Assembly (NCBI GenBank): GCA_958295525.1
Contig: OY282355.1
Coordinates: forward strand, 1,215,504 to 1,279,503
From: an uncultured Dehalococcoidia bacterium
GTDB taxonomy: Bacteria > Chloroflexota > Dehalococcoidia > Lucifugimonadales > Australimonadaceae
Direction: 5' to 3'
Length of the DNA: 64,000 bases
Part shown: in pieces, positions 1 to 64,000 of the stretch
Layout of the letters: each line of letters begins with the position of its first letter
How positions within the stretch are numbered: position 1 is the stretch's first letter
Notes under the pieces: model-generated
What the model saw: only the letters and a program-made list of their open reading frames with translations
Told to the model about the DNA's origin: nothing
Databases searched by the model: none
Translations under genes and position numbers: made by a program

Positions 1-182
1 ACGCCTTCGTCGCAGACCATCTCGAACGCGCTGCCGCGTCCGGCGTGCACGCGGGCGCGTTTGCGCTGACGCTCCAGCGTCTCGGCCTCGACCGTGATGA
101 CGATCTCGCGGCGGCTTCCGTCGGCTCCGCCGAGCCCCGGCGCCGCCTCTTTCGTCTCGACTTTCCGAACGATCTCTTCCAT
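1..182 (-). CDS. OsmC-like protein, C-terminus beyond window edge
   Basis: An ATG at 182 opens a frame that stays open to base 1; about 60 residues are visible. The N-terminal 50 residues are charged (residues 25-48 include TVEAETLERQRKRARVH), followed by FEMVCDEG at residues 53-60. In OsmC/YhfA-type peroxide-resistance proteins a strand ending in F-x-x-x-CDE(P/G) precedes the Gly-rich LGGxDxAPxPxxY loop, so this looks like the first half of such a protein. The conserved cysteines that define the catalytic pair would lie outside the window, so the family call is inference. The gene runs leftward, away from the tRNA-Cys gene. Confidence 0.5.
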   Translation of the reverse strand, partial: MEEIVRKVETKEAAPGLGGADGSRREIVITVEAETLERQRKRARVHAGRGSAFEMVCDEG

Positions 183-333
183 GCGCCTGCCGCTTCCCGC
201 TCCTAGCCGCCGCTCTCTAACCCTCGCTCCCGCACGGGCAGGAGACTCGCCCTTTCCGGCGGCGCCGTCTCCCTGTTCCTATCTCCTCTGGGAGAGGGAA
301 GGGTAGGGCGGCCCCGCGGCGCGGAGGAAATCT

Positions 334-409
334 TGGAGGCGACGGGCGGAATCGAACCGCCGGATAGAGGTTTTGCAGACCTCCGCCTTAACCACTTGGC
401 TACGTCGCC
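334..409 (-). tRNA. tRNA-Cys (anticodon GCA)
   Basis: On the minus strand a 76-nt cloverleaf can be drawn. The acceptor stem is GGCGACG/CGTCGCC, the anticodon stem is GAGGT/ACCTC, and the loop CTGCAAA places GCA at positions 34-36. The T-arm is GGCGG-TTCGATT-CCGCC. The discriminator base is U and CCA is encoded. U73 with a GCA anticodon is the normal bacterial tRNA-Cys identity. Confidence 0.95.
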
Positions 410-532
410 CTTCCTCATTAGGTTACCCACGGGAGCGTGGTTCGTCAACGGCGAAGCGCAGCGCGCCCGTCTCCTTATCTCCCTCTCTGTCCCATCATCC
501 CCCCTTGTCCCGTCATTCCCGCGCCCCTTGTC

Positions 533-557
533 CCGTCATTCCCGCATAGGCGGGAAC
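533..557 (+). repeat. single dRS3-like palindromic repeat
   Basis: One copy of the CGTCATTCCCGC..GCGGGAA palindrome. Its TCA, read on the minus strand, is the TGA stop of the YtkA-like gene. Confidence 0.75.
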
Positions 558-1219
558 CTCGCCCCCGTCGGTTCGTTCGCGCCCCGCGCCGCGCGCGTGC
601 GCGCCTTCCGCGGCGCGAAGACCAGCCACAGAATGGGAACGAGGAGCCCGAGTCCTGCGACGACGGCCGTCCAGGGAATCGCCGCGCGCTGCGCCGGAAT
701 GGTTACGGAAACGGCGAGCGAGGCGCTCCCCAATCGGGAGTCTATGGCGACGTGGATCTCCCACTCGCCCGCCGATTCGGGAGCGAAAACGGCGGCGTAT
801 TCGTTGGGCCCCGTTCGGACGGCGGACTCGGGGCCGAGGCGCTCGCCGCCGCGCTGAGCGGAGACCGCGGCGCGGGGGGCGTAGGGCAAAGGATCGCCAA
901 GGGCGTCGGGCTCGAAGATAAGGGTTATTTCGAGGAAGCCGACGCTTGGGACGGCCTCGATGAGGAGGTCGTAGGGCCCGGCCATCCCGCGATGGATTTC
1001 GACGCTTCCTTCGTGGCGGCTGTGCGCGCTCGCCGCAGGAGCGGCGGCGAGAAGCGAAACGAGAACGCAGGCGGCGAGGAGAAGGAGAACCGCTCGCGCG
1101 TGCAGGGCGGAAGGAGCCTTGCGGCGAGGAGCGTCATCATGAGAGGGAGTCGGGCGAGATTCCCGCCTGCGCGGGAATGACGATAGGCTATGAGACGTCG
1201 GCGAGGCAGAGAGCGTCAT
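536..1219 (-). CDS. secreted, C-terminally membrane-anchored YtkA/FixH-like domain protein
   Basis: The 227-residue product has a hydrophobic export segment at about 44-65 (VLLLLAACVLVSLLAAAPAASA), an extracytoplasmic beta-rich domain at about 70-175, and a C-terminal TM helix at about 183-202 followed by RKARTRAAR. The domain pattern (GPYDL..., ending YAAVFAPESAGEWEIHVAI) resembles YtkA-like/FixH modules, often linked to copper or oxidase assembly; the function here is inference. The start is uncertain: the only ATG, at 1219, gives an odd 40-residue leader containing a translated repeat (FPRRRESR), and there is no ATG, GTG or TTG nearer the signal segment. The C-terminus RFPPMRE-stop is also translated repeat. 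The ATG lies 5 nt after the EVE gene stop. Confidence 0.6.
   Translation of the reverse strand: MTLSASPTSHSLSSFPRRRESRPTPSHDDAPRRKAPSALHARAVLLLLAACVLVSLLAAAPAASAHSRHEGSVEIHRGMAGPYDLLIEAVPSVGFLEITLIFEPDALGDPLPYAPRAAVSAQRGGERLGPESAVRTGPNEYAAVFAPESAGEWEIHVAIDSRLGSASLAVSVTIPAQRAAIPWTAVVAGLGLLVPILWLVFAPRKARTRAARGANEPTGARFPPMRE
1157..1182 (-). repeat. dRS3-like palindrome inside the YtkA-like leader
   Basis: GATTCCCGCCTGCGCGGGAA-type palindrome lying between the EVE stop codon and the YtkA-like signal peptide. It is translated as SFPRRRESR in the predicted leader. Confidence 0.75.
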
Positions 1220-1245
1220 CGGGGCTATGAGGCGTCGGCGAGGCG
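1186..1245. repeat. imperfect 23-bp direct duplication, 37-bp period
   Basis: GGCTATGAGACGTCGGCGAG at 1186 and GGCTATGAGGCGTCGGCGAG at 1223 differ at one base over this stretch. The right copy is the last codons plus stop of the EVE gene. The left copy forms the first codons after the putative YtkA-like ATG. Confidence 0.8.
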
Positions 1246-1689
1246 GAGGACGGCGTCGAATTCGTCTTCGGTGACGGGGGTAATGGAGAAGCGGTTGCCG
1301 CGCCTCAGCACGATCATATCGGCGAGGGCGGGCTCTTGCCGGAGGTCGTCGGGCGTGAGAAGGCGGGGGAACTTGCGCTCGGCCTTGAGATCGACCATAT
1401 ACCAGACGGGCCTTTCGGGCGTGCTCTTCGGGTCGGGGTGGTCGGAGTCCGGGTCCCATGCGGTGTGGTCGGGGTAGCCCTCGCTGACGACGACGGCGGT
1501 TCCGGCGACGCCGATGGGGTTGGCGCTGGAATGCCAAAAGAGAACGCGGTCGCCGGGCTTGATGTCGTCGCGGAGCCAGTTCCGCACTTGGAAGTTGCGA
1601 ACGCCGTCCCACTCGCCGACGCCGTCGCGGACGAGGTCGTCGTAGGAGTAGGTCGTGGGTTCCGACTTGAAGAGCCAGTGGCGGGGCAT
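1225..1689 (-). CDS. EVE domain protein
   Basis: The 154-residue product matches the whole length of a stand-alone EVE domain (PUA-like fold, thymocyte nuclear protein 1 type). Visible family marks are WLFKSEP at residues 5-11, YSYDDL at 14-19, the WDGVRN motif at 27-32, FWHSSANPIGVAGTAVV at 51-67 and a closing ALADMIVLRRGNRFSITPVTEDEF segment. Members bind modified nucleic-acid bases; some accompany restriction systems, others are solitary as here. The start ATG at 1689 is immediately followed by the canonical P-x-x-W-L-F-K-S-E-P run. The substrate base is unknown. Confidence 0.92.
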   Translation of the reverse strand: MPRHWLFKSEPTTYSYDDLVRDGVGEWDGVRNFQVRNWLRDDIKPGDRVLFWHSSANPIGVAGTAVVVSEGYPDHTAWDPDSDHPDPKSTPERPVWYMVDLKAERKFPRLLTPDDLRQEPALADMIVLRRGNRFSITPVTEDEFDAVLRLADAS

Positions 1690-1751
1690 TTCGTCTCTCT
1701 CATCGCGGGGTTCCGCCTGCGCGGGCGGGCGAACCGGTAAGCAGGGCTAGG

Positions 1752-2708
1752 CTACGCGAAATGAGGGGCGACCTCTTTCGCGAAGCGTTCGGCGACGCGG
1801 CGGTCGAAGGGGCGCGGGGTCATCAGGATGAAGTGCGTGACGCCGATGTCCGTCCAGCGCCCCAACTGCTCAACGATCTCTTCGGGAGAGCCGAGGAGCA
1901 TGCTGTCGCGCGCCTGGGCCTCGGGGGTCGCGTAGTAGGCGGTTTGCTGAGTGGCGAGGGTCGCGCCGCGCTCGACGGCGGCGGCGATTTCCGATGCGTC
2001 GTCGCTCATCTTGATCTGGATTTGCACGGAGCGGCGCATCGCCGAGAAGTCGCGCCCGGCCTCGTCGCAGACGGCCTGCATTCGGGCGAGGTTGACTTTC
2101 GCCTCCTCCAGCGGAGCGATCTGGTTGTAGTCGTCGGCGTGCTTGGCGGCGATTTGGAGCGTGCGGTCGCCGCGCCCGCCGACGATGATCGGGGGATGGG
2201 GCCGTTGCACGGGCTTGGGCATCTGGGGCGCCTCGTTCAGAGAGTAATAGGTTCCGCTGAAGGATGCGGGCTCGTCCGTCCAGATCGCCTTGATGACGGA
2301 AAGCGCCTCGTCGAGGCGGGCGGCGCGCTCCTTGAACGGAGGGAACGGCATACCGTGGACGTCGAACTCCTCGCGGACGTTGCCGCTGCCGATGCCCATT
2401 TCGGCGCGCCCCCCGGAGACGTGATCGAGCGTGTTGATCATCTTGGCGGTGATGACGGGGTGGCGGAAGTTGTTGTTGATGACGAGCATCCCCAGCCGGA
2501 GGCTCTTGGTGTGGCCGGCCATCGCCGCCATCACGGTGAGGCCGTCGAGCCGCGCCGGGGTCGTTCCCCTGCCCGCGTAGATCTGCATCAGGTGGTCGGA
2601 CGGGTAGAAGCCGTGAAAGCCGAGTTCGTCGCACGTCTGGCAGATATCGAGGAAGTCGCTCCACTCGAGGCCGGAACTGCCGCCCATACTGAAGAGGATG
2701 TTGGTCAT
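1752..2708 (-). CDS. LLM-class flavin/F420-dependent oxidoreductase
   Basis: The 318-residue product is a bacterial luciferase-like (TIM-barrel) oxidoreductase. Typical elements are FYPSDHLM (residues 34-41), the R-L-G-M-L-V-INNNFRHP strand at 71-84 for cofactor contacts, SGGRAEMGIGSGNVREEF at 98-115, and HPPIIVGGRGDRTLQIAAKHADDYN at about 171-196. Such enzymes use FMNH2 or F420 to oxidise or reduce small organic substrates; neither cofactor nor substrate can be fixed from sequence. It is monocistronic, with the upstream hisS ending 85 bp before its ATG. Expansion of this family is typical of some marine Chloroflexota. Confidence 0.9.
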   Translation of the reverse strand: MTNILFSMGGSSGLEWSDFLDICQTCDELGFHGFYPSDHLMQIYAGRGTTPARLDGLTVMAAMAGHTKSLRLGMLVINNNFRHPVITAKMINTLDHVSGGRAEMGIGSGNVREEFDVHGMPFPPFKERAARLDEALSVIKAIWTDEPASFSGTYYSLNEAPQMPKPVQRPHPPIIVGGRGDRTLQIAAKHADDYNQIAPLEEAKVNLARMQAVCDEAGRDFSAMRRSVQIQIKMSDDASEIAAAVERGATLATQQTAYYATPEAQARDSMLLGSPEEIVEQLGRWTDIGVTHFILMTPRPFDRRVAERFAKEVAPHFA

Positions 2709-2793
2709 ACGCCGCTCCTAATGCGCGCAAAGGCGCCGCCGCGCATTGTACAACGCGAGGTGGCGGGGGGGGGGGGAGCCGTATCCGCGACGC

Positions 2794-4053
2794 TCAGGCC
2801 TGGCTGCGGCGCGCCGCGTCTTCCGCCTGCTCGACCGGAACCTCTTGCTGCTCGCCTGTGGCCATATCGCGGTAGGCGACCGCTCCGCGCTCGAGTTCCG
2901 CGTCGCCGAGGATGAAGACGCCCCTCGCGCCGACTGCCGAGGCGTAGCGCAGTTGCCCCTTGAGGCTGCGCTCCGGCGCGACGACGACGGGCGCGCCGGT
3001 CGCGGAGCGGACGCGGGCGGCGAGGCGCGCGGCTTCGGTCTTCGCCCTCGCCCCCCGGTAGGCGGCCACGAGCGGCGCAGCGGCGGCGTCCGGCGGCTCG
3101 GCGCCCTGCTCGCGCATATTGAGGATGAGGCGCTCAATTCCCGCCGCGAAGCCAATGCCCGGCGTGGGGCGCCCGCCGATTTCAGCGATGAGGCCGTCGT
3201 AGCGCCCGCCGGCGCACACCGCGCTCTGGCCGCCTTCCCGCGCGGGATGAACCTCGAAGACGGTGCGCGTGTAGTAGTCCAATCCGCGCACGAGCGTATG
3301 GTCGAGCCGGTAAGGGACGCCGAGCGCGTCCAGGGAGCCGAGCAGTTCCTCCCAGTGGGCGCGGGCGGCGTCGCCGAGGTAGTCCGCGCTCCGGGGGGCG
3401 GACGCCGTGAACGACTCGTCCGCGAGTTCTTTGGAGTCCAGCAGGCGCAGCGGATTCGTCTCGAAGCGCCGCCGGTCGTCCTGTCCGAGATGCGCGAGGT
3501 GCGGGCGGAAATGCTCGCGGAGGGCGGCGGCGTAGCGCGGCCTGTCTTCGGCGTCGCCGATGCTGTTCAGCGCGAGCGTCATCTCGCCGAGCCCGAGCCG
3601 CTCCATGCTGGCCGCCGCCAGTTGCAGCACCTCCAAATCCACCGCCGCGTCGGAGTCGCCGATGGCCTCGACGCCGAACTGATGGAATTGCCGGAAGCGT
3701 CCGGCCTGCGGGCGGTCGTACCGGAACATCGGGCAGACGTAGTACAGGCGGACGGGCAGCGGGAGGTTTTGCATGCCGTGCTCGATGTACGCCCGGCAGA
3801 CCGCCGCCGTTCCCTCGGGGCGGAGCGTAACTTCCTGCCCTCCCCTGTCGAGGAAACGGTACATTTCCTTCTGGACGACGTCGGTTTCCTCGCCGACGGC
3901 GCGGGCGAAGAGCGCGGCGTCCTCGAAGATGGGCGTGTCTATGCGGGCGTAGCCGAACGATTGCGCGGCGGCGGCGAGGGCGGTTCGCGCGAACTCCCAG
4001 AATCGCTGCTGCTCCGGCAGAATGTCCGCCGTTCCCCGAGGCGCTCGATGCAT
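2794..4053 (-). CDS. hisS: histidyl-tRNA synthetase
   Basis: Class II aminoacyl-tRNA synthetase of 419 residues from the chosen start, charging tRNA-His in the cytoplasm. It opens with RGTADILPEQ, contains motif 2 (TLRPEGTAAVCRAY...YVCPMFRYDRPQAGRFRQFHQFGVE), the histidine-specific LVRGLDYYTRTVFEV signature and CAGGRYDGLI, and motif 3 as GIGFAAGIERLIL. It ends with an HGTP anticodon-binding domain. The frame is open to an ATG at 4119, but the ATG at 4053 is preferred: it follows a purine-rich AGAGAGAAGAA stretch and starts directly at the conserved N-terminus. Confidence 0.95.
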   Translation of the reverse strand: MHRAPRGTADILPEQQRFWEFARTALAAAAQSFGYARIDTPIFEDAALFARAVGEETDVVQKEMYRFLDRGGQEVTLRPEGTAAVCRAYIEHGMQNLPLPVRLYYVCPMFRYDRPQAGRFRQFHQFGVEAIGDSDAAVDLEVLQLAAASMERLGLGEMTLALNSIGDAEDRPRYAAALREHFRPHLAHLGQDDRRRFETNPLRLLDSKELADESFTASAPRSADYLGDAARAHWEELLGSLDALGVPYRLDHTLVRGLDYYTRTVFEVHPAREGGQSAVCAGGRYDGLIAEIGGRPTPGIGFAAGIERLILNMREQGAEPPDAAAAPLVAAYRGARAKTEAARLAARVRSATGAPVVVAPERSLKGQLRYASAVGARGVFILGDAELERGAVAYRDMATGEQQEVPVEQAEDAARRSQA

Positions 4054-4161
4054 TTCTTCTCTCTGCCTTCTCCGCCCGCTGCGTTCCCGGCGAACGGGGA
4101 CTTGCGCGCGAGCGTGCATTATAGGCCACGCTAGGCTGCGCGGCGCGCCCGATGGGCTACG

Positions 4162-4470
4162 AGGTTCCCGCCTGCGCGGGGAGGGCGGGGCGATGGGGGG
4201 CGAGATTCCCGCCTACGCGGGAATGACGATTACATGGGGGACGATGCGCTGCGCGGGAATGATGGGGCAAGGGGGCGCTTGCGCGCCGACTGGATTCCCG
4301 CCTACACGGGAATGACGAATTGGGGGGCGAGGTTCCCGCCTGCGCTGGAACGACGGGGCGGGGGGCGGGATTCCCGCGTACGTGGGAACGAGAATTGGGG
4401 GGCGAGGTTCCCGCCTACGCGGGAACGACGAGGCGGGGGGGGCGAGATTCCCGCCTACGCGGGAATGACG
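4162..4470 (-). repeat. array of dRS3-like palindromes (about six copies)
   Basis: The hisS-Rieske gap (4054-4556) carries six more or less intact GATTCCCGCCTACGCGGGAA-type units plus a degenerate one at 4162, all in the same orientation and each followed by TGACGA or ACGACG. Linkers between units are G-rich and vary in length. No coding potential apart from repeat translation is seen. Confidence 0.85.
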
Positions 4471-4504
4471 ATGCGCTGCGCGCCCCGTCACGGGCAATGG
4501 GGCG

Positions 4505-4551
4505 TTGACACGGCGCGGCGCGCGGCTTACCTTACGCGGCGGCATAGGAGG
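4505..4551 (+). promoter_or_regulatory. candidate promoter and ribosome-binding site of Rieske oxygenase 1
   Basis: A perfect TTGACA at 4505-4510 is followed after 17 bp by a weak TACCTT. AGGAGG at 4546-4551 sits 5 nt before the ATG. The -35 and the ribosome site are strong; the -10 is poor. Confidence 0.4.
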
Positions 4552-4556
4552 ACGCG

Positions 4557-5864
4557 ATGCTCACGCGCGAGCAGAACGACTTGCTGCATAAGGTCGGCCC
4601 CGGGTCTCCGATGGGCGAACTGATGCGCCGCTACTGGCACCCGGTCGCGGCGGTCGGCGAGTTGGACGACGAGCCCGTCAAGGCCGTCCGCCTGATGGGG
4701 GAAGACCTCGTTCTGTTCAAGGTCGGCCCAAACGGCGCGAATGGCGACAGCATCGGCGGCGGCGTGGATGGCAGCAGTAAGGACGGTGGCGCGAATGGCG
4801 GCGTGGACGGCTACGGTTTGCTGGAGCGTCATTGCCCCCACCGGCGCGCCGACCTCTCCTACGGCTGGACGGAGGAGGGCGGGCTGCGGTGCTCCTACCA
4901 CGGCTGGCTGTTCGACGCGGCGGGCCGTTGCATCGCGCAGCCGTTCGAGCAGACGGCGCATCCCGACGCGGCGTTCAAGGACAAGGTTCAGGCGCGCGCC
5001 TACCGAGCGCAGGCGAAGGCCGGGCTGATCTGGGCGTACATCGGCCCCGACCCCTCGCCGGAGTTGTGGGATTGGGACCGCTACTACGACCGGGGCTACA
5101 AGCAGGTCGTCTTTTCCGACGTGCCGTGCAACTGGCTGCAGTGTCAGGAGAACTCGATAGACCCGGTGCATTTCGAGTGGCTGCACTCCAACTGGTCGCT
5201 CCGGCGGAAGGGAGACGCGGGCTACTCGCCGACGCATACGCGGCTGGGATTCGACGAGTTCGAGTTCGGGATTCGCTATCTGCGCGTGCGGTCGGACACG
5301 GACGAGGAGAACGAGTTGTGGACGGTGGGGCGGGTGTGCCTTTGGCCGAACGCGCTCTACACCGGCCATTTCGAGTGGCGCGTGCCGGTGGACGACGAGA
5401 ACACGCTGAGCGTCGGGTGGTTCATAGACCCGATTCCGGGGGATGAGCCGTTCGAGCAGGAGCGCATTCCGCACTGGCGTTCGCCCGCCCTCGACGAGCG
5501 CACGGGGCGCTGGATAACGAGCCACATCATGAATCAGGATTTCACGGCGTGGACGGGGCAAGGGGCGGTGTCCGACCGCTGGAACGAGCATCTCGGCGAG
5601 AGCGACCGGGGCGTCATTCTTCTGCGGAAGCGGCTGACGGAGGACTTGGCCATCGTCGAGGACGGGGGCGATCCGAAGGGCGTTCTGCGGGACGCGGCGC
5701 GCAACGTGAAGACGCCGCTGCCGCGCATTCGCGCCGAGATTGGGCAGTTCGCGCCGACGGCGCATCCGCCGCGCTTTCCGTTCCTCGCGGGCCAGCCGCC
5801 GGAGGTCGCCGCGGAGTATCACGGGCTCTGGAAGGCGCACGGCGGCGCGCTCCCGGGGGATTAG
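4557..5864 (+). CDS. Rieske 2Fe-2S non-heme iron oxygenase, LigX/phthalate-dioxygenase type (copy 1)
   Basis: The 435-residue oxygenase subunit should hydroxylate or demethylate an aromatic substrate, taking electrons from a separate reductase. The Rieske ligands are C93-x-H95 and C112-x2-H115. The mononuclear iron site is DPVHFEWLH (D202, H205, H210), with a late Asp in MNQDFTAWTGQG as probable third ligand. The N-terminus NDLLHKVGPGSPMGELMRRYWHPV is shared with the copy at 20115. It differs by a Gly/Asn/Asp-rich insertion of about 24 residues (57-84) inside the Rieske domain. No reductase or ferredoxin gene is adjacent. Confidence 0.92.
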   Translation: MLTREQNDLLHKVGPGSPMGELMRRYWHPVAAVGELDDEPVKAVRLMGEDLVLFKVGPNGANGDSIGGGVDGSSKDGGANGGVDGYGLLERHCPHRRADLSYGWTEEGGLRCSYHGWLFDAAGRCIAQPFEQTAHPDAAFKDKVQARAYRAQAKAGLIWAYIGPDPSPELWDWDRYYDRGYKQVVFSDVPCNWLQCQENSIDPVHFEWLHSNWSLRRKGDAGYSPTHTRLGFDEFEFGIRYLRVRSDTDEENELWTVGRVCLWPNALYTGHFEWRVPVDDENTLSVGWFIDPIPGDEPFEQERIPHWRSPALDERTGRWITSHIMNQDFTAWTGQGAVSDRWNEHLGESDRGVILLRKRLTEDLAIVEDGGDPKGVLRDAARNVKTPLPRIRAEIGQFAPTAHPPRFPFLAGQPPEVAAEYHGLWKAHGGALPGD

Positions 5865-5866
5865 GG

Positions 5867-5953
5867 GGCGCCCAAGCGCCGGACGGGGCGCAACGCGCCC
5901 GTCTCCAAAGCGCCCCGTGCGCCACGTGATTCCTGCGAAAGCAGGAACCTACT
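5867..5953 (+). repeat. 90-bp interspersed repeat, copy A
   Basis: The stretch with CAAGCGCCGGAC, CCGTCTCCAAAGCGCCCCGT and GCGAAAGCAGGAACCTACTG matches copies at 27981-28070, 42113-42185 (opposite strand) and 47926-47995. Another dRS3-like unit follows at 5995-6021. No gene lies in 5865-6073. Confidence 0.7.
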
Positions 5954-6073
5954 GGGGCGCTTCCCTCCCCCGTCGCCGTTCCCGCCTACATCATCGTTCC
6001 CGCGAAAGCGGGAACCTACTGCCCCAGGCCGCGCCATGACGGTGGCGGGAACCTATACCGGGTCGCGGAAGGG

Positions 6074-6442
6074 TTATGCCGCGCTCCGCGCCATCCAGCC
6101 GCCGACGGGGACGAGGCGTTTGCCGACGGGGTCGACGCCCATAAAGACGCCCTCGAGGGCGTGAGCGCCGAGGAGCGGCGTCGTTCCTTCCTCATTGAAG
6201 AGCACGAGCGTGATGACCTCGCGGCCGGCGATGCGTATCCACGTTTGGCCGATGTCCATCTCGCGCGTCTCCCCTTGCGCGAAAGTGAAGCGCTCCGTTC
6301 GCATCGGCTCCACGCCGAGGCCGCGCAGAACGGACGCGGGGACGGATGCGATGGATGCGCCCGTGTCGACGAGGGCGTCGAGCGGCGTCCAGCGTTGGCC
6401 GTCCGGGCTGCCTATGCTGATTGGCGCGCTGAACGTTCCCAT
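6074..6442 (-). CDS. retropepsin-like (clan AA) aspartic protease domain protein
   Basis: The 122-residue protein is a single retropepsin-type half. The catalytic motif ALVDTGASIASVP has Asp26-Thr-Gly, and a second hydrophobic ILLG-like segment appears as TPLLGAHALEGVF before the C-terminus. Such single-domain proteins are expected to act as homodimers. There is no signal peptide. A repeat copy and 90 bp separate it from the upstream PD-(D/E)XK gene on the same strand, so the two may be co-transcribed. Its physiological substrate is unknown. Confidence 0.8.
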   Translation of the reverse strand: MGTFSAPISIGSPDGQRWTPLDALVDTGASIASVPASVLRGLGVEPMRTERFTFAQGETREMDIGQTWIRIAGREVITLVLFNEEGTTPLLGAHALEGVFMGVDPVGKRLVPVGGWMARSAA

Positions 6443-6479
6443 AACTACGTCTCCTTCCTTCTGCCTTCCCTAGTCCGCC

Positions 6480-6505
6480 GCCCTGCCCGCGAAGGCGGGA
6501 ATCCA
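6480..6505 (+). repeat. degenerate dRS3-like repeat
   Basis: GCCCGCGAAGGCGGGAATCC half-palindrome between the retropepsin-like and nuclease-like genes. Confidence 0.6.
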
Positions 6506-6532
6506 AGAGTCTCCTGCAGCAGCGCGGAATGG

Positions 6533-7576
6533 CTACGGCGCGGGCGCGGCGAGAATGTCGCCGATTCTCCGAATCTGGCTTACCACGTCGTAGAGCACGG
6601 CATTGTACTCAACGCCGGTGGGCAGGTAGATGGGCAAGATGTCTTTACCCGCCACCAGGTCGGCTTGGAGTCTTTCTCGCACCGTATCAAGTTTTGTGGA
6701 GCCGGTGTTGGTGAACCAAAGCCATAGAGGAGTCTCCCTCTCTTTAGCCCAGTGGCGGTAGTTGATGTGAAGCAGAGCCGTGGCTCCTGCAATGGTTACC
6801 CAAATCCCGTGGCTCTCTAGTGCTGAAGCCCACACACCCGGTTTAATGAGAATCCCTTCGGACTTCCCACGATTCACGGCATCCCCGACGAGATTGACCA
6901 GATGCATTTGGAAGCGCGGGAAATCCGGGCTAAGCTCGTTTCCGCGCAACGGACGGAAGGCTTCCGAATCCTCTTGTTCGCAGAGCGCGTTCAATTGGAG
7001 GATGTCCCGTTCCGCCGACGAATCCCCGTCAACGCTTGCGCGCGACGCCATCGCGCCAAGCATCGCCCGCCAACTAGTAAGCATCAGGTTGCTGTTGCTT
7101 CCGGCGATGGCCGCAGTTCGCAGGTTGCCGGTTTCGGAACCGCTGCCTATGGTGAAGCCCCCGTCCTTTGCTCGGCGCAGGACTTCCGGCCAGAACGCCT
7201 CTAGGCGCGACTCCGGCGCGACGAACAGCAGAACGGCAGGTTCGCCATCGTCGGGGAGGCGGTTCAGGTACTCTGCAGGCTGATTGCCGGTGAGTTCGGC
7301 CCAGAACTTGACCTCGATGAGGACGCGCTCCTCGTCGGCCGCGTTGTAGGCGGAGAGGTCGATGCGCTCCATCTTCTTGCCGATGACCTCGGTTTCCACC
7401 CGCGCAATCGGGCCGACGTCCGCGCCGCCGGTTTTCAGCGTGTCGCGCAAGGCGTTCCGCGCCGCCTCCGAACGGGAGAGGATGTAGCCGAGCGCCTCCG
7501 TCGCGGTCGTCTCCGTTTGGCCGGAGAACTTGTAGGCGAGGTGCGCAAGCAGGGAGTTGTTGTCGTTGGCGGTCAT
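6533..7576 (-). CDS. PD-(D/E)XK nuclease-superfamily protein
   Basis: The 347-residue product carries RIDL...VLIEVKFW, giving D73, E88-x-K90 from the chosen start, which is the PD-(D/E)XK catalytic pattern following a predicted helix. The rest (RDILQLNALCEQEDSEAFRPLRGNELSPDFPRFQMHLVNLV and the C-terminal half) resembles uncharacterised proteins annotated as PD-(D/E)XK family with extra domains. The frame extends to a TTG at 7621, but the ATG at 7576 (MTANDNNSLL) is preferred. The methyltransferase to its right is divergently transcribed. Possible roles are DNA repair or defence, but nothing in the context decides. Confidence 0.7.
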   Translation of the reverse strand: MTANDNNSLLAHLAYKFSGQTETTATEALGYILSRSEAARNALRDTLKTGGADVGPIARVETEVIGKKMERIDLSAYNAADEERVLIEVKFWAELTGNQPAEYLNRLPDDGEPAVLLFVAPESRLEAFWPEVLRRAKDGGFTIGSGSETGNLRTAAIAGSNSNLMLTSWRAMLGAMASRASVDGDSSAERDILQLNALCEQEDSEAFRPLRGNELSPDFPRFQMHLVNLVGDAVNRGKSEGILIKPGVWASALESHGIWVTIAGATALLHINYRHWAKERETPLWLWFTNTGSTKLDTVRERLQADLVAGKDILPIYLPTGVEYNAVLYDVVSQIRRIGDILAAPAP

Positions 7577-7671
7577 TCGGGTTGGGCGCTCCGTCGGGAT
7601 GATGGGCAAGTCTACCAGCAAGCGGCGCGTGGTATCCTGTGGGGGCAGTTACGCTTGGAGAGGAGCATGAG

Positions 7672-8472
7672 ATGACGGAGTTGCGGAGCGTTTCGACGGA
7701 GATGATCGGGTTGCTGGAGGGGGCGCGGTATCAGTTCGCTCGCACAATGGCGGATTGCCCGCACTCCTACACGCATCAGCGGATGTGGAACGGGGAAGAC
7801 CACGCGGTCGGCCGGGAGCGCGGGTGGACAGACGAGGAGGGGCAGGCGGCGTTCGAGCGCGTGTGCGCGGAGATGCGCCCGCTGATGCAGCAGAGGTTCT
7901 TCGACGACCCGCGCAAGACGGAAGAGGTGGGGTGGTTCAACTGGTATTTCGATATGAACGGCTACCGCTACTTCAACATCGGCCCGCCTGCCCCAGGCTG
8001 GACGCTCATCAACCGGGCTCCGAGGCAGTATCGGACGGCGTTCGCGGGCGATCCGCAGACCTACGACGACCTTTTCGGGCAGCCGCCGCTCGCGGGGCGG
8101 ATCAAGGCGTTCTACGCGCACGCCGCTCCCGCAGGCCGCGTGCTGGACGTCGGCTGCGGCACGGGGCGGACCGTGGACTACTGCTGGAAGACGCTCGCCG
8201 CCGACCCGGGCCTGTACACGGGGATCGATCCGTCGCCGGGGGCGCTGGGCTGGCTCGCGCTGAAGCATCCCGCCTTCCGCGAGCGTCTGATCCGGACGAC
8301 GCTGGAGGAGTACGAGACGGCGGAGCGGCACGACGTCATCGTTATGGCGAACGTCGGCCCCGAGGAGGTCGCGCCGGGCTATCCGCTCGACGAGAAGTTG
8401 CGGTCGCTCCTTGCGCCCGGCGGTCGCGCCGTGATTTGGAACGGCGACGCGCCCCGGGAGATTCGCGCGTAG
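7672..8472 (+). CDS. class I SAM-dependent methyltransferase
   Basis: The 266-residue protein has the Rossmann motif I VLDVGCGTGRTVDY at residues 157-170 and an acidic strand-2 end (YTGIDPSPGALGWL). DVIVMANVGPEEV is in motif IV position and LRSLLAPGGRAVIWNGD near the end. The first 110 residues, rich in aromatic residues and charges, are an extra N-terminal region of unknown role. The ATG at 7672 is chosen because GGAGAGGAGC lies just upstream; an in-frame start at 7639 has no such site. The substrate is unknown. Confidence 0.85.
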   Translation: MTELRSVSTEMIGLLEGARYQFARTMADCPHSYTHQRMWNGEDHAVGRERGWTDEEGQAAFERVCAEMRPLMQQRFFDDPRKTEEVGWFNWYFDMNGYRYFNIGPPAPGWTLINRAPRQYRTAFAGDPQTYDDLFGQPPLAGRIKAFYAHAAPAGRVLDVGCGTGRTVDYCWKTLAADPGLYTGIDPSPGALGWLALKHPAFRERLIRTTLEEYETAERHDVIVMANVGPEEVAPGYPLDEKLRSLLAPGGRAVIWNGDAPREIRA

Positions 8473-8635
8473 GGCAAGGGGGCGAAGCGGAAGCGGGCGG
8501 AGGCGCGGCGCCGCCGTGCTTCACGTTCTTCCTGCCGCAACGCAACGCCAACGCCAACATTGACCTGCGCGCGCTTTCGGCGTAGCGTGCGGAGCGCAAT
8601 GTCGAGCGCCTCCGTCGAGGGGCGGAGGAGGCAGG

Positions 8636-9931
8636 ATGGCGTCCGGTTCCCCGCAAGCCCCGAAAACCGACCTCAAACGCCTCCTGCTCACGCTGCACCT
8701 CCCCGCGATCTCGATGGGGCTGGGGCTGGGCATCACAGTGCCCGTGCTGCCGGAACTCACGAAGGAACTCGGGGTCGGACTCGAGGTCGCGTCGCTCGTT
8801 TTCGTGGCGCAACTCGTTGGAACGCTCGCCGCGCCGCTCCCCACCGGCTACCTGATAGACCGGCTCGGCCGCCGCCGCGTCCTGCTCGCCGGCCCGCTCG
8901 TCACGGCGGCGGCCTCGCTCCTCGTGGCGAAAGTCGCCATAGACGGCTCATACTACGAACTGCTGATCTACCGTTTCATCGCCGGCTGGGGCGAGCAGAT
9001 GTGGATGCTCAGCCGCATCACGGTCATCGCCGACACCGGCGCGTCGTCTCAGCGCGGCAAGCAGGTCACGAGCATGTTCGGCGTGCAGCAGATCGGCAAC
9101 CTCACCGGCCCCGTCATCGGCGGAATCGCGGCGGTCGCATGGGGATTGTGGTCGCCGTTCGTCATGCACGCCGCCATCGTGCTCATCGCCATCATTCCCA
9201 GTTTTCTCCTCCTCCGCGAATCCGCCCCGGACCGGCGCGGGCAAACCCCCGCCGCCGGATCCCCCGCGCCCGCCGGAAGCCCCGCCCCCGGCGCGCGCCC
9301 GGAGGACGGCGTCTGGCGGCGCCTGCTCGTTCCGCCGCTTCCTGCAGTGTTCGCCGTTCAGTTTCTCGCCAACGTAACGCGCGGCGGCATCTTCGGCGGC
9401 GGCGTCATCGTGCTCTACGCCGCCTACGCCTACAACCTCGAGCCCGACGAACTCGGCTACCTGCGCGGCGCGATGGCCGCAGTGGGCATTCCCATCATCT
9501 TCGCGGGCGGATTCGTAATGGACAGGTTCGGGCGGAAATACACCATCGTCCCCGGCCTCATCCTCTCGGCCTCCGCGATGGGCTTCCTCGCGGCGACCGC
9601 CTACTTCGACGCGTCCTACGCATGGTTCATCGCCGCCTTCACCGCCGTCCACATGGCCGTCAACGTCATCTCCGGCAATATGCAGACGCTGGGAACGGAC
9701 GTCGCGCCGGTCAACGCGCGGGGGATGTTCTTCGGCGTTTCGCGCACCGTCGCGCAGGGCGGCGCCGCGCTCAGCCCCGCCAGTTTCAGCGCGCTCACCT
9801 CCATCGCCGGGTCGGCGGCGGCCTTCTCTTTCCTCGGCGGAGCCGCGTTCCTGGGCGCGATCATCGTCATCTTCCTCGTGCCGGAAACGCTCCGGCGCGT
9901 GGAGTCCGCCAAGAACGCCCCTGCCCCCTGA
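8636..9931 (+). CDS. MFS transporter
   Basis: The 431-residue protein has about 12 predicted TM helices. The cytoplasmic loop 2-3 motif is GYLIDRLGRRRVLLAG (about 62-77) and the equivalent loop in the second half is GGFVMDRFGRKYTIVPG. A Pro/Ala/Gly-rich linker (about 200-222) separates the two six-helix halves. It lies on the inner membrane and is probably a proton-driven drug/metabolite efflux or uptake permease of unknown substrate. GGAGGAGGCAGG just before the ATG is a strong ribosome site. A 64-bp gap leads to the DUF427 gene on the same strand. Confidence 0.9.
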   Translation: MASGSPQAPKTDLKRLLLTLHLPAISMGLGLGITVPVLPELTKELGVGLEVASLVFVAQLVGTLAAPLPTGYLIDRLGRRRVLLAGPLVTAAASLLVAKVAIDGSYYELLIYRFIAGWGEQMWMLSRITVIADTGASSQRGKQVTSMFGVQQIGNLTGPVIGGIAAVAWGLWSPFVMHAAIVLIAIIPSFLLLRESAPDRRGQTPAAGSPAPAGSPAPGARPEDGVWRRLLVPPLPAVFAVQFLANVTRGGIFGGGVIVLYAAYAYNLEPDELGYLRGAMAAVGIPIIFAGGFVMDRFGRKYTIVPGLILSASAMGFLAATAYFDASYAWFIAAFTAVHMAVNVISGNMQTLGTDVAPVNARGMFFGVSRTVAQGGAALSPASFSALTSIAGSAAAFSFLGGAAFLGAIIVIFLVPETLRRVESAKNAPAP

Positions 9932-9995
9932 CGTGGCGCGCAGCGCATCGTCTCCAATCACCCCTACCGGGCATGGAAGGAAGAGGACGCGAGCA

Positions 9996-10778
9996 ATGGA
10001 CTACCTGGACGCCCAAAACCGCCTGATCGCCGCGCCGGAGCCGCTGTGGATACGCAGCCCCAAGCGCATCCGCGTCCGCTTCGGCGGCGAGACGGTCGCC
10101 GACTCCACGGATGCGCGCCTTTTCCGGCCCGGCGGCCCGCCCGTCTACTACTTCCCCCGCGCCGACGTCCGGCAAGACGCGCTCGCCTCCGCCGGAGGAA
10201 CGGAGGCCGACGCGCGCGGAACGCGGACGCGCTACGACGTCCGCGCGGGCGGGCGCTCCGCCGAGGGCGCCGCCTGGACATACGCCGAGCCCGCCGACGG
10301 GTTCGCGTTCCTCGAGGGAATGGTCGCCTTCGAGTGGAGCGCGATGGATGGGTGGTTCGAGGAAGAGGAAGAGGTGTTCGTTCACGCCCGCGACCCGTTC
10401 AAGCGCGTCGAGGCGCTCAAGTCCGCCCGCCGGGTCGAGATCTACGCCGCCGGAGAGAAGGTCGCCGACAGCCCTGCGCCGTCGCTGCTGATCGAGCCCG
10501 GCCATCCGGTGCGCTACTACCTCCCGAAAACGCATATCCGTATGGACTTGCTGCGCCCGAGCGCGACGGTTAGCCGCTGCGCCTACAAAGGCGAGGCCGA
10601 CTACTACTCCGTGCGAACGCCCAACGGCGCGGCGGAGGACGCCGCATGGGGCTACAAGCGCCCGATGGCGGAGGTCGCGGGAATCGCCGGCATGCTCTGC
10701 TTCTTCAACGAGCGCGTGGACGCCGTCCTCGTGGACGGGGAGGAGCAGCCCAAGCCCGCCACCGCATGGCGCCGGTAA
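9996..10778 (+). CDS. tandem DUF427 domain protein
   Basis: The 260-residue product contains two DUF427 modules. Module 1 (about 20-125) has RIRVRFGGETVADSTDARLFRPGGPPVYYFPRADV. Module 2 (about 140-250) has RRVEIYAAGEKVADSPAPSLLIEPGHPVRYYLPKTHI and AAWGYKRPMAEVAGIAGMLCFFNERVDAVLVDGE. Double-DUF427 proteins are common in actinobacteria and Chloroflexota; the fold is known but the biochemical role is not. The start at 9996 follows GGAAGGAAGAGGA. The in-frame ATG at 9933 is rejected because it would encode repeat-derived sequence. Confidence 0.88.
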   Translation: MDYLDAQNRLIAAPEPLWIRSPKRIRVRFGGETVADSTDARLFRPGGPPVYYFPRADVRQDALASAGGTEADARGTRTRYDVRAGGRSAEGAAWTYAEPADGFAFLEGMVAFEWSAMDGWFEEEEEVFVHARDPFKRVEALKSARRVEIYAAGEKVADSPAPSLLIEPGHPVRYYLPKTHIRMDLLRPSATVSRCAYKGEADYYSVRTPNGAAEDAAWGYKRPMAEVAGIAGMLCFFNERVDAVLVDGEEQPKPATAWRR

Positions 10779-10819
10779 AACCTGCTAGCAGCGCCGCGCC
10801 GCGAAAGCGAGAACGTCGC

Positions 10820-10893
10820 CCCTTGTCCGGGGCGCGCAGCGCATCGCCCTGCCCCCCCTGCCCCGCCCTGCCCGCGCAGGCGGGAATCCAGGA
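10820..10893 (+). repeat. repeat-derived spacer
   Basis: The DUF427-phoU gap holds a GGCGCGCAGCGCATCG fragment of the longer interspersed repeat and one CCCGCGCAGGCGGGAATCC half-palindrome. No other feature is seen. Confidence 0.6.
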
Positions 10894-10906
10894 AGCGCGC
10901 CTCGCC

Positions 10907-11596
10907 CTAATACTTCGAAACGCGGCCCGGGTCGACGTGCTTCCCCGTCACCAGATAGATCACCTGCTCCGCGATGTTCGTCGCGCGGTCGGCGATCCGC
11001 TCCAAGTCGTGCGCCGTCCACAGCAGATACGTCCCGCGCTCGATCACCTTCGGATCCTGCACCATAATCAGCAGCAACTCGCGGTACACCTGATCGTAGA
11101 GCGCGTCCACCTCGTCGTCGTCCGCCAGCACCTGATGCGCCCGCTCGACGTCGTGATTCACGAGCGCGTCCAGCGACGCCCTGAGCATCGCCGTCGCCTT
11201 CTCCGCCATGCGCGGAATGTCCACCAGCGGCTTCACCGGCGGCTGGTCGCCCATCATCAGGCTGATCTTCCCGATGCCCTCCGCGTAGTCGCCGATGCGC
11301 TCCAACTCCATCGAAACGTGCAGCGCCGCGATCAGCATCCGCAGGTCGGACGCCACCGGCTGCTGAATCGCGATCAAGTCCACCGCGCGGTCCTCCAACT
11401 CCGCCCGCTTCCTGTCTATCGCGTCGTCGTCGCGCACCACCTGCCGCGACATCTCCAAGTCGCGCGTTCGGAGCGCGTCCACCGCCTTGACGACCGCCTT
11501 CTCCGCCATGCTCCCCAGCGCGAGAAGTTCGTCCTGGAGTTGCCGCAAATCGCGGTCGAACTCCGCTCGCGGATGCTTCCCGTAGACGCTCGTCAT
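10907..11596 (-). CDS. phoU: phosphate transport regulator PhoU
   Basis: The 229-residue all-helical protein has two repeated three-helix PhoU units. The metal-binding E/D-x-x-x-D clusters are visible in HVSMELERIGDYAEGIGK and LLWTAHDLERIADRATNIAEQVIYLVTG. PhoU transmits the state of the Pst transporter to the PhoR-type kinase and restrains phosphate uptake. The ATG at 11596 is preceded by GAGGAGG. It is the last gene of the minus-strand order pstS-pstC-pstA-pstB-phoU, about 105 bp after pstB. A compatible two-component pair lies at 36228-38245. Confidence 0.95.
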   Translation of the reverse strand: MTSVYGKHPRAEFDRDLRQLQDELLALGSMAEKAVVKAVDALRTRDLEMSRQVVRDDDAIDRKRAELEDRAVDLIAIQQPVASDLRMLIAALHVSMELERIGDYAEGIGKISLMMGDQPPVKPLVDIPRMAEKATAMLRASLDALVNHDVERAHQVLADDDEVDALYDQVYRELLLIMVQDPKVIERGTYLLWTAHDLERIADRATNIAEQVIYLVTGKHVDPGRVSKY

Positions 11597-11701
11597 CGTC
11601 GGCCTCCTCTCGACGCTCTCGCGCAACCTATCATAATCGTAACCACCGGCTCCCGCCGCCTGCGCGGGCAGGGCGCGCCGGACGGGCAAAGGCGCCCCCG
11701 G

Positions 11702-12532
11702 CTAGCCGAACCGCCCCGTGATGTACCCCTCCGTGCGCTCGTCTTGCGGATTCGTGAAGATCTGCTGCGTCGAGCCCACTTCCACCAGATGCCCCGCGCG
11801 GTCCTCGCCCATCGTCATAAACGCCGTCCAATCCGACGCCCGCGCCGCCTGCTGCATATTGTGCGTGACCACCACGATCGTATAGTCGCGGCACAGTTCG
11901 CGCATCAACTCCTCTATCGCCAGCGTCGAGATCGGATCGAGCGCCGAGGCAGGCTCGTCCATCAGAATCACGTCCGGCTGCACCGCGACCGCCCGCGCGA
12001 TGCACAGCCGTTGCTGCTGCCCGCCCGAAAGCGCCAGCCCGCTCTGCTTCAGCCGGTCTTTCACCTCGTCCCACAGCGCCGCCCGCCGCAGCGACCGCTC
12101 CACCGCATCGTCCATATTCCCCTTGAACCCGTTGATCCGCAGCCCGAACGCCACATTGTCGTACACCGACTTCGGAAACGGATTCGGCTTCTGAAACACC
12201 ATCCCCACGCGCAGACGGACCTCCGTCGGGTCAACGCTCGGATGGTAGATGTCCTCCCCGTTGAAGAGCACCTGCCCCTCCACGCGCGCGCCCGGCACGA
12301 GATCGTTCATCCGGTTGAAGCACCGCAGCAGCGTGCTCTTCCCGGAGCCGGAGGGCCCAATGAGCGCGGTGACGGCGTGGCGCTTCACCTCCAGATTGAT
12401 GCCCCGCAGCGCGCGGAACGCCCCGTAGTGCATATCCAGGTTCGTCACGCTCAGCGTCGTGTCCGCCGACACCGCCGCGGGCGCCGCCGCCGTCGCATGG
12501 GGCGTCGTCATCGCCGTCGTCGCGGTCGTCAT
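11702..12532 (-). CDS. pstB: phosphate ABC transporter ATP-binding protein PstB
   Basis: The 276-residue ABC ATPase has Walker A GPSGSGKS (59-66), the PstB-specific Q-loop [18 protein letters not shown], signature [14 protein letters not shown], Walker [14 protein letters not shown] and switch histidine VVTHNM. It energises high-affinity phosphate import with PstA and PstC. The first 25 residues (Thr/Ala-rich) are an extension beyond the family core. Its ATG overlaps the pstA stop (ATGA), indicating translational coupling. Confidence 0.97.
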
Positions 12533-13416
12533 TCCTCTGACCTCTTCTGCGTGCGGTTGCGAATGTAGATCGCCACGGCGTTCATCGTCAGCAGAACGCC
12601 CAGCAAGATGATGATCCCCGCCGCCGCGATGCCCCGGAAGCCCGCCTGCGGCTGGCTCACCCAATTGAATATCTGTATCGGCATCACCGTGAACTTGTCC
12701 AGCGGATCGGTCGGAACGAACGTCAGAAACACCAGCGCGCTGATCGCAATCATCGGCGCCGCCTCTCCAATCGCCCGCGACATCGCCAAAATCGTCCCCG
12801 TCATTATCCCCGGCGTCGCGTGCGGCAGCACCACGTCCCGAACCGTCTGAAACTTCGTCGCCCCTAGCCCATAGGACGCCTCCCTATAGGTGGACGGCAC
12901 TGCGCGAATCGCCTCCCGCGACGCGATGATCACGATGGGCATCACCAGCAGCGACATCGTCAGCGCCCCCGCGAGAACCGTCCGGCCCAGCGAGAGAATC
13001 TGCACGAACACCGCAAGCCCCAGCAGCCCGTACACGATGGACGGCACTCCCGCCAAATTGGAAATGTTCACCTCGATGATCCGCGTCAGCCAATTCTTCG
13101 GCGCGTACTCCTCCAGATACACCGCCGCCCCCACGCCCACCGGAACCGTGAACAGAAACGTCAGCCCCATTATCCAGAGCGTTCCGAAAATCGCCGACAG
13201 CATCCCCGCCTGCTCCGGGAACCGCGACGGGTACTCCGTGACGAAATGCCAACTCAGCCACGGAACGCCTTCCCACAGCACGCGGACGAGCAGCGACGCA
13301 AGCCCCGCAAGCCCGAGGAAGATCGCCAGAACGAACGCAACGTAGGCTGCGCCCCCGATCCGCTTCCGAAGCGCGAGGCGCGGATGCAGCAGCGCCGTAA
13401 CGGCGGCTTTCGCCAT
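12529..13416 (-). CDS. pstA: phosphate ABC transporter permease PstA
   Basis: The 295-residue inner-membrane permease has about six TM helices. The EAA-type cytoplasmic loop reads [47 protein letters not shown], the PstB docking site. [36 protein letters not shown] is the usual PstA family segment. The ATG at 13416 lies 2 bp after the pstC stop, so the genes are coupled. The C-terminus overlaps the pstB start by 4 bp. Confidence 0.96.
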
Positions 13417-13418
13417 CG

Positions 13419-14393
13419 CTAGTACTCCTCGCGGAAGCGGCGCACCAAAAACTGCCCCAGCACGTTCATTCCCAGCGTGAACGCGAACAGCAGCAGGCCC
13501 ACCGCGAAGATCGTGTTGTACTCCAGCGTCCCGCGAGGCGTCTCCCCCAGCGCGAGTTGCACGATGAACGCCGTCATCGCCTGTATGCTCTCTATCGGAT
13601 TGAACGTCAGTCGCGGCGTCGCGCCCGCGGCGAGCGTCACCAGCATCGTCTCCCCAATCGCCCGCGAGAACGCCAAAATAAACGACGCGACGATCCCCGA
13701 AAGCGCCGCCGGAACCACGATGCGCAGCGACACCTCCAGCCGCGTCGCCCCCAGCGCGTAGGCCGCGCTCCGCAGCGAACGCGGAACCGCCACCATCGCG
13801 TCCTCGCTCAGCGACGACACCATCGGAATGATCATCAGCCCCATCACCAAGCCCGCGCTCAGCGCGTTGAACACCAGCAAGTCCTCCTGAAACGGACGCA
13901 ACGGAATGCGCTGCAGCATCGGAGTCACGAACGTCAGCGCGAAATAGCCGTACACCACCGTCGGAATCCCCGCCAGCACCTCCAAAATCGGCTTGATCGT
14001 CCGCCGAATCTTGTCCGGCGCGTACTCCGCCAGATAGATCGCAATCGCCAGCCCCGCCGGAACCGCCACCGCCGCCGCCAGCGCCGCCACCAAAACCGTC
14101 CCGCTCACGAGGGGCAGCACGCCGTAATGCCGGTTGCCTTCCGCGTCCCTCAGAATCGGCGACCACGTCGTCCCGAACAGGAAATCCCACAGCGGAATCT
14201 CCCGGAAGAACCCCAGCGACTGGCTCAGCAGGCTCGCCACGATCCCGAACGTCGTGACGATGGACATCACCGCGCACGCGAAGAAGAGCCAATGCACGAG
14301 GCGCCCCTGCAGCGCCCCGCGCTTGCGGTTGCGGCTCAACTGCATCGCGGCGTCGGCCCGGTTCGTCCGTCTCGCAATCCCATCGCGCGCCAT
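13419..14393 (-). CDS. pstC: phosphate ABC transporter permease PstC
   Basis: The 324-residue permease has about six TM helices, with family marks [33 protein letters not shown] and the EAA loop [45 protein letters not shown]. It pairs with PstA to form the phosphate channel. The frame extends to a TTG at 14408; the ATG at 14393 (MARDGIARR) is preferred. A 464-bp gap filled with palindromic repeats separates it from pstS. Confidence 0.95.
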
Positions 14394-14461
14394 AGTGTCC
14401 GCTAACAACCCTCTCTTCGTCTACCCCTCGCGCCTTGCCCGTCGTTCCCGCCCCTGTATCG

Positions 14462-14830
14462 TCATTCCCGCGCAGGCGGGAATCTCGCGCCTCTGTATCG
14501 TCATTCCCGCGCAGGCGGGAATCTCGCGCCTCTGTATCGTCATTCCCGCGCAGGCGGGAATCCAGTCGGCGCGCAAGCGCCCCCTGTCCCGTCATTCCCG
14601 CGCAGGCGGGAATCCAGCCGGCGCCCCGCCATTCCCGCGCAGGCGGGAATCCAGCCGGCGCGCAGCGCCCCCTTGCCCGTCATTCCCGCGCAGGCGGGAA
14701 TCCAGTCGGCGCGCAGCGCCCCCTGTCCCGTCATTCCCGCGCAGGCGGGAATCCCGCCCCCTGTATCGTCATTCCTGCGGAGGCGGGAATCTCGCCCTCT
14801 TGCCCGTCATTCCCGCGCAGGCGGGAATCT
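14462..14830 (+). repeat. array of nine dRS3-like palindromes between pstC and pstS
   Basis: Nine ATTCCCGCGCAGGCGGGAAT-type palindromes, one with CCTGCGGA, occur at 36-52 bp spacing, all in the same orientation. A truncated half unit precedes them at about 14443. Linkers come in two recurring types, TCTCGC(G)CCTCTGTATC and CCAGTCGGCGCGCAGCGCCCCCTGTCC. The array covers nearly the whole 14394-14857 gap inside the pst operon, and RNA from it would form up to nine hairpins. Confidence 0.92.
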
Positions 14831-14857
14831 CGCCCCCTCGCCGCCTCGGGAGACCCC

Positions 14858-15877
14858 CTACGTGCCGTTCGCTTCCCTGACTGCGGCGGCCTTGTTCGCC
14901 GCGTAGACGCTCCGCGCGACGGGCACGTACCCAACCTCGGCGGTCAGTTCGTAGCCGTTGTCCATGTAGTACTCGACGAACGCCTGAACCTCGGGCCGTC
15001 GCAGGCTCGCCGTATTCACGTAGATGAACATCGGACGCGAGAGCGGCGAGTACGAGCCGTCCTCGATCGTCGCAGTCTCAGGCTCGACGCACCCGTCGCC
15101 GCCGTCCACCCCGACCGCCTTCAACATGCCCTGGTTCTCCTGATAGTAGGCGTAGCCGAAATACCCCAGCGCGCCGCGGTCCCCCGCGATGCCCTGCACC
15201 AGCACGTTGTCGTCCGCCGACGCCGTGTAGTCGGAGCGCGAGACCTGCGCGTCCCCGTTGATCTCCTCGGTGAAGTAGTCGAATGTGCCGGAGTCAGTGT
15301 CGGGGCCGTAGAGACGCAGCCGCTGATCGGGGAACCCTGCGCGGACTTGCGACCAGTTGTTGACGTCCGAGCCCGGCTTCCAGATGGCGTTGAGTTCCTC
15401 GACGGAGAGGCACTCGACGAAATCATTGGCCGGATTGACCATCACGGAGAGGCCGTCCGTGCCAACGCGCAATTCGATGAACCGGACGTTGTTCGCGGCG
15501 GCGGCCTCGCGCTCCCCATCCTTGATGGGGCGGGACGCGTCGGAGATGTCGGTTTCGCCGGTGGTGAAGCGCTTGAATCCGCCGCCGGTGCCGGAGACGC
15601 CGACGTTGATCTGAACGCCGGGCTGTCCCTTGCGGAACTCCTCGGCGACCGCCTGCGTGATGGGGAACACCGTCGATGAGCCGTCAACCTCTATCGTCCC
15701 GCTCAAACGCGCCGCCGGCGCCGTGGGCGCCGTCCCCGCAGACTGCGCTCCGCTGCTCGAAGAAGCCTGCGTCGGATCCGGCGTCGGCGCCGCGGAACTG
15801 CATGCCGCCGCGAAAACGGCGAACGCCGCCGCCGCCGACAACAGCGCGCCTATGCTGATGGGGCTCGTCAACCTCAT
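14858..15877 (-). CDS. pstS: phosphate ABC transporter substrate-binding lipoprotein PstS
   Basis: The 339-residue precursor has a lipoprotein signal peptide ending FAAAC at Cys26, then an Ala/Ser/Thr/Pro-rich linker (27-60). The binding domain starts GTIEVDGSSTVFPITQAVAEEF. Phosphate-contact segments are visible as DGSSTVFP, GVSGTGGGFKRFTTGETDISDASRPI and YGPDTDSGTFDYFTE. The protein binds phosphate outside the membrane and feeds PstAC. The start is supported by AAGGAGG just upstream. It is the first gene of the pst cluster but is separated from pstC by the repeat array. Confidence 0.96.
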   Translation of the reverse strand: MRLTSPISIGALLSAAAAFAVFAAACSSAAPTPDPTQASSSSGAQSAGTAPTAPAARLSGTIEVDGSSTVFPITQAVAEEFRKGQPGVQINVGVSGTGGGFKRFTTGETDISDASRPIKDGEREAAAANNVRFIELRVGTDGLSVMVNPANDFVECLSVEELNAIWKPGSDVNNWSQVRAGFPDQRLRLYGPDTDSGTFDYFTEEINGDAQVSRSDYTASADDNVLVQGIAGDRGALGYFGYAYYQENQGMLKAVGVDGGDGCVEPETATIEDGSYSPLSRPMFIYVNTASLRRPEVQAFVEYYMDNGYELTAEVGYVPVARSVYAANKAAAVREANGT

Positions 15878-15885
15878 TCCGCCTC

Positions 15886-15933
15886 CTTCTGCGTGGGGGT
15901 CCTCTATGTGAGGATTCCCCTGTGTGGGGATTC
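15886..15933 (-). promoter_or_regulatory. three imperfect 16-bp tandem copies in the pstS leader
   Basis: On the minus strand GAATCCCCACACAGGG and GAATCCTCACATAGAG are adjacent. A third, more diverged copy (GGACCCCCACGCAGAAGG) runs into the Shine-Dalgarno sequence. The two good copies also have internal inverted symmetry (CCCC/GGGG and CCTC/GAGG). TTAACG occurs on the plus strand at 15990 and 16023, 33 bp apart, inside ACGTTAACGT at 16020-16029. A role in phosphate control is conjecture. Confidence 0.45.
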
Positions 15934-16042
15934 CTCGCGCCGAGGCATCCGGGCGCGAGTATGCGCCATCCAGCGTAGACAACGGAGATTAACGCCAACC
16001 CGCCGCGCCGCTTATCGGAACGTTAACGTCGCCCGCCCCATC

Positions 16043-16064
16043 ATCATTCCCGCGCAGGCGGGAA
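16043..16064 (+). repeat. dRS3-like palindrome abutting the IS30 element
   Basis: CATTCCCGCGCAGGCGGGAA lies directly left of the IS terminal repeat. Read on the minus strand it gives FPPARE-stop, which terminates the transposase frame. Confidence 0.85.
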
Positions 16065-17054
16065 TGTGGATTCACATTTGAAGTGCAACAGTTCCGGCTG
16101 ACTCCAGAATACCTCAGCTGGCGTCCGGTAGCCCAACACTCCACGCGGCGTGTTGTTGTACCGCAGCGCGCACACCGCCAACTCCTCGTCCGTAACCTCC
16201 TTCAAGTTCGTCTTCCGCGGCAGCGACCGCCGCAGTCGACCTATCGCGTTCTCCACTCCTCCCTTCTGCCACGGCGACCTCACGTCGCAGAAGAACGTCT
16301 CAACCCCCAGCGCGTGCAACTCGTGATGCCGCGCAAACTCCGTCCCGTTGTCGAACGTCACGCTCCTCCGCATCTCCACAGGCAGCGTCCCCAGCACGCC
16401 CAACATCGCCTGCGCCACCGGCCCAGCCCCCTTGCTCTCCGGCCTCTGCACGATCGTCAGCCGCGACGCACGCTCGTGCAGAATCAGCAGCGCCTGCTTC
16501 CTCACCCCGAACAGCATCGTGTCCGCCTCCCAGTGCCCGAACTCAACCCGGTCCGCCGCCTCCACAGGCCGCTCCGACAGCGGGCGCCGGGCCTTGATGA
16601 ACGCGGCGGAACTCCGCCCCTTGCGCGAACGCAGCCCCCTCTTCGCCTTCTGCTTCGGCAGGAAGTTCCGCCAGTCGTAGTCCTTCTTCCTCTTCACCTG
16701 GGCGTAGACGAACCGGTAGATGCTCTCGTAGGAGATCACCGGCCTCTCCATCTCCAACGCCAAGCGCCCGGCCACTTGGGGCGGCGACGCTCCCCACACG
16801 AGCCGCCACAGCACGCTCTCCCGCAGCAGGTCGTCGCGGTCGAGGCGGGAGCCCCGCCACCGCCGCGCCTGCGCCTTCTCGTCCGCCTTGACGGGGTCGT
16901 ACGCGCCTGTGCTCAACCGGTTGCGCTTGATCTCGCGAGCAATCGTCGGTGGCGAGCGACCCAGATCTGTAGCGATCGACCTGATCGAGTCGCCCTTTTC
17001 GCGTAGGCGGGCAATCTCACGCCGCTCTTCGATTCCGATATGGCTGTATCCCAT
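16044..17054 (-). CDS. IS30-family transposase
   Basis: The 336-residue protein starts with an HTH region of the IS30 type (EERREIARLREKGDSIRSIATDLGRSPPTIAREIKRN). It continues with a DDE integrase-like catalytic domain: HWEADTM gives Asp1, SVTFDNGTEF gives Asp2 and WQKGGVENAIGRLRR gives the Glu. LRYNNTPRGVLGYRTPAEVF near the end is typical of the family. The frame appears intact. It has no stop inside the element: it reads through the left terminal repeat (HFKCEST) into the flanking palindrome and ends FPPARE-stop. Confidence 0.93.
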   Translation of the reverse strand: MGYSHIGIEERREIARLREKGDSIRSIATDLGRSPPTIAREIKRNRLSTGAYDPVKADEKAQARRWRGSRLDRDDLLRESVLWRLVWGASPPQVAGRLALEMERPVISYESIYRFVYAQVKRKKDYDWRNFLPKQKAKRGLRSRKGRSSAAFIKARRPLSERPVEAADRVEFGHWEADTMLFGVRKQALLILHERASRLTIVQRPESKGAGPVAQAMLGVLGTLPVEMRRSVTFDNGTEFARHHELHALGVETFFCDVRSPWQKGGVENAIGRLRRSLPRKTNLKEVTDEELAVCALRYNNTPRGVLGYRTPAEVFWSQPELLHFKCESTFPPARE

Positions 17055-17095
17055 GGCAGCGCCTTACTCTGGTGTTGCACTTCGTTTGTGAATCC
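16068..17095 (-). mobile_element. IS30-family insertion sequence
   Basis: A 1028-bp element bounded by 23-bp inverted terminal repeats that differ at three adjacent positions. The left end is GGATTCACA-TTT-GAAGTGCAACA (16068-16090). The right end, read inward, is GGATTCACA-AAC-GAAGTGCAACA (17073-17095). Left of it is an intact palindromic repeat; right of it is GAACCTCGCCCC, the usual sequence following such a palindrome. A short target duplication cannot be fixed; GT on each side is possible. Confidence 0.85.
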
Positions 17096-17125
17096 GGTGA
17101 ACCTCGCCCCCTGCCCCCGTCATTC

Positions 17126-17182
17126 CTGCGAAAGCAGGAACCTACTGGGGCCCGTCGTTCCCGCGCAGGCGGGAACCTCGTC
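17126..17182 (+). repeat. two dRS3-like palindromes right of the IS
   Basis: CATTCCTGCGAAAGCAGGAA followed by CCTACTGG, then GTTCCCGCGCAGGCGGGAA. They represent the two arm variants (CCTGC/GCAGG and CCCGC/GCGGG). Confidence 0.8.
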
Positions 17183-17227
17183 CCTTGCGGCGCGCCACGC
17201 TCCGCGTGGGAGTAGAATGCGCCCGTT

Positions 17228-18520
17228 ATGCTCGAACGCAACTTCTGGTTCAGAACCGCGATCGTCGTCGTCGCCTTCAGCGCGACCGTCTTCCTTGTCG
17301 ACACGCTTCGCCGCGTCTGGGACTTCCTCGGCGACCTCCTCCTCATCTTCTTCCTCGCCTACCTCGTGGGGTCGCTGATCATCCACACCGTACGGTCGCT
17401 GATGCGCGTGCCGGGGATGAAACGCCCTCTCGCCATCGCGCTCGTCTACGCGGTCCTCACCGGCATCGCCTCCGTGATGGGCTTCGTCGTCATTCCCGCC
17501 ACCATCACCCAAGCCGTCGAACTGGCCAACCTCGTCCCCACCTACATCGAACGCCTGCCGCAACTCGTCGACCGCGTAGAGGCGTACCTCGCCGGCTTCA
17601 ACATCAACGTAGACCTCGCGACGCTGATCCAGTACGACGCGCTCTCCAACTGGGGCGGCGCGCTGGGAGGCATCGTTCAGGACAACGCCGTCAACATCGC
17701 CCGGAACGTCGTCTCCATCGTCTTCTCAGTCTCGCTGGTGGTCGTCATCTCCTTCTACGTAGTGCTGGACGGCGGGCGCCGCCTGAACGAGGCGCTGAAA
17801 GTGCTGCCCCGCCGCGCCGAGCGCGAGACCCGCTTCGTCCTGCTGACTATCGACGAAACGTTCCGAGGCTACCTGCGCGGAATGGTGCTCGTCTCGATGA
17901 TCTACGGCGTCGGAACCGCCACCGTGATGCTCGCCACCGGGTTGCCCGCCGCGCTGCCCGTCGCGTTCGTCTCCAGCATCCTCCTCGCCGTCCCCTTCAT
18001 CGGCGACTGGCTCGCGCTCGCGCTCCCGCTCATCGTCGCGGCGGCCTCCGGCAACTTCATCACTCTGCTCACCGTGCTGCTCACGCTCCTGTTCGTCCAG
18101 CAAGTGATGCTGAACCTGCTGACGCCCCGCATTCTCGGACGCGCCGTGCGAATGCCCGCGATGCTCGTCGTCATCGCCGTGGTGCTAGGGGCGCGCCTCG
18201 CGGGCATCTCCGGAGCGCTGCTGGGCGTGCCGACGATGGGCGTCATCTACGCGCTCGCCGTGCACTACGGAATGATCATCCGCAAGCGGCGGGAAGTGCG
18301 CGAGCACGCGCGCATCCGGCAAAACCGCGCCGCGTCCGCCGCCCGCCAGCGCGCAACGGCGCAAGAAGCGCCTGCCGAGACGCCGCCGAACCGCAGCCTT
18401 CCCCAGTCGGGCGCATTCGCTCCCGCAGGCGCCGCGCCCGAGCCCGGCGAGCAGCCGTCCGACGGCGACGGCGATGAGGATGGCGATGAGAGAGGTAGGT
18501 TCCCGCCTACGCGGGAATGA
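17228..18520 (+). CDS. AI-2E/PerM-family membrane permease
   Basis: The 430-residue protein has about eight TM helices. Family features include TM pairs at 9-27 and 34-55, a soluble insertion at about 95-140 (VPTYIERLPQLVDRVEAYLAGFNIN) and ISFYVVLDGGRRL. The C-terminal block VPFIGDWLALALPLIVAA...VQQVMLNLLTPRILGRAVRMPAMLVVIAVVLGARLAGISGALLGVP is diagnostic. Members export small signals or ions; the substrate is not predictable. Residues 350-430 form a charged, disordered tail whose end (RGRFPPTRE-stop) is translated palindromic repeat. Confidence 0.9.
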   Translation: MLERNFWFRTAIVVVAFSATVFLVDTLRRVWDFLGDLLLIFFLAYLVGSLIIHTVRSLMRVPGMKRPLAIALVYAVLTGIASVMGFVVIPATITQAVELANLVPTYIERLPQLVDRVEAYLAGFNINVDLATLIQYDALSNWGGALGGIVQDNAVNIARNVVSIVFSVSLVVVISFYVVLDGGRRLNEALKVLPRRAERETRFVLLTIDETFRGYLRGMVLVSMIYGVGTATVMLATGLPAALPVAFVSSILLAVPFIGDWLALALPLIVAAASGNFITLLTVLLTLLFVQQVMLNLLTPRILGRAVRMPAMLVVIAVVLGARLAGISGALLGVPTMGVIYALAVHYGMIIRKRREVREHARIRQNRAASAARQRATAQEAPAETPPNRSLPQSGAFAPAGAAPEPGEQPSDGDGDEDGDERGRFPPTRE

Positions 18521-18664
18521 CGGTAGGGCAGGGAGGGCGGAATGGCGGGGCAGAGGGGAATGACGATGCGCTGCGCGCTCCGTCCGGCGCTTGCGCGCCA
18601 CTGGATTCCCGCCTGCGCGGGAATGACGGGGCAGGGGCGAGGTTCCCGCCTGCGCGGGAATGAC
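18498..18664 (-). repeat. three dRS3-like palindromes
   Basis: The first unit is the 3' end of the permease gene. The other two lie at about 18605-18632 and 18641-18664. All read GTTCCCGCCTGCGCGGGAA or GATTCCCGCCTGCGCGGGAA. A GATGCGCTGCGCGC fragment of the longer repeat lies between them. Confidence 0.8.
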
Positions 18665-18673
18665 GAATTTTCT

Positions 18674-19204
18674 CTACGCCGCGACGGGACGGCGACGGGG
18701 GGCGGGCGAAGGCTTGAGGGCGATGGTGCCGCGCAGGTCGCGGAGGCTGACGGCGCCGCTTTCGAGAAGCGCCCCGCGCACCCCGGGGCGGCGGCGCGGG
18801 CGAACGTCCACCGCGACGAGCGAATAGCCCTCCGCGAGCAACTCCTCGTATTCGGCGGCGCGCTCGTCGTCCAGCCCTTGCTCTCCGGCGGACATTGCGC
18901 CGATCCACGCGCCGAAGCCCGCGCCGAACTTCCAGAGCGTCGCGCCCAGCAGAACCTTCACGTTGATGTCCAACGGAAAGACGAGCAACGCAATGAGCGT
19001 CGGAATCTCCACGATGAGCGACCCATAGACGCACCACTTGACGGCGGCGCGCAGCATCCGCTCGCCGCGCCGCGTCAGCGACGGCGGAGCGCCGGACGGC
19101 GGATGCGTCACGCTCATCCGGTCGGCGAAGCCCGCGTCCTCCAGCAGGGTCTGCGCGGCCCCGGCCCCGGCGCGGTCGTCGAACACGCCCACGACGGCGG
19201 TCAT
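18674..19204 (-). CDS. general-stress-protein-17M/YflT-like membrane protein
   Basis: The 176-residue protein opens MTAVVGVFDDRAGAGAAQTLLEDAGF, the pattern of YflT/GsiB-type stress proteins that start with a short ferredoxin-like half. A hydrophobic segment WCVYGSLIVEIPTLIALLVFPLDI (about 57-80) and a glycine-zipper segment LLGATLWKFGAGFGAWIGAMSAG (about 84-106) follow. YEELLAEGYSLVAVDVR is typical of the C-terminal part. Function is unknown; a membrane-linked stress role is inference. Its ATG overlaps the stop of the dienelactone hydrolase gene (ATGA). Confidence 0.65.
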   Translation of the reverse strand: MTAVVGVFDDRAGAGAAQTLLEDAGFADRMSVTHPPSGAPPSLTRRGERMLRAAVKWCVYGSLIVEIPTLIALLVFPLDINVKVLLGATLWKFGAGFGAWIGAMSAGEQGLDDERAAEYEELLAEGYSLVAVDVRPRRRPGVRGALLESGAVSLRDLRGTIALKPSPAPRRRPVAA

Positions 19205-19965
19205 CGGGCGGCCTCCCGCGCTTTGAGCGCGCCGTCGAAGAAAGCGATGAGTTTCGGCCAGGAGTCGGCGGAGACGTCCGGGTCGTAGCGGACGGGGTTG
19301 TACGGGTCGTTGAAAGCGTGCTGGGCGTTGGGGTAGCGGTGGAACGTGAACGGCTTGCCGCGCTCGCGCAGGGCGGCCTCGAGTTTGTCGACGTCGGGAG
19401 GCGCGGGGTTGGCGTCCAGGTCGCCGAAGAAACCCGCGAGCGCGCAATCGAGGTTCGCGGTGAGGCTGAGCGGGTCGGGCTCGCCCTCGCCCCAGGGCAG
19501 ATCGACGTCAACGCCGTAGAAGTCGGCGCAGGCGGCGAACTCGCGCGTCCGAACGGCCATCAGATAGGCGATGCGCCCGCCGATGCAGAAGCCGGTGACG
19601 CCGAACGGGCCGGCGACTTCCGGCAAGGCGCGGAGGGCGTCGAGCGCGGCGAGCATATCGGCGATCAGTTCGCCGTCGCGCAGGCCGTCTTTGAGGGGCA
19701 TCGCCGTCTCACGGCGCGCCGGGTCTTCGAAGGCGTAGCCGGCGAGTTGGGCGTTGGAGACGGGGGCGCGGTGGAAGAGGTAGGGCGCGATGGCCGCGTA
19801 GCCCGCCTCGGCGAGTTCGTCGCACTTGCCCTGCACGAAGCGGTCTATTCCGAAGACGTGCATCGCCACGACGACTCCCGGGTGCGGCCCGGGGCCGTCC
19901 GGCAGCGCGAGGTAAGCGTCCGCCGGGGCGCCGTCAACGTTGATCTGGATCCATTGCGAAGCCAT
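19201..19965 (-). CDS. dienelactone hydrolase family protein
   Basis: The 254-residue alpha/beta hydrolase has the DLH nucleophile elbow GFCIGGR with Cys127 in place of the usual Ser, and the catalytic His in YPNAQHAFND near residue 224. GDLDANPAP probably carries the Asp. DLH opens dienelactones made in aromatic-ring degradation, which fits the divergently transcribed Rieske oxygenase at 20115. The longer open frame (to 20088) is rejected because the conserved N-terminus starts at MASQWIQINVDG. It is followed in the same operon by the stress-like gene, with 4-bp overlap. Confidence 0.9.
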   Translation of the reverse strand: MASQWIQINVDGAPADAYLALPDGPGPHPGVVVAMHVFGIDRFVQGKCDELAEAGYAAIAPYLFHRAPVSNAQLAGYAFEDPARRETAMPLKDGLRDGELIADMLAALDALRALPEVAGPFGVTGFCIGGRIAYLMAVRTREFAACADFYGVDVDLPWGEGEPDPLSLTANLDCALAGFFGDLDANPAPPDVDKLEAALRERGKPFTFHRYPNAQHAFNDPYNPVRYDPDVSADSWPKLIAFFDGALKAREAAR

Positions 19966-20052
19966 AGGTCTATAGTAGCGGCGCGGGGCGCGGGCGGCAA
20001 GCGGAGCGCGGGCGGTCGACGCTTCCGGCTCCAACGTCGCGCCGCCCGCCGC

Positions 20053-20080
20053 TTGACATACGCGGGTAGGGGAGTAGAGT
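20053..20080 (+). promoter_or_regulatory. sigma-70-type promoter of Rieske oxygenase 2
   Basis: TTGACA at 20053-20058, 16-bp spacer, TAGAGT at 20075-20080 (four of six). The ATG lies 34 bp further on with GGAGG upstream. It lies in the 149-bp divergent gap with the dienelactone hydrolase gene. Confidence 0.55.
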
Positions 20081-20114
20081 AGCGGCAAGCGAGGAACCAG
20101 GACGGAGGCGCGCG

Positions 20115-21287
20115 ATGCTGACCCAGCAAGAGAACGACCTGCTGACGAGAGTGGGCCCCGGCACGCCGGCCGGCGAACTGCTGCGCCGCTACTGGCACCC
20201 CATCGCCGTCGCGTCCGACCTGACGGACGACCGCCCGACGAAGGCGGTGCGCGTCCTCGGCGAAGACCTCGTGCTCTTCCGCGACAAGTCCGGGCGCGTC
20301 GGGCTGCTCGCCGACCACTGCTCCCACCGCAGCGCGTCGCTTCTCTACGGGCGCGTCGAGGAGCGCGGCATCTCCTGCGCCTACCACGGCTGGCTCTACG
20401 ACTGCGACGGCAACATCCTCGAGACGCCGCCGGAGAAGAACGAGGCGATTATGCGCTCCGTGAAGCAGACGGCCTACGCCGTGCAGGAGCACGTCGGCCT
20501 CTTCTTCGCCTATATGGGCCCCGCCCCCGTTCCGCCGATGGCCCCCTACGACACAATGTTCCGCAAGGACGGAACCCGAATGGTGCGGATCCACCCCCCG
20601 CTCAACTGCAACTGGCTCCAAGCGATGGAGAACTCGATGGACCCGGCGCACCTGCAGGTGCTGCATCAGGAGTTCACTAGCGGCGGGCGCCAGCCTGTCA
20701 ACACGACGCGCGGCTTCACCGACGACGTCGCGCATTTCGAGTTCTACGTCACCGACTACGGCGGACTGATGAAGAAGCGCACCTACAAGAACGGCATGGT
20801 GGACGAGCACCCGGTGCTGTTCCCGAACATCCTGCGGCAAGGCTCCAGCACGCAGTTCCGCACGCCGATAGACGACACGCACACGTGGCACGTCCGCATG
20901 CACTTCTACCCCTGCGAAGACGGCAGGGACAACCCCGACGCTTTCACGCCGGAGTTCCGGTACGACCCGCCGATCAAGGAAGACCCCGGCAAAGACCACC
21001 CGTTCACGCGCTTCATCCTGCGCGACGTCAATTCGCAGGATCAGATGGCGTGGGAGACGCAGGGGCCGATCACCGACCGCTCGGTCGAGCATTTGTCGTA
21101 CTCCGACCGGGGCGTCGTGCTGCTGCGGCGCGTCCTGAAAGAGCAGATCGAGCGCGTGCAGCGCGGCGAAGACCCCATCGGCGTGTTCCGCGACCCCTAT
21201 CACCCGCTCATCGACACGAACGTCGACGAAGGCGTCGCGCAGATCGGCGCTAACCGCTCCCCCGACGCCGTCACGGTGGGCGCCTAG
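20115..21287 (+). CDS. Rieske 2Fe-2S non-heme iron oxygenase, LigX type (copy 2)
   Basis: The 390-residue oxygenase has Rieske ligands C69-x-H71 and C88-x2-H91, and the mononuclear iron site MDPAHLQVLH (D176, H179, H184). The catalytic domain has the usual WETQGPITDRSVEHLSYSDRGVVLLRR ending. It lacks the Gly-rich insertion found in copy 1, so the Rieske domain is compact (FRDKSGRVGLLADHC). Expected reaction: hydroxylation or O-demethylation of an aromatic acid with an unlinked reductase. The divergent dienelactone hydrolase suggests an aromatic-degradation context. Confidence 0.93.
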   Translation: MLTQQENDLLTRVGPGTPAGELLRRYWHPIAVASDLTDDRPTKAVRVLGEDLVLFRDKSGRVGLLADHCSHRSASLLYGRVEERGISCAYHGWLYDCDGNILETPPEKNEAIMRSVKQTAYAVQEHVGLFFAYMGPAPVPPMAPYDTMFRKDGTRMVRIHPPLNCNWLQAMENSMDPAHLQVLHQEFTSGGRQPVNTTRGFTDDVAHFEFYVTDYGGLMKKRTYKNGMVDEHPVLFPNILRQGSSTQFRTPIDDTHTWHVRMHFYPCEDGRDNPDAFTPEFRYDPPIKEDPGKDHPFTRFILRDVNSQDQMAWETQGPITDRSVEHLSYSDRGVVLLRRVLKEQIERVQRGEDPIGVFRDPYHPLIDTNVDEGVAQIGANRSPDAVTVGA

Positions 21288-21297
21288 CCCCCGTCGC

Positions 21298-21405
21298 GTC
21301 ATTCCCGTGCGGGCGGGAATCTCGCCCCCGTGTCCCGTCATTCCCGCATAGGCGGGAATCTCGCCCCCGTTCCGTCGCTCCCGCGCAGGCGGGAATCCCG
21401 CCCCC
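21298..21405 (+). repeat. three dRS3-like palindromes
   Basis: Units at about 21298-21321, 21337-21360 and 21375-21397, same orientation, linkers CTCGCCCCCGTGTCC and CTCGCCCCCGTTCC. They fill the gap between the convergent Rieske and argS genes. Confidence 0.88.
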
Positions 21406-21434
21406 GGACAGGTGCTGCGCCCTTCCCCCCGCCC

Positions 21435-23117
21435 CTACATCGCCTCAGGCGCCGACATCCCCATCAGCCCCAGCGCCCGCGAGAGCGCGATGCGGGCCGC
21501 GTCCGTCAGCAGCAGGCGCGCCTTCGTCAGTTCGGCGTCCGCCGGATCGGACGAGAGCACGCGGCAGTGGTCGTAGAACCAGTGGAACGCCGTGGCGAGT
21601 TCGACCGCGTAGTGCGGCAGCGCGTGCGGCGCGAGCGTAACCGCAATGGAGTCCACCACTTCCGGCAGTTGCAGCATCTTGCGGATCAGCGCGAGTTCCG
21701 CATCGTCCGTCAGCAGCGCGGCGTCCGCGTCGTCCCAGACGGCGCCGCGCTCGGCGGCCTGCCGCAGAATGCCCGCGATGCGCGCGTGCGCGTACTGCAC
21801 GTAATAGACGGGGTTGTCGGCGGATTGCTTCTTCGCCAATTCCAGATCGAACTCCATCTGGCTCTCGGCGGCGCGGGCAAGGAAGAAGAAGCGGCAAGCG
21901 TCCGCGCCCACCTCGTCCACGAGCCCGCCGAGCGTGATGATCCGCCCCGTGCGCTTGGACGCCCGAACAATGTCTTCGCCGTCCTTGAGCGTCACCAGTT
22001 GCGCGATGAGGATGGTCAGGCGGTCGGGATCGAGTTCGAGCGCGCGCATCACCGCCTTCATTCGCGGAACGTGCCCCTGGTGGTCGGCGCCCCAGACGTT
22101 GATCACGCGGTCGAACCCCCGCCGCCCGAACTTGTCGCGGTGATAGGCGATGTCCGACGCGAAATAGGTCGGCGCGCCCGTGCCGCGGACGATCACGTTG
22201 TCTTTCTCGTCCCCCAGCGCGGACGACGCGAACCACTCCGCGCCGTCGCGGCGGGAGGTGTGGCCGCGCTCTCGCAGGAACGCCATCGTCTCCTCGTAGC
22301 GCCCGTCGGCGTACAGGTCGCGCTCGCGGAACCACACGTCGAACTCGACGCCGATGCTGTCAAGGTCGGCGCGAATGACGTCCAGCATTCGGTTGAGCGC
22401 TTCCTCGCCCAGTTCCGCCTTCGCCTTCGCCTCGTCCGCCTCCAGATAGCGCGAACCGTGCCGCTCCGCCAACTCCGCGCCCAACTCCGTGAGGTACGCT
22501 CCCCGGTAGCCGTCCTCCGGCAGCGGAGCCTCTTTGCCCAGCGCCTGCGCGTAGCGCGCGAACACCGAGCGGTAAAACAAGTCCATCTGCGCGCCCGCGT
22601 CGTTCACGTAGTACTCGCGCGTCACCTCGAATCCGGCGGCGGCGAGCGTCCGGGCGAGCGCGCTGCCCAGCACAGCGCCCCGCGCGTGCCCGACGTGAAC
22701 GGGGCCGGTGGGGTTGACGCTCACGAACTCGACCTGCACGCGCCTCCCCGCGCCCGCGTCAACGTCGCCGAACGCGGCTCCCGCCTCGCGGATGGCCCGC
22801 GCCTGCCCGCGCAGCCAGCCCGCGCTCAGCCGGAAGTTGACGAACCCCGGCGGCGCGGCGTAGACCTCGCCGACCGGCCCGCCGTCGCCGTCCGGGGCGA
22901 TGGCGTTCGCCAGCGCGGACGCGATCTCCATCGGAGAGCGGCGCGCGGCTTTGGCGGCGCGCAACGGCAAGCCGGAAGCGAAGTCGCCGTGCTCCGCCTT
23001 CTGCGGACGCTCCACCAGCCCGGAGGCGGGCAAGTCAAACGGCGGAAGCGTTCCGTCGCGCTGCGCCTGCGCTGCGGCCTCGCGCAAGCGGTCGGCTATG
23101 TGGTCTCGGACGAGCAT
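21435..23117 (-). CDS. argS: arginyl-tRNA synthetase
   Basis: The 560-residue class I enzyme charges tRNA-Arg. It has the N-terminal Arg-tRNA-synthetase additional domain (1-100), the HIGH motif as HVGHARG within SVNPTGPVHVGHARGAVLG, and YYVNDAGAQMDLF. FASDIAYHRDKFGRRGFDRVINVWGADHQGHVPRM and a KMSKS-position sequence RASKRTG follow. The DALR anticodon-binding domain ends with LTKARLLLTDAARIALSRALGLMGM. Length and order are normal. The start ATG at 23117 gives the expected N-terminus. Confidence 0.97.
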   Translation of the reverse strand: MLVRDHIADRLREAAAQAQRDGTLPPFDLPASGLVERPQKAEHGDFASGLPLRAAKAARRSPMEIASALANAIAPDGDGGPVGEVYAAPPGFVNFRLSAGWLRGQARAIREAGAAFGDVDAGAGRRVQVEFVSVNPTGPVHVGHARGAVLGSALARTLAAAGFEVTREYYVNDAGAQMDLFYRSVFARYAQALGKEAPLPEDGYRGAYLTELGAELAERHGSRYLEADEAKAKAELGEEALNRMLDVIRADLDSIGVEFDVWFRERDLYADGRYEETMAFLRERGHTSRRDGAEWFASSALGDEKDNVIVRGTGAPTYFASDIAYHRDKFGRRGFDRVINVWGADHQGHVPRMKAVMRALELDPDRLTILIAQLVTLKDGEDIVRASKRTGRIITLGGLVDEVGADACRFFFLARAAESQMEFDLELAKKQSADNPVYYVQYAHARIAGILRQAAERGAVWDDADAALLTDDAELALIRKMLQLPEVVDSIAVTLAPHALPHYAVELATAFHWFYDHCRVLSSDPADAELTKARLLLTDAARIALSRALGLMGMSAPEAM

Positions 23118-23192
23118 AGGGATGCATCATAGCAGGCGCGGGCGGGCCCGGGGCAGGAGGGATCGGTCTCTCTCGCGGCGCGCGTCCCCCGC

Positions 23193-24821
23193 TCACAGCC
23201 CCACGATCTCGCCGGCGGCGTTCACGTCGAGCGCGCGGGGCGTCTTCGGCAGGCCGGGCATCGTGACGATGTTCCCCGCGACGGGATAGACGAACCCCGC
23301 CCCCGTCGAGGCGCGGACGTCGGAAATCTCGAACGTGTAGCCGGAAGGACGGTTCTTCAGAGCCGGGTCGTGCGAGATGGAGAGCGGCGTCTTGGCCATG
23401 CACAACGGCAGGACGCCGAGCCCCTGCTGCTCGAAGCGGTCGAGCCGGCGCGCCGCCTCCGGGCTCCAATGGACGTCCGCCGCCCCGTAGACCGTCGAGG
23501 CGAGCGCGCGCGCCTTCTCGCGGATGGGCGCGTCCAGCGGATAGAGATACGTCGCCTTCGGCGGAGGGCCCTCGGCGGCGCGGCAAACCGCCTCCGCGAG
23601 TTCCACCGCGCCCTCGCCGCCGTTGGCGAAGCCCGAGCAGACGACGGCGGCCGACGCCCCGGCCTCGATGGCCACGTCTTGCATAATCACCGTCTCCTCC
23701 GGCGTGTCCGTCGGGAACTGGTTGACGGCCACGACGACGGGAAGCCCGAGCGCGCGGACGATCCCGACCATATGCTGGAGGTTCGCGGTTCCGATTCGGA
23801 CGGAGAAGGGGTCGGGGCGGTTGAGGCTGCTCGCGGGGACGCCGCCGTGATGCTTCATCGCGCGCACGGTGCCCACCAGCACGGCGGCGCTGGGGCGCAG
23901 GCCCGAGCCGCGGCATTTGATGTGCATAAACTTCTCGAAGCCCAAGTCGGCTCCGAATCCCGCCTCCGTCACCACGTAGTCCGCGTAGCCCAGCGCAAGC
24001 CGGTCGGCCACGACGGAACTGCATCCGTGCGCGATGTTGCCGAATGGGCCGGTATGCACGAACACGGGCTGCCCCTCCAGCGTCTGAACCAGATTCGGAA
24101 TCAGCGCGTGACGCAGCAGAGCCATCAGCGAGCCGACCGCCCCTACGTCGCCGGCGGTCACGCGCTTGCCCTCCGCGCCGGACGCGACCGTGATCGCGCC
24201 AAGCCGGGCGCGCAGGTCGGCGAGTCCCGACGAGAGGGCGAGCACGGCCATAATCTCCGACGCGGTCACGATGTCGAACCCGCTCTCGCGCAGCGGGGCG
24301 TTCGCCGCGCCGCCTAGCCCGGAGACGATGCTGCGGAGCGCGCGGTCTTCGATGTCCACGACGCGCCGCCATGTGATGTCTTGCGGCAGGACGCCCGGGA
24401 TGAGCCCGCGCTGCGCCGCGTTCTCCGTGATCGCGCCCAGCAGGTTGTGCGCCGAGCCGACGGCGTGCGCGTCGCCCGTGAAATGAATGTTGATCTCGTC
24501 CTCGGGGGCGATGCGCGACTTGCCCCCGCCGGTTCCGCCGCCCTTGATCCCGAAGATCGGGCCCAGCGACGGCTCGCGCAGCGTCGCCGCGGCTTTCTTG
24601 CCGATCTTCCCCAACCCTTGCGTCAGCGCGATGGAGGTGGTCGTCTTGCCCTCGCCCGCCGGAGTCGGCGTCACGCCCGTCACGACGATCAGTTTGCCCG
24701 TCTGCTCCGGCGGGATGGCGTCGAGCGCGACCTTCGCCTTCGCGGCGCCGTAGGGAATGAGATGCTTGGGCGCGACGCCGATACCGCGAGCGACGTCGGC
24801 GATGGGGCGCAATTCGTCCAT
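23193..24821 (-). CDS. fhs: formate-tetrahydrofolate ligase
   Basis: The 542-residue enzyme makes 10-formyl-THF from formate, THF and ATP. The P-loop-like TPTPAGEGKTTT lies at 51-62. LREPSLGPIFGIKGGGTGGGKSRIAPEDEINIHFTGDAHAV, PFGNIAHGCSSV and FSVRIGTANLQHMVGIVRALGLPVVVAVNQFPTDTPEE are family blocks. The ATG at 24821 starts at the conserved MDELRPIADVARGIG. It follows the Mo-hydroxylase gene by only 16 bp on the same strand, so the two are probably co-transcribed; no other one-carbon genes are next to it. Confidence 0.96.
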   Translation of the reverse strand: MDELRPIADVARGIGVAPKHLIPYGAAKAKVALDAIPPEQTGKLIVVTGVTPTPAGEGKTTTSIALTQGLGKIGKKAAATLREPSLGPIFGIKGGGTGGGKSRIAPEDEINIHFTGDAHAVGSAHNLLGAITENAAQRGLIPGVLPQDITWRRVVDIEDRALRSIVSGLGGAANAPLRESGFDIVTASEIMAVLALSSGLADLRARLGAITVASGAEGKRVTAGDVGAVGSLMALLRHALIPNLVQTLEGQPVFVHTGPFGNIAHGCSSVVADRLALGYADYVVTEAGFGADLGFEKFMHIKCRGSGLRPSAAVLVGTVRAMKHHGGVPASSLNRPDPFSVRIGTANLQHMVGIVRALGLPVVVAVNQFPTDTPEETVIMQDVAIEAGASAAVVCSGFANGGEGAVELAEAVCRAAEGPPPKATYLYPLDAPIREKARALASTVYGAADVHWSPEAARRLDRFEQQGLGVLPLCMAKTPLSISHDPALKNRPSGYTFEISDVRASTGAGFVYPVAGNIVTMPGLPKTPRALDVNAAGEIVGL

Positions 24822-24837
24822 TAGGCGCGCTCGCTCA

Positions 24838-27081
24838 TCAGGCGTTTTGGAGGGCGGCGCGCACTTTCTCGGCGGTCGCCGGCAGGTCGCGCACGCGAAC
24901 CCCCACCGCGTCGGCGATGGCGTTGGCGATGGCCGCGGCGGTCGGCGCGTTCGGGCTTTCCCCAATCGCCTTGATGTTGTACGGGCCGACCCCTTTCGCG
25001 GGCTCGTCCAAAATCACCGTCTCCAGTTCCGGGATGTCCGCGATGTTCGGAATCTTGTAGTCCGCGAACGAAAGCGTGGAGACGAACCCGTTCTCCCGAA
25101 CGAGTTCCTCCTGCAGCCCGAAGCCGATGCCCATCATCGCGCCGCCGTTGATCTGCCCCTGATGGCCGATGGGGTTGATGATCGTGCCCGTGTCGTGAGC
25201 GGTGGTCAGTTTCGTAAGGCGGATCTGGCCGGTTTCCGCGTCCACCTCCACCTCCGCCACCTGCGCGCAGTAGCCCGTGACCGGGTTCTCGTAGCCGCCC
25301 GACGCCACGCCGCGCCCGACGACCGGCGCGCCCACGCGGGCGATGAGATTGCTCCACGGCTGCGACTCGCCCGTGTCCGTCCGCGTGAGCATCGCGCCTT
25401 GAATGGCCAATTGCTCCTCCGGCCAGTTCTGCAGTTCGGCGGCGAGTTTGAAGAGTTCGCCCTGCGCCTGCTCCACCGCCTCATGCGTCGCCACGGTGCC
25501 CAGGTTCGTCACGCGGCTTCCGCCCACGCCCTGGTCCATATCGAACAGCCCCGTGTCCGCCACCACGATGCGGACGCCGTCGGGGGGCAGCCCCAAGTCC
25601 TCCGCGACCACCTGCTGCAGGACGGTGTACGCCCCCGCGCCTTGCTCGAAGAGCGGCGTCGTGATGACGACCGACCCGTCCGCCTCGAGCGACACTTGCG
25701 AGTTGATGCGCCCGCCGCCCGGGGGACGCTCGCCGACCGAAACGCCGCGCCCCACGCCCGCCGCTTTGGGCCTGCGGAAGCCCGAGGCGTCCACGGCCGC
25801 CTCCAGCGCGGCGGAGGCGCGGTTCTCCACGAACACGTCTCCCAGCGCCGTCGGCTCCCCGTCGGTCACGAGGTTCATCAGCCGGAACTCGACCGGATCC
25901 ATGCCGAGCGCGTTGGCCACCTCGTCAATGTGCGATTCCAGCGCGAACACGGCCTGCGGCTCGCCCGGGCCGCGCATATGGCCGCAAGGCGTGTTGTGCG
26001 TGTAGACCATATCCTCCACGACGCGGGCGTTCGGCGTGCGGTACGGCCCGCCGGCGGCTTTCGCGCCGCCCAAGTGCCCGGCGGGCTTGAATCCGGCGTA
26101 GGCGCCGCTGTCGAACAGGATGCGCGCCTCGTGCGCCGTGATCGAGCCGTCCCTTCTGACGCCCGTCCGCATCCGCAGTTTGGAGTAATGCCGCGGGTTC
26201 GCCGCCAGAAACTCCTCGCTGTAGTCGAACACCATCTTCACCGGGCGGCCGCCTGCGGCTTTGGACAGCAGATAGCCCAGCGCGACGTTCATCGGCGAGC
26301 CCTTCCCTCCGAAATCCCCCCCAATCGTCACCGGATGGAACACGATGCTCTCCGGCTCCACGCCCAGCGGCCCCGAAATCTGGGAGCGCACGGCGTAGGG
26401 CGCCTTGCCGGGCGTCCAAACGTCCGCCGTGCCGTCCGGGTTGACGCGCACCGTCGCGTTGTGCGCCTCCATATAGGTCTGATGCTGCGATGGCGTCGTG
26501 TACGTGTTCTCGACGACGAGGTCGGCCTCCTGCATGCCGGCGTCCACGTCGCCTTTGCTCCATTCCCAATGCACGACGACGTTGGTCGGCTCCGGCGTCT
26601 CGTACAGCAGCCCCTTGAACGCAGCCATACCCGGGTTGACCAGCAGTTCGTTCCGCATCGCCTCTTCCGGGTCGGTCACGGCGGGCAACTCCTCGTACTC
26701 CACCCGCACGAGTTCGACGGCGCGCTGCGCGATCTCCTCGTCGTCCGCGACGACCGCCGCGACCTGTTCGCCCACGAAGCGCGCCTCGCCTTGCGCGAGC
26801 ACGGGCACGTCCACGATGCGGCGCCCCCAGCGCATGCCGTCGGGGATGTCCGCCCCCGTGAGGACGGCGTGAACGCCGGGAAGCGCGCGCGCAGCCGATG
26901 CGTCCACGGAGACGATGCGGGCGCGCGGATACGGGCTGCGGACGGTCTTGGCCCAGAGCGTCCCGGGAATGTCGACGTCGGCGCCGTAGTTGGCCGCGCC
27001 GGTCACCTTGTCGCGCCCGTCAACGCGCGGCACGGGCATCCCGACGACGCTAGGCTGGGCGGCGCTTGGCTGAGTGGTCAT
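24838..27081 (-). CDS. xanthine dehydrogenase/CO dehydrogenase-family molybdenum-binding subunit
   Basis: The 747-residue large subunit of a molybdenum hydroxylase starts with SVVGMPVPRVDGRDKVTGAANYGADVDIPGTLWAKTVRSPYPRARI. It continues with GGDFGGKG, MRGPGEPQAVFALESHIDEVA, GQINGGAMMGIGFGLQEE and the active-site Glu region KAIGESPNAPTAAAIANAIADAV. The CO-dehydrogenase-specific cysteine loop (AYRCSFR) is not present, so it is not a form I CoxL; aldehyde, purine or other N-heterocycle oxidation is more likely. No FAD or 2Fe-2S subunit lies alongside, which is unusual. It is the first gene of a two-gene unit with fhs. Confidence 0.9.
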   Translation of the reverse strand: MTTQPSAAQPSVVGMPVPRVDGRDKVTGAANYGADVDIPGTLWAKTVRSPYPRARIVSVDASAARALPGVHAVLTGADIPDGMRWGRRIVDVPVLAQGEARFVGEQVAAVVADDEEIAQRAVELVRVEYEELPAVTDPEEAMRNELLVNPGMAAFKGLLYETPEPTNVVVHWEWSKGDVDAGMQEADLVVENTYTTPSQHQTYMEAHNATVRVNPDGTADVWTPGKAPYAVRSQISGPLGVEPESIVFHPVTIGGDFGGKGSPMNVALGYLLSKAAGGRPVKMVFDYSEEFLAANPRHYSKLRMRTGVRRDGSITAHEARILFDSGAYAGFKPAGHLGGAKAAGGPYRTPNARVVEDMVYTHNTPCGHMRGPGEPQAVFALESHIDEVANALGMDPVEFRLMNLVTDGEPTALGDVFVENRASAALEAAVDASGFRRPKAAGVGRGVSVGERPPGGGRINSQVSLEADGSVVITTPLFEQGAGAYTVLQQVVAEDLGLPPDGVRIVVADTGLFDMDQGVGGSRVTNLGTVATHEAVEQAQGELFKLAAELQNWPEEQLAIQGAMLTRTDTGESQPWSNLIARVGAPVVGRGVASGGYENPVTGYCAQVAEVEVDAETGQIRLTKLTTAHDTGTIINPIGHQGQINGGAMMGIGFGLQEELVRENGFVSTLSFADYKIPNIADIPELETVILDEPAKGVGPYNIKAIGESPNAPTAAAIANAIADAVGVRVRDLPATAEKVRAALQNA

Positions 27082-27194
27082 CTGCTGGCTCCTCCGTCCG
27101 ATTCGGGGATTGGAGCGCCTAGCATAGCAGAGCGGGCGCGCGGCGGGGAACCTGCGGGGTTAGGCCGCGCATGCGCGGGCGGAACGCCTATTCC

Positions 27195-27400
27195 CGCCCT
27201 GCCCGCGAAGGCGGGAACCTCGCCCCCTGTTCCGTCGTTCCCGCGTAGGCGGGAACCTCGCCCCCTCTGTTCCGTCATTCCCGCGTAGGCGGGAATCTCG
27301 CCCCCTCTGTTCCGTCATTCCCGCGTAGGCGGGAATCTCGCCCCTTCCCGTCGTTCCCGCGTAGGCGGGAATCCCGCCTCCCTGTCCCGTCATTCCTTGC
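27195..27400 (+). repeat. array of five dRS3-like palindromes
   Basis: The 27082-27458 gap holds five units (one with CGCGAAGGCG, four with CGCGTAGGCG), all in one orientation, with linkers CTCGCCCCCTCTGTTCC. A sixth truncated unit ends at CATTCC and runs into TTGCATAATCACC. No other feature is visible in this gap. Confidence 0.9.
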
Positions 27401-27458
27401 ATAATCACCTCCGACCGCGTAGAACCTATCAGCGTAATAGACGAGCAGAGGACGAAAA

Positions 27459-27920
27459 TTGCTCAAGATCGGCGACGAAGCCCCCGATTTCACCATCATC
27501 CTCGACTCCGGCGAGGCGTTCACGCTGTCGGAGCAGCGCGGGCGAAGCGTCGTGCTCTTCTTCTTCCCGAATGCCGGAACGCCCGGCTGTACGCGGGAGG
27601 CCGCCGGATTCCATCGCGCCCATCAGGATTTCGCCGAGCGGAACGCTGTCGTCGTCGGCATTGGCCCGAACAGCGCGGACGCTGTTCGGCGGTTCGCCGA
27701 GCGCGACGGCCTGCCTTTCCGCCTCGCCGCCGACCCCGGCGGCGCCGTCCGCCGCCTCTACGAGTCCGAGCGCAGATTCGGGCTCGGGACCTCGCGCATC
27801 ACCTACGTAGTGGACCCTGCCGGAATCGTGCGCGGCGCCTTCCACAACGAACTGCTGATGGGCAGCCACGCCCGCAACGCCCTCAAATCCCTCGCGGCCA
27901 CGCCCCTTCTCCCTGGGTAG
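27459..27920 (+). CDS. peroxiredoxin, Bcp/AhpC-TSA type with a single cysteine
   Basis: The 153-residue thioredoxin-fold protein opens LKIGDEAPDFTIILDSGEAFTLSEQRGRSVVLFFFPNAGTPGCTREAAGF; Cys44 in TPGCT is the peroxidatic cysteine. No second cysteine is present, so it must be resolved by an external thiol (1-Cys type). The start codon is TTG, preceded by AGAGGACG, and gives the usual N-terminus. Likely role: reduction of hydroperoxides in the cytoplasm. It stands alone between repeat blocks. Confidence 0.92.
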   Translation: MLKIGDEAPDFTIILDSGEAFTLSEQRGRSVVLFFFPNAGTPGCTREAAGFHRAHQDFAERNAVVVGIGPNSADAVRRFAERDGLPFRLAADPGGAVRRLYESERRFGLGTSRITYVVDPAGIVRGAFHNELLMGSHARNALKSLAATPLLPG

Positions 27921-27978
27921 ATTCCCGCCTACGCGGGCAGGGCGGGGCCGCAGTAGATTCCCGCCTACGCGGGAACCC
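27920..27978 (-). repeat. two dRS3-like palindromes
   Basis: Two GATTCCCGCCTACGCGGG units immediately after the peroxiredoxin stop; the second is followed by copy B of the 90-bp repeat. Confidence 0.8.
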
Positions 27979-27980
27979 AG

Positions 27981-28070
27981 AGGCGCGCAAGCGCCGGACA
28001 GGGCGCGCAGCGCCCCGTCTCCAAACCACCCCATGGGCCACGCCCTGACTGCGAAAACAGGAACCTACTG
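27981..28070 (+). repeat. 90-bp interspersed repeat, copy B
   Basis: Contains GCGCAAGCGCCGGACAGGGC, CCGTCTCCAAACCACCCCAT, GCCACGCCCTGACTGCG and ACAGGAACCTACTGG. It matches copy A (5867) in the same orientation and copy C (42113) inverted. Confidence 0.8.
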
Positions 28071-28093
28071 GCGCCTCGTTGTTACCGGGCGCC

Positions 28094-29464
28094 CTAATCG
28101 CCGTTCCCGCGCTTGCGGGGCGGGGAGGCGAAGAGCATGAGGACGAGCATTAGGACGGCGACGCCCGCGAAGAGGCCGAACGCGAGGCCGTAGGAGCCGG
28201 TTTCGTCGCTGATCCAGCCCGCGAGCACGGGGCCGAGCGGGCTCGCGGCGCGGAACGGAGCGGTGAAGCCTTTGATGGCGCCCAGCGACCCGCGCCCGAA
28301 GTAGTTGGCGACGAGCATCACCTCGATCACGTTCCGCATTCCGGCGCCGACGCCGAAGATGAGCGCCCAGACGACGGCGAGCGGGTAGTCGTCGGCGATG
28401 AAGAGCAGCAGCATCGCGGCCAGCACGAACACGGCTTGCGCCATCGCGCCGATCCGCACGCGCACGCGCTCCAGCACGAATCCCACGGGAACGATGGAGA
28501 GCGCCGACGTCGCCGCGAAGATGGAGACGATGGACACCGCCTGCGCGTCGCTCAGCCCTTTGTCCTGAAAGATGGGCGCCATATGCAGATTCGTCGCGCC
28601 CTGCACGAACGGCGTGCACATAAGGAAGGCCGTGATCAGCCAGAACGCGCGCGTCCGCCGCGCCTCGCTGAGCGTCCAGGATTCTTCGTCCATGTCGACG
28701 CGGACGGCGCCAGAGGCTGCGCTCTCTCGCGCCGGGGCGGGCGTGGGCGCGCCGTCGGGGAGGAGTCCGTGGTCTTCCGGCTTGGCCCGCAAGAGGAGGA
28801 GGGCGGGGACGACGATGACGACGCCGGAGAATCCGGCGAGCGCGACGAAGGCGGTTCGCCAGTCGGACGCGGCCATCACCGCGTAGATCAGAATCGGCAG
28901 GAGGGCTTGGCCGGAGCGCTGGCCGACCGACTTGAACGCGAGCGCGCGCCCGCGCCGGCGCACGAACCACTTGGCGACGGCGACGGACGTTCCGATTTCG
29001 ACGCCTGCGATGGCCGACCCTCGCGCAAGCCCAAAGAACGTCCAGAAATGCCACCGCTCCTCGATGGCGGAGAGGCCGAGCAGGGCGCCGGCGATGCAGA
29101 CGCCCGCCGCCGCGACGACGACGCGCGGTCCGTAGCGGTCGACCAGCCGTCCGGTGACGCCGGATGCGAGCGCGCCGGACGCGCTTCCGATGAGGAAGCC
29201 CGTCGAGATGGCCGTCCGCGACCAGCCGAGTTCGTCCTGAATCGGCTTGATGAAGATGGTGAAGACGGGGCCGAAGCCCGGCACTTCGGCGAAGGTGGCG
29301 AGGAACGAGGCCGCGACGATGGCCCAGCCGTAGTTGACGCGCCGCAGCGGCCAGAAGCGCGGGATGCCCGGCGGATGCTGAGGCGGGAGGCGGGGCGGCT
29401 GCTCGCGGGCGGGGGAGTTACGCAGCGCCGAACGCCTTTCGCAACTCGCCGGCGGCCTCCTCAA
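28094..29464 (-). CDS. MFS transporter (monocarboxylate/oxalate-formate antiporter-like)
   Basis: The protein of up to 456 residues has 12 predicted TM helices. It starts membrane-side at VNYGWAIVAASFLATFAEVPGFGPVFTIFIKPIQDELGWSRTAIS, the pattern of the MCT/OFA group. GRLVDRYGPRVVVAAAG is the loop 2-3 motif. Residues 225-265 form the soluble central loop. No ATG or GTG exists upstream of TM1; the longest frame begins at a TTG at 29464, inside the 3' end of the esterase gene (47-bp overlap). A shorter non-canonical start is possible, so only the body is certain. Confidence 0.85.
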   Translation of the reverse strand: MRRPPASCERRSALRNSPAREQPPRLPPQHPPGIPRFWPLRRVNYGWAIVAASFLATFAEVPGFGPVFTIFIKPIQDELGWSRTAISTGFLIGSASGALASGVTGRLVDRYGPRVVVAAAGVCIAGALLGLSAIEERWHFWTFFGLARGSAIAGVEIGTSVAVAKWFVRRRGRALAFKSVGQRSGQALLPILIYAVMAASDWRTAFVALAGFSGVVIVVPALLLLRAKPEDHGLLPDGAPTPAPARESAASGAVRVDMDEESWTLSEARRTRAFWLITAFLMCTPFVQGATNLHMAPIFQDKGLSDAQAVSIVSIFAATSALSIVPVGFVLERVRVRIGAMAQAVFVLAAMLLLFIADDYPLAVVWALIFGVGAGMRNVIEVMLVANYFGRGSLGAIKGFTAPFRAASPLGPVLAGWISDETGSYGLAFGLFAGVAVLMLVLMLFASPPRKRGNGD

Positions 29465-30347
29465 TGGCGGTCCGCGTCCGCGCGACGGGCAGCCCCGCGT
29501 TGAAGAAGGCGTGAATCATTCCGTCGTAGCGCGTCAGGCGCGTGGGGACGCCCGCAGCGCGCAGGCGCTCCGCGTAGGCTTCTCCCTCGTCGCGCAGCGG
29601 GTCGTACTCCGCCGTCAGCACGAGCGCGGGGGGCAGGCCGGAGAGGTCGGCGGCGCGCATCGGAACGGCGTAGGGGTTGGCGGCGTCCGCCTCGCCGGAG
29701 AGGTAGCAGTCCCAGAAGTAGCGCATCGTGTCGTAGGAGAGGCCGTAGCCATCGCGGTTCTCCTGATAGGAAGGCCGCTCGAAGTCGGTGTCGGTCACGG
29801 GGTAGATGAGGGTTTGGTGGAGGATGCGGGGGCCGCCGTCGTCGCGGGCGCGGAGGGCGACCGCGGCCGCGAGGTTGCCGCCGGCGCTCGCGCCCGCGAC
29901 GGCGAGCCGAGAGGGGTCGCCGCCGAAGGACGCGGCGTTCTCCGCCGCCCATAGCGTTGCGGCGTAGGAATCGTCGAAGGCCGCCGGAAACTTATGCTCG
30001 GGCGCGAGCCGGTAGTCGGCGTAGACGATGACGGCGCCCGCCGCGTTGGCGAGCGACCGGCAAGTGGCGTCGTTCGACGTCCGGCTGCCGACGACCCATC
30101 CGCCGCCGTGGAGCCACAGGCAGACGGGAAGCGGGCCGGGGGCGTCAGGCCGGTAGACGACGAGGGGGACGTCCCCGTGCGGGCCGGGCGCGGCGGCCTC
30201 CCGAATCTCGGCGACTTCCGGCCCCGGCTGATAGGGGAGGGCGTCTTGCATCGCCCGCGCCTCTTGGGGGCTGACCTCGTGCTGGGCCGGAACGCCGGCG
30301 GCTGCCCGCCGCTCCAGCAACTCTTTCGCTTCGGGATCGAGCGGCAT
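29418..30347 (-). CDS. alpha/beta hydrolase, hormone-sensitive-lipase-type esterase
   Basis: The 309-residue esterase has the oxyanion motif HGGGW (80-84), nucleophile elbow GASAGGN (Ser154), Asp in LTAEYDPLRDEGEAYAERL and His in RYDGMIHAFFN. This is the full HSL-family set. It has no signal peptide, so it is cytoplasmic. It should hydrolyse short-chain esters or lactones. The MFS gene that follows overlaps its 3' end, suggesting coupled uptake and hydrolysis of an ester substrate (inference). Confidence 0.93.
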   Translation of the reverse strand: MPLDPEAKELLERRAAAGVPAQHEVSPQEARAMQDALPYQPGPEVAEIREAAAPGPHGDVPLVVYRPDAPGPLPVCLWLHGGGWVVGSRTSNDATCRSLANAAGAVIVYADYRLAPEHKFPAAFDDSYAATLWAAENAASFGGDPSRLAVAGASAGGNLAAAVALRARDDGGPRILHQTLIYPVTDTDFERPSYQENRDGYGLSYDTMRYFWDCYLSGEADAANPYAVPMRAADLSGLPPALVLTAEYDPLRDEGEAYAERLRAAGVPTRLTRYDGMIHAFFNAGLPVARTRTAIEEAAGELRKAFGAA

Positions 30348-30405
30348 CGCGCGCCTCCTGGGGGAATGCGGCGATTATACGCGGATGGGCAGGGGAGAGG
30401 GGGCG

Positions 30406-30430
30406 AGGTTCCCGCCTACGGGGAATGACG
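30406..30430 (-). repeat. single degenerate dRS3-like palindrome
   Basis: GTTCCCGCCTACGGGGAATG; one arm has lost a CG. A GCGCAGCGCCCCGTGCGCCACG fragment of the longer repeat follows at about 30450. Confidence 0.6.
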
Positions 30431-30474
30431 GGAGGGGGAATCAGAGACGCGCAGCGCCCCGTGCGCCACGGGAC

Positions 30475-31614
30475 TCAGGCGAGCCCGTGCGCGGGGAAGA
30501 CGAGCCGCCGCAATTCGGCGGCCTGCTGTTGCGCGTAGGCCCGCGTCTTCTCCCGCAGCGCCGGGTCTTCGGGCGGCGGAGCCGCGTCGCGCAGGCGAGG
30601 GCTTTGCAGAAAAGCGTCCGATCCCTCGGGCAACTCGTCCGGCCACTCGCGCCCCAGCATCGCGCCGTAGGCGAGCGCCCAGCAGCGCGGCACGGCGTCG
30701 AGGTCGTACCCGCCTCCGCCGAACGCGAGCCACGGACGCCCCATCGCGCCCAAGCGCTCCACGACCGCCGCGTATCCCTGCGCGCTGAGCGCAAGATGCG
30801 TCAGCGGGTCGTTCGCGTAAGCGTCCGCGCCCAGTTGCGTCGCCAGAACGTCCGGCGCGAACGCTTCGATCAGCGGCGGAACGATCTGATCGAACGCTTC
30901 CAAATACACGTCGTCGCCGGTGTAGGGAAAGAGCGGCAGATTCACGGAATAGCCCGCGCCGTCGCCGGCGCCTATCTCCGACGCCGCGCCCGTGCCGGGG
31001 AAGAGCCACCGCCCGCCCTCGTGGATGGAAATCGTCAGCGTGTCCGCGTCCCTGTAAAAGGCGGCTTGCACGCCGTCGCCGTGATGCGCGTCAATGTCAA
31101 TATAGGCGACGCGGAGTCCGCGCTTGCGGAGCGCGTTGATCGCAATCACCGGGTCGTTGAATATGCAGAAGCCGGACGCCCAGCCGCGCATCGCGTGATG
31201 CAGACCGCCCGCCGGAGCGAACGCCGCCTGCGCCGCGCCGTCGGCGATCAGTTCCGCCGCCTGAACCGACGCGCCGGTGGAGAGCAGCGCCGCCTCGTGC
31301 ATCCCCGCGTAGACGGGATTGTCCCCGTTCGCCGAGAAGCCGTGCCGCTCTCCCGCCTCAGCGTCCTCCTCGCCGCCGCTGAGCCGCCGCACGGCCTCGA
31401 CGTATTCCTCCGTGTGGAACGTGGTCAACTCCTCGACCGTCGCGGGGCGCGGAGGAACGAGCATCGCGCGCTCGTCCTCGAACGCGCCGTAAGCGTCGAG
31501 GAGAGCGTAGGCGTAGCGGAGGCGCGCCGGGCGCATCGGATGGCCGTCGCGCAAGACGTGACGCGAAAGCGCGTCGGCGTAGACATAGGCCGCTTTGCCG
31601 CCCGGGCGAGTCAT
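30475..31614 (-). CDS. histone-deacetylase-family (AcuC-like) deacetylase
   Basis: The 379-residue zinc hydrolase shows the class I/AcuC pattern. GGLHHAM has active-site His139 and His140, [12 protein letters not shown] carries zinc ligands Asp175 and His177, and [17 protein letters not shown] holds the third Asp. [13 protein letters not shown] is the Gly-rich Tyr loop. AcuC-type enzymes deacetylate acetyl-lysine on enzymes such as acetyl-CoA synthetase or small acetylated amines. No partner gene is adjacent. The lipoprotein gene starts divergently 55 bp away. Confidence 0.93.
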
Positions 31615-31669
31615 TGCGGAGCGCAGTCTAGCAGAGGCGCGGCGGCCCGCCGTGCTACACTATCCGCCT

Positions 31670-32719
31670 ATGCGCCGCGCCGCCCGCGTTCTTTTCTCCC
31701 TCGCCCTCCTCGCTTTCACGCTCGCCGCTTGCCAAAGCGCGCCTGCGCCTACTCCCACGTTCACGCCCGCGCCGCCGCCTGCTCCTACCCTCACGCCCAC
31801 GCCTACCCTTACTCCTACGCCTACGCTCACGCCTACCCCGTCCCCTGTCCCCACGCTCACGCCTACCCCGTCGCCTACTCCCACCCTCACGCCTACCCCG
31901 TCGCCTACTCCCACGCTCACGCCTACCCCGTCGCCCACCCCCACGCTCACGCCCACCCCGTCGCCTACTCCCACGCTCACGCCCACCCCGTCGCCTACTC
32001 CCACGCTCACGCCCACCCCGTCGCCTACTCCCACGCTCACGCCTACCCCGTCGCCCACTCCTGCCCCAATGCCGATATACGCCGCGAAACGCGCGTGGAA
32101 TTGCTTCTTCGACAGGCCGGCTGACGGATCCGACGGAGACTGCGGATGGCGTTCGGAGAGCGTGCTGAAGTGGCCCGGGCCAATAGCGATTCACTTCTAC
32201 ACGGAGGTCGGTTTCCAAAACAGACTCGAGGACGCGCTGGCGCAGTTGACCGAACTGCTGGGCTACGAATTCGCTGTGATCGACGCGAACGGAATGTCGG
32301 CGTCCGACAGGAACAACTACAACGAGGTTCTCGGCGACAACGCCATACTGGTGGAGTTGCGCGCCGACGACCTCGTCGGGAGCGACCGCTTGGGCTACGC
32401 GCAGACGTGGTGTTACTGCGCCCAGCACACGTATGCGGTCGCGCGCGTCGTCGTGGCCGGACAGAGCAGCAACCTGAACGCGACGATTATGCACGAGATG
32501 GTGCACGCGCTAACAGGAATGGGGCACGTCGTCGGGAGCAGCCTGATGGCGCGGTACAGCAGTTACAACCGCAGGACGCTCAGCGATTCCGACAGAGAGC
32601 AGTTCGCCATCTACAAGCAAATCCCCCGCGGTATGCACGTGGACGAGGTGAAGGAGTTCGCCTACATCGCCGAGTCCGGGGAGTTGTGGATCAACACCGT
32701 TCCCGTCTACGAGCGGTAA
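31670..32719 (+). CDS. lipoprotein with Pro/Thr repeat stalk and HExxH domain
   Basis: The 349-residue precursor has a lipobox LTLAAC (Cys21), a stalk of [10 protein letters not shown] decapeptides (about 25-133, seven exact units at 61-130) and a globular domain (135-349). That domain has [12 protein letters not shown] at 275-286 followed by [26 protein letters not shown]. HExxH plus a downstream His and an S-x-M turn with LSxxD resembles matrixin-like zinc proteases, although the spacing has one residue more than the canonical metzincin motif. Likely tethered outside the membrane. Substrate unknown; protease activity is inference. Confidence 0.7.
31850..32059 (+). repeat. 30-bp coding tandem repeat, seven units
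   Basis: Encodes [10 protein letters not shown] seven times; units differ only at a few third positions (CCCACG/CCCACC, CCTACC/CCCACC). A less regular eight-residue version precedes it from about 31780. Confidence 0.95.
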
Positions 32720-32756
32720 GCCGGACGGAAGAGCGGACGCGCTCCGCTCGCCGCGA

Positions 32757-32794
32757 CTCTTGCTCGGCGGGGCCCTCTTGCTCGGCGGGGCGAA
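32757..32794 (+). repeat. short tandem duplication in intergenic space
   Basis: CTCTTGCTCGGCGGGGC occurs twice in succession between the lipoprotein and RidA genes. No function is suggested. Confidence 0.6.
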
Positions 32795-32833
32795 GCGCTG
32801 CCCTGGGCCCGCGAGGATGCGGCGCGCCAACGA

Positions 32834-33301
32834 TCAGGACGCGGCCACTTCGAAGAGCGACTCCACCTCGACCGCCGCCCCGCCCGGCAGCGAGCCCGCG
32901 CCGTAGGCGACCCTCGCGTGGCGCCCCGCTTCCCCGAACACATTGACCATCAGGTCGGAGAAGCCGTTGATCACCTGCGGTTGCTGGGCGAATTCCGGCG
33001 TGGCGTTCACCAACCCCATCACGCGCACGACCCGCGCGACCTTGTCGAGGCCGCCGATCTCCGCTTTCGCGGCGGCGAGCGCGTACAGCCCGCAGATTTG
33101 CGCGGCCGCGTAGGCCGCCTCAACGTCCATATCCGCGCCGACCTTGCCCGTGATCATCGCGCCCGACGCATCGCGAGGCACCTGCCCCGCCACGAACAGC
33201 AGGTTGCCTGTCCGCGCGGCGGGAACGTAGTTGGCGACAGGCGTTGAAACCTCCGGCAACGTCAACCCTAACGCTTGCAATCGCTCTTCGGCAGTGGCCA
33301 C
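32834..33301 (-). CDS. RidA/YjgF-family protein
   Basis: The 155-residue protein matches the RidA/YER057c family: LLFVAGQVPRDASGAMITGKVGADMDVEAAYAAAQICGLYALAAAKAEIGGLDKVARVVRVMGLVNATPEF. The conserved Arg lies in GRHARVAYGAGSLPGGAAVEVESLFEV. Canonical RidA deaminates reactive enamines and imines through that Arg; this longer (150+) subgroup is less studied. The start is GTG with AAAGGAG upstream. It stands alone. Confidence 0.92.
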   Translation of the reverse strand: MATAEERLQALGLTLPEVSTPVANYVPAARTGNLLFVAGQVPRDASGAMITGKVGADMDVEAAYAAAQICGLYALAAAKAEIGGLDKVARVVRVMGLVNATPEFAQQPQVINGFSDLMVNVFGEAGRHARVAYGAGSLPGGAAVEVESLFEVAAS

Positions 33302-33426
33302 GTGAACGCTCCTTTGAACGGGGGGTTGCCGAGCATACTACCACGCTTCCGCGCCCGCCTCGCAGGCGCAGGCGGCGGATCCATGAGGTCTCGGCGCGGC
33401 AGTCCGTCTCTCATCCTGCCCTCCGG

Positions 33427-33534
33427 TTCCCGCCTGCCCTCCGGTTCCCGCCTGCCCTCCGGTTCCCGCCTGCGCGCCAGTTCCCGCCTGCCCTCCGGTT
33501 CCCGCCTGCGCGCCAGTTCCCGCCTGCGCGAGAA
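33427..33534 (+). repeat. 18-bp tandem array, six units
   Basis: TTCCCGCCTG begins at 33427, 33445, 33463, 33481, 33499 and 33517, exactly 18 bp apart, joined by CCCTCCGG or CGCGCCAG. The unit is half of the dispersed palindrome. It lies in the 33302-33662 gap, which otherwise holds only the candidate promoter at its right end. Confidence 0.92.
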
Positions 33535-33638
33535 ATCACGGCTGGTTATGCAAGACTTCTAGGTCGAAGCGCCGAATGCTCAACGCCGGGCTGGGGTTGC
33601 CGAGCGCGGCGGGATCGAGGGAGCGGCGGCGAGAAGGG

Positions 33639-33644
33639 TATAAT
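33639..33644 (+). promoter_or_regulatory. perfect -10 box before the GT-C membrane protein
   Basis: TATAAT at 33639-33644, 18 bp before the ATG at 33663. The -35 region is poor (TCGAGG). If used, the leader would be only about 10-12 nt. Confidence 0.4.
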
Positions 33645-33662
33645 CGCCGGCGAGTTGATGCG

Positions 33663-36032
33663 ATGAGACAGCCCCGAACCCCCTTGCCCTACCTTCCTCC
33701 TATAGACGCCCGCGAGCTCGCGACGGCTGGGAAAGCGCTCGCGGCGCATTGGGGCGCGGTCGCCGCGCTGGCGCTCTTCCTAATCATTGGGCTCGCTATT
33801 CTGGACGACTACGGCATGGCGGCGGACGAGACTTCTCAACGCAACTTAGCCATGATGAACCTCGCGCACGTTCGCGGAGACGCCGGGAGCCTTCCCGTCG
33901 ACCATGACAGGTTCTACGGTGCCGTATTCGAGGCGCCTCTTCTCTTGGCTGAGAACGCGCTTGGGATTGAACGTCTACGGGGAATCCACCTCTCCCGGCA
34001 TTTGCTCACTTACCTGTTCTTCCTCGCGGGCGGACTTGCCGCCTACGTTCTCGCCTGCCGGCTGACCTCCAACCGTATCGTCGCGCTTTTTGCAATGCTG
34101 CTGTTCCTTTTGCACCCACGCCTGTACGCGCATTCATTTTTCAACAGCAAAGACATTCCGTTTCTCGTTACGTTCATGATCGCGCTTTTCCTGGCGCATC
34201 GCGCATTCACGAAAGGCGGTCTTTCGTCGTTCGCGCTGGCGGGCATAAGCATTGGAGCGCTCGTCAACCTGCGTATTCTCGGCGTTGTCTTGCTCGCGGC
34301 GATCCTTGCGATGCAAGGGCTGGACTTCGCCTTGGCGCAAGGACGCTCTGAACGCAAGCGCGCGCTCCTGACGGCGGGGACGTTCGTACTGGCGGGCGCG
34401 CTGACGGCCTACGCAGCAATGCCGTACCTATGGAGCGACCCGATTGGACGAGCCGTTGAATGGTGGTCGACGCTGTCGAACCATCCGTTCCTCGTCTATG
34501 AGATTTTCCGTGGAACAGTTTACCGGAGCAATGCTTTCCCGGCCGAATACCTTCCCGTATGGTTCTCCATCACGGCGCCGCCGTTCGCGCTGGCGCTGGG
34601 CCTCGCGGGAGCGGGGGCGTTCGTCCTGCGGGGAATCCGGGCGCCCTTGTCCGCTCTTCGGAACGGAGGGCTGCGATTCGGGCTGCTGCTGGTTGGCTGC
34701 GTCGCGGCGCCCGCCTCAGCCGTTGCGCTGCTGGACGTCAATATCTACAACGGCTGGCGGCAAATGTACTTCCTCTGGGCGCCGTTCTCCTTGCTCGGAG
34801 CATTGGGGCTCGCATGGATGGCTTCCGCGCTCAAGCGGAGGCGTTTGCGGGCCGCGGCCTACGCGGCAGGCGGCGCGGGCTTGGCCGCGACCTTCATTGC
34901 GATGGCGCTTATTCATCCAAACCAGCAAGTGTTCTTCAACTTCTTCGTGGACAGGACGACGCCGGAATACCTGCGGACGCAGTACATTATGGATTACTGG
35001 GGGCATCCCGCGCGGGAAGCGTGGGAGCGGCTGCTCAGCGAGCGCCCGTCGTCATTGGCGGAGGCGAATACGGTTACGCATTACGGAAGGCATGTGCTCG
35101 AAGAAAACAAACGCATTCTGCCGAAAGCGGCGCTGGAAAGGACGTCAATGTCCGTAACGGAGAGCGCTTCGGCGTTCGTGTATTTGAATGCGCCGCGAAC
35201 GCTTGCGGAGCGCGCGGCGGACACGCTGCGCGTGACGCACCGGCTTCAGGTGTACGACAACACGATATACGCGCTCGCCGAAAAACTCGACGCGCGCGCG
35301 GCCTACCGGGCGGCCGCGCCCGAAGAGCCGCTTGACCGCCCCGTCTTCCGCGCGTCCGTTGAAAACGGCTCGCCCGATTACGCCTTGGTTCGCTTCGGGC
35401 GTCAAGTCTACGTTCGAAACGGCGCGGCGCTTTACGCTCAGGAGCCGTGCTCAGAGGACGAGGCGCTGCGGACTCGTTTCAGTTTGAAGTTGGTTCCGCA
35501 AGACATAAACGATCTGCCGGAGCATCGGAGAAGCGACGGCGGCGAGTGGCTGGACTTCTACTTCTCCGGGTACGGAGCGCTCGACGGAGACAAGTGCATC
35601 GCGTTCATTCCGCTCCCCGATTACGCGATAGACGGGTTCAGGCTCAGCCAAGACGTCCCGGTGGGCGGCTCCATTTGGGTGGCGGAGATCAACCCTCGGA
35701 GGGAGGGAAAACTGGAGTCCTTATTCGACTTCCGTTTGGCCGACGGCTCTCTCGTATACGTCAAGGAGCCATGCGGCCAAGCCGACACGGAGCCTCGCTT
35801 CTTCCTGCACGTCATTCCTGAGCGCGTCCAGGACCTGCCGGAGGGCCGGCGGGGGATCGGATCCGACAACTTAGATTTTGGTTTCGCCTCGAACGGCGAA
35901 TTGCTCGACGGCGGGTGCGCCGTGTCGGCGGCTCTGCCGGATTATCCGATAATCGGCCTTCGAACGGGGCAACACGCCGGTGGGAAGGGACTCTGGAACG
36001 CGGCGTTTGAGTTTGGGCGGCCTTTGCCCTAG
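33663..36032 (+). CDS. GT-C-fold (GT39/PMT-like) glycosyltransferase with duplicated C-terminal domain
   Basis: The 789-residue protein has an N-terminal TM helix (about 27-45), then an extracytoplasmic acidic loop DDYGMAADETSQRN typical of the catalytic Asp loop in GT-C transferases. About ten further helices run to residue 430, with KDIPFLVTFMIALFLAHRAF in the middle. Residues 563-670 and 671-789 are two copies of a soluble domain sharing YxxEPC, RFxLxxxP, DLPExRR, LDFxF, DGxC and LPDYxIxGxR. Likely transfers a sugar from a lipid carrier at the membrane; the acceptor is unknown. The start at 33663 is preferred over the upstream frame opening at 33576. Confidence 0.8.
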   Translation: MRQPRTPLPYLPPIDARELATAGKALAAHWGAVAALALFLIIGLAILDDYGMAADETSQRNLAMMNLAHVRGDAGSLPVDHDRFYGAVFEAPLLLAENALGIERLRGIHLSRHLLTYLFFLAGGLAAYVLACRLTSNRIVALFAMLLFLLHPRLYAHSFFNSKDIPFLVTFMIALFLAHRAFTKGGLSSFALAGISIGALVNLRILGVVLLAAILAMQGLDFALAQGRSERKRALLTAGTFVLAGALTAYAAMPYLWSDPIGRAVEWWSTLSNHPFLVYEIFRGTVYRSNAFPAEYLPVWFSITAPPFALALGLAGAGAFVLRGIRAPLSALRNGGLRFGLLLVGCVAAPASAVALLDVNIYNGWRQMYFLWAPFSLLGALGLAWMASALKRRRLRAAAYAAGGAGLAATFIAMALIHPNQQVFFNFFVDRTTPEYLRTQYIMDYWGHPAREAWERLLSERPSSLAEANTVTHYGRHVLEENKRILPKAALERTSMSVTESASAFVYLNAPRTLAERAADTLRVTHRLQVYDNTIYALAEKLDARAAYRAAAPEEPLDRPVFRASVENGSPDYALVRFGRQVYVRNGAALYAQEPCSEDEALRTRFSLKLVPQDINDLPEHRRSDGGEWLDFYFSGYGALDGDKCIAFIPLPDYAIDGFRLSQDVPVGGSIWVAEINPRREGKLESLFDFRLADGSLVYVKEPCGQADTEPRFFLHVIPERVQDLPEGRRGIGSDNLDFGFASNGELLDGGCAVSAALPDYPIIGLRTGQHAGGKGLWNAAFEFGRPLP

Positions 36033-36122
36033 CAAGTTGGAAGCCACCGGCGCCGCGCCTTGTCCGCCCGACGCCCGGGCGATCCGGCGGGCGCGGCGAC
36101 TTGAGCCGTCCGCTTAATCGGC

Positions 36123-36164
36123 GCCACTCGCCTGATGCCACTCGCCTGATGCCACTCGCCTGAT
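36123..36164 (+). promoter_or_regulatory. exact 14-bp direct repeat, three copies, before the two-component genes
   Basis: GCCACTCGCCTGAT at 36123, 36137 and 36151, with no spacing. A TAAAAT -10 box follows at 36178-36183, so the last repeat covers the -35 position and no good -35 box exists. This is the layout of an activator-dependent promoter; a PhoB-type regulator binding its own promoter is one possibility. Confidence 0.5.
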
Positions 36165-36227
36165 GAAGGAATTGGCGTAAAATTGAGCGGGCGATGGCGC
36201 CGCGAAGCGCCTGCGGGACGGAGCCGT

Positions 36228-36911
36228 ATGACGACGAGCCGGTCGGTGTTGGTGATCGAGGACGAGGAGAATCTGCTCGAGGCGCTTCGGTACAACTTGG
36301 AGCACGGCGGGTACTCCGCGCTCACGGCGGCGGACGGGGCGAAGGGGCTGGAGACGGCGCGCGCGGCGCAGCCCGACCTGATCATTCTGGACGTGATGCT
36401 GCCGGGACTGGACGGGCTGGAGGCGTGCCGCATTCTGCGCCGCGAGACCGACGCGCCAATTCTGATGCTGACCGCGAAGGGCGAGGAGATCGACCGGGTA
36501 GTGGGGCTGGAGTTGGGGGCGGACGATTACGTGACGAAGCCATTCAGCATGCGCGAGTTGATGGCGCGCGTGCGCGCGCTGATGCGGCGCCCGCGCAAGC
36601 AAGCGGCGGCGGAGCCGCTGCGGTCAGGGCTGCTGACGCTGGACCCGGAGGCGCACTCGGCCTGGCTGGGAGGCGACGAGTTGCGGCTGAAGCCCCGAGA
36701 GTTCGATCTGCTTGCGCTGTTTATGCGGAACCCGGGGCGGGCGTTCACCCGCGATCAGATTCTGGAGCGGCTGTGGGGGCGCGACTACATCGGAGACGTC
36801 CGGACGGTGGACGTGCACGTGCGGTGGCTGCGTGAGAAGATAGAGGCGGAGCCCTCGACGCCCGCCCGCATCATCACAATTCGCGGAGTGGGCTACCGCT
36901 TCGAAGGGTGA
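36228..36911 (+). CDS. OmpR/PhoB-family response regulator
   Basis: The 227-residue regulator has receiver residues E11, D12, phosphoacceptor D55 (LIILDVMLPGLDG), T82 and K104 (VTKPFSM). A winged-helix DNA-binding domain ends with RTVDVHVRWLREKIEAEPSTPARIITIRGVGYRFEG. The ATG at 36228 with GGAG upstream is chosen over an in-frame start at 36183 that would lie in the promoter. It overlaps the kinase gene start by 4 bp (GTGA). The pair resembles PhoP/PhoB-PhoR; the pst-phoU cluster elsewhere in this window is a plausible target, but that link is inference. Confidence 0.95.
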   Translation: MTTSRSVLVIEDEENLLEALRYNLEHGGYSALTAADGAKGLETARAAQPDLIILDVMLPGLDGLEACRILRRETDAPILMLTAKGEEIDRVVGLELGADDYVTKPFSMRELMARVRALMRRPRKQAAAEPLRSGLLTLDPEAHSAWLGGDELRLKPREFDLLALFMRNPGRAFTRDQILERLWGRDYIGDVRTVDVHVRWLREKIEAEPSTPARIITIRGVGYRFEG

Positions 36912-38245
36912 GGCGAGAGCCGATGGGAGCGCCCGTAGTCCCCGCAATTGCGCTGACGCTCCTCGCGGCGCTCGCCGGAGCGCTCGCGCTGGCCGGGCAA
37001 GCCTCGCTGGCGGCGGGCGCGGCGTTCGCCGCCGCGCTGGGCCTGCTCGCCGCGCTCGGCGTCAGGATGCGGCGGGCGGCGGGCGCGGAGCGCGAGAGCC
37101 GCGCGTTCGCGCAGGCGATGGAGCGGGCCGCCGATGGCGATTTTTCGCTGCGTCCCGGGCCGGCGTCCGCGCCGCCGCTGACGGCGCTGGAGGGGCCGTT
37201 CAACACGATGGCGGACGCCCTCGCGTCGCTGATCGGGGAACTCTCGGAGGAGCGGGCGCAACTCTCGTCCGCGCTGGACGGGATGGCCGACGGCGTGCTG
37301 CTCGTCGACCGTGACTACCGCGTCACGCTGTTCAATCGCGCGGCGGGGGATCTGCTGGCGTTCGACGGATCGGGGGCGCAGGCGCTGCGCGACTACGAGT
37401 TGCGGGAACTCGCGGCGCGATGCCGCACATCGGGCGAAGCGGAGCGAACGGAGTTGTCGCTGGGAGCGCCGCGCCGGACCGTGAGCGCGGCGGCCACGCC
37501 CATCGGCGGAGCCTCGGACGGCTCTGCGCTGCTGACGCTCCGCGACCTGACGGCGCAGCGGCGCTTGGAGACGACCCGCCGCGAGTTCGTGGCGAATGTG
37601 TCGCACGAGTTGCGGAGTCCGCTCGCGTCGGTGAAGGCGATGGTGGAGACGCTGGAGGGCGGGGCGGCGGGCGACCCCGCGGCGGCGGCGGACTTCCTGG
37701 CGCGCGTCAACCGCGAAGTCGACCGGATGACCGCGCTGGTGAACGACCTGCTGGAGTTGTCGCGCATCGAGAGCGGCCAGGCGGCGCCGAAGCGCGAGCC
37801 CGTGGACGCGGCGGGCGTGGCCGCGAGCGTTCAGGCGGATTTGGAGCGCCGCATCGCGGAGGCGGGCGTGTCGGTTGCAGTGGAGCGCGCGGGAGATACG
37901 ACGGTTTTGGGAGACGCAGGGCAGTTGCATCAAGTCCTGCTGAATCTGCTGGACAACGCGCTGCGGTTCACGCCTCGCGGAGGAGAGATCGCGGCGGACG
38001 TGGACGGCGCGTCGCGCGCGGACGCAGTGACGGTTCGCGTTCGGGACGACGGGCCCGGCGTCGCAGCGGAGCATTTGCCGCACCTGTTCGAGCGCTTCTA
38101 CAAAGCGGACCGCTCGCGGCGGGATCAGGGAACCGGGCTGGGCCTGGCGATCGCCAAGCGCGCCGTGGAGGCGCACGGCGGAGAGATAGGCGTGGAGAGC
38201 GCGGAGGGCGCCGGCGCAACGTTCTGGTTCACGATTCCTCGCTAG
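36908..38245 (+). CDS. PhoR-like sensor histidine kinase
   Basis: The 445-residue kinase has two TM helices (about 9-30 and 33-52) with almost no periplasmic loop. A HAMP-like linker, a PAS domain (about 118-215, DGMADGVLLVDRDYRVTLFNRAAGDLL), and HisKA with FVANVSHELRSPL (His233) follow. The HATPase domain shows N box LLDNALRFTP, G1 RDDGPGV, F box LFERFYKADRSR and G2 GTGLGLAIAK. The lack of an external sensor domain fits PhoR kinases that sense through Pst/PhoU. Start: GTG at 36908 overlapping the regulator stop; an ATG at 36923 is nearly as likely. Confidence 0.93.
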   Translation: MRREPMGAPVVPAIALTLLAALAGALALAGQASLAAGAAFAAALGLLAALGVRMRRAAGAERESRAFAQAMERAADGDFSLRPGPASAPPLTALEGPFNTMADALASLIGELSEERAQLSSALDGMADGVLLVDRDYRVTLFNRAAGDLLAFDGSGAQALRDYELRELAARCRTSGEAERTELSLGAPRRTVSAAATPIGGASDGSALLTLRDLTAQRRLETTRREFVANVSHELRSPLASVKAMVETLEGGAAGDPAAAADFLARVNREVDRMTALVNDLLELSRIESGQAAPKREPVDAAGVAASVQADLERRIAEAGVSVAVERAGDTTVLGDAGQLHQVLLNLLDNALRFTPRGGEIAADVDGASRADAVTVRVRDDGPGVAAEHLPHLFERFYKADRSRRDQGTGLGLAIAKRAVEAHGGEIGVESAEGAGATFWFTIPR

Positions 38246-38254
38246 CGCCCCCTA

Positions 38255-38557
38255 TCGTCATTCCCGCGTAGGCGGGAACCCCGCCCCTTGCCCCCAGTGT
38301 CCCGTCATTCCCGCGTACTTTGACCGCCATTCCCGCGCAGGCGGGAATCTCGCGCCCATTGCCCCCTATCGTCATTCCCGCGCAGGCGGGAACCTTGCCC
38401 CCAGTGTCCCGTCATTCCCGCGTAGGCGGGAATCCCGCCCCTTGCCCCTATCGTCATTCCCGCGTAGGCGGGAATCTCGCCCCCGGTGTCCCGAGATTCC
38501 CGCGAAGGCGGGAATCTCGCCCCTTGCCCCCTATCGTCATTCCCGCGCAGGCGGGAC
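38255..38557 (+). repeat. array of about eight dRS3-like palindromes
   Basis: Seven full units and two truncated ones lie in the 38246-38572 gap between the kinase and the three-paralog operon (convergent genes). All have the same orientation, with linkers such as CTCGCCCCTTGCCCCCTATCGT and CCCGCCCCTTGCCCCCAGTGTCC. Nothing else is visible in this gap. Confidence 0.92.
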
Positions 38558-38572
38558 GGCGGGCGGGCGGCT

Positions 38573-39061
38573 TCAGCGTTCGTTCCAGAAGATTTCGCGG
38601 CGCTCGTCTTCGGAGAGTTCGTTCGCGCGCATCAGGGTTTGCGTGCGGATGACGTATTGCTCCTGGTGGGCGGCGCCGTTGGCGTCCCGGAAGTAGACGC
38701 TGACGGGGACGGGCTTTCCCGGCGGGGCGCTGGACGGCGGAACGAAATGCTCGCGCTCAGCGTGGGGCTCCATCAGGCCGATGTTCACGAACGCGGCGTC
38801 GCCCCCGGTTTCCTCGTCGCCGCCGACGAGGGCGTGGGCGTCTATCGCCGGGCTTCCGCCGAGGTTCTTGAACTTGAGCGCGTAGCCGGACTCGCGCAGT
38901 TCCTTCCACGCGATCACGTCAGGGCGCGCCATGCGCTGCTGGCGGCGCTTGTCCCAGACCATCTTGCGGTAGACGAGGACGACGATGCCGATGGTGGAGA
39001 ACGAGACGATGAGTTCGCCGATGGTGTCCATCAGCGACGCGGTGGTCCAGAAGAGGCTCAT
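38573..39061 (-). CDS. membrane-anchored protein of unknown family, paralog 3
   Basis: A 162-residue protein with one N-terminal TM helix (about 10-31, MDTIGELIVSFSTIGIVVLVYR), a basic linker (KRRQQR) and a beta-rich domain with LKFKNLGGSPAIDAHALVGGDEE, VNIGLMEPHAE and VSVYFRDANGAAHQEQYV. It is homologous to the two genes before it but is the most diverged of the three. The ATG overlaps the stop of paralog 2 by 4 bp. The topology would put the domain in the cytoplasm by the positive-inside rule. I do not recognise the family. Confidence 0.75.
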   Translation of the reverse strand: MSLFWTTASLMDTIGELIVSFSTIGIVVLVYRKMVWDKRRQQRMARPDVIAWKELRESGYALKFKNLGGSPAIDAHALVGGDEETGGDAAFVNIGLMEPHAEREHFVPPSSAPPGKPVPVSVYFRDANGAAHQEQYVIRTQTLMRANELSEDERREIFWNER

Positions 39062-39567
39062 CGCTTGTCGATCCGGCGGCCAATGCCGCGCGACGGTTTG
39101 ATTTCATGGTGCTCCTCGCCCACGATGCTCACGGCGTTGGCGGCGCGGGGGCTGAGGACGAAGTCGTAGTGATGCGCTACGTCGTCGGAGTCGCGGTAGT
39201 ACAGCGCCACCTTGAACGACGCTCCGAACGTTCCATCGATCGGGCCGAGGGACTGCGCGTGCTCGCCGTGGGGGTGCATTAGCCCTAAGTCGATCATGCG
39301 GGCGCGAGGCTTATCGTCGTCCACGTCGCCGAGGAGGGCATGAACGTCCACCGCCGTCCCGCCTCCCCAGTTGGTGAAGTGAATCATCACGTCGTTCTCG
39401 CCTGTCTCCGCGTTGACGACGATCGCCGGCTGGGTGGCGCTGCGGCGCTGCCGCCGGTCATTCCTGTTCTGCCTCAGAATGAGAATGACCAAGACGGCGG
39501 TCGAGATGGCGAGCATATACTCCCCGAACAGGTCGAGGACGAGCGTGACGATTTCGAACGGGGTCAT
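39058..39567 (-). CDS. membrane-anchored protein of unknown family, paralog 2
   Basis: The 169-residue protein has TM at about 8-31 (LVLDLFGEYMLAISTAVLVILILR), a basic linker NRNDRRQRR and a domain sharing with paralog 1 the blocks IHFTNWGGGTAVDVHALLGD, IDLGLMHPHGE, SLGPIDGTFGASFKVALYYRDSDDVAHHYDFVL and VSIVGEEHHE. The ATG at 39567 overlaps the stop of paralog 1 (ATGA). An upstream longer frame is rejected as antisense to paralog 1. Function unknown. Confidence 0.78.
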   Translation of the reverse strand: MTPFEIVTLVLDLFGEYMLAISTAVLVILILRQNRNDRRQRRSATQPAIVVNAETGENDVMIHFTNWGGGTAVDVHALLGDVDDDKPRARMIDLGLMHPHGEHAQSLGPIDGTFGASFKVALYYRDSDDVAHHYDFVLSPRAANAVSIVGEEHHEIKPSRGIGRRIDKR

Positions 39568-40067
39568 CGCGCGGCTCTCCGGCGCGCCGCGCTTCGCAGT
39601 TTCCTCGTTTCCTGGTGCTCTTCCCCGACGACGCTCACGGCGGTTGGGATGCGCGGATTCACGACGAAGTCGTAGAAGTGCGCGACGTCTTCGCGGTCGC
39701 TGTAGTAGAGGGCGACTCTGAACGGGAACGCGAACGCTCCCTCGAGGGGGCCGAGCGATTCCACGCGCTCGCCGGACGGAGGAATCAACCCGATATCGAC
39801 CGCCCACGCGCCGCCCTCGTCGTCATCGTCGCCGACAAGCGCGCGGACGTCCAGCGCGGGCCCGCCTCCGCCGTTTTTGAAGCGGATGAAGAGGTTCTCG
39901 CTGCGATTTTCCGTGTTGACGATGATGGTCGGGCGGGCGAGCCGCTTGTAGTGCGCCTCGTCTTCTCTGCTCCGCCGAAGGATGAGAATGGCCATCGCGG
40001 CCGAGGCTACGGCGAGCAGCTCCTCGCCGAACAGGTCGATGATTGTGATGACGACCGCGGCGTCCAT
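39564..40067 (-). CDS. membrane-anchored protein of unknown family, paralog 1
   Basis: The 167-residue protein has TM at about 7-30 (TIIDLFGEELLAVASAAMAILILR), a charged linker RSREDEAHYKR and a domain with IRFKNGGGGPALDVRALVGDDDDE, VDIGLIPPSGE, SLGPLEGAFAFPFRVALYYSDREDVAHFYDFVV and VSVVGEEHQE. It is the first of three tandem paralogs and begins 13 bp after the hydantoinase B stop codon, so all four genes are probably one transcript. The N-G-G-x-A-x-D pattern recalls small Ig-like beta domains, but no known family is recognised. Confidence 0.78.
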   Translation of the reverse strand: MDAAVVITIIDLFGEELLAVASAAMAILILRRSREDEAHYKRLARPTIIVNTENRSENLFIRFKNGGGGPALDVRALVGDDDDEGGAWAVDIGLIPPSGERVESLGPLEGAFAFPFRVALYYSDREDVAHFYDFVVNPRIPTAVSVVGEEHQETRKLRSAARRRAAR

Positions 40068-40080
40068 CGCCGGTTCCCGG

Positions 40081-41790
40081 TCAGCGCCCGGCTGCGGCCG
40101 GCGCCAGCGCCTCGCTTAGGGCGGCCTCGTCGAGGCCGTAGACCCCGACGGCGGCGCCGGCGGTGACGTAGCCGTTGCGGAGGTCGCCGATCACGCGCTC
40201 GCGGCTGCGGCTCCTGGGGTCGCCCGCGCCGCCGGCGCTGCCGGTTTCGACGCGGACGACGTCGCCTTCCTCCAGCATCACGTTGGAGATGATGCCGACG
40301 TAGCGCCGCTCCTCTTGGGCGCCGGGGTTGACGATGACCGCGCCCGCGACTCCGTCGAGTCCGCCTGCGACGCCATGGGCGGGGGCGAGGTTGCGAGGGC
40401 TGCCTCCGGCGTAGCGGCTGGGCTGTTTGACGAGATATTCGCGGCGCATCGCCAGGCCGCCCCGGTATTCGCCGGGCCCGCCGGAGTCGGGAACGAGTTC
40501 GAACCGGCGCATTTCGACGTCGAATTCGGACTCCAGGATTTCGGCGCTCGTGATCTTGCTGCCGCCGCCCCAGGAGTGGCCGGTGCCTGTCCAGCCGTCG
40601 CCGCCGTAGTGCGCGCCGTTGCCCGACATCATTAGTTCGTATTGCACGTAGCGCCTGCCGCCTCCGACGGTTCCCATCACGACCATGCCGCTGCTGGCGT
40701 TGTGGGCCACGGCGGGGCGGCCGGCCGCCCGGCTCAGCGCCTCGAAGATGACGTCTTCCACGGTGGAGAGCGTCATTGAGTAGAAGCCGACGGGGGTGGG
40801 GAAGGAGGGGTCGAGCACGGAGCCTTGCCGGAAGCGGCATTCGACGGCGCGCGCGAGGCCGAAGTTGTTCGGCACGCCCGGGTCGATCATTGCGATGACG
40901 GCGTAGTAGGCCATTCCGCGCACGAAGGGCGGGCGGGCGTTGATCGGGCCGAGGCTTTGGTCGTCCGTGCCGGAGAAGTCGATGACGAGGGAGTCGCCGT
41001 TTTTTATGACGGCGGCGTGAAGGCGGAGTTTGCGCTGGGGGTCGACGATGTCGTCAGTGAACGCTTCCGCTTCGTAGACGCCGTCGGGCCACTGCCGGAC
41101 GGCTTGGCGGACGCGGGCCTCGGCGCGGAGGCCAATCTGCTCGAACGCCTCTATGACGATAGGCTGGCCGTATTCGTCCATTAGGCGCTTGAGGCGCGCC
41201 GCGCCGATGCTCCAGAGGGCGCCGGCCTGCGCGCCGAGGTCGCCGAGCACGAGTTCGGGGGCGCGGCTGTTCGCCCGCAGCATCTGATGCGTCTCGCGGA
41301 CGGGCTCGCGGCGGGAATGGAACTTGACCGGCATAATCTGCAAGCCTTCGCCGAAGACGTCGCGGGCGAGCGTGTTGCGGCTGCCCGGCGACTGCCCGCC
41401 GATGTCGCTCTTGTGCCCCATCGAGGCGCAGAAGGCGGCGACGCGCCCTTCGTGGAACACGGGCAGCACGACGACCATATCGTTGGGGTGGGGGCAGCCG
41501 GAGTAGTACGGGTGATTGATGAGGAAGCAGTCGCCGTCCTCCATCTCCTCGTAGGCGTAGAACCGGAGGACGCCCTTGACGCACTCCGGGTAGGCGCCGA
41601 GGTGGGGCGGGAGCGGGGAGTATTGCCCGATGACGTTGCCTTCGCGGTCGGTGATGCCCGCGGAGAAGTCGTGGGACTCGCGGATGATGGTGGAGAAGCC
41701 GGTGCGGAGGACGGCGGCCTGCATTTCGCGGACGATGCCGTCGAGCCGCGCGCGGATGACTTCTTGGGTGATGACGTCTGCGGTTGCCAT
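40081..41790 (-). CDS. hydantoinase B/oxoprolinase-family protein
   Basis: The 569-residue HyuB-type subunit has family blocks TGFSTIIRESHDFSAGITDREGNVIGQ, NHPYYSGCPHPNDMVVVLPVFHEGRVAAFCASMGHKSDIGG, DFSGTDDQSLGPINARP, and the C-terminal GGPGEYRGGLAMRREYLV and VETGSAGGAGDPRSR. In known systems it pairs with HyuA to hydrolyse hydantoin, oxoproline or acetone-carboxylase-like substrates with ATP. No hyuA gene is present in this window, so the partner is elsewhere or missing. The ATG at 41790 gives the usual N-terminus. It precedes the three-paralog cluster by 13 bp. Confidence 0.93.
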   Translation of the reverse strand: MATADVITQEVIRARLDGIVREMQAAVLRTGFSTIIRESHDFSAGITDREGNVIGQYSPLPPHLGAYPECVKGVLRFYAYEEMEDGDCFLINHPYYSGCPHPNDMVVVLPVFHEGRVAAFCASMGHKSDIGGQSPGSRNTLARDVFGEGLQIMPVKFHSRREPVRETHQMLRANSRAPELVLGDLGAQAGALWSIGAARLKRLMDEYGQPIVIEAFEQIGLRAEARVRQAVRQWPDGVYEAEAFTDDIVDPQRKLRLHAAVIKNGDSLVIDFSGTDDQSLGPINARPPFVRGMAYYAVIAMIDPGVPNNFGLARAVECRFRQGSVLDPSFPTPVGFYSMTLSTVEDVIFEALSRAAGRPAVAHNASSGMVVMGTVGGGRRYVQYELMMSGNGAHYGGDGWTGTGHSWGGGSKITSAEILESEFDVEMRRFELVPDSGGPGEYRGGLAMRREYLVKQPSRYAGGSPRNLAPAHGVAGGLDGVAGAVIVNPGAQEERRYVGIISNVMLEEGDVVRVETGSAGGAGDPRSRSRERVIGDLRNGYVTAGAAVGVYGLDEAALSEALAPAAAGR

Positions 41791-41927
41791 AGGAGCGCTC
41801 GCCTTGTCGCGATCTCACGTCGCGGCGCCTAGTTTATCACGAGCGGGGCGCTGCGCGCCCGTCCAGCGCTTGCGGGGTTCCCGCGTAGGGCGGGAAGGGT
41901 GGGGGCCCAGGCCGATTCTGCGGAAAA

Positions 41928-41953
41928 GCGCTCAAAAGCGCTCATTTGCGCTC
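41928..41953 (-). repeat. three GAGCGC motifs at 10-bp spacing
   Basis: GCGCTC at 41928, 41938 and 41948, i.e. GAGCGC on the minus strand. This is the opposite orientation to the ten-unit array at 42231, with 277 bp between the two sets. Confidence 0.8.
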
Positions 41954-42112
41954 ACTCCCTCCGTCGAGTTGGGTTGCGGGGCGCGCCGCCGAGGGGGTTG
42001 GGAGCGGCGACGGAACCATCGTAGCAAGGCGGCGTAAGGCCGCGCAATGGGCTCGTGTCATAATTAGAGGGATGGCTTGGGCAAGGCGGGGAACGGTTCG
42101 CGCCGGGGTGGG

Positions 42113-42185
42113 AGTAGGTTCCTGCTTTCGCAGTCAGGGCGTGGCGCGTGGGGCGCTTTGGAGACGAGGCGGCTGCGCGCCGTCT
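42113..42185 (-). repeat. 90-bp interspersed repeat, copy C (inverted)
   Basis: AGTAGGTTCCTGCTTTCGCAG, then CAGGGCGTGGCGCGTGGGGC and TTTGGAGACG: the reverse complement of copies A and B. A dRS3-like unit follows at 42194-42215. Confidence 0.75.
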
Positions 42186-42230
42186 GGGGGAGAGGTTCCC
42201 GCCTACGCGGGAACGACGACAGGGGACAGT

Positions 42231-42334
42231 GAGCGCTCCGTGAGCGCCGAATGAGCGCTTTGCGAGCGCCAATTGAGCATTCCGTGAGCGCCGAATGAGC
42301 GCTTTGGGAGCGCCGAATGAGCGCAAATGAGCGC
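42231..42334 (+). repeat. ten-unit GAGCGC array with 11-bp period
   Basis: GAGCGC (one unit GAGCAT) starts at 42231, 42242, 42253, 42264, 42275, 42286, 42297, 42308, 42319 and 42329. Flanking dinucleotides alternate, and a 25-bp block is repeated at a 44-bp interval. It lies in the 41791-42424 gap between glmS and hydantoinase B, which has no gene. Two further dRS3-like palindromes follow at about 42349-42375 and 42388-42412. Confidence 0.95.
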
Positions 42335-42424
42335 TAGGGTCTAGGGGCGAGATTCCCGCCTACGCGGGAACGACGGGACACTGGGGCGGAGTTCCCGCCT
42401 GCGCGGAAAGGGCGGGAGGGGCGG

Positions 42425-44272
42425 CTACTCGACCGTCACGCTCTTGGCGAGGTTGCGCGGCTGGTCTATGTCGTTGCCCAGGAGGTCGGCGGTGCGGTAG
42501 GCGAGGAGTTGCACGGGGACGGTCGCCACGACGGGCTGCAGCAGGGAAGGCGTTTCCGGCGTCCAGATCACGTCGTCCGCGAGTTCCGTGACCTCCTTGC
42601 TGCCCTCCGTGGCGACGGCGATGACGGGCCCGCCCCGAGCGCGAACCTGCGCGACCGCGTTCAGCATCTTCGGGTAGAGCGAGTTGCGGAGCGCGAGCGC
42701 GACCACCGGCGTGTCGCCGCCGATCAGCGCGATGGGGCCGTGCTTCATCTCCGCCGCCGACAAGCCGTCCGCGTGGATGTAACTCGTCTCCTTCATCTTC
42801 AGCGCGCCTTCGCGGGCGATGGGCTCCAGCAGTCCGCGCCCGATGAAGAGGAACGAGCGGGACTTGAAGCAGCGCTCCGCGATGGCCTCCACGCTCGCGT
42901 CCGCCATCTCTAGGCTCGCGCCCAGCAGCGCGGGCAGGCGCGCGATGTCGTCCACTCGCTTCGCCGCGCGTTCTCCGGATAGCGTTCCGCGCCCCTGCCC
43001 CAGCGCGCAGGCGATCAGGTACGCCGTGACCATCGAGGACACCATCGTCTTCGTGGAGGCGACGCCCACCTCGGCGCCCGCGTGCACCAGCAGCGCGCAT
43101 TCGGCGGCGCGGGTCGCCTCGCTGCCCGGCGCGTTGGTGATGCACGCCGTCCGCGCTCCTTGCGCCCGCGCCTCGCGCAGCGCGTGGAGCGTGTCCGCCG
43201 TCTCTCCCGACTGCGTGATGCCGATTACGAGCGTCCGCTCGTCCAGCGCCGGGTCGCGGTGCGAGAACTCCGCCGCGATTTCGAACGACGCGGGCGTCCG
43301 CGCAAGCGTCTCGACGTAGCGCGCGCCGACCTGTCCCGCGTGCAGACTCGTTCCCATTCCAATGAACAGAACGCGGTTGAGCGCGGCCATTTCCGCCTTG
43401 CTCAGCGGCAACTCGCTCAGCGCGACCTCGTCGGACTCGAACGCTATGCGCTCGTGCAGCGCGCGCTGCGCCGCGTCCGGCTGCTCGTGAATCTCTTTCA
43501 GCGTGAAATGCTTGTACGCCCCGCGCTCCAGAATGCTGCGCGGCACGTCCACGTAGTGCACTGAGCGCGACGCCCTCCGCCCCTCCATCGTCCGCAACTC
43601 GAATCCCTCCGGTCGGACGATGACGAGTTCCTCGGGCTCCATAAAGAGAACGCGGGAGGTGTGCGGAATCAGCGCGGGCAGGTCGCTTGCGATGAACGCC
43701 TCGCCGGTTCCCGCGCCGACGGCGACGCCGCCCGCGTTTCCGCGCCGCGCCGCGACGATCAGCCCCGGCTCCTTCGCGTGCATGCAGGCGATGGCGTGCG
43801 CTCCGTGAATCCGCCCCGCCGCGAGGCGCACCGCCTCTTCGAACGGCGCGCCATCCGCAAGCAACTCCTGAATCAGATGCGGAATGACCTCGCTGTCCGT
43901 CTCCGAGAGAAAGGCGTGGCCATTGGCGGCCAGCCTCGCCTTCAGTTCCGCGTAGTTCTCCACGATTCCGTTGTGGACGACGACGATCTCTCCCGCGCCG
44001 TCCGCGTGCGGGTGCGCGTTGGCCGCCGACGGAGGGCCGTGCGTGGCCCAGCGCGTGTGGCCGATGCCGCGGCTTCCTCTCACGGGCTCGCTCCCCACGA
44101 GTTGGAGGAGGTTGTCCAGTTTGCCCGCCGCCTTGCGGAGAAAGAGGTTGCCGTCGTCGTCCGCCACGGCCATGCCCGCGCTGTCGTAGCCCCGATAGGC
44201 GAGATGGACGAGCCCGTCCAGCACGACGCCGGCGGCGTCGCGCGTTCCCGTGTATCCGACTATTCCGCACAT
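42425..44272 (-). CDS. glmS: glutamine-fructose-6-phosphate aminotransferase (isomerising)
   Basis: The 615-residue enzyme makes glucosamine-6-phosphate, the first step to UDP-GlcNAc. The N-terminal glutaminase starts MCGIVGYTG with Cys2 as nucleophile and has HTRWATHGPPSAANAHPH and VVHNGIVENY. Two SIS domains follow (GMGTSLHAGQVGARYVETLA, GITQSGETADTLHAL, VASTKTMVSS, GRGLLEPIAREGALKMKETSYIHADG). It ends QPRNLAKSVTVE as the family does. The start is fixed because Cys2 must follow the initiator Met. It lies 170 bp after pgl; no glmS ribozyme motif is evident. Confidence 0.97.
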   Translation of the reverse strand: MCGIVGYTGTRDAAGVVLDGLVHLAYRGYDSAGMAVADDDGNLFLRKAAGKLDNLLQLVGSEPVRGSRGIGHTRWATHGPPSAANAHPHADGAGEIVVVHNGIVENYAELKARLAANGHAFLSETDSEVIPHLIQELLADGAPFEEAVRLAAGRIHGAHAIACMHAKEPGLIVAARRGNAGGVAVGAGTGEAFIASDLPALIPHTSRVLFMEPEELVIVRPEGFELRTMEGRRASRSVHYVDVPRSILERGAYKHFTLKEIHEQPDAAQRALHERIAFESDEVALSELPLSKAEMAALNRVLFIGMGTSLHAGQVGARYVETLARTPASFEIAAEFSHRDPALDERTLVIGITQSGETADTLHALREARAQGARTACITNAPGSEATRAAECALLVHAGAEVGVASTKTMVSSMVTAYLIACALGQGRGTLSGERAAKRVDDIARLPALLGASLEMADASVEAIAERCFKSRSFLFIGRGLLEPIAREGALKMKETSYIHADGLSAAEMKHGPIALIGGDTPVVALALRNSLYPKMLNAVAQVRARGGPVIAVATEGSKEVTELADDVIWTPETPSLLQPVVATVPVQLLAYRTADLLGNDIDQPRNLAKSVTVE

Positions 44273-44442
44273 ACGCGGCTCCTCTTGGAACCTTCGCCTA
44301 ATTCATCGCCCTGCGCGCCCGCTGCTTGCCTTGACCGCGCAAGCGGCGACCCGGAGGCGGGCAAGCGCGCCGCCGCGGAGAGGGCGGCAGGGTTCCGCAA
44401 ACGCCCCGCCGGACGCTCTTCGCTATGCATAAGACGCGCCCA

Positions 44443-45216
44443 TCATTGTACGCCCGCCTTTGCGCCCGCGCCGAGCGATCCGGCGGCGAGTTCGTTCGCT
44501 TTCGCCGCCGCCTCGCGGTCGAGCAGCCACGTGACCGCGCCGTCCTCCGGCGCGACGAGCGCGGCGGGAACGGGCGGCGCGCCTTCCGCGGGACGGAGCG
44601 CATCGCGGACGGCGTCCGCCTTGCCGCGCCCCTGCGCGAGGAAGACGACCCGCCGCGCCGCGTTGATCAGCCGCAGCGTCGCCGTTACGCGCCACTCCCC
44701 CAACTGCGGAACCCAGTTCGCCGCGAACAGGCGCTCGGAGTCCTCGAGCGCGCCCGTCCCTGCGAAAAGCGACGCCGTGTGCCCGTCGCTCCCGACGCCC
44801 AGCAGCAGCAGGTCGGGGCGCGGCGGCTCGCCGCCGAACAAGCGGCGCAGGCCGCTCTCGGCGGCGGCGGCGGACTCTGCGGGCGTTGCGTTCTCCGTCG
44901 GAATCGGAATGACGCTCGCGGGAGCGACGGCGCCGAGCAGCGCCTCGCGGGCCATCCGCCGGTTGCTGTCCGGGTGGTCCGCGGGAACCCAGCGCTCGTC
45001 GCCCCAGAAGACGTGAACCGCAGCCCACGGCATCGCGCCGGCGTAGGGAGGCGCGGCCAGCGCCTCGTATAGCGCGCGCGGCGTGCTTCCTCCCGAAAGC
45101 CCCCAGACGAAACGCCCCCGCTCCCGAACGGACTCTTCCGCCAATTCCAGCGTGAGGCTCGCCGCCGCCCTAACGAGCGGCGCGGGCGCGTCCAGGACGC
45201 GGACGTCCGGCTGCAT
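44443..45216 (-). CDS. pgl: 6-phosphogluconolactonase
   Basis: The 257-residue DevB/Pgl-family protein has GLSGGSTPRALYEALA (39-54), VHVFWGDERWVPADHPDSNRRMAREALL, and LLLLGVGSDGHTASLFAGT containing the catalytic His. It hydrolyses 6-phosphogluconolactone in the oxidative pentose-phosphate pathway. The gene starts 6 bp after gnd, so they are co-transcribed. The C-terminal Ala/Gly-rich tail after WLLDREAAAKANELA is not conserved. Confidence 0.94.
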   Translation of the reverse strand: MQPDVRVLDAPAPLVRAAASLTLELAEESVRERGRFVWGLSGGSTPRALYEALAAPPYAGAMPWAAVHVFWGDERWVPADHPDSNRRMAREALLGAVAPASVIPIPTENATPAESAAAAESGLRRLFGGEPPRPDLLLLGVGSDGHTASLFAGTGALEDSERLFAANWVPQLGEWRVTATLRLINAARRVVFLAQGRGKADAVRDALRPAEGAPPVPAALVAPEDGAVTWLLDREAAAKANELAAGSLGAGAKAGVQ

Positions 45217-45222
45217 CCGGGC

Positions 45223-46131
45223 CTACGCCCGCCGCCGAACGGCGTGCCCGCCGAACTGGTTCCGCATCGCCGCCAGCAACTTGAACCCGAACTGATCCTC
45301 GCTCCGCGAGCGGAACCGCGCCTGCAGCGCGAGGGAGATCACCGGAATCGGCGTCGCCAGTTGCATAGACTCCTCGACCGCCCACCGCCCCTCGCCCGAA
45401 TCGTCCACCCAGGGAACGACCTCCGCGAGGTCTTCGTCCTCGCTCAGCGCCGCCGCCGTCAGGTCGAGCAGCCACGAGCGGATGACGCTGCCGTGCCGCC
45501 ACAATTCGGCGATTTGGGGCAGATCCAAACCGAGCGACTGCTTCGCCTTCATCAATTCGAAGCCCTCGGCGTAGGCTTGCATCACGCCGTACTCAATTCC
45601 GTTGTGCACCATCTTCACGAAGTGCCCCGCCCCGAGCGGCCCGACGCGCGCGTACCCCTTCTCCGGCGACGGCGCGAGCGTGCGGAAGACCGGCTCGACT
45701 TGCGCGACCGCATCCGGCTCGCCGCCCACCATCAGGCAGTAGCCCTCCGTGAGCCCCCAAACGCCGCCGCTCACGCCCGCGTCCAGCATTCGCACGCCTC
45801 TGTGCTGCAGCGCCGCCCCGCGCCGCATCGTGTCGTTGTAGTTGGAGTTGCCGCCGTCCACCACCACGTCCCCCGGCTCCAGCGACTCGCCCAGCGCGCC
45901 CACCGTCGCCTCCGTCGGATCGCCCGACGGCACCATCACCCAGACGACGCGGGGAGCGGGGAGCGCGTCCGCCAAATGCTCCAGCGCGTCCACGACTTCG
46001 CAGCCCGCGTCCGCCGCCGCCTTGCGCGCGTCCGGGTCGCGGTCATAAGAGACGACGCGATGCCCGCCCCGGCGCAGGCGCTCCGACATATTCCCTCCCA
46101 TGCGCCCCAGCCCCACCATGCCGACGTCCAT
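45223..46131 (-). CDS. gnd: 6-phosphogluconate dehydrogenase, short (YqeC/GndA) type
   Basis: The 302-residue enzyme is about 170 residues shorter than the classical enzyme and belongs to the short, often NAD-linked form. It has VGMVGLGRMGGNMSERL (Rossmann), VDGGNSNYNDTMRR, MLDAGVSGGVWGLTEGYCLMVGG, and the catalytic GHFVKMVHNGIEYGVMQAYAEGFELM with Lys and His-Asn. It ends FGGHAVRRRA. It decarboxylates 6-phosphogluconate to ribulose-5-phosphate. Located between tal and pgl in one operon. Confidence 0.95.
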   Translation of the reverse strand: MDVGMVGLGRMGGNMSERLRRGGHRVVSYDRDPDARKAAADAGCEVVDALEHLADALPAPRVVWVMVPSGDPTEATVGALGESLEPGDVVVDGGNSNYNDTMRRGAALQHRGVRMLDAGVSGGVWGLTEGYCLMVGGEPDAVAQVEPVFRTLAPSPEKGYARVGPLGAGHFVKMVHNGIEYGVMQAYAEGFELMKAKQSLGLDLPQIAELWRHGSVIRSWLLDLTAAALSEDEDLAEVVPWVDDSGEGRWAVEESMQLATPIPVISLALQARFRSRSEDQFGFKLLAAMRNQFGGHAVRRRA

Positions 46132-46165
46132 CGCGCTCCTCCTACGCCCGCGTATGCCCGGGCCG

Positions 46166-47272
46166 CTATGCCCGCGCTTCCGTTTTCGTCAAGCGGCTGA
46201 TCTTCGCCTCGATGCTTTCCAGCGCCTTCCGGTAGGACGCGGCGAACGCCTCGACGCCGTCCGCCAGCAGTTTGTCCGTGACGGCGGCCATATCCACGCC
46301 CGCGTCCGACAGCGCGGCGAGCGCCGCCTGCGGGTCCGCTTCCGGGGCGTCCACCGTTCGCGCCGACACGCCGTGATCGAGCGCCGCATCCAGCGTCTCC
46401 GGCGGCATCGTGTTCACCGTGCGCGGCCCGATCAGGCTGTCGACATAGAGCGTGTCGGGATAGGCGGGATTCTTCACGCTGGTGCTCGCCCACAGCGGGC
46501 GTTGGACTCGCGCCCCTTGCGCCTGCAGCGCGGCGAAATCGGCCCGAGCGAACCGCTCGCTGAAGAGCGCGTAGGCCGCCCGCGCGTTCGCCGCCGCCGC
46601 CGTCCCGCGCAGCCCCGAATGCCCCTCGTCCAGCGCGCCGTCCACTGCTGTGTCCACGCGGCTCACGAAAAACGACGCCACCGACGCCGCGCGGTCGAGC
46701 GGCGCGCCGCTCTCCGTGAGCGCCCGAAGCCCCGCGACGTAGGCGTCCATCACGCCCTCGTAGGCGGCGAGCGAGAAGATCAGCGTGACGTTGACGTTCA
46801 AGCCCTCGCCGATGAGCCGGCCGACCGCCGGAATCCCTTGCGGCGTCGCCGGAACCTTGATCATCAGATTCGGCTCGTCCGCCGCCGCCCACAGACGCCG
46901 CGCCTCGCGGACGGTGGCGTCCGTATCGTAGGCGAGCGCAGGGGAGACCTCCAGCGAAACGTAGCCGTCGAGCCCGTCCGTCGCGTCGTAGACCGGGCGC
47001 AGCGCATGCGCCGCGTCCTTGATGTCCGCCAGCGCGAGCGCCTCGAAAACGCGCTCCGGGTCGCTCTCGCGTTCGGCGAGCGCCGCGAGCGCGGAATCGT
47101 AGGCTCCGCCGCCCGAAATCGCCTTCTCGAAGATCGTCGGATTGGACGTCAACCCGGTTACGCCCACGTTCACGAGTCGCTCGATCTCGCCGCCGGTCAG
47201 CATCTCCCGGTGGATATAGTCAATCCACGTGGACTGCCCAAGAGCGAGGTTCCGGCGAACGGCGTTATCCAC
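46166..47272 (-). CDS. tal: transaldolase
   Basis: The 368-residue TalB/TalAB-type enzyme has QSTWIDYIHREML, GVTGLTSNPTIFEKAI, the Schiff-base Lys region NLMIKVPATPQGIPAV, and NVTLIFSLAAYEGVMDAYVAGL. VASFFVSRVDTAVD and ASTSVKNPAYPDTLYVDSLIGPRTVNTMPPETLDAALDHG follow. It transfers dihydroxyacetone units between sugar phosphates. The ATG lies inside the last codons of rpiB (8-bp overlap), so translation is coupled. Confidence 0.96.
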   Translation of the reverse strand: MDNAVRRNLALGQSTWIDYIHREMLTGGEIERLVNVGVTGLTSNPTIFEKAISGGGAYDSALAALAERESDPERVFEALALADIKDAAHALRPVYDATDGLDGYVSLEVSPALAYDTDATVREARRLWAAADEPNLMIKVPATPQGIPAVGRLIGEGLNVNVTLIFSLAAYEGVMDAYVAGLRALTESGAPLDRAASVASFFVSRVDTAVDGALDEGHSGLRGTAAAANARAAYALFSERFARADFAALQAQGARVQRPLWASTSVKNPAYPDTLYVDSLIGPRTVNTMPPETLDAALDHGVSARTVDAPEADPQAALAALSDAGVDMAAVTDKLLADGVEAFAASYRKALESIEAKISRLTKTEARA

Positions 47273-47777
47273 GATGAGCCTCCTGCGCCTGCGCGCCTCT
47301 CTCGCCCGTCTCTTCCCAAGCGGATTCCCGGGCGGACGCCTCCAGCGCCTGCACTTTGGCGAGCCTGCGGCGGTGGCGCTCTTCTCCGGTGAACCGCGCG
47401 CCGAGGAACGCCGCCAGCGCCTCCCGCGCCGTCTCCGGCCCGATGACGCGCGCCCCGACGCACAGCACGTTCATATCGTCGTGCTCCACGCCTTGCCGCG
47501 CCGAGTACGTGTCGTGGCACATCGCCGCCCGCGCCCCGGCGACTTTGTTCGCGGCGATGCTCGCGCCTACGCCGCTCCCGCAAACGACCACCCCGCGCTC
47601 CGCCGCGCCTTCCGCGACGGCGCGCGCGACGGCGGCCGCGAAGTCCGGGTAATCGTCGTCGGCGTCGTAGGCCCACGCGCCGAGGTCGAGCGTCTCGTGC
47701 CCCCACTCGCGCGCGAGACGGACGGCCTCGCCCTTCAACGCGAACCCGGCGTGATCGGCTCCTATCGCTACGCGCAA
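47265..47777 (-). CDS. rpiB: ribose-5-phosphate isomerase B
   Basis: The 170-residue protein opens MRVAIGADHAGFALKGEAVRLAREWGHETLDLG, followed by DDDYPDFAAAVARAVAEG and GVVVCGSGVGASIAANKVAGARAAMCHD, which contains the catalytic Cys. HDDMNVLCVGARVIG and RFTGEERHRRRLAKVQALE complete it. It interconverts ribose-5- and ribulose-5-phosphate. First gene of the order rpiB-tal-gnd-pgl (then glmS). No glucose-6-phosphate dehydrogenase or transketolase gene is present here. Confidence 0.95.
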   Translation of the reverse strand: MRVAIGADHAGFALKGEAVRLAREWGHETLDLGAWAYDADDDYPDFAAAVARAVAEGAAERGVVVCGSGVGASIAANKVAGARAAMCHDTYSARQGVEHDDMNVLCVGARVIGPETAREALAAFLGARFTGEERHRRRLAKVQALEASARESAWEETGERGAQAQEAHRG

Positions 47778-47825
47778 CGCTTCATCCTCAACTCCGAGGC
47801 CCGTTCCGCCCCGCGCCCCTATGAA

Positions 47826-47909
47826 CCGTCATTCCCGCCTTCGCGGGAATCCAGCATCCCCGTCGGACGCCGACGGAGCAGGGAATCCCCTCGCCTAATA
47901 AGGCGAGGG
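47826..47909 (-). terminator. three successive hairpins downstream of the small basic protein gene
   Basis: A dRS3-like palindrome (47829-47850) is followed by CCGTCGG-ACG-CCGACGG (47860-47876) and CCCTCGCC-TAATAA-GGCGAGGG (47888-47909). None has a T-run, so intrinsic termination is only a guess. Confidence 0.4.
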
Positions 47910-47925
47910 AGCCAAACCTACGGAC

Positions 47926-47995
47926 GAGACAGGGCTGCGCCCTGTCTCCCTAGTCCACAAAGGCCAACGCCTGACTGCGGAAGCAGGAGCCTACA
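47926..47995 (+). repeat. 90-bp interspersed repeat, copy D
   Basis: CCTGTCTCCCTAGTCC, GGCCAACGCCTGACTGCGG and AAGCAGGAGCCTACAGG align with copies A-C with several substitutions. Confidence 0.65.
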
Positions 47996-48042
47996 GGAGC
48001 GCGAATTTGCGCGCGTTGGGCCGCGATGAGCCCCGCGGCAGG

Positions 48043-48345
48043 CTACTCGGCTTCGGCCTCGACTTCGACCTTCGGGCGCCGGCCCCGGCGCCTGCCGTTC
48101 GACGTCCAGAAGAAGATCGTGTTGCCGCTGCGCTTGACTTCCAAGGACGTTCCCAGCGCCTCGGACGCGAGCGTGAGCCGGCGGCGGATAGCCTGCGTCG
48201 TCTCGCCTTCGCCCGGCTCCAGAACGCCGGCCTCTCCCGCCGCCCGCTGGACGTACTGGATGTACTCCTGCAGCAGAGCAGCCCGCTTGCCCGTCGCGCT
48301 TTTCGCCCGAGCCTCGCTTATCGGAACCGTGCTAAACGTCGGCAT
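48043..48345 (-). CDS. small basic protein of unknown function with AT-hook-like tail
   Basis: A 100-residue protein: MPTFSTVPISEARAKSATGKRAALLQEYIQYVQRAAGEAGVLEPGEGETTQAIRRRL starts with a helical segment. TSLEVKRSGNTIFFWTSN looks like a beta hairpin, and the tail GRRRGRRPKVEVEAEAE has a basic patch close to an AT-hook core, followed by an acidic end. Function is not recognised; nucleic-acid binding is a guess. The start could be 48345 or the ATG two codons upstream (48351); GAGG lies before both. It has its own near-consensus promoter. Confidence 0.7.
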   Translation of the reverse strand: MPTFSTVPISEARAKSATGKRAALLQEYIQYVQRAAGEAGVLEPGEGETTQAIRRRLTLASEALGTSLEVKRSGNTIFFWTSNGRRRGRRPKVEVEAEAE

Positions 48346-48400
48346 TCGCATACCTCGATACGGGGGCGCCTGAATTGGCCTAGCCGCGCCCTTGCCGTGC

Positions 48401-48430
48401 ATTCTAAACGCAATTCCCCGTGCTTGTCTA
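48401..48430 (-). promoter_or_regulatory. sigma-70-type promoter of the small basic protein
   Basis: Minus strand TAGACA (48425-48430), 18-bp spacer, TAGAAT (48401-48406); each box matches the consensus at five of six positions. The transcript would start near 48394. Confidence 0.55.
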
Positions 48431-48468
48431 CACCCATTCCCCCGAAACGAATTCGCCGCGAATTGCAT

Positions 48469-48780
48469 CCCAAAAATCGCCCGAGTTACTCATTCCCGAT
48501 GGCGACCGTTGCATAACTTCCCATCCTGACCGCCGTTGTTCCAACCGCATTCCCGCCTAGCCGGGATCGAGGATGCGCGGGAGCGCTGAATTCAACGCAT
48601 TCGGAGACTTTGCATAACTGCCGCTGACCGAATGACAGGAATCCGGCGGGACGGCGCGGAGCGCCGCTCCACTACGCGAAACGAGTCCACGCCCTGCCCG
48701 CGATGCGGAACTGCCTGATGTCGTCGTGAAATGGCATAGGGCTCCACTGACGCGAGCGGAACGCTCCCGCGAGTGTAGAT
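48469..48780. other. gene-free stretch with short repeats and hairpins
   Basis: No convincing reading frame. TTGCATAAC occurs at about 48509 and 48613 in similar surroundings. One degenerate palindrome (ATTCCCGCCTAGCCGGGAT) and the small hairpins GGAGCG-C-CGCTCC and GAGCG-GAA-CGCTC are seen. Confidence 0.5.
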
Positions 48781-48823
48781 GTCAACTAATTCGTTGACAG
48801 ATCTTGCAGGGCGTCCTCCTAAT
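48781..48823 (+). promoter_or_regulatory. promoter of leucyl aminopeptidase with overlapping palindrome
   Basis: GTCAAC-TAATTC-GTTGAC (48781-48798) is a perfect 6+6 inverted repeat. Its right half forms the -35 box TTGACA (48794-48799). After 18 bp comes CCTAAT (48818-48823). A protein on the palindrome would block or assist polymerase. Confidence 0.5.
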
Positions 48824-48866
48824 GCGTGCTATGCTTGCCCGCAACTCCGAACGCCGAGGCTTCCCG

Positions 48867-50399
48867 ATGACCACCGTGACCGCTGCGCTAGGCGACGTCG
48901 TCCAATCGGACGCGGACGCCGTCGTCGTCAATCTTTTCGAGGGCGTGACCTCGCCCGCCGGGGGAACCGGCGCAGTGGACGCGGCCCTCGGCGGGGCGGT
49001 CTCCGCCCTCATCGCCGACAAGGAGATCACGGGCAAACTCGGCGAAATCGCCGTGATTCACACGCTAGGCAAACTGCCCACGAAACGTGCGCTCGTCGTC
49101 GGCTTGGGCAAGCGCGAGAAATTCGACGCGGACGCCGCGCGCTCCGCATCGGCGGCCGCGGCGCGCCGCTTGCGGCAACTTGGCGCGAAGCGCGCCGCGA
49201 CCATCGCGCACGGCGCGGGCATCGGCGGCCTCGAACCAAGCGAGTCGGCGCAGGCGACGGCGGAAGGAACGCTGCTCGGACTCTACGAATTCAAGCGCTA
49301 CCGCAACTCGCGGGGCGCTGGCGAGGAAGGCGGCGGCGGGAAAACGCTCGACGAACTCGTCATCCTGGAGCGCGACGAGCATCGCCTGCGGGCGCTCGCC
49401 GACGGCGCGGCGAAAGGGTCGCTGCTCGCGGAGTGCGCCATCCTCGCCCGCGATCTGGTCAACGAGCCCGCCAACGTGGTCACCCCGGAGCGCATGGCGC
49501 AGGCCGCGTCGGAGGTCGCCCGCGACGCCGGACTCGACATAACAATTCTCGGACGCGAGGATATGGCGATCCATAAGATGGGCGCGATGCTCGCGGTCGC
49601 GCAAGGCAGCGCCAACGACCCCCGCCTCATCGTGATGGACTACCGGGGCGACCCGGAGCGCCCGGAGAATAACGTCGCGCTCGTCGGCAAGGGCGTCACG
49701 TTCGACTCCGGCGGCGTCTCCATCAAGCCGTCCGCCGGTATGTGGGAGATGAAAGGCGATATGAGCGGGGGCGCGTCGGTTATCGGCGCGATGAAAGGCA
49801 TCGCCGCGCTGCAGCCGAAGATCAACGTCTTCGGAGTCGTCCCCGCCGTCGAGAATATGCCGTCGGGGACGGCGCAGCGGCCCGGCGACATCATCAGGGC
49901 GATGAACGGCAAGACGATCGAGGTGGACAACACGGACGCCGAAGGGCGGCTGATCCTCGCGGACGCGATCTGCTACGTGAAGGAAGCGCGCGGGGCGCGC
50001 CGCGTCGTGGACGCCGCGACGCTCACGAGCGCGGTCGTCGTCGCGCTGGGGCACGTCGCGAGCGGAGTGATGGGAACGTCGCAGCCGCTCGTGGACGCCG
50101 TGCTCGCCGCCTCGAAAGCGACCGGCGAGAAGATGTGGCAACTCCCGCTCTTCGACGAGTACAAACGGCAGAACCGCTCCGAATACGCCGACGTGAAAAA
50201 CACGGGCGGACGGCCCGCCGGCAGCATTACCGCCGCGCTCTTCATCGGCGAGTTCACCGACGGCGTCGAGTGGGCGCACATGGACATCGCGGGAACGTTC
50301 CTCTCGGAGCGCGTCAACGGCCACCTCGTGAAAGGCGCGACGGGCGTCCCGACGCGAACGCTGATCCGCCTAGCGGAAGACTTGGCGCGGGCGGGCTAG
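48867..50399 (+). CDS. pepA: leucyl aminopeptidase (M17)
   Basis: The 510-residue enzyme has an N-terminal macro-like domain (1-170) and the catalytic M17 domain. The metal and catalytic Lys region is LVGKGVTFDSGGVSIKPSAGMWEMKGDMSGGA, and the hallmark is VDNTDAEGRLILADAICY. PAGSITAALFIGEFTDGVEWAHMDIAGT is the last family block. It removes N-terminal residues from peptides in the cytoplasm as a hexamer. The ATG at 48867 (MTTVTAALG) is chosen because the longer frame from 48804 would start inside the promoter region. The ATPase gene follows after 24 bp. Confidence 0.95.
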   Translation: MTTVTAALGDVVQSDADAVVVNLFEGVTSPAGGTGAVDAALGGAVSALIADKEITGKLGEIAVIHTLGKLPTKRALVVGLGKREKFDADAARSASAAAARRLRQLGAKRAATIAHGAGIGGLEPSESAQATAEGTLLGLYEFKRYRNSRGAGEEGGGGKTLDELVILERDEHRLRALADGAAKGSLLAECAILARDLVNEPANVVTPERMAQAASEVARDAGLDITILGREDMAIHKMGAMLAVAQGSANDPRLIVMDYRGDPERPENNVALVGKGVTFDSGGVSIKPSAGMWEMKGDMSGGASVIGAMKGIAALQPKINVFGVVPAVENMPSGTAQRPGDIIRAMNGKTIEVDNTDAEGRLILADAICYVKEARGARRVVDAATLTSAVVVALGHVASGVMGTSQPLVDAVLAASKATGEKMWQLPLFDEYKRQNRSEYADVKNTGGRPAGSITAALFIGEFTDGVEWAHMDIAGTFLSERVNGHLVKGATGVPTRTLIRLAEDLARAG

Positions 50400-50423
50400 G
50401 CTACGCGCCCTTGGATCAATCGC

Positions 50424-52163
50424 ATGCTTACGAAACTCATCGCCCGCAACTTCAAACGCTTCAACGAGATCGAAGTCGAGTTGGGCAATCCGGTCGTGTT
50501 CGTCGGGCCCAACAACTCCGGCAAGACCTCCGCAATGCAGGCGCTCGCGCTCTGGGACATTGGGCTCAAGCGCTGGCTGGAGCGGCGGGGCGGCGCCGAG
50601 CGGGGAGGACGCCGAGAACGCGGGGTGGCGGTCAACCGAAGAGACTTGGTCGCCGTGCCTGTTCCTGAGGCTAACTTGCTCTGGCGCAACCTCCGCGTGC
50701 GCAACGCGGGCAAGAACGCGGACGGCAAGCCCACGACGACGAACGTTCGGATTGACGTGATCGTCGAAGGCGTAACCGACGGCCGGTCATGGAAGTGCGG
50801 GTTGGAGTTCGATTTCGCCAACCGCGAATCGTTCTTCTGCCGACCGCTGCGCTTGCCTAACGGCGGATCGATGGTGGTTCCCCCCGAGGCCGGCGAGGCG
50901 AAAGTCGCTTTCCTTCCGCCAATGTCCGGGCTGGCTGCCACGGAGACATTGCTCACGGAAGGCGCGGTGAACGTTCGCGTTGGCGAAGGGCGAACTGCGG
51001 AAACGCTGCGAAACCTGTGCTACGCCATCTTCACCGAGCAGCCCGGTCGCTGGCAAACCCTCGTTGGCCACATACGTGGATTGTTCGGCGCCGACTTGGA
51101 CGAACCGCGCTATGTCGCCGAACGAGGCGAGATCACGATGGGTTACCGTGAGCGAGGAGTGTTGCTAGACCTCTCTTCGAGCGGGCGCGGCTTGCAGCAA
51201 ACCCTCCTCTTGCTCGCTTACCTCTACGCCAACGACGGCGCGGTTCTGCTGCTTGACGAGCCGGACGCGCACTTGGAAATTCTGCGTCAGCGGGAGATAT
51301 ACCGCCTCATCACGAACGCGGCGCAGGAAAGCGGAAGCCAAATCATCGTTGCCAGCCATTCCGAGGCGCTCATGGAGGAGGCGGGAGAAAAAGATTTGCT
51401 TATCGCTTTCGTAGGCCAGCCCCACCGTATAGACGACCGGAGCGGCCGCAGCCAAACGATGAAAGCGCTCCGAGAGATAGGCTTCGCCGACTACCACCAA
51501 GCGGAACGGACCGGCTGGGTCCTGTATCTCGAAGGATCAACCGACCTTGCCGTCCTGCAATCTTTCGCGGAGCGGCTGGAGCGCACGGAAGCCAAGCGCG
51601 CGCTCGAACGGCCTCTTGCGCGTTACGTCGGTAATCAACCCGCCAGTGCCAGCAAACATTACTATGGCCTCAGAGAGGCTATGCCCAACTTGAAAGGCGT
51701 AGCCTTGTTTGACCGGCTTGAGGTTCCGGCGGAGGGACCCGGCCTCAGGATGCTCGCTTGGAAGCGGCGCGAGATCGAGAACTACCTCTGCTCGCAGGCG
51801 ACCCTGGAAGCCTATGCAAAGGGAACCGCCGAGGGAGAATTGCCCGGCCCCCTCTTCGCTGTCCATGACGCGGGGCGCAGAGTCGGCGTTATGCGGGAAT
51901 CCATAACGGAAGTCCAAAGCGCAATGGAGACGCTTGGCAAAGGTTCTCCGTGGAGCGAAGACGCCAAAGTGAGCGACGAGTTCCTCACCCCGCTCTTCGA
52001 GAAATACTTCGCCAAACTGGGACTGCCCAACCTGATGAGCAAGAGCGCGTTCCACTCGCTTGCAGGGTATGTGCCGCTAGAGGAGATTGACCCGGAGGTG
52101 AGCGAGAAACTCGACGCCATCGCGGAAGTCGCCGAGTCCGCCGACCCCGCCCCGCTCCCATAG
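50424..52163 (+). CDS. OLD-like AAA/ABC ATPase with C-terminal TOPRIM-like region
   Basis: The 579-residue protein has Walker A GPNNSGKT (28-35), an ABC-type signature SSSGRGLQQ (251-259), Walker B VLLLDEPDAHLE (274-285) and switch His312 (VASHSE). After residue 360 comes a TOPRIM-like region: VLYLEGSTD (E370, D374), ALFDRLE (D430) and KRREIENYL (448-455). This is the domain order of OLD-family nucleases and related phage-defence ATPases; the TOPRIM acidic cluster looks degenerate. No second defence gene is adjacent: pepA precedes it by 24 bp and tRNA-His follows. Role in defence or DNA repair is inference. Confidence 0.8.
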   Translation: MLTKLIARNFKRFNEIEVELGNPVVFVGPNNSGKTSAMQALALWDIGLKRWLERRGGAERGGRRERGVAVNRRDLVAVPVPEANLLWRNLRVRNAGKNADGKPTTTNVRIDVIVEGVTDGRSWKCGLEFDFANRESFFCRPLRLPNGGSMVVPPEAGEAKVAFLPPMSGLAATETLLTEGAVNVRVGEGRTAETLRNLCYAIFTEQPGRWQTLVGHIRGLFGADLDEPRYVAERGEITMGYRERGVLLDLSSSGRGLQQTLLLLAYLYANDGAVLLLDEPDAHLEILRQREIYRLITNAAQESGSQIIVASHSEALMEEAGEKDLLIAFVGQPHRIDDRSGRSQTMKALREIGFADYHQAERTGWVLYLEGSTDLAVLQSFAERLERTEAKRALERPLARYVGNQPASASKHYYGLREAMPNLKGVALFDRLEVPAEGPGLRMLAWKRREIENYLCSQATLEAYAKGTAEGELPGPLFAVHDAGRRVGVMRESITEVQSAMETLGKGSPWSEDAKVSDEFLTPLFEKYFAKLGLPNLMSKSAFHSLAGYVPLEEIDPEVSEKLDAIAEVAESADPAPLP

Positions 52164-52223
52164 CCCGCCCTACGCCCCTCGTTGACCCGCGCCCGCGCGT
52201 CCCGTACAATGGGCCTCCAGCGC

Positions 52224-52300
52224 GGTGGGCGTGGTCGAGGGGTTAAGACGCCAGGTTGTGGCCCTGGAGATCGAGGGTTCGATTCCCTCCGCTCACCCCA
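52224..52300 (+). tRNA. tRNA-His (anticodon GTG)
   Basis: The acceptor stem is GTGGGCG/CGCTCAC with an extra 5' G (G-1) opposite C73, the tRNA-His identity pair. The anticodon arm is CCAGG-TTGTGGC-CCTGG with GTG at 34-36, the T-arm is GAGGG-TTCGATT-CCCTC, and CCA is encoded. Confidence 0.96.
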
Positions 52301-52429
52301 GCGCTCGTCCGCGAGGCGCGCTCGCGCGGCGGCTAGCCCCCCTCCCGCGCCCTTTGCCGCTCTTCCTAATTCGCGTCCGTTCGCGTAGAATCGGCGCGCC
52401 ATCACCGGCATACGAGAGGAGGGCGCGTT

Positions 52430-53173
52430 ATGGGCAGACTCGACGACAAAGTGGCCGTGATCGTGGGCGGGGGCAGGAACATTGGCCGCGCCTCGGCCAA
52501 ACTCTTCGCTTCCGAAGGCGCCAAAATCGCCATATTCGATATGGACGAGGAGCGCGCGGCGGGCGTCACCGAAGAAGTCGCGGAGCAGGGCGGCGAGTGC
52601 GTCTACGCGCTCGGCGAGGTGCAGAACGTCGACGACATCAAGGCGATGATCGCCACAGTCGTCGACCGCTACGGGCGGATCGACGTTCTCCTCAACTGCG
52701 CGGCGATCTCCGACCGCAGCCCCATGCTCGAACTCGACGACGACGAGTACCGCAAGATCATCGACGTCACGATGAACGGCACCTACTTCACCTGCAAGTA
52801 CGTCGCGGAGCAGATGGTGAAGCAGGGAACCGGCGGCTCCATCGTCAACTTCTCGTCCGGCTCCGCCTATCAGGGCAACACGCGCCGCGTCGCCTACGAT
52901 ATGGCGAAAGGCGCCATCGTGACGCTCACGATGGATATGGCGGCGCAACTCGCCCAGTACGGCATCCGCACCAACGCCATCGCCCCCGGCATCACCGGGT
53001 CGCAGGTCGGCGGAATGATCGCGTTCGAAGACCGCCAGACCAACAACCTCGTCGGCGGACGCGCGGGCTACCCGGAGGAGCAGGCGAGCGTCGCCCTCTT
53101 CCTCGCCAGCGACGACGCCCGCCACCTCTACGGCCAAACCCTCAGAAACGACGGCGGCGGCTCCGTCGTCTAG
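52430..53173 (+). CDS. short-chain dehydrogenase/reductase
   Basis: The 247-residue classical SDR has the cofactor loop VIVGGGRNIGRASA (11-24, TGxxxGIG variant) and an acidic residue at the end of strand 2 (IAIFDMDEE), suggesting NAD(H). LLNCAAIS is the NAG position. Catalytic Ser143, Tyr156 and Lys160 lie in FSSGSAYQGNTRRVAYDMAK. GAGGAGGG precedes the ATG. It is the first gene of a run with a Rieske ferredoxin (25-bp gap) and two half-permeases. Substrate unknown. Confidence 0.93.
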   Translation: MGRLDDKVAVIVGGGRNIGRASAKLFASEGAKIAIFDMDEERAAGVTEEVAEQGGECVYALGEVQNVDDIKAMIATVVDRYGRIDVLLNCAAISDRSPMLELDDDEYRKIIDVTMNGTYFTCKYVAEQMVKQGTGGSIVNFSSGSAYQGNTRRVAYDMAKGAIVTLTMDMAAQLAQYGIRTNAIAPGITGSQVGGMIAFEDRQTNNLVGGRAGYPEEQASVALFLASDDARHLYGQTLRNDGGGSVV

Positions 53174-53198
53174 CCCCGCCGCCGGCAGGAGAACTCCG

Positions 53199-53522
53199 AT
53201 GCCCGAGAGTTACGAAACGGTCGCCGACCGCGGCGAGGTTCGCCCCAACGAACTGAAGGTCGTGCAGGTCGGCGAAAACCAGGTCATCCTCACCGAACTC
53301 GGCGGCGAGGTCGTCGCATTCGACAATATGTGCACGCACGAGGAGTGCGACCTCTTCTACGGGGCGGTGGACGAGGACGACGAGATCGAGTGCGACTGCC
53401 ACGGGGCGCGCTTCAACGTCCTCACCGGCGCGGTCGCCGCTCCGCCCGCCGAGATCCCGCTGCCCGTCTACGAGGTTCGCGTCGAGGACGGGCGGGTGGC
53501 GGTCGGCCCCCGCAAGAACTAG
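53199..53522 (+). CDS. Rieske-type 2Fe-2S ferredoxin
   Basis: The 107-residue single-domain Rieske protein has cluster ligands C45-T-H47 and C65-x2-H68 (MCTHEEC and ECDCHGARFNVLTG). It has no TM helix or oxygenase domain, so it is a soluble electron carrier of the kind that serves oxygenases or assimilatory reductases. CAGGAGAAC upstream is the ribosome site. Two LigX-type oxygenases in this window lack a linked electron donor; this protein could serve them, although they are 32-48 kb away. Its direct neighbours are an SDR and a split permease. Confidence 0.93.
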   Translation: MPESYETVADRGEVRPNELKVVQVGENQVILTELGGEVVAFDNMCTHEECDLFYGAVDEDDEIECDCHGARFNVLTGAVAAPPAEIPLPVYEVRVEDGRVAVGPRKN

Positions 53523-53530
53523 CGCGCCCC

Positions 53531-54127
53531 GTGCGGGAGCCGCGAAAGCGCAAGGCGTGGTGGCGCGACCCGTCGCTCATCGTGATGGCCGTCCTGCTGG
53601 CCGCCGTCTCCGCCGCCGCGTTCGTCCAAAGCGGGCTCGACGGCCTGCGCGAAGGCGGAGAAGGGTCGCTGCGGCTGGTTCGGCAGGCCGCGCCCGCCCT
53701 CGCGCTCGGCTTCGTGCTTGCGGGGCTGCTCACGGTCCTCTTCCCGCCGGGCGTCGTCGGGCGCTGGATGGGCGACGAGGCCGGCGCGAAAGGGCTGCTC
53801 ATCGGCGCGGCGGCCGGCGTCCTCTCGCCGGGCGGGCCCTACGTGATGTACCCCATCGCCGCTGCGCTGATGCACGGCGGGGCGGGCGTCGCCTCCATCT
53901 CCGCGTTCGCGGCGGCGCGCAACATATTCACCGCCAACCGCTTCCTCGTCTACGAACTCCCCTTCCTCGGCGTGCCCCTCGCGCTCGCCAAAACGCTCTC
54001 CACCATCTGGCTCATCGCCGCCGGAACGCTGCTGACGCCCATCGTGTTCCGGCTGATGCCGAAGGGAGCGCAGGAAGCGGCCCGCAAGCGCATCGGCGCG
54101 GACGGCGAGCGCGGAGCGAGCGAATGA
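53531..54127 (+). CDS. DUF318/ArsP-like permease, N-terminal half as separate protein
   Basis: The 198-residue membrane protein has about five TM helices. Key segment: GRWMGDEAGAKGLLIGAAAGVLSPGGPYVMYPIAAALMHGGAG, then NIFTANRFLVYELPFLGVPLALAKTLSTIWLIAAGTLLTP. The same pattern recurs in the next gene, so the two are homologous halves of what is one fused permease in the DUF318/ArsP group. The Cys-containing motif usual in ArsP is replaced by PGGPYV. The start is taken as GTG at 53531, 8 bp after the ferredoxin stop, as no ATG lies before TM1. Its stop overlaps the next ATG. Confidence 0.65.
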   Translation: MREPRKRKAWWRDPSLIVMAVLLAAVSAAAFVQSGLDGLREGGEGSLRLVRQAAPALALGFVLAGLLTVLFPPGVVGRWMGDEAGAKGLLIGAAAGVLSPGGPYVMYPIAAALMHGGAGVASISAFAAARNIFTANRFLVYELPFLGVPLALAKTLSTIWLIAAGTLLTPIVFRLMPKGAQEAARKRIGADGERGASE

Positions 54128-54618
54128 CGCTCGCGCTCCTCGCCGGAATCACCGCGCTCGCGGCGGCGCTCGTCATTCGCAAAGAAGGCGTCTCCGGCCT
54201 GCGCGCGGGCATGAAAACGAGCGCGCTGCTCTTGCGCTCCGTCTCCCGAATGCTCTTGCTTGGTATGCTGCTCGCGGCGATGACGCAAGTGATTCTCCCC
54301 GCCGAACTCATCACCCGGTGGATGGGCGCCGAGTCCGGCTTCACCGGCATCCTCATCGGAATGGCGGTCGGCGCCCTGATCCCGGGCGGGCCTTACGTCG
54401 TCATCCCGCTCGCGGCGTCCGTCTTCCTGGCGGGGGCGGGCGCGGGGCCCGTGGCGGCGCTCATCACCTCTTGGAACACGATTCCGCTCACGCGCACCGT
54501 GATGTGGGAATTGCCCTTCCTCGGCGGAGCCTTCACCGCGAGCCGCATCATCGTCAACCTCCCGTTCCCCATCGCCGCGGGGCTGCTCACCCCGCCCATC
54601 TACCGCCTGCTGACGTGA
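54124..54618 (+). CDS. DUF318/ArsP-like permease, C-terminal half as separate protein
   Basis: The 164-residue membrane protein has about five TM helices: TRWMGAESGFTGILIGMAVGALIPGGPYVVIPLAASVFLAGAG, NTIPLTRTVMWELPFLGGAFTASRIIVNLPFPIAAGLLTPPIYRLL. These align block by block with the preceding gene (RWMG-E-G, PGGPYV, ELPFLG, LTP). It starts within the previous stop (ATGA), so equimolar synthesis and a heterodimer are likely. Transported substrate unknown; family members export metals or arsenicals. Confidence 0.65.
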   Translation: MTLALLAGITALAAALVIRKEGVSGLRAGMKTSALLLRSVSRMLLLGMLLAAMTQVILPAELITRWMGAESGFTGILIGMAVGALIPGGPYVVIPLAASVFLAGAGAGPVAALITSWNTIPLTRTVMWELPFLGGAFTASRIIVNLPFPIAAGLLTPPIYRLLT

Positions 54619-54649
54619 TCCGCGCCGCCGCGCCTCGCGCTCTGCCCGC

Positions 54650-54865
54650 CTACCCCCGCCGGCGCCGCCAGCCAAGCGCGGCCAGCGCGACCCCGGGCAG
54701 GCCGAACACCGCCGCCGAAAGCACCGCCACGAGCAACTGCCCGCTCGCGGGCTCCGCGATCAACCCCGCTTCCGCCGCGCCCGTCGCGCCCCGAAACAGC
54801 AGCAGCGTAACCCCCGCCGTCACGGCGACCCACGCCACCCCCGCCGCGATCTGCAGGCGCCACAT
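54650..54865 (-). CDS. small two-helix membrane protein
   Basis: The 71-residue protein has two TM segments (about 5-24, IAAGVAWVAVTAGVTLLLF, and 45-66, LLVAVLSAAVFGLPGVALAALGW) and the tail RRRRG. It starts 4 nt after the amidase stop on the same strand and is probably translated from that transcript. No family recognised. Confidence 0.5.
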   Translation of the reverse strand: MWRLQIAAGVAWVAVTAGVTLLLFRGATGAAEAGLIAEPASGQLLVAVLSAAVFGLPGVALAALGWRRRRG

Positions 54866-54868
54866 CGC

Positions 54869-56296
54869 CTAATGCCTCGCCGCCGGGTCTATCGGAACGC
54901 TCCCGGCCAGCCCGGCGGCCTCCTCGAACGCCGCCGCCGCCGACAGCAGCGCCGCCTCTCCCGCTCGCGGCGCCGTCAGTTGCAAACCCACCGGCAGCCC
55001 CGCCTGCGTGAACCCGCACGGCACGGAGATGGACGGGCATGCCGTCAGCGTCAGCGCGAACGACATCAGCAGCCAGCCCGTGTACGTGGCGAACCGGACG
55101 CCGCCCGCCTCCGCGACGTAGCGCTCGTTGACGTCGAACGGCGGAACCAGCACGGTGGGGCACGCCAGCAGATCGTAACGCTCGAAGAACGCCGCCGTTC
55201 GGTAGTACAGCGCGCCCCGCGCCGCGTCCGCCGCGCTCACCTCCCCGGCGGAGAACGCCAGCCCTTGCTCGATGTTCGCCCGCAACTCCGGCTTGATCAG
55301 GTCGCCGTTGTCTTGCAGATGCTTGCCGTACAGCGCGGCGAACTGCGCCGCCCGCAGCGTCTGAAAAATGGGCTCCGCGTCCGACAAGTCAGGCGCGTCC
55401 TCCGCGACGCCTGCCCCCATCGCCTCGAACAGCGCGACCGCCCGCCCGCAAACCTCCCGAACCTCCGCGTCCACCGGCGCGATTCCCAGATCGGGCGAGT
55501 ACGCCACCCGCCCAGGCGCGCGCGGCGCGTCCGCCGCCTCCACGAACGGACGCTCCGGGCGCGGCAGGCTGATCGGGTCCACAGGCTGCGCGCCGCTCGC
55601 TTGCGTGTCGAGAAACAGCGCCGTGTCTCCCACAGTCCGGCCCATCGGCCCCTCGACCGAGAGATTTGCGAACGGCATATCCTTCGGCCCGTGGGGCACG
55701 CGCCCCGGCGTCGGGCGCAACCCGACCACTGAGCAGAAACTCGCCGGAATCCGCAAACTCCCGCCCAAGTCGCTTCCCGTCGCCAGCCAAACCTGCCCCG
55801 TCGCCAGCGCGACCGCCGCCCCGCCCGACGAGCCCCCGCACGTCATCCGCGTGTCCCACGGATTCCGCGTCTTGCCGAACACGTCGTTGAACGTGTTGGC
55901 CCCCGCTCCGAACTCCGGCGTGTTGGACTTCGCCAGCGTGATCCCGCCCATCGCCTCGATGTTCTCGACCAAGTAGTCCGACCGCTCAGGGACGTAGTCT
56001 TTGTAGATCAGCGACCCTCGCGTGGAGCGCACGCCCGCCACGTCCTTCAGGTCTTTCACGGCGACGGGAAGCCCGTGCAGATACCCCGGCGGCGGGTCGG
56101 AAGGCGGCCCCGAGGCCGTCAGCCGCGCGGCGTGCTCCCGCGCCCGCTCCAGCGCGAGCGTCGGCAGCGCGTTCACCGCGCCGTCCGTCTCCGCGATGCG
56201 CTCCGCCGCCGCGTCCACCAACTCCACCGGCGACACTTCCCGCGCCGCCAGCCGCCGCGTCGCTTCCCGCGCCGTGAGCCTCACGAGGTCGTTCAT
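54869..56296 (-). CDS. amidase (amidase-signature family)
   Basis: The 475-residue enzyme has the complete Ser-cisSer-Lys triad. Lys81 lies in PVAVKDLKDV, cis-Ser156 in TCGGSSGGAA, and the nucleophile Ser180 in GSDLGGSLR. LVENIEAMGGITLAKSNTPEFGAGANTFNDVFGKTRNPWD is the standard central block and SVPCGFTQAGLPVGLQL the C-terminal one. It hydrolyses an amide bond; the substrate is not predictable. No gatB or gatC is nearby, so it is not taken as a GatA subunit. Confidence 0.94.
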   Translation of the reverse strand: MNDLVRLTAREATRRLAAREVSPVELVDAAAERIAETDGAVNALPTLALERAREHAARLTASGPPSDPPPGYLHGLPVAVKDLKDVAGVRSTRGSLIYKDYVPERSDYLVENIEAMGGITLAKSNTPEFGAGANTFNDVFGKTRNPWDTRMTCGGSSGGAAVALATGQVWLATGSDLGGSLRIPASFCSVVGLRPTPGRVPHGPKDMPFANLSVEGPMGRTVGDTALFLDTQASGAQPVDPISLPRPERPFVEAADAPRAPGRVAYSPDLGIAPVDAEVREVCGRAVALFEAMGAGVAEDAPDLSDAEPIFQTLRAAQFAALYGKHLQDNGDLIKPELRANIEQGLAFSAGEVSAADAARGALYYRTAAFFERYDLLACPTVLVPPFDVNERYVAEAGGVRFATYTGWLLMSFALTLTACPSISVPCGFTQAGLPVGLQLTAPRAGEAALLSAAAAFEEAAGLAGSVPIDPAARH

Positions 56297-56405
56297 ATCC
56301 GCGCCTCCTATCCGCGCTCGCTCCGAATCGCCGGAGCCAAACCGTCAACGGCGGGACGAGCGCCGGAGGCGGAGCCCCCGGCGCGAACGCCCAGCCGCCT
56401 CCTCG

Positions 56406-57296
56406 TCACGTCCGGATCTCCACGCCCGCCCGCTCCTCCGCGAGCATAAACGTCGAGAGATTGTCCCAGTCGCCCCAGCCGCGCCGGACGCCTTCCTCCT
56501 GAACGCGGAGCGCCATCGCCGCGAGTTCCATCGGCGCGCCGGCCTCCTCCGCGAGTTCTTGCCCCAAGCGCAGGTCCTTCCGCGCCAGATTCAACGTGAA
56601 GCGCGGCGTCTCGAAATCCCGCCCGAACACGACGTCCGGTATCTGCCGCAGCAGCGTCTGCTTCCCGAACGCCGCTTCCCGCAGCGCTTGCAGCATCACC
56701 TCCGGCCTGACGCCCGCCTTCGCCGCGAGCGCCATTCCCTCCTGCACGACGATCCGCGTCGTCAGCGATATGGAGTTGTGCGCGAGTTTGGCGACCGTCC
56801 CCGCGCCGATGGGCCCCGCGTGGATGATTCCCTCGCCTATCGCCTCGAACACGGGCCGCAGCGCGTGGAACGTCTCCTCGTCGCCGCCCACCATCACCGC
56901 GAGCGTTCCCGCCTCCGCGCCGATCGTTCCGCCGCTCACCGGAGCGTCCAGCATTCGCGCCCCGGTGGCTTCGATGCGCTCCGCCAACTTCCGAATCCGC
57001 GACGGCGACCCCGTGGACGTGTCAATGTAGACGGAGCCCGGCCCAAGCCCTTGCGCGAGCCCCTGCGGGCCGAGCGCGACCGCCTCCACCTCGTCGGGCC
57101 CGGGGAGCGACGTCAGCACGACCGGCGCGCGGCGAGCGACCTCCTCCGGCGACTCCGCCCACTCCGCCCCCGCCTCGCGGTGGGGCGCGGTCTTCGCCTC
57201 GTCGAGGTCGTGCGCCACGAGGTCGTGCCCCGCCTTCATCAGATTGCGCGCCATCGGCCCGCCCATATTCCCCAGCCCAATGAATCCGATTCGCAT
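56406..57296 (-). CDS. 3-hydroxyisobutyrate dehydrogenase-family oxidoreductase
   Basis: The 296-residue beta-hydroxyacid dehydrogenase has MRIGFIGLGNMGGPMARNLMKAGHDLVAHDLD (Rossmann) and the substrate-binding loop RMLDAPVSGGTIGAEAGTLAVMVGG. The catalytic Lys lies in GPIGAGTVAKLAHNSIS. It oxidises a beta-hydroxy acid, or reduces a semialdehyde, with NAD(P). It lies 109 bp upstream of the amidase on the same strand; the two may form one catabolic unit. Confidence 0.93.
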   Translation of the reverse strand: MRIGFIGLGNMGGPMARNLMKAGHDLVAHDLDEAKTAPHREAGAEWAESPEEVARRAPVVLTSLPGPDEVEAVALGPQGLAQGLGPGSVYIDTSTGSPSRIRKLAERIEATGARMLDAPVSGGTIGAEAGTLAVMVGGDEETFHALRPVFEAIGEGIIHAGPIGAGTVAKLAHNSISLTTRIVVQEGMALAAKAGVRPEVMLQALREAAFGKQTLLRQIPDVVFGRDFETPRFTLNLARKDLRLGQELAEEAGAPMELAAMALRVQEEGVRRGWGDWDNLSTFMLAEERAGVEIRT

Positions 57297-57570
57297 AGCC
57301 TCTCCTCCCGCGCAACGGACGCCCCGCGCAACGGATCTCTCGGCAATGGAGCGGCGCGGAACAATCGCAAAGCAGTCTAGGCCGCCCGCGCCCGCGCGGT
57401 CAACGCCGGAGAAGATTGCGCAACGCGGGGCGCCCGGCTCTTGCGTCTTGCCCGCCCTAACCTTCTCCTAGCGGACGCTGCGGCGCGCCGCTGTTCCCAA
57501 GCGAGGCGCCCCGCAGCGTCCTGTATGATCTTATGATCTAATGACGCGGCGCCGAGGCGGGAGTAGCGCG
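57297..57570. promoter_or_regulatory. divergent intergenic region with two TATGAT boxes
   Basis: TATGAT at 57524-57529 and again at 57532-57537, 8 bp apart, lies before the membrane protein gene at 57571. The rest is GC-rich without visible features. Confidence 0.3.
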
Positions 57571-58914
57571 ATGGCCGATAGCGGAAACGGCATAGAGGAG
57601 CGCGTCGCGGAGTGGCACCGACGCGCCGAAGCCGACGCCTCCGGCGAGGCCGAACTCCGCGAGCGGACGGCGGCGCTGATGGAGGCCGGGCTCAGCCTCG
57701 ATGAGGCGTTCCTGATCGCGGTCGGGCGAATGGGAGAGCGCGACGCGGCGTCGCGGGAGTTCGCGGCCCTGCGCGCCCAGCGCCTGTGGGGACGGGCGGG
57801 CGAATCGTCTCCGCTCGCCCCGGCGGACCCCTCCCGCGCAGGGCTCCGCGAATTCGTCGTCGCCTTTCTCCTAGCGGTCGCCGCCGGAGCCGTCGTGGCG
57901 ATTCCCAACGTGTTCGACCCCATCGGCGACGACGCCTTCTACTACCGCAACGCGGTCATCATCATCCCCGCGCTGCTCGCCGGATACTTTGTCTGGAAGC
58001 GCGCGACGAGCAAGGCCAAATGGCTGTGGATTGCGGCGCCGTTCGCCGCCGCCGCGATCTTCGCCAACTCCTACCCCTACTCGTTCGCCTCCGGCAGCGA
58101 TTCCGGCGACCTCGCCACGCTCCACCTGCCCATCGCGTTGTGGGTCGTGGTGGGGGCCGCCTACGCCGGAAGCCGATGGCGGACGGTCGACGGGCGGATG
58201 GCGTTCGTGCGCTTCTCAGGCGGATGGTTCATCACCTACGTTCTCATCGCGCTCGGCGGAGGCGCGCTCGTCGCCGTCGCGTTGGGAATGTTCGGCGCCA
58301 TAGACGTCGACGCCGGCAATTTCCTGTTCAGTTGGGTCGTGCCGTCCGGCGCGGCGGGCGCCGTTCTGATTAGCGCGTGGCTAGTGGAGACTTGGGGCAA
58401 AGCGATAGAGCAAGCCGCGCCGATGCTCGCGCGCGTCTTCACCCCGCTCGTCGCCGCCGTGCTCCTCGTCTTCCTCGCGGCGATGGCGTGGACGGGCAGA
58501 GGAATCGGCGCCGACAGAGACGTGCTCATCGCTTTCGACCTCCTGCTGGCGCTCGTGCTCGGCTTGCTGATCTACGTCGTCGCGTCCCGCGACCCGAACG
58601 CGCCGCCCAACGCTTTCGACTGGCTCTCGGCGGCGCTCGTGGCCAGCGCGCTGATCGTCGACGCGGTCGCGCTCGCCGGAATCGCGTCCCGCATCTCCGA
58701 CTTCGGATTCAGCCCGAACAAGACGGCGGCGCTGGGCGAGAACCTCGTCATCCTGGCCAACCTCGCATGGTCGGCCTGGCTCTACGGACGGTTCCTGCTC
58801 CGCAAAGGCTCGTTCCGCGCGCTGGAGCGCTGGCAAACCTCCTACCTGCCCGTGTACGCCGTCTGGGCTGCGGTCGTGGTGGTCGTCTTCCCGCCCCTGT
58901 TCGGCTTCGCGTAG
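57571..58914 (+). CDS. polytopic membrane protein with permease-prefix-like N-terminus (DUF4153-like)
   Basis: The 447-residue protein begins with a soluble helical domain (1-60, IEERVAEWHRRAEADASGEAELRERTAALMEAGLSLDEAFLIAVGRMG) like the permease prefix domain. About eleven TM helices follow, with VAIPNVFDPIGDDAFYYRNAVIIIPALLAGYFVWKR as first block and YGRFLLRKGSFRALERWQTSYLPVYAVWAAVVVVVFPPLF as last. Function unknown. The ATG at 57571, with GGCGGGAG upstream, is chosen over one at 57541 that overlaps the presumed transcription start. Confidence 0.75.
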   Translation: MADSGNGIEERVAEWHRRAEADASGEAELRERTAALMEAGLSLDEAFLIAVGRMGERDAASREFAALRAQRLWGRAGESSPLAPADPSRAGLREFVVAFLLAVAAGAVVAIPNVFDPIGDDAFYYRNAVIIIPALLAGYFVWKRATSKAKWLWIAAPFAAAAIFANSYPYSFASGSDSGDLATLHLPIALWVVVGAAYAGSRWRTVDGRMAFVRFSGGWFITYVLIALGGGALVAVALGMFGAIDVDAGNFLFSWVVPSGAAGAVLISAWLVETWGKAIEQAAPMLARVFTPLVAAVLLVFLAAMAWTGRGIGADRDVLIAFDLLLALVLGLLIYVVASRDPNAPPNAFDWLSAALVASALIVDAVALAGIASRISDFGFSPNKTAALGENLVILANLAWSAWLYGRFLLRKGSFRALERWQTSYLPVYAVWAAVVVVVFPPLFGFA

Positions 58915-59102
58915 GGAATTCGCGTAGGGAAGGTGAGGACGAGCGCGAGACAAGATGCGCGCATCCGCGCCGCATGCGCGGCTCTCCCCCGCCCCGCGCC
59001 AGCGCCCCGTTGACCAACGACCGCCCCGCCCCTCATACTTGCCTGCGGGCCGCCGCTCGGCGCGGCCTGCCCAACTCTATGGAACCTCGGAAGGAGGACT
59101 CG

Positions 59103-59543
59103 ATGGCAATCACCAGATCGGCCCATGTGACGTGGGACGGCGACCTTATGTCCGGCGGCGGCGCGGTCAGCGCGACGACGTCGGGCGCGTTCGACGGCGT
59201 TCCCGTTTCCTGGAAGACGCGCTCGGCGGAGGGCGGCGCCAATGCCAGCCCGGAGGAACTCGTCGCGGCCGCGCACGCTTCCTGCTTCGCAATGGCCTTC
59301 TCCGCCGCGCTCGGCGGCAGGGGCGCCCCTCCCGGCCATTTGGAGGTGGACGCGACCGTCACCTTCGAGCAGGTCGAGAACGGCTGGAAAGTCGCGTCCA
59401 GCGCGCTCAAGGTCGTCGGCCAAGTGGAGGGCATAGACGCCGACGGCTTCCGCGAGGCGGCGGAGGGCGCCAAGAACGGCTGCCCCATCTCCGCGATGAT
59501 GACCGGCAACGTCGCCCTCAGCGTCGAGGCGGACCTCGCCTAG
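59103..59543 (+). CDS. OsmC-family peroxiredoxin
   Basis: The 146-residue protein of the OsmC subgroup has catalytic Cys61 in EELVAAAHASCFAMAFSAAL and Cys127 in AKNGCPISAMMTG. Its N-terminus is RSAHVTWDGDLMSGGGAV. It reduces organic hydroperoxides as a dimer in the cytoplasm. AAGGAGG precedes the ATG. A perfect hairpin terminator follows after about 100 bp. With the 1-Cys peroxiredoxin at 27459 and the partial gene at position 1 it may form part of a peroxide defence. Confidence 0.94.
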   Translation: MAITRSAHVTWDGDLMSGGGAVSATTSGAFDGVPVSWKTRSAEGGANASPEELVAAAHASCFAMAFSAALGGRGAPPGHLEVDATVTFEQVENGWKVASSALKVVGQVEGIDADGFREAAEGAKNGCPISAMMTGNVALSVEADLA

Positions 59544-59573
59544 TCCGCGCTGCCCGTCTCCGCCTGCCCTCAT

Positions 59574-59600
59574 TTCCGCCCTGCCCGCGTAGGCGGGAAT
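59574..59600 (+). repeat. dRS3-like repeat copy
   Basis: CCGCGTAGGCGGGAATCTCGCC, with the left arm changed to CCGCCCTGCC; a further degenerate half follows. Confidence 0.55.
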
Positions 59601-59650
59601 CTCGCCTGCGCGGGCAGGGCGGAGTCGGGCGCAAGAGAACGCAAGAGAGA

Positions 59651-59685
59651 GAGAAGGGGCGCTCCCGTTGGGAGCGCCCCTTCTC
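59651..59685. terminator. perfect 16-bp hairpin between convergent genes
   Basis: GAGAAGGGGCGCTCCC-GTT-GGGAGCGCCCCTTCTC is fully self-complementary with a 3-nt loop. It is convergently flanked by osmC (plus) and the first TctC gene (minus), so it can serve both. On the minus strand a TCTCTCTT stretch follows the stem. Confidence 0.75.
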
Positions 59686-59718
59686 CATTCCTATGCCGTG
59701 TCGCGGTTGCGCCTCGTT

Positions 59719-60981
59719 CTAGTCCACGCCCGCGAGGATGATGAACCCCTCGCGCAGTTCCGCGTCCTGAAGCGCGGCCGCGCCGTCCGCCAGCACCTGC
59801 ACGATCTCCTCCGGCCCGGCGTAGCCCACCTCGCGCCCTTCCAACGCCGCCGCCGCAAGGAAATCGGGATCGCTCGCCGTCTTGCGGAACGCCTCCAGCC
59901 ATATCTGATAGATATGCTCTGGCGTGTCCGGGTGCGTAATGAACAGCCGCGACATCTTGTCGTTGATCGTCTCCGTAACCTGGAACAACGCCTTCTGCGA
60001 GTCCGTCAGTTCGATAATGTCGAACAGGTGCGGCGGAATCTCCGCTCCCAAGTCGCGCGTGACGTACTCGAAGAACTCGCGGTCGTCCGCAGGATCCGCG
60101 CCCCAGCGGAAGAGCGGCGCGATCTGCTGATTCTCCACCCATTCGGGGAAGAGGCTGCGCGCGGTGTCGGGCGACCCACGGTTGGTGATGTCAACCTCGC
60201 GCCGGTCGAACGCCGCCGCAATGTCCGCCGAGCCGCCGTAGCCGTAGACGTTCTTGATTGGCCCGCCGATCAGTTCGATGAACGCCGCCGCGATGCCGCC
60301 CGAGTCCCCCGGCGCCGTGCCCCCGACCGTGATCGGCCTGCCGAGCGCCACGACGTCCTCCCACGACGTGGCGAAATCGCGGAAGGCGTACATCGCGTTC
60401 GTCGTGCTCACCGCCGACGCCGTCCCGATGATGCGGACGGTGTCGGGATCGAGGTCGTCCACGTCCGTCCCCACGAGTTCGCGCTTGAAGAAGCGCGGAT
60501 GCGCGACGCCGATGGTCAGGCCGTCGGGCTCGGGGTCGCTCAGCGTTGCGCGGAACACGCGTTCCCCGCCTCCGCCCGGAATGTTCCGCACGACGAAACT
60601 TGGAGAGCCGGGCAGATGCTTCGGCAAATATCGCCCCATCAGCCGCGCGAACGTGTCGTAGCCGCCGCCGGGCGAGAACCCCACGTTGATGACGATGCGC
60701 CGGTTGCCGAAGTGCTCGTCCGCGTCGAAGCCGGGGAGGGGAGTGGCCGTCGGGCGCGGCGTCGGCGTCGCGGTCGCCGGCGCGCGCGTCGCTCCCGGGG
60801 CCATCGCCGTCGGCGTCGGCGCAGCCGTGGGCTGGGGCGCGGGCGCGCCGGGCGTTGGGGTCGCCGCCGGCGCCGGCGGAACAGGCGTCGACGTCGGGTC
60901 GGGGTCGCCGCCTCCGCAGGCGGCGGCCAGCGCCGCGCACCCCAGGGCCGTAGTCAGGCTGATCAGTCGCGTCATCCGCAT
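59719..60981 (-). CDS. TctC/Bug-type substrate-binding lipoprotein (copy 1)
   Basis: The 420-residue precursor has lipobox LAAAC (Cys22), a Pro/Thr/Ala linker (28-85) and a TctC-like binding domain. That domain has IVINVGFSPGGGYDTFARLMGRYLPKHLPG at about 95-124, which fits the Bug N-terminal ligand loop. It ends LREGFIILAGVD. Such proteins capture carboxylates for tripartite tricarboxylate transporters; no TctA or TctB membrane gene is in the window. The middle domain is diverged from copy 2, but the leader and part of the linker are nearly identical in DNA. Confidence 0.88.
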   Translation of the reverse strand: MRMTRLISLTTALGCAALAAACGGGDPDPTSTPVPPAPAATPTPGAPAPQPTAAPTPTAMAPGATRAPATATPTPRPTATPLPGFDADEHFGNRRIVINVGFSPGGGYDTFARLMGRYLPKHLPGSPSFVVRNIPGGGGERVFRATLSDPEPDGLTIGVAHPRFFKRELVGTDVDDLDPDTVRIIGTASAVSTTNAMYAFRDFATSWEDVVALGRPITVGGTAPGDSGGIAAAFIELIGGPIKNVYGYGGSADIAAAFDRREVDITNRGSPDTARSLFPEWVENQQIAPLFRWGADPADDREFFEYVTRDLGAEIPPHLFDIIELTDSQKALFQVTETINDKMSRLFITHPDTPEHIYQIWLEAFRKTASDPDFLAAAALEGREVGYAGPEEIVQVLADGAAALQDAELREGFIILAGVD

Positions 60982-61035
60982 CGGATACCTCCCGGCGCCG
61001 CGAATCCCCTCGCCGCGCCTCAGGCGATTCGTCGT

Positions 61036-62295
61036 CTATTCCACTCCCGCGAGGATGATGAATCCCTCCCGCAGCGCAGGGTCTTCCAACGCGCGCTTCC
61101 CGTTCTCCAGCGCATCGAGCAAGACGTCCGGGCCGGCGTACCCGACCTCGCGCCCCAGCAGCGCCGCCGACGCGATGAAATCCGGGTCGGCGGCCGTCTT
61201 GCGGAACGCCTCCACCCAGATCTGATAGATGTGCTCCGGCGTGTCCGGGTGCATCACGAACAGACGGTTCATCCGGTCGTTGATCGACTCCGTCAGCGCG
61301 AACAGCGCCTTCTGATCGTCGGTCAGGCTGATGATGTCGAACAGGTGCGGCGGAATCTCCGCCCCCAAATCGTTGGTCACGTAGTCGCTGAACTCCTGAT
61401 CATCCGAAGGGTCCGCTCCCCAATGGAAAAGCGGAACGATTTCCCGGTTCGTTATCCAGTCGGGGTTGAGGCTGCGCGCGCTGTCGGGGCCGCCCCGGTC
61501 GGACACGTCCAACTCGCGGCGGTCGAACGCGGCGACGATCTCGGAGGTGCCGTCGTAGCCGTAAATGACGTTGATCGGCGCCCCCACCAGTTCGAGAAAC
61601 GCCGCGCCGATGCCCCCGGCGTCTCCCGGCGCGGTCGCCCCGTAGCGCGCGGCCCTGTCCTTCGCCATAACGTCGTCCCAAGTGAGCGCGTAGTCGCGGA
61701 AGGCGTACATTGCGCTCGTGTCGGAGAACGCCGAGGCCGTGCCGACGATCTTCACCGTGTCGAGGTCGAAGTCGGGAACGTCGTCCCCGACGAGTTCGCG
61801 CTTGATGAACCGCGGATGCATCACCGCGACCGCCAGCCCCTCCGGGTCGGTCTCGATCAGCGTCTCGCGGAAGATGCGCGCGCCGCCGGCTCCCGTAATG
61901 TTCCGCACGACGAACGACTGGTCGCCGGGCAGATGCTTCGGCAGATGCGCCGCCATAAGCCGCGCGTATGTGTCGTAGCCGCCCCCGGGCGTGTAGCCGA
62001 CGTTGACGACGATGCGCCTGTTGCCGAAGTACTCATCCGCGTCGAAGCCGGGGAGGGGAGTGGCCGTCGGGCGCGGCGTCGGCGTCGCGGTCGCCGGCGC
62101 GCGCGTCGCTCCCGGAACCGTCGCCGTCGGCGTCGGCGCGGCGGTGGCCGACATCGAGGGCGCAGTGGTCGGCGCAGCCGTGGCCGGTTGCGGAACCGGC
62201 GTCGCCGTCGGATCAGGGTCGCCGCTCCCGCAGGCGGCGGCCAGCGCCGCGCATGCCAGGGCAGTAGTCAGGCTAATCAGTCGCGTCATCCGCAT
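61036..62295 (-). CDS. TctC/Bug-type substrate-binding lipoprotein (copy 2)
   Basis: The 419-residue precursor is organised like copy 1: lipobox LAAAC (Cys22), Thr/Ala/Pro linker, then IVVNVGYTPGGGYDTYARLMAAHLPKHLPG and the C-terminus LREGFIILAGVE. It lies 54 bp upstream of copy 1 on the same strand with the same ribosome site (GGGAGGTATCCG). The tandem genes probably arose by duplication and may bind related carboxylates. Confidence 0.88.
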   Translation of the reverse strand: MRMTRLISLTTALACAALAAACGSGDPDPTATPVPQPATAAPTTAPSMSATAAPTPTATVPGATRAPATATPTPRPTATPLPGFDADEYFGNRRIVVNVGYTPGGGYDTYARLMAAHLPKHLPGDQSFVVRNITGAGGARIFRETLIETDPEGLAVAVMHPRFIKRELVGDDVPDFDLDTVKIVGTASAFSDTSAMYAFRDYALTWDDVMAKDRAARYGATAPGDAGGIGAAFLELVGAPINVIYGYDGTSEIVAAFDRRELDVSDRGGPDSARSLNPDWITNREIVPLFHWGADPSDDQEFSDYVTNDLGAEIPPHLFDIISLTDDQKALFALTESINDRMNRLFVMHPDTPEHIYQIWVEAFRKTAADPDFIASAALLGREVGYAGPDVLLDALENGKRALEDPALREGFIILAGVE

Positions 62296-62396
62296 CGGAT
62301 ACCTCCCTGCGCCGCGAATCGCCTCGCCGCGTGGCGCAACGATAGCAGGCGCAAGCCATCCGCGCCATACCCCTGCGCCCTGCGGACATCCTCAGC

Positions 62397-62424
62397 TTGC
62401 GCCGCCCGGCGGCTCAGCTATACG
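62397..62424 (+). promoter_or_regulatory. candidate promoter for a leaderless methyltransferase transcript
   Basis: TTGCGC (62397-62402), 16-bp spacer, TATACG (62419-62424). The ATG at 62436 lies about where transcription would begin and has no Shine-Dalgarno sequence. Confidence 0.4.
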
Positions 62425-62435
62425 CTACGCGGGCT

Positions 62436-63371
62436 ATGGCGACTACACGAAACGTCAATGTCCGCGGCGCGGCGAGTCCGAACGGCCTCGCGCCGTCGGA
62501 TCCGTCCGCCGTAGACGGCTGCGCGGCGGAGAGCGCGGCGGCGGGCGGGCAGCTGAGGACGGAGCCGGACTACCTAGACTCGATTCGCTTGGGGGATTGC
62601 GTGACGCTGATGGCCGAGTTGCCCCCCCGGTGCGTTGATCTCGTCATCACCGACCCTCCGTTCGCCATTGACTTCAAAGCCGCGAGAACCAACTACAACC
62701 GGACGGGAAGCCGCGTCATCGATGGCTACAGCGAGATCGAAGAGAACGATTACCAAGCCTTCACGAACGCTTGGCTTTCGCAAGCCGCCCGCGTCTTGAA
62801 AGACTCCGGGAGTATGTACATTTTCTCGGGATGGAATCACTTGAAAGACTTGCTCATAGCAATAGATTCGCGCGGTTTGACCACCGTGAACCACGTGATA
62901 TGGAAGTATCAGTTCGGCGTAGTGACGACCCGTAAGTACGTGACGTCGCACTACCATTGCCTTTACGTCTGCAAAGACGACGCGGCGCGGAAATTCCGCC
63001 CTTACGCGAGGTTCGACAAAGACGCCAAGAACGGGCATTCCGGCTCGGCCCACTACAAGGACAAAGAAGACGTCTGGGAGATCAAGAGGGAATACTGGCA
63101 CGGAGACCTCAAGACTCCCACCAAACTTCCGGCGGAAATCATCCGGAAGATGCTCGCCTACTCCAGCGACGAGGGAGACGTAGTGCTGGACCCCTTCCTC
63201 GGCTCCGGGCAAGTCGCGGTCGTCAGCAAGATGGAGGGCCGCCGCTACATCGGCTTTGAGATAGCCCCTGAGTACTATGATTTCGCGCTGGATAGGCTGG
63301 AGTCCGGCAGGTACCGGATAAAGGAGCAATCGGCTGGCAACGCCGACCGAGAACAGGCGGCGTTGCTATGA
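62436..63371 (+). CDS. site-specific DNA methyltransferase (N4/N6, beta-class order)
   Basis: The 311-residue amino-methyltransferase has catalytic motif IV TDPPFAIDF (72-80) before the SAM-binding motif I VVLDPFLGSGQVAVV (249-263), the order of beta-class enzymes. RRYIGFEIAPEYYDFALDRL is motif II. The region between (GVVTTRKYVTSHYHCLYVCKDD... to KREYWHGD) should include target recognition. The ATG at 62436 is chosen; the frame is open upstream to a TTG at 62397 inside the promoter. Its TGA overlaps the ATG of the next gene (ATGA), as in restriction-modification operons. Confidence 0.9.
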   Translation: MATTRNVNVRGAASPNGLAPSDPSAVDGCAAESAAAGGQLRTEPDYLDSIRLGDCVTLMAELPPRCVDLVITDPPFAIDFKAARTNYNRTGSRVIDGYSEIEENDYQAFTNAWLSQAARVLKDSGSMYIFSGWNHLKDLLIAIDSRGLTTVNHVIWKYQFGVVTTRKYVTSHYHCLYVCKDDAARKFRPYARFDKDAKNGHSGSAHYKDKEDVWEIKREYWHGDLKTPTKLPAEIIRKMLAYSSDEGDVVLDPFLGSGQVAVVSKMEGRRYIGFEIAPEYYDFALDRLESGRYRIKEQSAGNADREQAALL

Positions 63372-64000
63372 GCCGCATCATGGATTTGGCGATCGCCATT
63401 GCCCACGTTGGCGCGAACGCGAAGATGACGCCTCCGCTCGAGGCCGTCAACGCATTCAGCCATTTCTTCGTGGACGGCGCGCTCGACGTTTCACGGCTCG
63501 ATGAGCGGGACGGCGGCTGCACACGCCGGGAACTGCTGCTGCGCGCCTTGCTGCTGAACGCCGTCCTCGACCAGGGCCCGGACATTGCCGGAGTGCGAGA
63601 CTTAATGGTCAGATCAATCAATAAGTTCTACGAGGACGAAATCCGCATCTTTCATACGCCATTGGACTTTTTCAAGGAGATCAACGTCGCCGTGAACGAA
63701 ATCTGGAGCGCGCATGAGCGGGTCAAGGCTGCGCGCGCGGCTCAGTGGGCCGAAGAGAATCAGTCAACGGCTTCCAAGTACAACCTCTATATGGACAACA
63801 CCAAACAGACTTTGAACTACGCCGTGTTCCGGTGGGGCGTTCCGCTCGCCTTGCCTTACCTCTTGAGCCAGTCGAGCGACGAATTGCGGCGACCCACCGC
63901 GTTGTTGGACTACATGGAATCCTATCCGTCCGCAGAGGAAATGAGCCGCGGCGTCAAAGACCATGAACTCTTCGGTTTGGGTAAGGCAATCGGAGACAAG
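63368..64000 (+). CDS. gene coupled to the DNA methyltransferase, cut off by window edge
   Basis: From the ATG at 63368 the frame stays open for 211 codons to the window end. It opens MSRIMDLAIAIAHVGANAKMTPPLEAVNAFSHFFVDGALDVSRLD, followed by helical, charged sequence (FYEDEIRIFHTPLDFFKEINVAVNEIWSAHERVKAARAAQWAEE) and then LNYAVFRWGVPLALPYLLSQSSDEL. No nuclease motif is visible in this part. The 4-bp overlap with the methyltransferase suggests a cognate restriction enzyme or accessory protein; that is inference from position only. Confidence 0.7.
   Translation, partial: MSRIMDLAIAIAHVGANAKMTPPLEAVNAFSHFFVDGALDVSRLDERDGGCTRRELLLRALLLNAVLDQGPDIAGVRDLMVRSINKFYEDEIRIFHTPLDFFKEINVAVNEIWSAHERVKAARAAQWAEENQSTASKYNLYMDNTKQTLNYAVFRWGVPLALPYLLSQSSDELRRPTALLDYMESYPSAEEMSRGVKDHELFGLGKAIGDK

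Follow-up and report, generated by a model that had tools for sequence, protein, structure and literature searches.

The transposase genes of ISLxc2 and ISLxx4, IS481-family elements of Leifsonia xyli, have their stop codon in the host insertion site (PMC2516522). Other elements are tied to one kind of repeat: every copy of ISPsy8, ISPa11, ISPpu9, ISPpu10, ISRm22 and ISRm19 lies at one REP position, a "type 1 association", and IS1655 occurs with REPs in 2/13 and 2/6 copies only (PMC1525189). IS30 uses nearly palindromic hot spots and its own inverted repeats (IRs) as targets (PMC9333248). The CGTC-tagged REPs, which include dRS3 of Neisseria, "apparently lack a dedicated transposase" and are not linked to transposase genes; five phyla are named for them, among which neither Chloroflexota nor Nitrospirota appears (PMC3733652). 

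Here we describe an IS30-family insertion sequence (IS) that lies within a REP, apparently of the CGTC type, and whose gene ends there. The DNA studied, hereafter the window, is a stretch of 64,000 nt from an uncultured Dehalococcoidia bacterium (GCA_958295525.1, contig OY282355.1, positions 1,215,504–1,279,503, forward strand).

An IS30-family element inside a single REP

The features of the locus, in window coordinates and with their basis in brackets, are:

16041–16064, minus strand: larger part of the split REP, with stem TTCCCGC/GCGGGAA, loop CTGC and tag TGATG (sequence, full-element comparison)
16044–16046, minus strand: stop codon TGA, from the tag side of the REP (sequence, ORF translation, junction comparison)
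16044–17054, minus strand: transposase ORF, 336 aa, with the final six codons and the stop outside the IS (ORF translation)
16047–16064, minus strand: six codons supplied by the REP, FPPARE (sequence, ORF translation, junction comparison)
16062–16064, no strand: target duplication GAA, left copy; codon TTC (Phe) on the minus strand (sequence, full-element comparison)
16065–16089, plus strand: left inverted repeat TGTGGATTCACATTTGAAGTGCAAC, without a stop in the transposase frame (similar end at 133 junctions)
16065–17098, minus strand (transposase strand): insertion sequence of the IS30 family, 1034 bp (terminal repeats, target duplication of 3 bp, comparison across 47 full elements including this one)
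17074–17098, minus strand: right inverted repeat ACCGGATTCACAAACGAAGTGCAAC (sequence, comparison of full elements)
17099–17101, no strand: target duplication GAA, right copy (sequence, full-element comparison)
17099–17106, minus strand: remaining, shorter portion of the split REP, on its GAGGTTC side (sequence, full-element comparison)
17119–17175, minus strand: two more intact REPs adjoining the IS, a TGAC-type copy at 17119 and a CGAC-type copy at 17154 (sequence)

The transposase belongs to the IS30 family (NCBIfam NF033563, 214 bits, E 2.7e-63, cut-off 80), and Pfam HTH_38 is found at its N terminus. Members of this family, which transpose by way of minicircles or dimers in which the terminal repeats abut, have imperfect terminal repeats of ∼20–30 bp, a 2–3 bp duplication, a single ORF and a length of ∼1–1.2 kb, and the window IS, with its imperfect 25-bp terminal repeats (16065–16089 and 17074–17098), GAA duplication and 1034 bp, fits these ranges. 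The catalytic residues D178, D235 and E268 have 56 and 32 residues between them (33 from D to E counting the end residue), in agreement with the D-(54–61)-D-(33)-E motif of the family (PMC2516522).

As the initial annotation had proposed, the transposase frame crosses the left repeat without a stop and ends at a TGA in the adjacent palindrome, 18 nt outside the IS. Alignment with the other 46 full elements defines where the IS ends, and the 3′ end of the gene reads TTG CAC TTC AAA TGT GAA TCC ACA / TTC CCG CCT GCG CGG GAA TGA, where the slash marks the end of the IS, and the protein ends in LLHFKCEST-FPPARE. The window element thus contains no stop, which is read from target DNA instead.

Joining the flanks after removal of the IS and one GAA gives GGGGCGAGGTTCCCGCCTGCGCGGGAATGATGATG on the transposase strand, one uninterrupted copy of a REP that appears to be of the CGTC type. 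The sequence to the right of the IS (GAACCTCGCCCC) is the other half of the palindrome, as had been recognized. The IS had been placed inside or between repeat copies; since the flanks minus one GAA restore a single REP, it lies inside one copy and not between two.

CGTC-tagged REPs are described as having a stem of 8–9 bp, a loop of 4–5 nt, an unpaired CGTC at one end (with TGTC and CCTC as variants) and a tail near CCA (PMC3733652). The window REP, with a loop of 4 nt, departs from this consensus at some points. It has TGATG for the usual TGACG, giving the tag CATC in place of CGTC; the outermost pair of its TTCCCGC stem is broken, and its tail is GAGG rather than TGG. The TGATG form is represented by one of the 32 intact palindromes in the window (24 TGAC, 7 CGAC, 1 TGAT). 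The source genome has 863 REPs with TGAC and 147 with CGAC after the stem, as counted with a single stem pattern that includes IS-occupied copies. There were 0 matches to an Rfam element in 15500–17500.

The IS is situated directly upstream of a pstS-like gene on the same strand (window 14858–16064), and its transcription could run into the pst genes. An array of eight TGAC-type REPs at 14461–14827 separates apparent phosphate-transporter (pst) genes from the pstS-like gene, these names being assigned by eye from ORF translations. The array yields spurious ORFs rich in HSRAGGNP and FPRRRES.

Junctions and target geometry across genomes

A scan of a collection of genome contigs found 341 relatives. 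Among the best 80 of these 341, which were kept, many have matches that extend into the REP and finish around query residue 336; the matches reach this far because the targets of the relatives encode similar letters. Junctions were sought by the left end of the IS or by the transposase, independently of the target. The left-end search covered 41 genome entries, 21 of which were searched again (two entries, G005 and G251, list the same places, and the number of separate genomes is accordingly below 41), and 80 places were fetched. Its pattern admits no alternative base at fixed positions, so diverged ends are missed. Assignment of junctions to genomes was made by hand from the search tables. 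In total 135 junctions were found, 133 of them distinct after two with a common 40 nt downstream were dropped; these 133 are not independent, as one genome, G263, supplies 40 of them. Most genomes are metagenome bins, in which repeats break contigs. In G263, a Chloroflexota bin, the left-end junctions number at least 40 (L198–L237); almost all of them lie in REPs and many fall where a contig stops, an IS burst that fragments the assembly.

The proposal that one target serves as both landing site and gene end proves general. In 117 of the 133 distinct left-end junctions (37 genomes) the IS abuts a REP palindrome at one position and in one orientation, the 3′ end of the transposase gene pointing towards the REP loop in every case. 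The codon at +18 is TGA in 99/117, CGA in 16/117 and another codon in 2/117 of these REP junctions. At least one REP junction is present in 35 of the 37 genomes, and at least one TGA in 29. Of random places in the same loci, 4.0% reach the threshold for a palindrome of this register (5 or more of 7 pairs), 0.08% have 7 of 7 pairs, and 1.3% have TGA at +18; both the palindrome and the TGA at the junctions exceed chance. Readthrough into a REP stop is also seen in relatives from Chloroflexota, Nitrospirota, Binatota and Alphaproteobacteria. The strict left-end pattern is present in 4/199 genomes of one sphingomonad family, and the matches in viral contigs are three weak fragments.

Both junctions of the source genome (2/2) lie in REPs. 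The only other trace of the element there is a remnant (L002, G000:C1:1808607 onward) that keeps query residues 275–320 and the left repeat. It runs into a different REP copy (TTCCCGCGTAGGCGGGAATGACGG) in the same orientation, again with TGA at +18.

These data bear on the view that an ordinary IS30 element with a loose preference for palindromes landed in the window REP by chance. IS30 does use nearly palindromic hot spots (PMC9333248), the 863 TGAC-type and 147 CGAC-type REPs of the source genome offer plentiful targets, and one relative, L178, sits with a GGA duplication in the centre of an unrelated palindrome. However, the same point, orientation and spacing recur at 117/133 junctions in several phyla, including in the REP-poor genomes G253 (27 REPs) and G267 (11 REPs), which are targeted as well. 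We regard coincidence as a highly improbable explanation for the window. As a general account, chance landing is refuted by the 117/133 junctions.

Restored sites read TGGATTC^CCGCC....GGCGGGAATGACG, which places the insertion point four bases in from the palindrome edge on the tail side. The palindromic preference of IS30 that the initial annotation invoked is thus real for the family, but here it is the edge of a palindrome that is entered and not its centre. Joined flanks of full elements give intact REPs, most of which match the published description of CGTC-tagged REPs. The 3-bp duplication is perfect in 36 of 47 full elements, retains two bases in 4 and is absent in 7. In one element scored as lacking it (L195) the right end had been mislocated; CCC is present there, at the same site as L063, and the corrected figure is 37/47. 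Where the palindrome is 21 bp long, in sphingomonads, the insertion point moves by one base and TGA stays at +18 (12/12).

Insertions away from the palindrome, which the initial annotation had named as evidence against its reading, do occur but form a minority (16/133 junctions), and among full elements they mostly have no duplication: non-REP sites account for 5/7 full elements without a duplication versus 3/40 with one (Fisher P 0.0007). Because the duplication is mostly missing there, most non-REP full elements look like later rearrangements. L178, in G267, is a genuine exception: it has a GGA duplication and occupies the middle of CGACCGGGATCCGGTCG, which is palindromic but has no relation to the REP. 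As this insertion suggests, the clade to which these elements belong may keep the classical IS30 target mode.

The seven letters TGGATTC are common to the left repeat of the IS and the typical REP edge, and from this likeness it is possible that IS end and REP arm are related. By this reasoning the REP would be recognized since its arm copies the tip of the left repeat (TGTGGATTCAC), a form of the IR-targeting of IS30, which also inserts beside its own repeats (PMC9333248). However, three outgroup elements (L100, L104 and L111) share the GAATCCAC end yet abut no REP, the window REP has GAGGTTC at this position, and the REPs of sphingomonads and Bradyrhizobium have GGATCC, GGACCC or GGGTCC. We consider recognition through such a copy distinctly unlikely.

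Reading frames, stop loss and target choice

The three frames through the left repeat differ in outcome. The frame used for readthrough meets a stop at +18 in 98/117 REP junctions; another is stopped inside the repeat in 112/117; and the remaining one mostly runs on, with no stop within 36 nt in 86/117. Intact members use only the readthrough frame or the frame that stops inside the repeat. ORF integrity behind the junctions was checked for 81 proteins, 38 of which are readthrough by pattern. A tree was calculated from 45 of these 81 rows, the other 36 being near-identical, interrupted or shorter than 310 aa. In this 45-row tree all readthrough rows, L088 included, fall in one clade of 32 rows (support 99/98). 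The clade also contains the four rows whose stop is in the repeat, which form a group nested within it. The outgroup transposases have their own stops, before or in the repeat, and no REP abuts any of 11 candidate outgroup ends. A loose pattern gave these ends for 11 of the 13 outgroup elements, and the placement is doubtful for L116 and L119.

Copies with an internal stop, which the initial annotation had named as evidence against its reading, do occur, but as a minority, and they do not leave the REP. Four intact transposases stop inside the left repeat (L077, L082, L084 and L090), and all four are at the REP site; the REP copy of L077 is degenerate and falls below the automatic palindrome score. 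Among the 117 REP junctions are three (L084, L180 and L186) whose elements already meet a stop within their own repeat.

The stop is usually given but is not required, because CGA-type REPs are used too, in some cases with intact ORFs. In copies at such REPs the frame continues for a further 9 to more than 70 codons, and run-on tails are found on otherwise intact ORFs (L070 and L087). TGA is found at 1/8 junctions of G001 against a background of 63%, backgrounds being counted with the stem pattern used for the source genome, IS-occupied copies included. The CGA type makes up 7/8 junctions of G001 but 37% of its background (P 0.005), the reverse of what a preference for the stop would give. The TGA share is 0/5 against 38% in G270, while G005 leans to stop-bearing REPs (11/12 versus 70%, P 0.08). 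The stop as a strict requirement is rejected by the 16 junctions in CGA-type REPs and by the target choice of G001 and G270, and the partnership that had been envisaged, if taken as mutual dependence, is not supported on the same grounds. G001, a genome of the same genus (L160, L250–L257), uses mostly TTCCTGC...GCAGGAACGAC REPs even though its TGA-type REPs are more numerous, and its target subtype may have shifted.

Geometry, orientation, duplication, frame, stop position and distribution are all directly observed, and on this basis we consider it probable that fixed REP targeting made the element's own stop dispensable, a case of constructive neutral evolution in a clade of the IS30 family. 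Members of the clade insert at a single point of CGTC-tagged REPs, always in the same orientation and with a 3-bp duplication. Because this landing geometry is fixed, a TGA formed by the final base of the stem and the two leading bases of the tag on its GACG side lies exactly six codons past the IS end and in frame. Given such a landing site, the element's own stop would become dispensable and the frame would be free to run through the left repeat. Stop loss would have been neutral and would have followed REP targeting; the six extra residues presumably do nothing, and the transposase itself probably recognizes the REP. We note that REP targeting and readthrough appear at about the same node of the tree, such that loss of the stop could also have preceded the change of target or coincided with it.

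A role for the coupling is the less likely alternative, and one to which we give little weight. Here the REP stop and a hairpin crossed by the ribosome would allow well-formed, or damped, transposase to be made only from harmless intergenic copies, a self-licensing safe harbour. The REP hairpin does span the last transposase codons, with the TGA at its foot, and ribosomes are reported to stall at REPs that lie no more than 15 nt from a stop codon (PMC12306157). The predicted RNA fold of the window 3′ end is −18.8 kcal/mol (z −2.55), but those of two relatives are weaker (z −1.64 and −1.65). The shift of the insertion point in 12/12 of the 21-bp palindromes, seen in one sphingomonad group, keeps the frame and also fits frame selection, which counts against a neutral account, and the G005 junctions (P 0.08) lean the same way. 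Set against this, the elements of G001 and G270 multiplied in stop-less REPs, four sister elements with their own stop occupy the same kind of site, and intact ORFs carry run-on tails. An adaptive role is not supported by target choice, and neutral loss is the most economical account. We are similarly doubtful of a broader claim, in which the 3′ end of the gene has been ceded to a host repeat (stop, six residues and hairpin), the coupling regulates or licenses correctly inserted copies, and the clade is in addition the first lineage of transposases to be specialized for CGTC-tagged REPs, in several phyla.

Relation to described elements

REP-targeting ISs and target-supplied stops are each known, but we have not found their combination in print. 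An IS30 element dedicated to or completed by REPs was not found in the open literature searched. The REP-targeting ISs in the available text of PMC1525189 belong to the families IS3, IS110, IS4, IS256 and IS5, with no IS30 among them, and no REP-completed gene is reported there.

As in ISLxc2 and ISLxx4, the stop lies in the target and not in the element. In those elements, however, it falls within the short duplicated NCTAGN site (PMC2516522), whereas in the clade described here it is 18 nt out, past the 3-bp duplication and after six target-coded codons, and some targets are stop-less. Transposase C termini such as FPPARE, SRLSPG and PGSSPG are consequently target DNA and should not be annotated as a protein family signature. 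The natural copies (TGA, CGA, non-REP sites and sisters with their own stop) suffice to test whether the outsourced stop is neutral or regulatory.

The fixed position in the REP is shared with ISPsy8 and the other REP-targeting ISs. With IS30 and IS1655 the elements have in common the transposase family, a 2–3 bp duplication, nearly palindromic targets and terminal repeats; those two enter palindrome-like hot spots or IR-adjacent sites (PMC9333248), in contrast to the REP edge and single orientation used here. The targets mostly share stem, loop, tag and CCA tail with CGTC-tagged REPs and dRS3 (PMC3733652). REPs of this kind, reported in the same source as partnerless, are the main landing site of an IS30 clade in several phyla.

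Follow-up and report, generated by a model that had tools for sequence, protein, structure and literature searches.

What protein, if any, occupies a long row of short motifs set one helical turn apart in a gap between two genes, and what is gained by keeping it there? The row lies in a stretch of 64,000 nucleotides from an uncultured Dehalococcoidia bacterium (the window), and an earlier note on this DNA had described it as ten GAGCGC motifs joined by nine 11-bp steps, upstream of a hydantoinase operon and without explanation in anything known.

Geometry and setting of the arrays

The right array (42230-42339, plus strand) comprises ten TGAGC units, nine of which contain exact GAGCGC motifs (starts at 42231, 42242, 42253, 42264, 42286, 42297, 42308, 42319 and 42329); the fifth unit, at 42275, reads GAGCAT and is the sole variant of the ten. 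The helical array is real and its last step is indeed 10 bp, but the count has to be corrected to nine exact copies and to eight, not nine, steps of 11 bp. The phase vector of the units at an 11-bp period has R = 0.99. The left array (41924-41953, minus strand) consists of three GAGCGC units at 10-bp steps, with inverted starts at 41928, 41938 and 41948, and it is separated from the right array by 277 bp, just as had been claimed; it is the counterpart of the array over the start codon of the TerS-like genes described below. The pattern TGAGCGC-N4-TGAGCGC gives 10 matches (one strand only) in the 2.51-Mb single-contig genome and none in the reversed control, and three TGAGCV units at 10-11-bp steps give 24 matches here and 1-9 per sister genome, the control giving zero in six of six genomes. 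Judged by these searches, the arrays are far from chance. Their interval holds no convincing gene, in agreement with the earlier reading, and the ORFs that overlap it resemble spurious frames. An Rfam scan of the window finds tRNAs only.

Between the two arrays lies a promoter of a genus-wide class, whose long motif may be that of a DNA-damage promoter. Its main block, TGACACGAGCCCATTGCGC (42042-42060, minus strand), reads toward the hydantoinase gene, and a -10-like TACGAT within TGCTACGATGG (42018-42023, minus strand) is kept in the copies of this genome and before sister TerS-like genes. At the upstream edge of the promoter, the conserved block TGTCATAATT (42056-42065, plus strand) is present in the full copies of this genome, the copy at 2120k reading TGTCATAATG. 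From the promoter to the right array runs an unconserved spacer (42066-42229), which contains a REP-like palindrome; its copies are 16-49% identical to one another, and their alignments need 19-136 gap columns. On the side of the left array, a vestigial translation start can be read from the sequence at 41932-41962 (minus strand), with GGAGGGA, a GTG and then M S A N E R F before a stop. The coding part of terS is absent after the left array, both arrays being kept, and no convincing TerS remnants are found near this copy.

The setting given by the earlier note is correct in that genes for hydantoinase B (40081-41790; PF02538, Hydantoinase_B, Pfam E 5e-141), downstream of the promoter, and for a glmS-like protein (42425-44272), with its 3' end 86 bp from the right array, flank the arrays, both on the minus strand. 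A tie to the hydantoinase operon, however, is not supported. An operator specific to this gene is rejected, since other copies of the same module stand before unrelated genes (priA, an amidohydrolase gene and a TerS-like gene) and the sister glmS orthologs, which are single-copy and 66-73% identical, have no array on their 3' side in five sister genomes. REP-like palindromes CGTCATTCCCGCGNAGGCGGGAAT occur on both sides of the right array (42197-42219 and 42352-42374) and in many other intergenic spacers, and elsewhere in the window tandem repeats with G+C-rich units of 30 and 36 bp occupy 31746-32062 and 33415-33527.

Copies of the module and their constraint

The full module, consisting of the 10-unit array, promoter, leader and opposing 3-unit array, occurs four times in the genome, and left-half or left-end copies are found at five additional places. 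The three further full copies of the 110-bp array are 83-91% identical to that of the window and precede priA (identity assigned by eye from sequence), the amidohydrolase gene and a gene for a 140-aa HTH protein; a simple codon-usage script supplied the gene calls beyond the window, and fragmentation affects some of the sister assemblies. In all four full copies a distance of roughly 200-280 bp separates the 10-unit array from the short inverted array on its left, with conserved promoter-region blocks between them. The spacing of the right array is identical across the four copies, with no indel, and GAGC is invariant in 40 of 40 units, whereas 30 of the 70 other columns are variable (Fisher p 8e-8); the spacer between promoter and array, by contrast, barely aligns among the four. 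The same unit compared between copies is more alike (0.86) than different units within one copy (0.71), which indicates that the arrays are old and maintained rather than freshly amplified. Moreover, a recognisable HTH gene is absent at three of the four full copies, so the arrays are retained in the absence of the gene. Eight of the nine copies in this genome point into a gene (binomial p 0.04, with orientations judged by inspection). The 10-unit upstream array is seen in this genome only, and among 98 genomes up to the order level this genome alone matches the exact motif, since the cores differ in sister species. Exact TGAGCGC arrays elsewhere, among the matches listed from GTDB genomes and viral contigs, resemble simple tandem repeats without the module. 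The earlier suggestion of a cooperative protein array on one face of the DNA is, at the level of sequence, well supported by the spacing kept in four copies, the invariant GAGC and the related phased motifs of the sister genomes; the genome search that it called for finds four full modules, neither scattered at random nor decayed without conservation of phase.

The TerS-like family and its sister cassettes

In the copy at C1:475k, the 140-aa HTH gene (C1:474795-475214) begins with the left array, and a TerS-like gene that begins inside one copy supersedes the view that nothing known explains the arrays. The homologs are 29 solo TerS-like genes in five sister genomes (3-8 each) and one in a more distant genome. 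All eight paralogs tested against PHROGs match small-terminase (TerS) families, with a best E of 3e-8. The protein of this genome matches TerS families weakly (E 3e-4 to 7e-3), a phage sigma-factor profile scoring slightly better (6.5e-5). The AF2 model (pLDDT 85, built on 12 aligned sequences) shows an HTH together with two long helices, and the best Foldseek matches in the PDB are phBC6A51 chains (2ao9), followed among others by the NV1 and PaP3 small terminases, all with E > 0.01. VIA-align places TerS chains in four of its five top rows, with a best Z of 7.2, which is middling according to the tool's note. A profile search of PDB sequences gives no significant match, and no relatives of the family are found in viral contigs. 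For one paralog, the closest homologs within the phage collection are encoded by Streptococcus satellite (PICI-like) phages, at 28-32% identity; unlike the genes considered here, these are annotated as hypothetical, lie in satellite genomes rather than solo on a chromosome, and show phased arrays near their starts in none of four cases, the TATAT chain of one AT-rich phage record being disregarded. In most loci the TerS-like gene is followed, often with an overlap, by a gene of ~120 aa that matches nothing in Pfam or PHROGs (L009:1407-1796 and ~27 sister loci).

The sister TerS-like loci share the promoter TGACAY-NN-GCCCRTTGCGC, followed by TACNNT, which gives 6-37 matches in each of the five genus members searched (the six less G005) and none in the control; example loci are 42018-42060 in the window and L170, L177, L193 and L194. 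Promoters of this class are also seen before recA and radA in sister genomes, hicA, TerS-like genes, and the portal gene and capsid operon of this genome. Chains of 5-mers phased at 10/11 bp occur in 28 of 68 promoter regions, a set that includes the copies of this genome and a few overlapping or duplicate entries, against 0.95 expected from Markov shuffles. In most sister TerS-like genes, repeats phased at 10-11 bp cover the start codon, and the array core varies by paralog and tracks the recognition helix. The pairs with TGAGC-type cores are TGAGCGC with SYATIRRW, TGAGCGG with NVSTLRRW, TGAGCC with S[LI]ATLKRW and TGAGCAG with [SN]ISTLTRW, and the remaining pairs are AATGGC with GRRTL[TM]RW, ATGTC with TRRTL[TA]RW, GAGGCC with GRATLTRW, GGGGCC with GRNTL[ST]RW, CGTTACA with SRVTLYRW, and CGTTGC with both NRTTLHRW and HRSTLHRW; the motif strings are mechanical top 6-mers, partly extended and oriented by hand. 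When the remainder of the protein is taken as covariate, a partial Mantel test of helix against motif yields r 0.18 (p 0.026), phylogeny being only partly controlled. A clear array is absent in three or four paralogs. The motif of solo arrays pairs with the resident TerS in sister genome G002 and only incompletely in others, and for this reason the pairing is not used as proof. Comparison of these loci shows that the maintained, helically phased module is part of the region controlling a family of TerS-like genes with paralog-specific motifs.

Sister genomes also contain array copies without an HTH gene. L188 and L192 represent one orthologous site in two species, with 94% identity over 51 bp of promoter and 93% over 1,262 bp of downstream flank, and neither has a TerS gene; their arrays are of CTGTCGG type in one and of TGAGCC type in the other and cannot be aligned. 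The next gene beyond is convergent, so this array is not simply the operator of a neighbour. At another site (L160, L162 and L207), the flanks agree across the promoter and as far as about +50, where they give way to a different cassette with another TerS and another motif, and at L190 part of the cassette is missing.

Packaging, regulation and the alternatives

Genes for phage heads and DNA packaging are dispersed over the chromosomes of this genus. An HK97-type capsid gene is present once per genome in all six genus members, that of our genome standing behind a head-protease gene. A solo portal gene is found here, portal genes are seen in three genus members, and terminase large subunits are present in this genome and in the three sister genomes searched. 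With a sister large subunit as query, eight solo large-subunit genes are found here, PF03354 itself giving no match in this genome. No phage gene cluster is seen around the inspected TerS-like, portal and sister large-subunit genes, and a sequence similar to the promoter class stands, by eye, before the large-subunit genes. Head, portal and terminase genes are thus kept on the chromosome across the lineage, in the manner of a gene transfer agent. Further observations concern the individual genes. The large-subunit genes (L228-L235) lie at C1:136348, 362127, 716288, 851089, 1004743, 1281678, 1785030 and 2276848, and one of them starts ~2 kb right of the window end; seven of the eight are ~85-91% identical in DNA, and REP-like palindromes are inserted in frame in their 3' parts. 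The group of head protease, small ORF and HK97 capsid occurs in this genome and two sister genomes (L267, at C1:2225342-2228008, L269 and L270), with no other phage genes recognised nearby, and a second, incomplete copy of the capsid gene and the genes beside it is present in this genome.

We propose, at about even confidence, that the arrays are a wrap-around docking site of the TerS-like HTH protein (C1:474795-475214), with a pac-like anatomy from which terS is missing in the window. As the comparison shows, the module is the control region of the family, with promoter, leader and a phased array over the start codon; in this genome a further array of ten units lies upstream of the promoter. 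The TerS-like subunits may form a ring with their HTHs facing outward, around which the DNA would wrap, one TGAGC unit being read by each HTH at every helical turn and a full ring corresponding roughly to the ten units; the opposing 3-unit array across the promoter would offer a second contact, perhaps looping the promoter DNA. More weakly, such a pac-like site might mark chromosomal DNA for the dispersed packaging machine of the genus, made up of the capsid/protease operon, the portal and the terminase large subunits, and the promoter, too, would be influenced when the site is occupied. The purpose of such occupancy is less certain: it may be packaging, control of transcription or both. The pac of phage SPP1 spans promoters and the start of terS and contains direct repeats (PMC4737164), and repeats spanning a promoter and terS start are found here in the family and in the copy at C1:475k. 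We favour the pac reading because of this SPP1-like anatomy, together with the dispersed head genes and the persistence of gene-less arrays that change their motif. In the Bacillus phages SPP1 and SF6, as proposed here, the HTHs of TerS sit on a ring (PMC4737164); the present arrays differ in having one unit per helical turn over ten turns and a motif common to several chromosomal sites, most of them without terS and with no surrounding phage genome. Similarity to TerS families is clear in the eight paralogs and weaker in the protein of this genome, and its weak profile match and the middling structural Z count against TerS docking, as do the array-less paralogs, the restriction of the 10-unit upstream array to this genome, the non-specific in vitro binding of known TerS domains to pac repeats (PMC4737164) and the operator-like tendency of the copies in this genome to point into genes.

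A less probable reading, which nevertheless deserves serious weight, is that the arrays are operators only. The TerS-like protein would then be a domesticated, ring-shaped regulator of its own promoter, the solo modules would form a regulon (hydantoinase, priA, amidohydrolase, DUF192, Rieske and isochorismatase genes), and opposing arrays flanking the promoter would form a repression loop. The arrays do flank or overlap promoter and start codon, the orientation of the copies agrees with such a role, and the window copy retains its promoter along with the arrays, no nearby terS being necessary. However, the downstream genes share no theme, L188 and L192 keep promoter and array without a co-directional gene while the motif has changed between species, and the dispersed head genes have the same promoter class. 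Tandem 10-11-bp direct repeats, head-to-tail at about one per helical turn near a promoter, are also known from PhoB-type and MraZ-type boxes, which have few units; here there are ten units and an opposing array, and the linked protein is TerS-like.

We consider it improbable that the arrays are remnants of a mobile cassette, that is, the ends or regulatory tails left in the window by a self-copying unit of ~0.9-1.0 kb with promoter, arrays, terS and partner gene. Homology among paralogous cassettes found in different locations does run from roughly -10 relative to the promoter up to roughly +900 to +1030, appearing as cassette-like blocks between REP-rich flanks when examined as MITEs or transposons; the sister glmS loci lack the element, and solo truncated copies exist. 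Nonetheless, no transposase or recombinase is seen in the cassettes, several loci are common to sister species, and the arrays are still constrained after loss of the gene. A neutral minisatellite or a structured RNA is very improbable: short 10/11-mer TGAGCGC tandems occur in many unrelated GC-rich genomes and the minus strand folds better than shuffles (z -3.5), but four diverged copies agree exactly in the number and spacing of their units, the likeness of units is the opposite of that left by fresh slippage, and compensatory change is seen in none of 28 predicted RNA pairs. An origin role, as raised by the earlier note, or a partition role is just as hard to credit, for although iterons are phased direct repeats of similar form, there are four scattered copies instead of a single origin with an initiator gene, the linked gene is TerS-like, and the skew profile of the window has no switch specific to the array.

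Returning to the TerS docking site, a wider proposal, which we offer tentatively and think doubtful, is that the genus keeps a dispersed, domesticated phage-packaging system, in which several solo TerS paralogs would each read their own phased arrays. Such arrays, whether or not the gene is present, would be packaging addresses on the chromosome with motifs exchangeable at a fixed promoter site, and the whole would amount to a gene transfer agent whose entry points are sequence-specific. RcGTA-type gene transfer agents resemble it in having chromosomal head and terminase genes conserved across the genus. The TerS of RcGTA is without the N-terminal DNA-binding domain, and packaging start sites are not known for any gene transfer agent (PMC6854486), whereas the present system, known from its genes alone, has an HTH, apparent address arrays and scattered genes. 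Our literature search for terminases or gene transfer agents in Chloroflexota/SAR202 found nothing relevant. DNA recognition by TerS has been called unresolved, with a nucleosome-like wrapping model unproven (PMC9611059, PMC4737164). The family described here offers a natural experiment on TerS recognition, with one HTH-sized unit per turn and a motif that co-varies with the recognition helix among paralogs, and if these sites also steer packaging, they would contradict the statement that gene transfer agents have no known packaging start sites.
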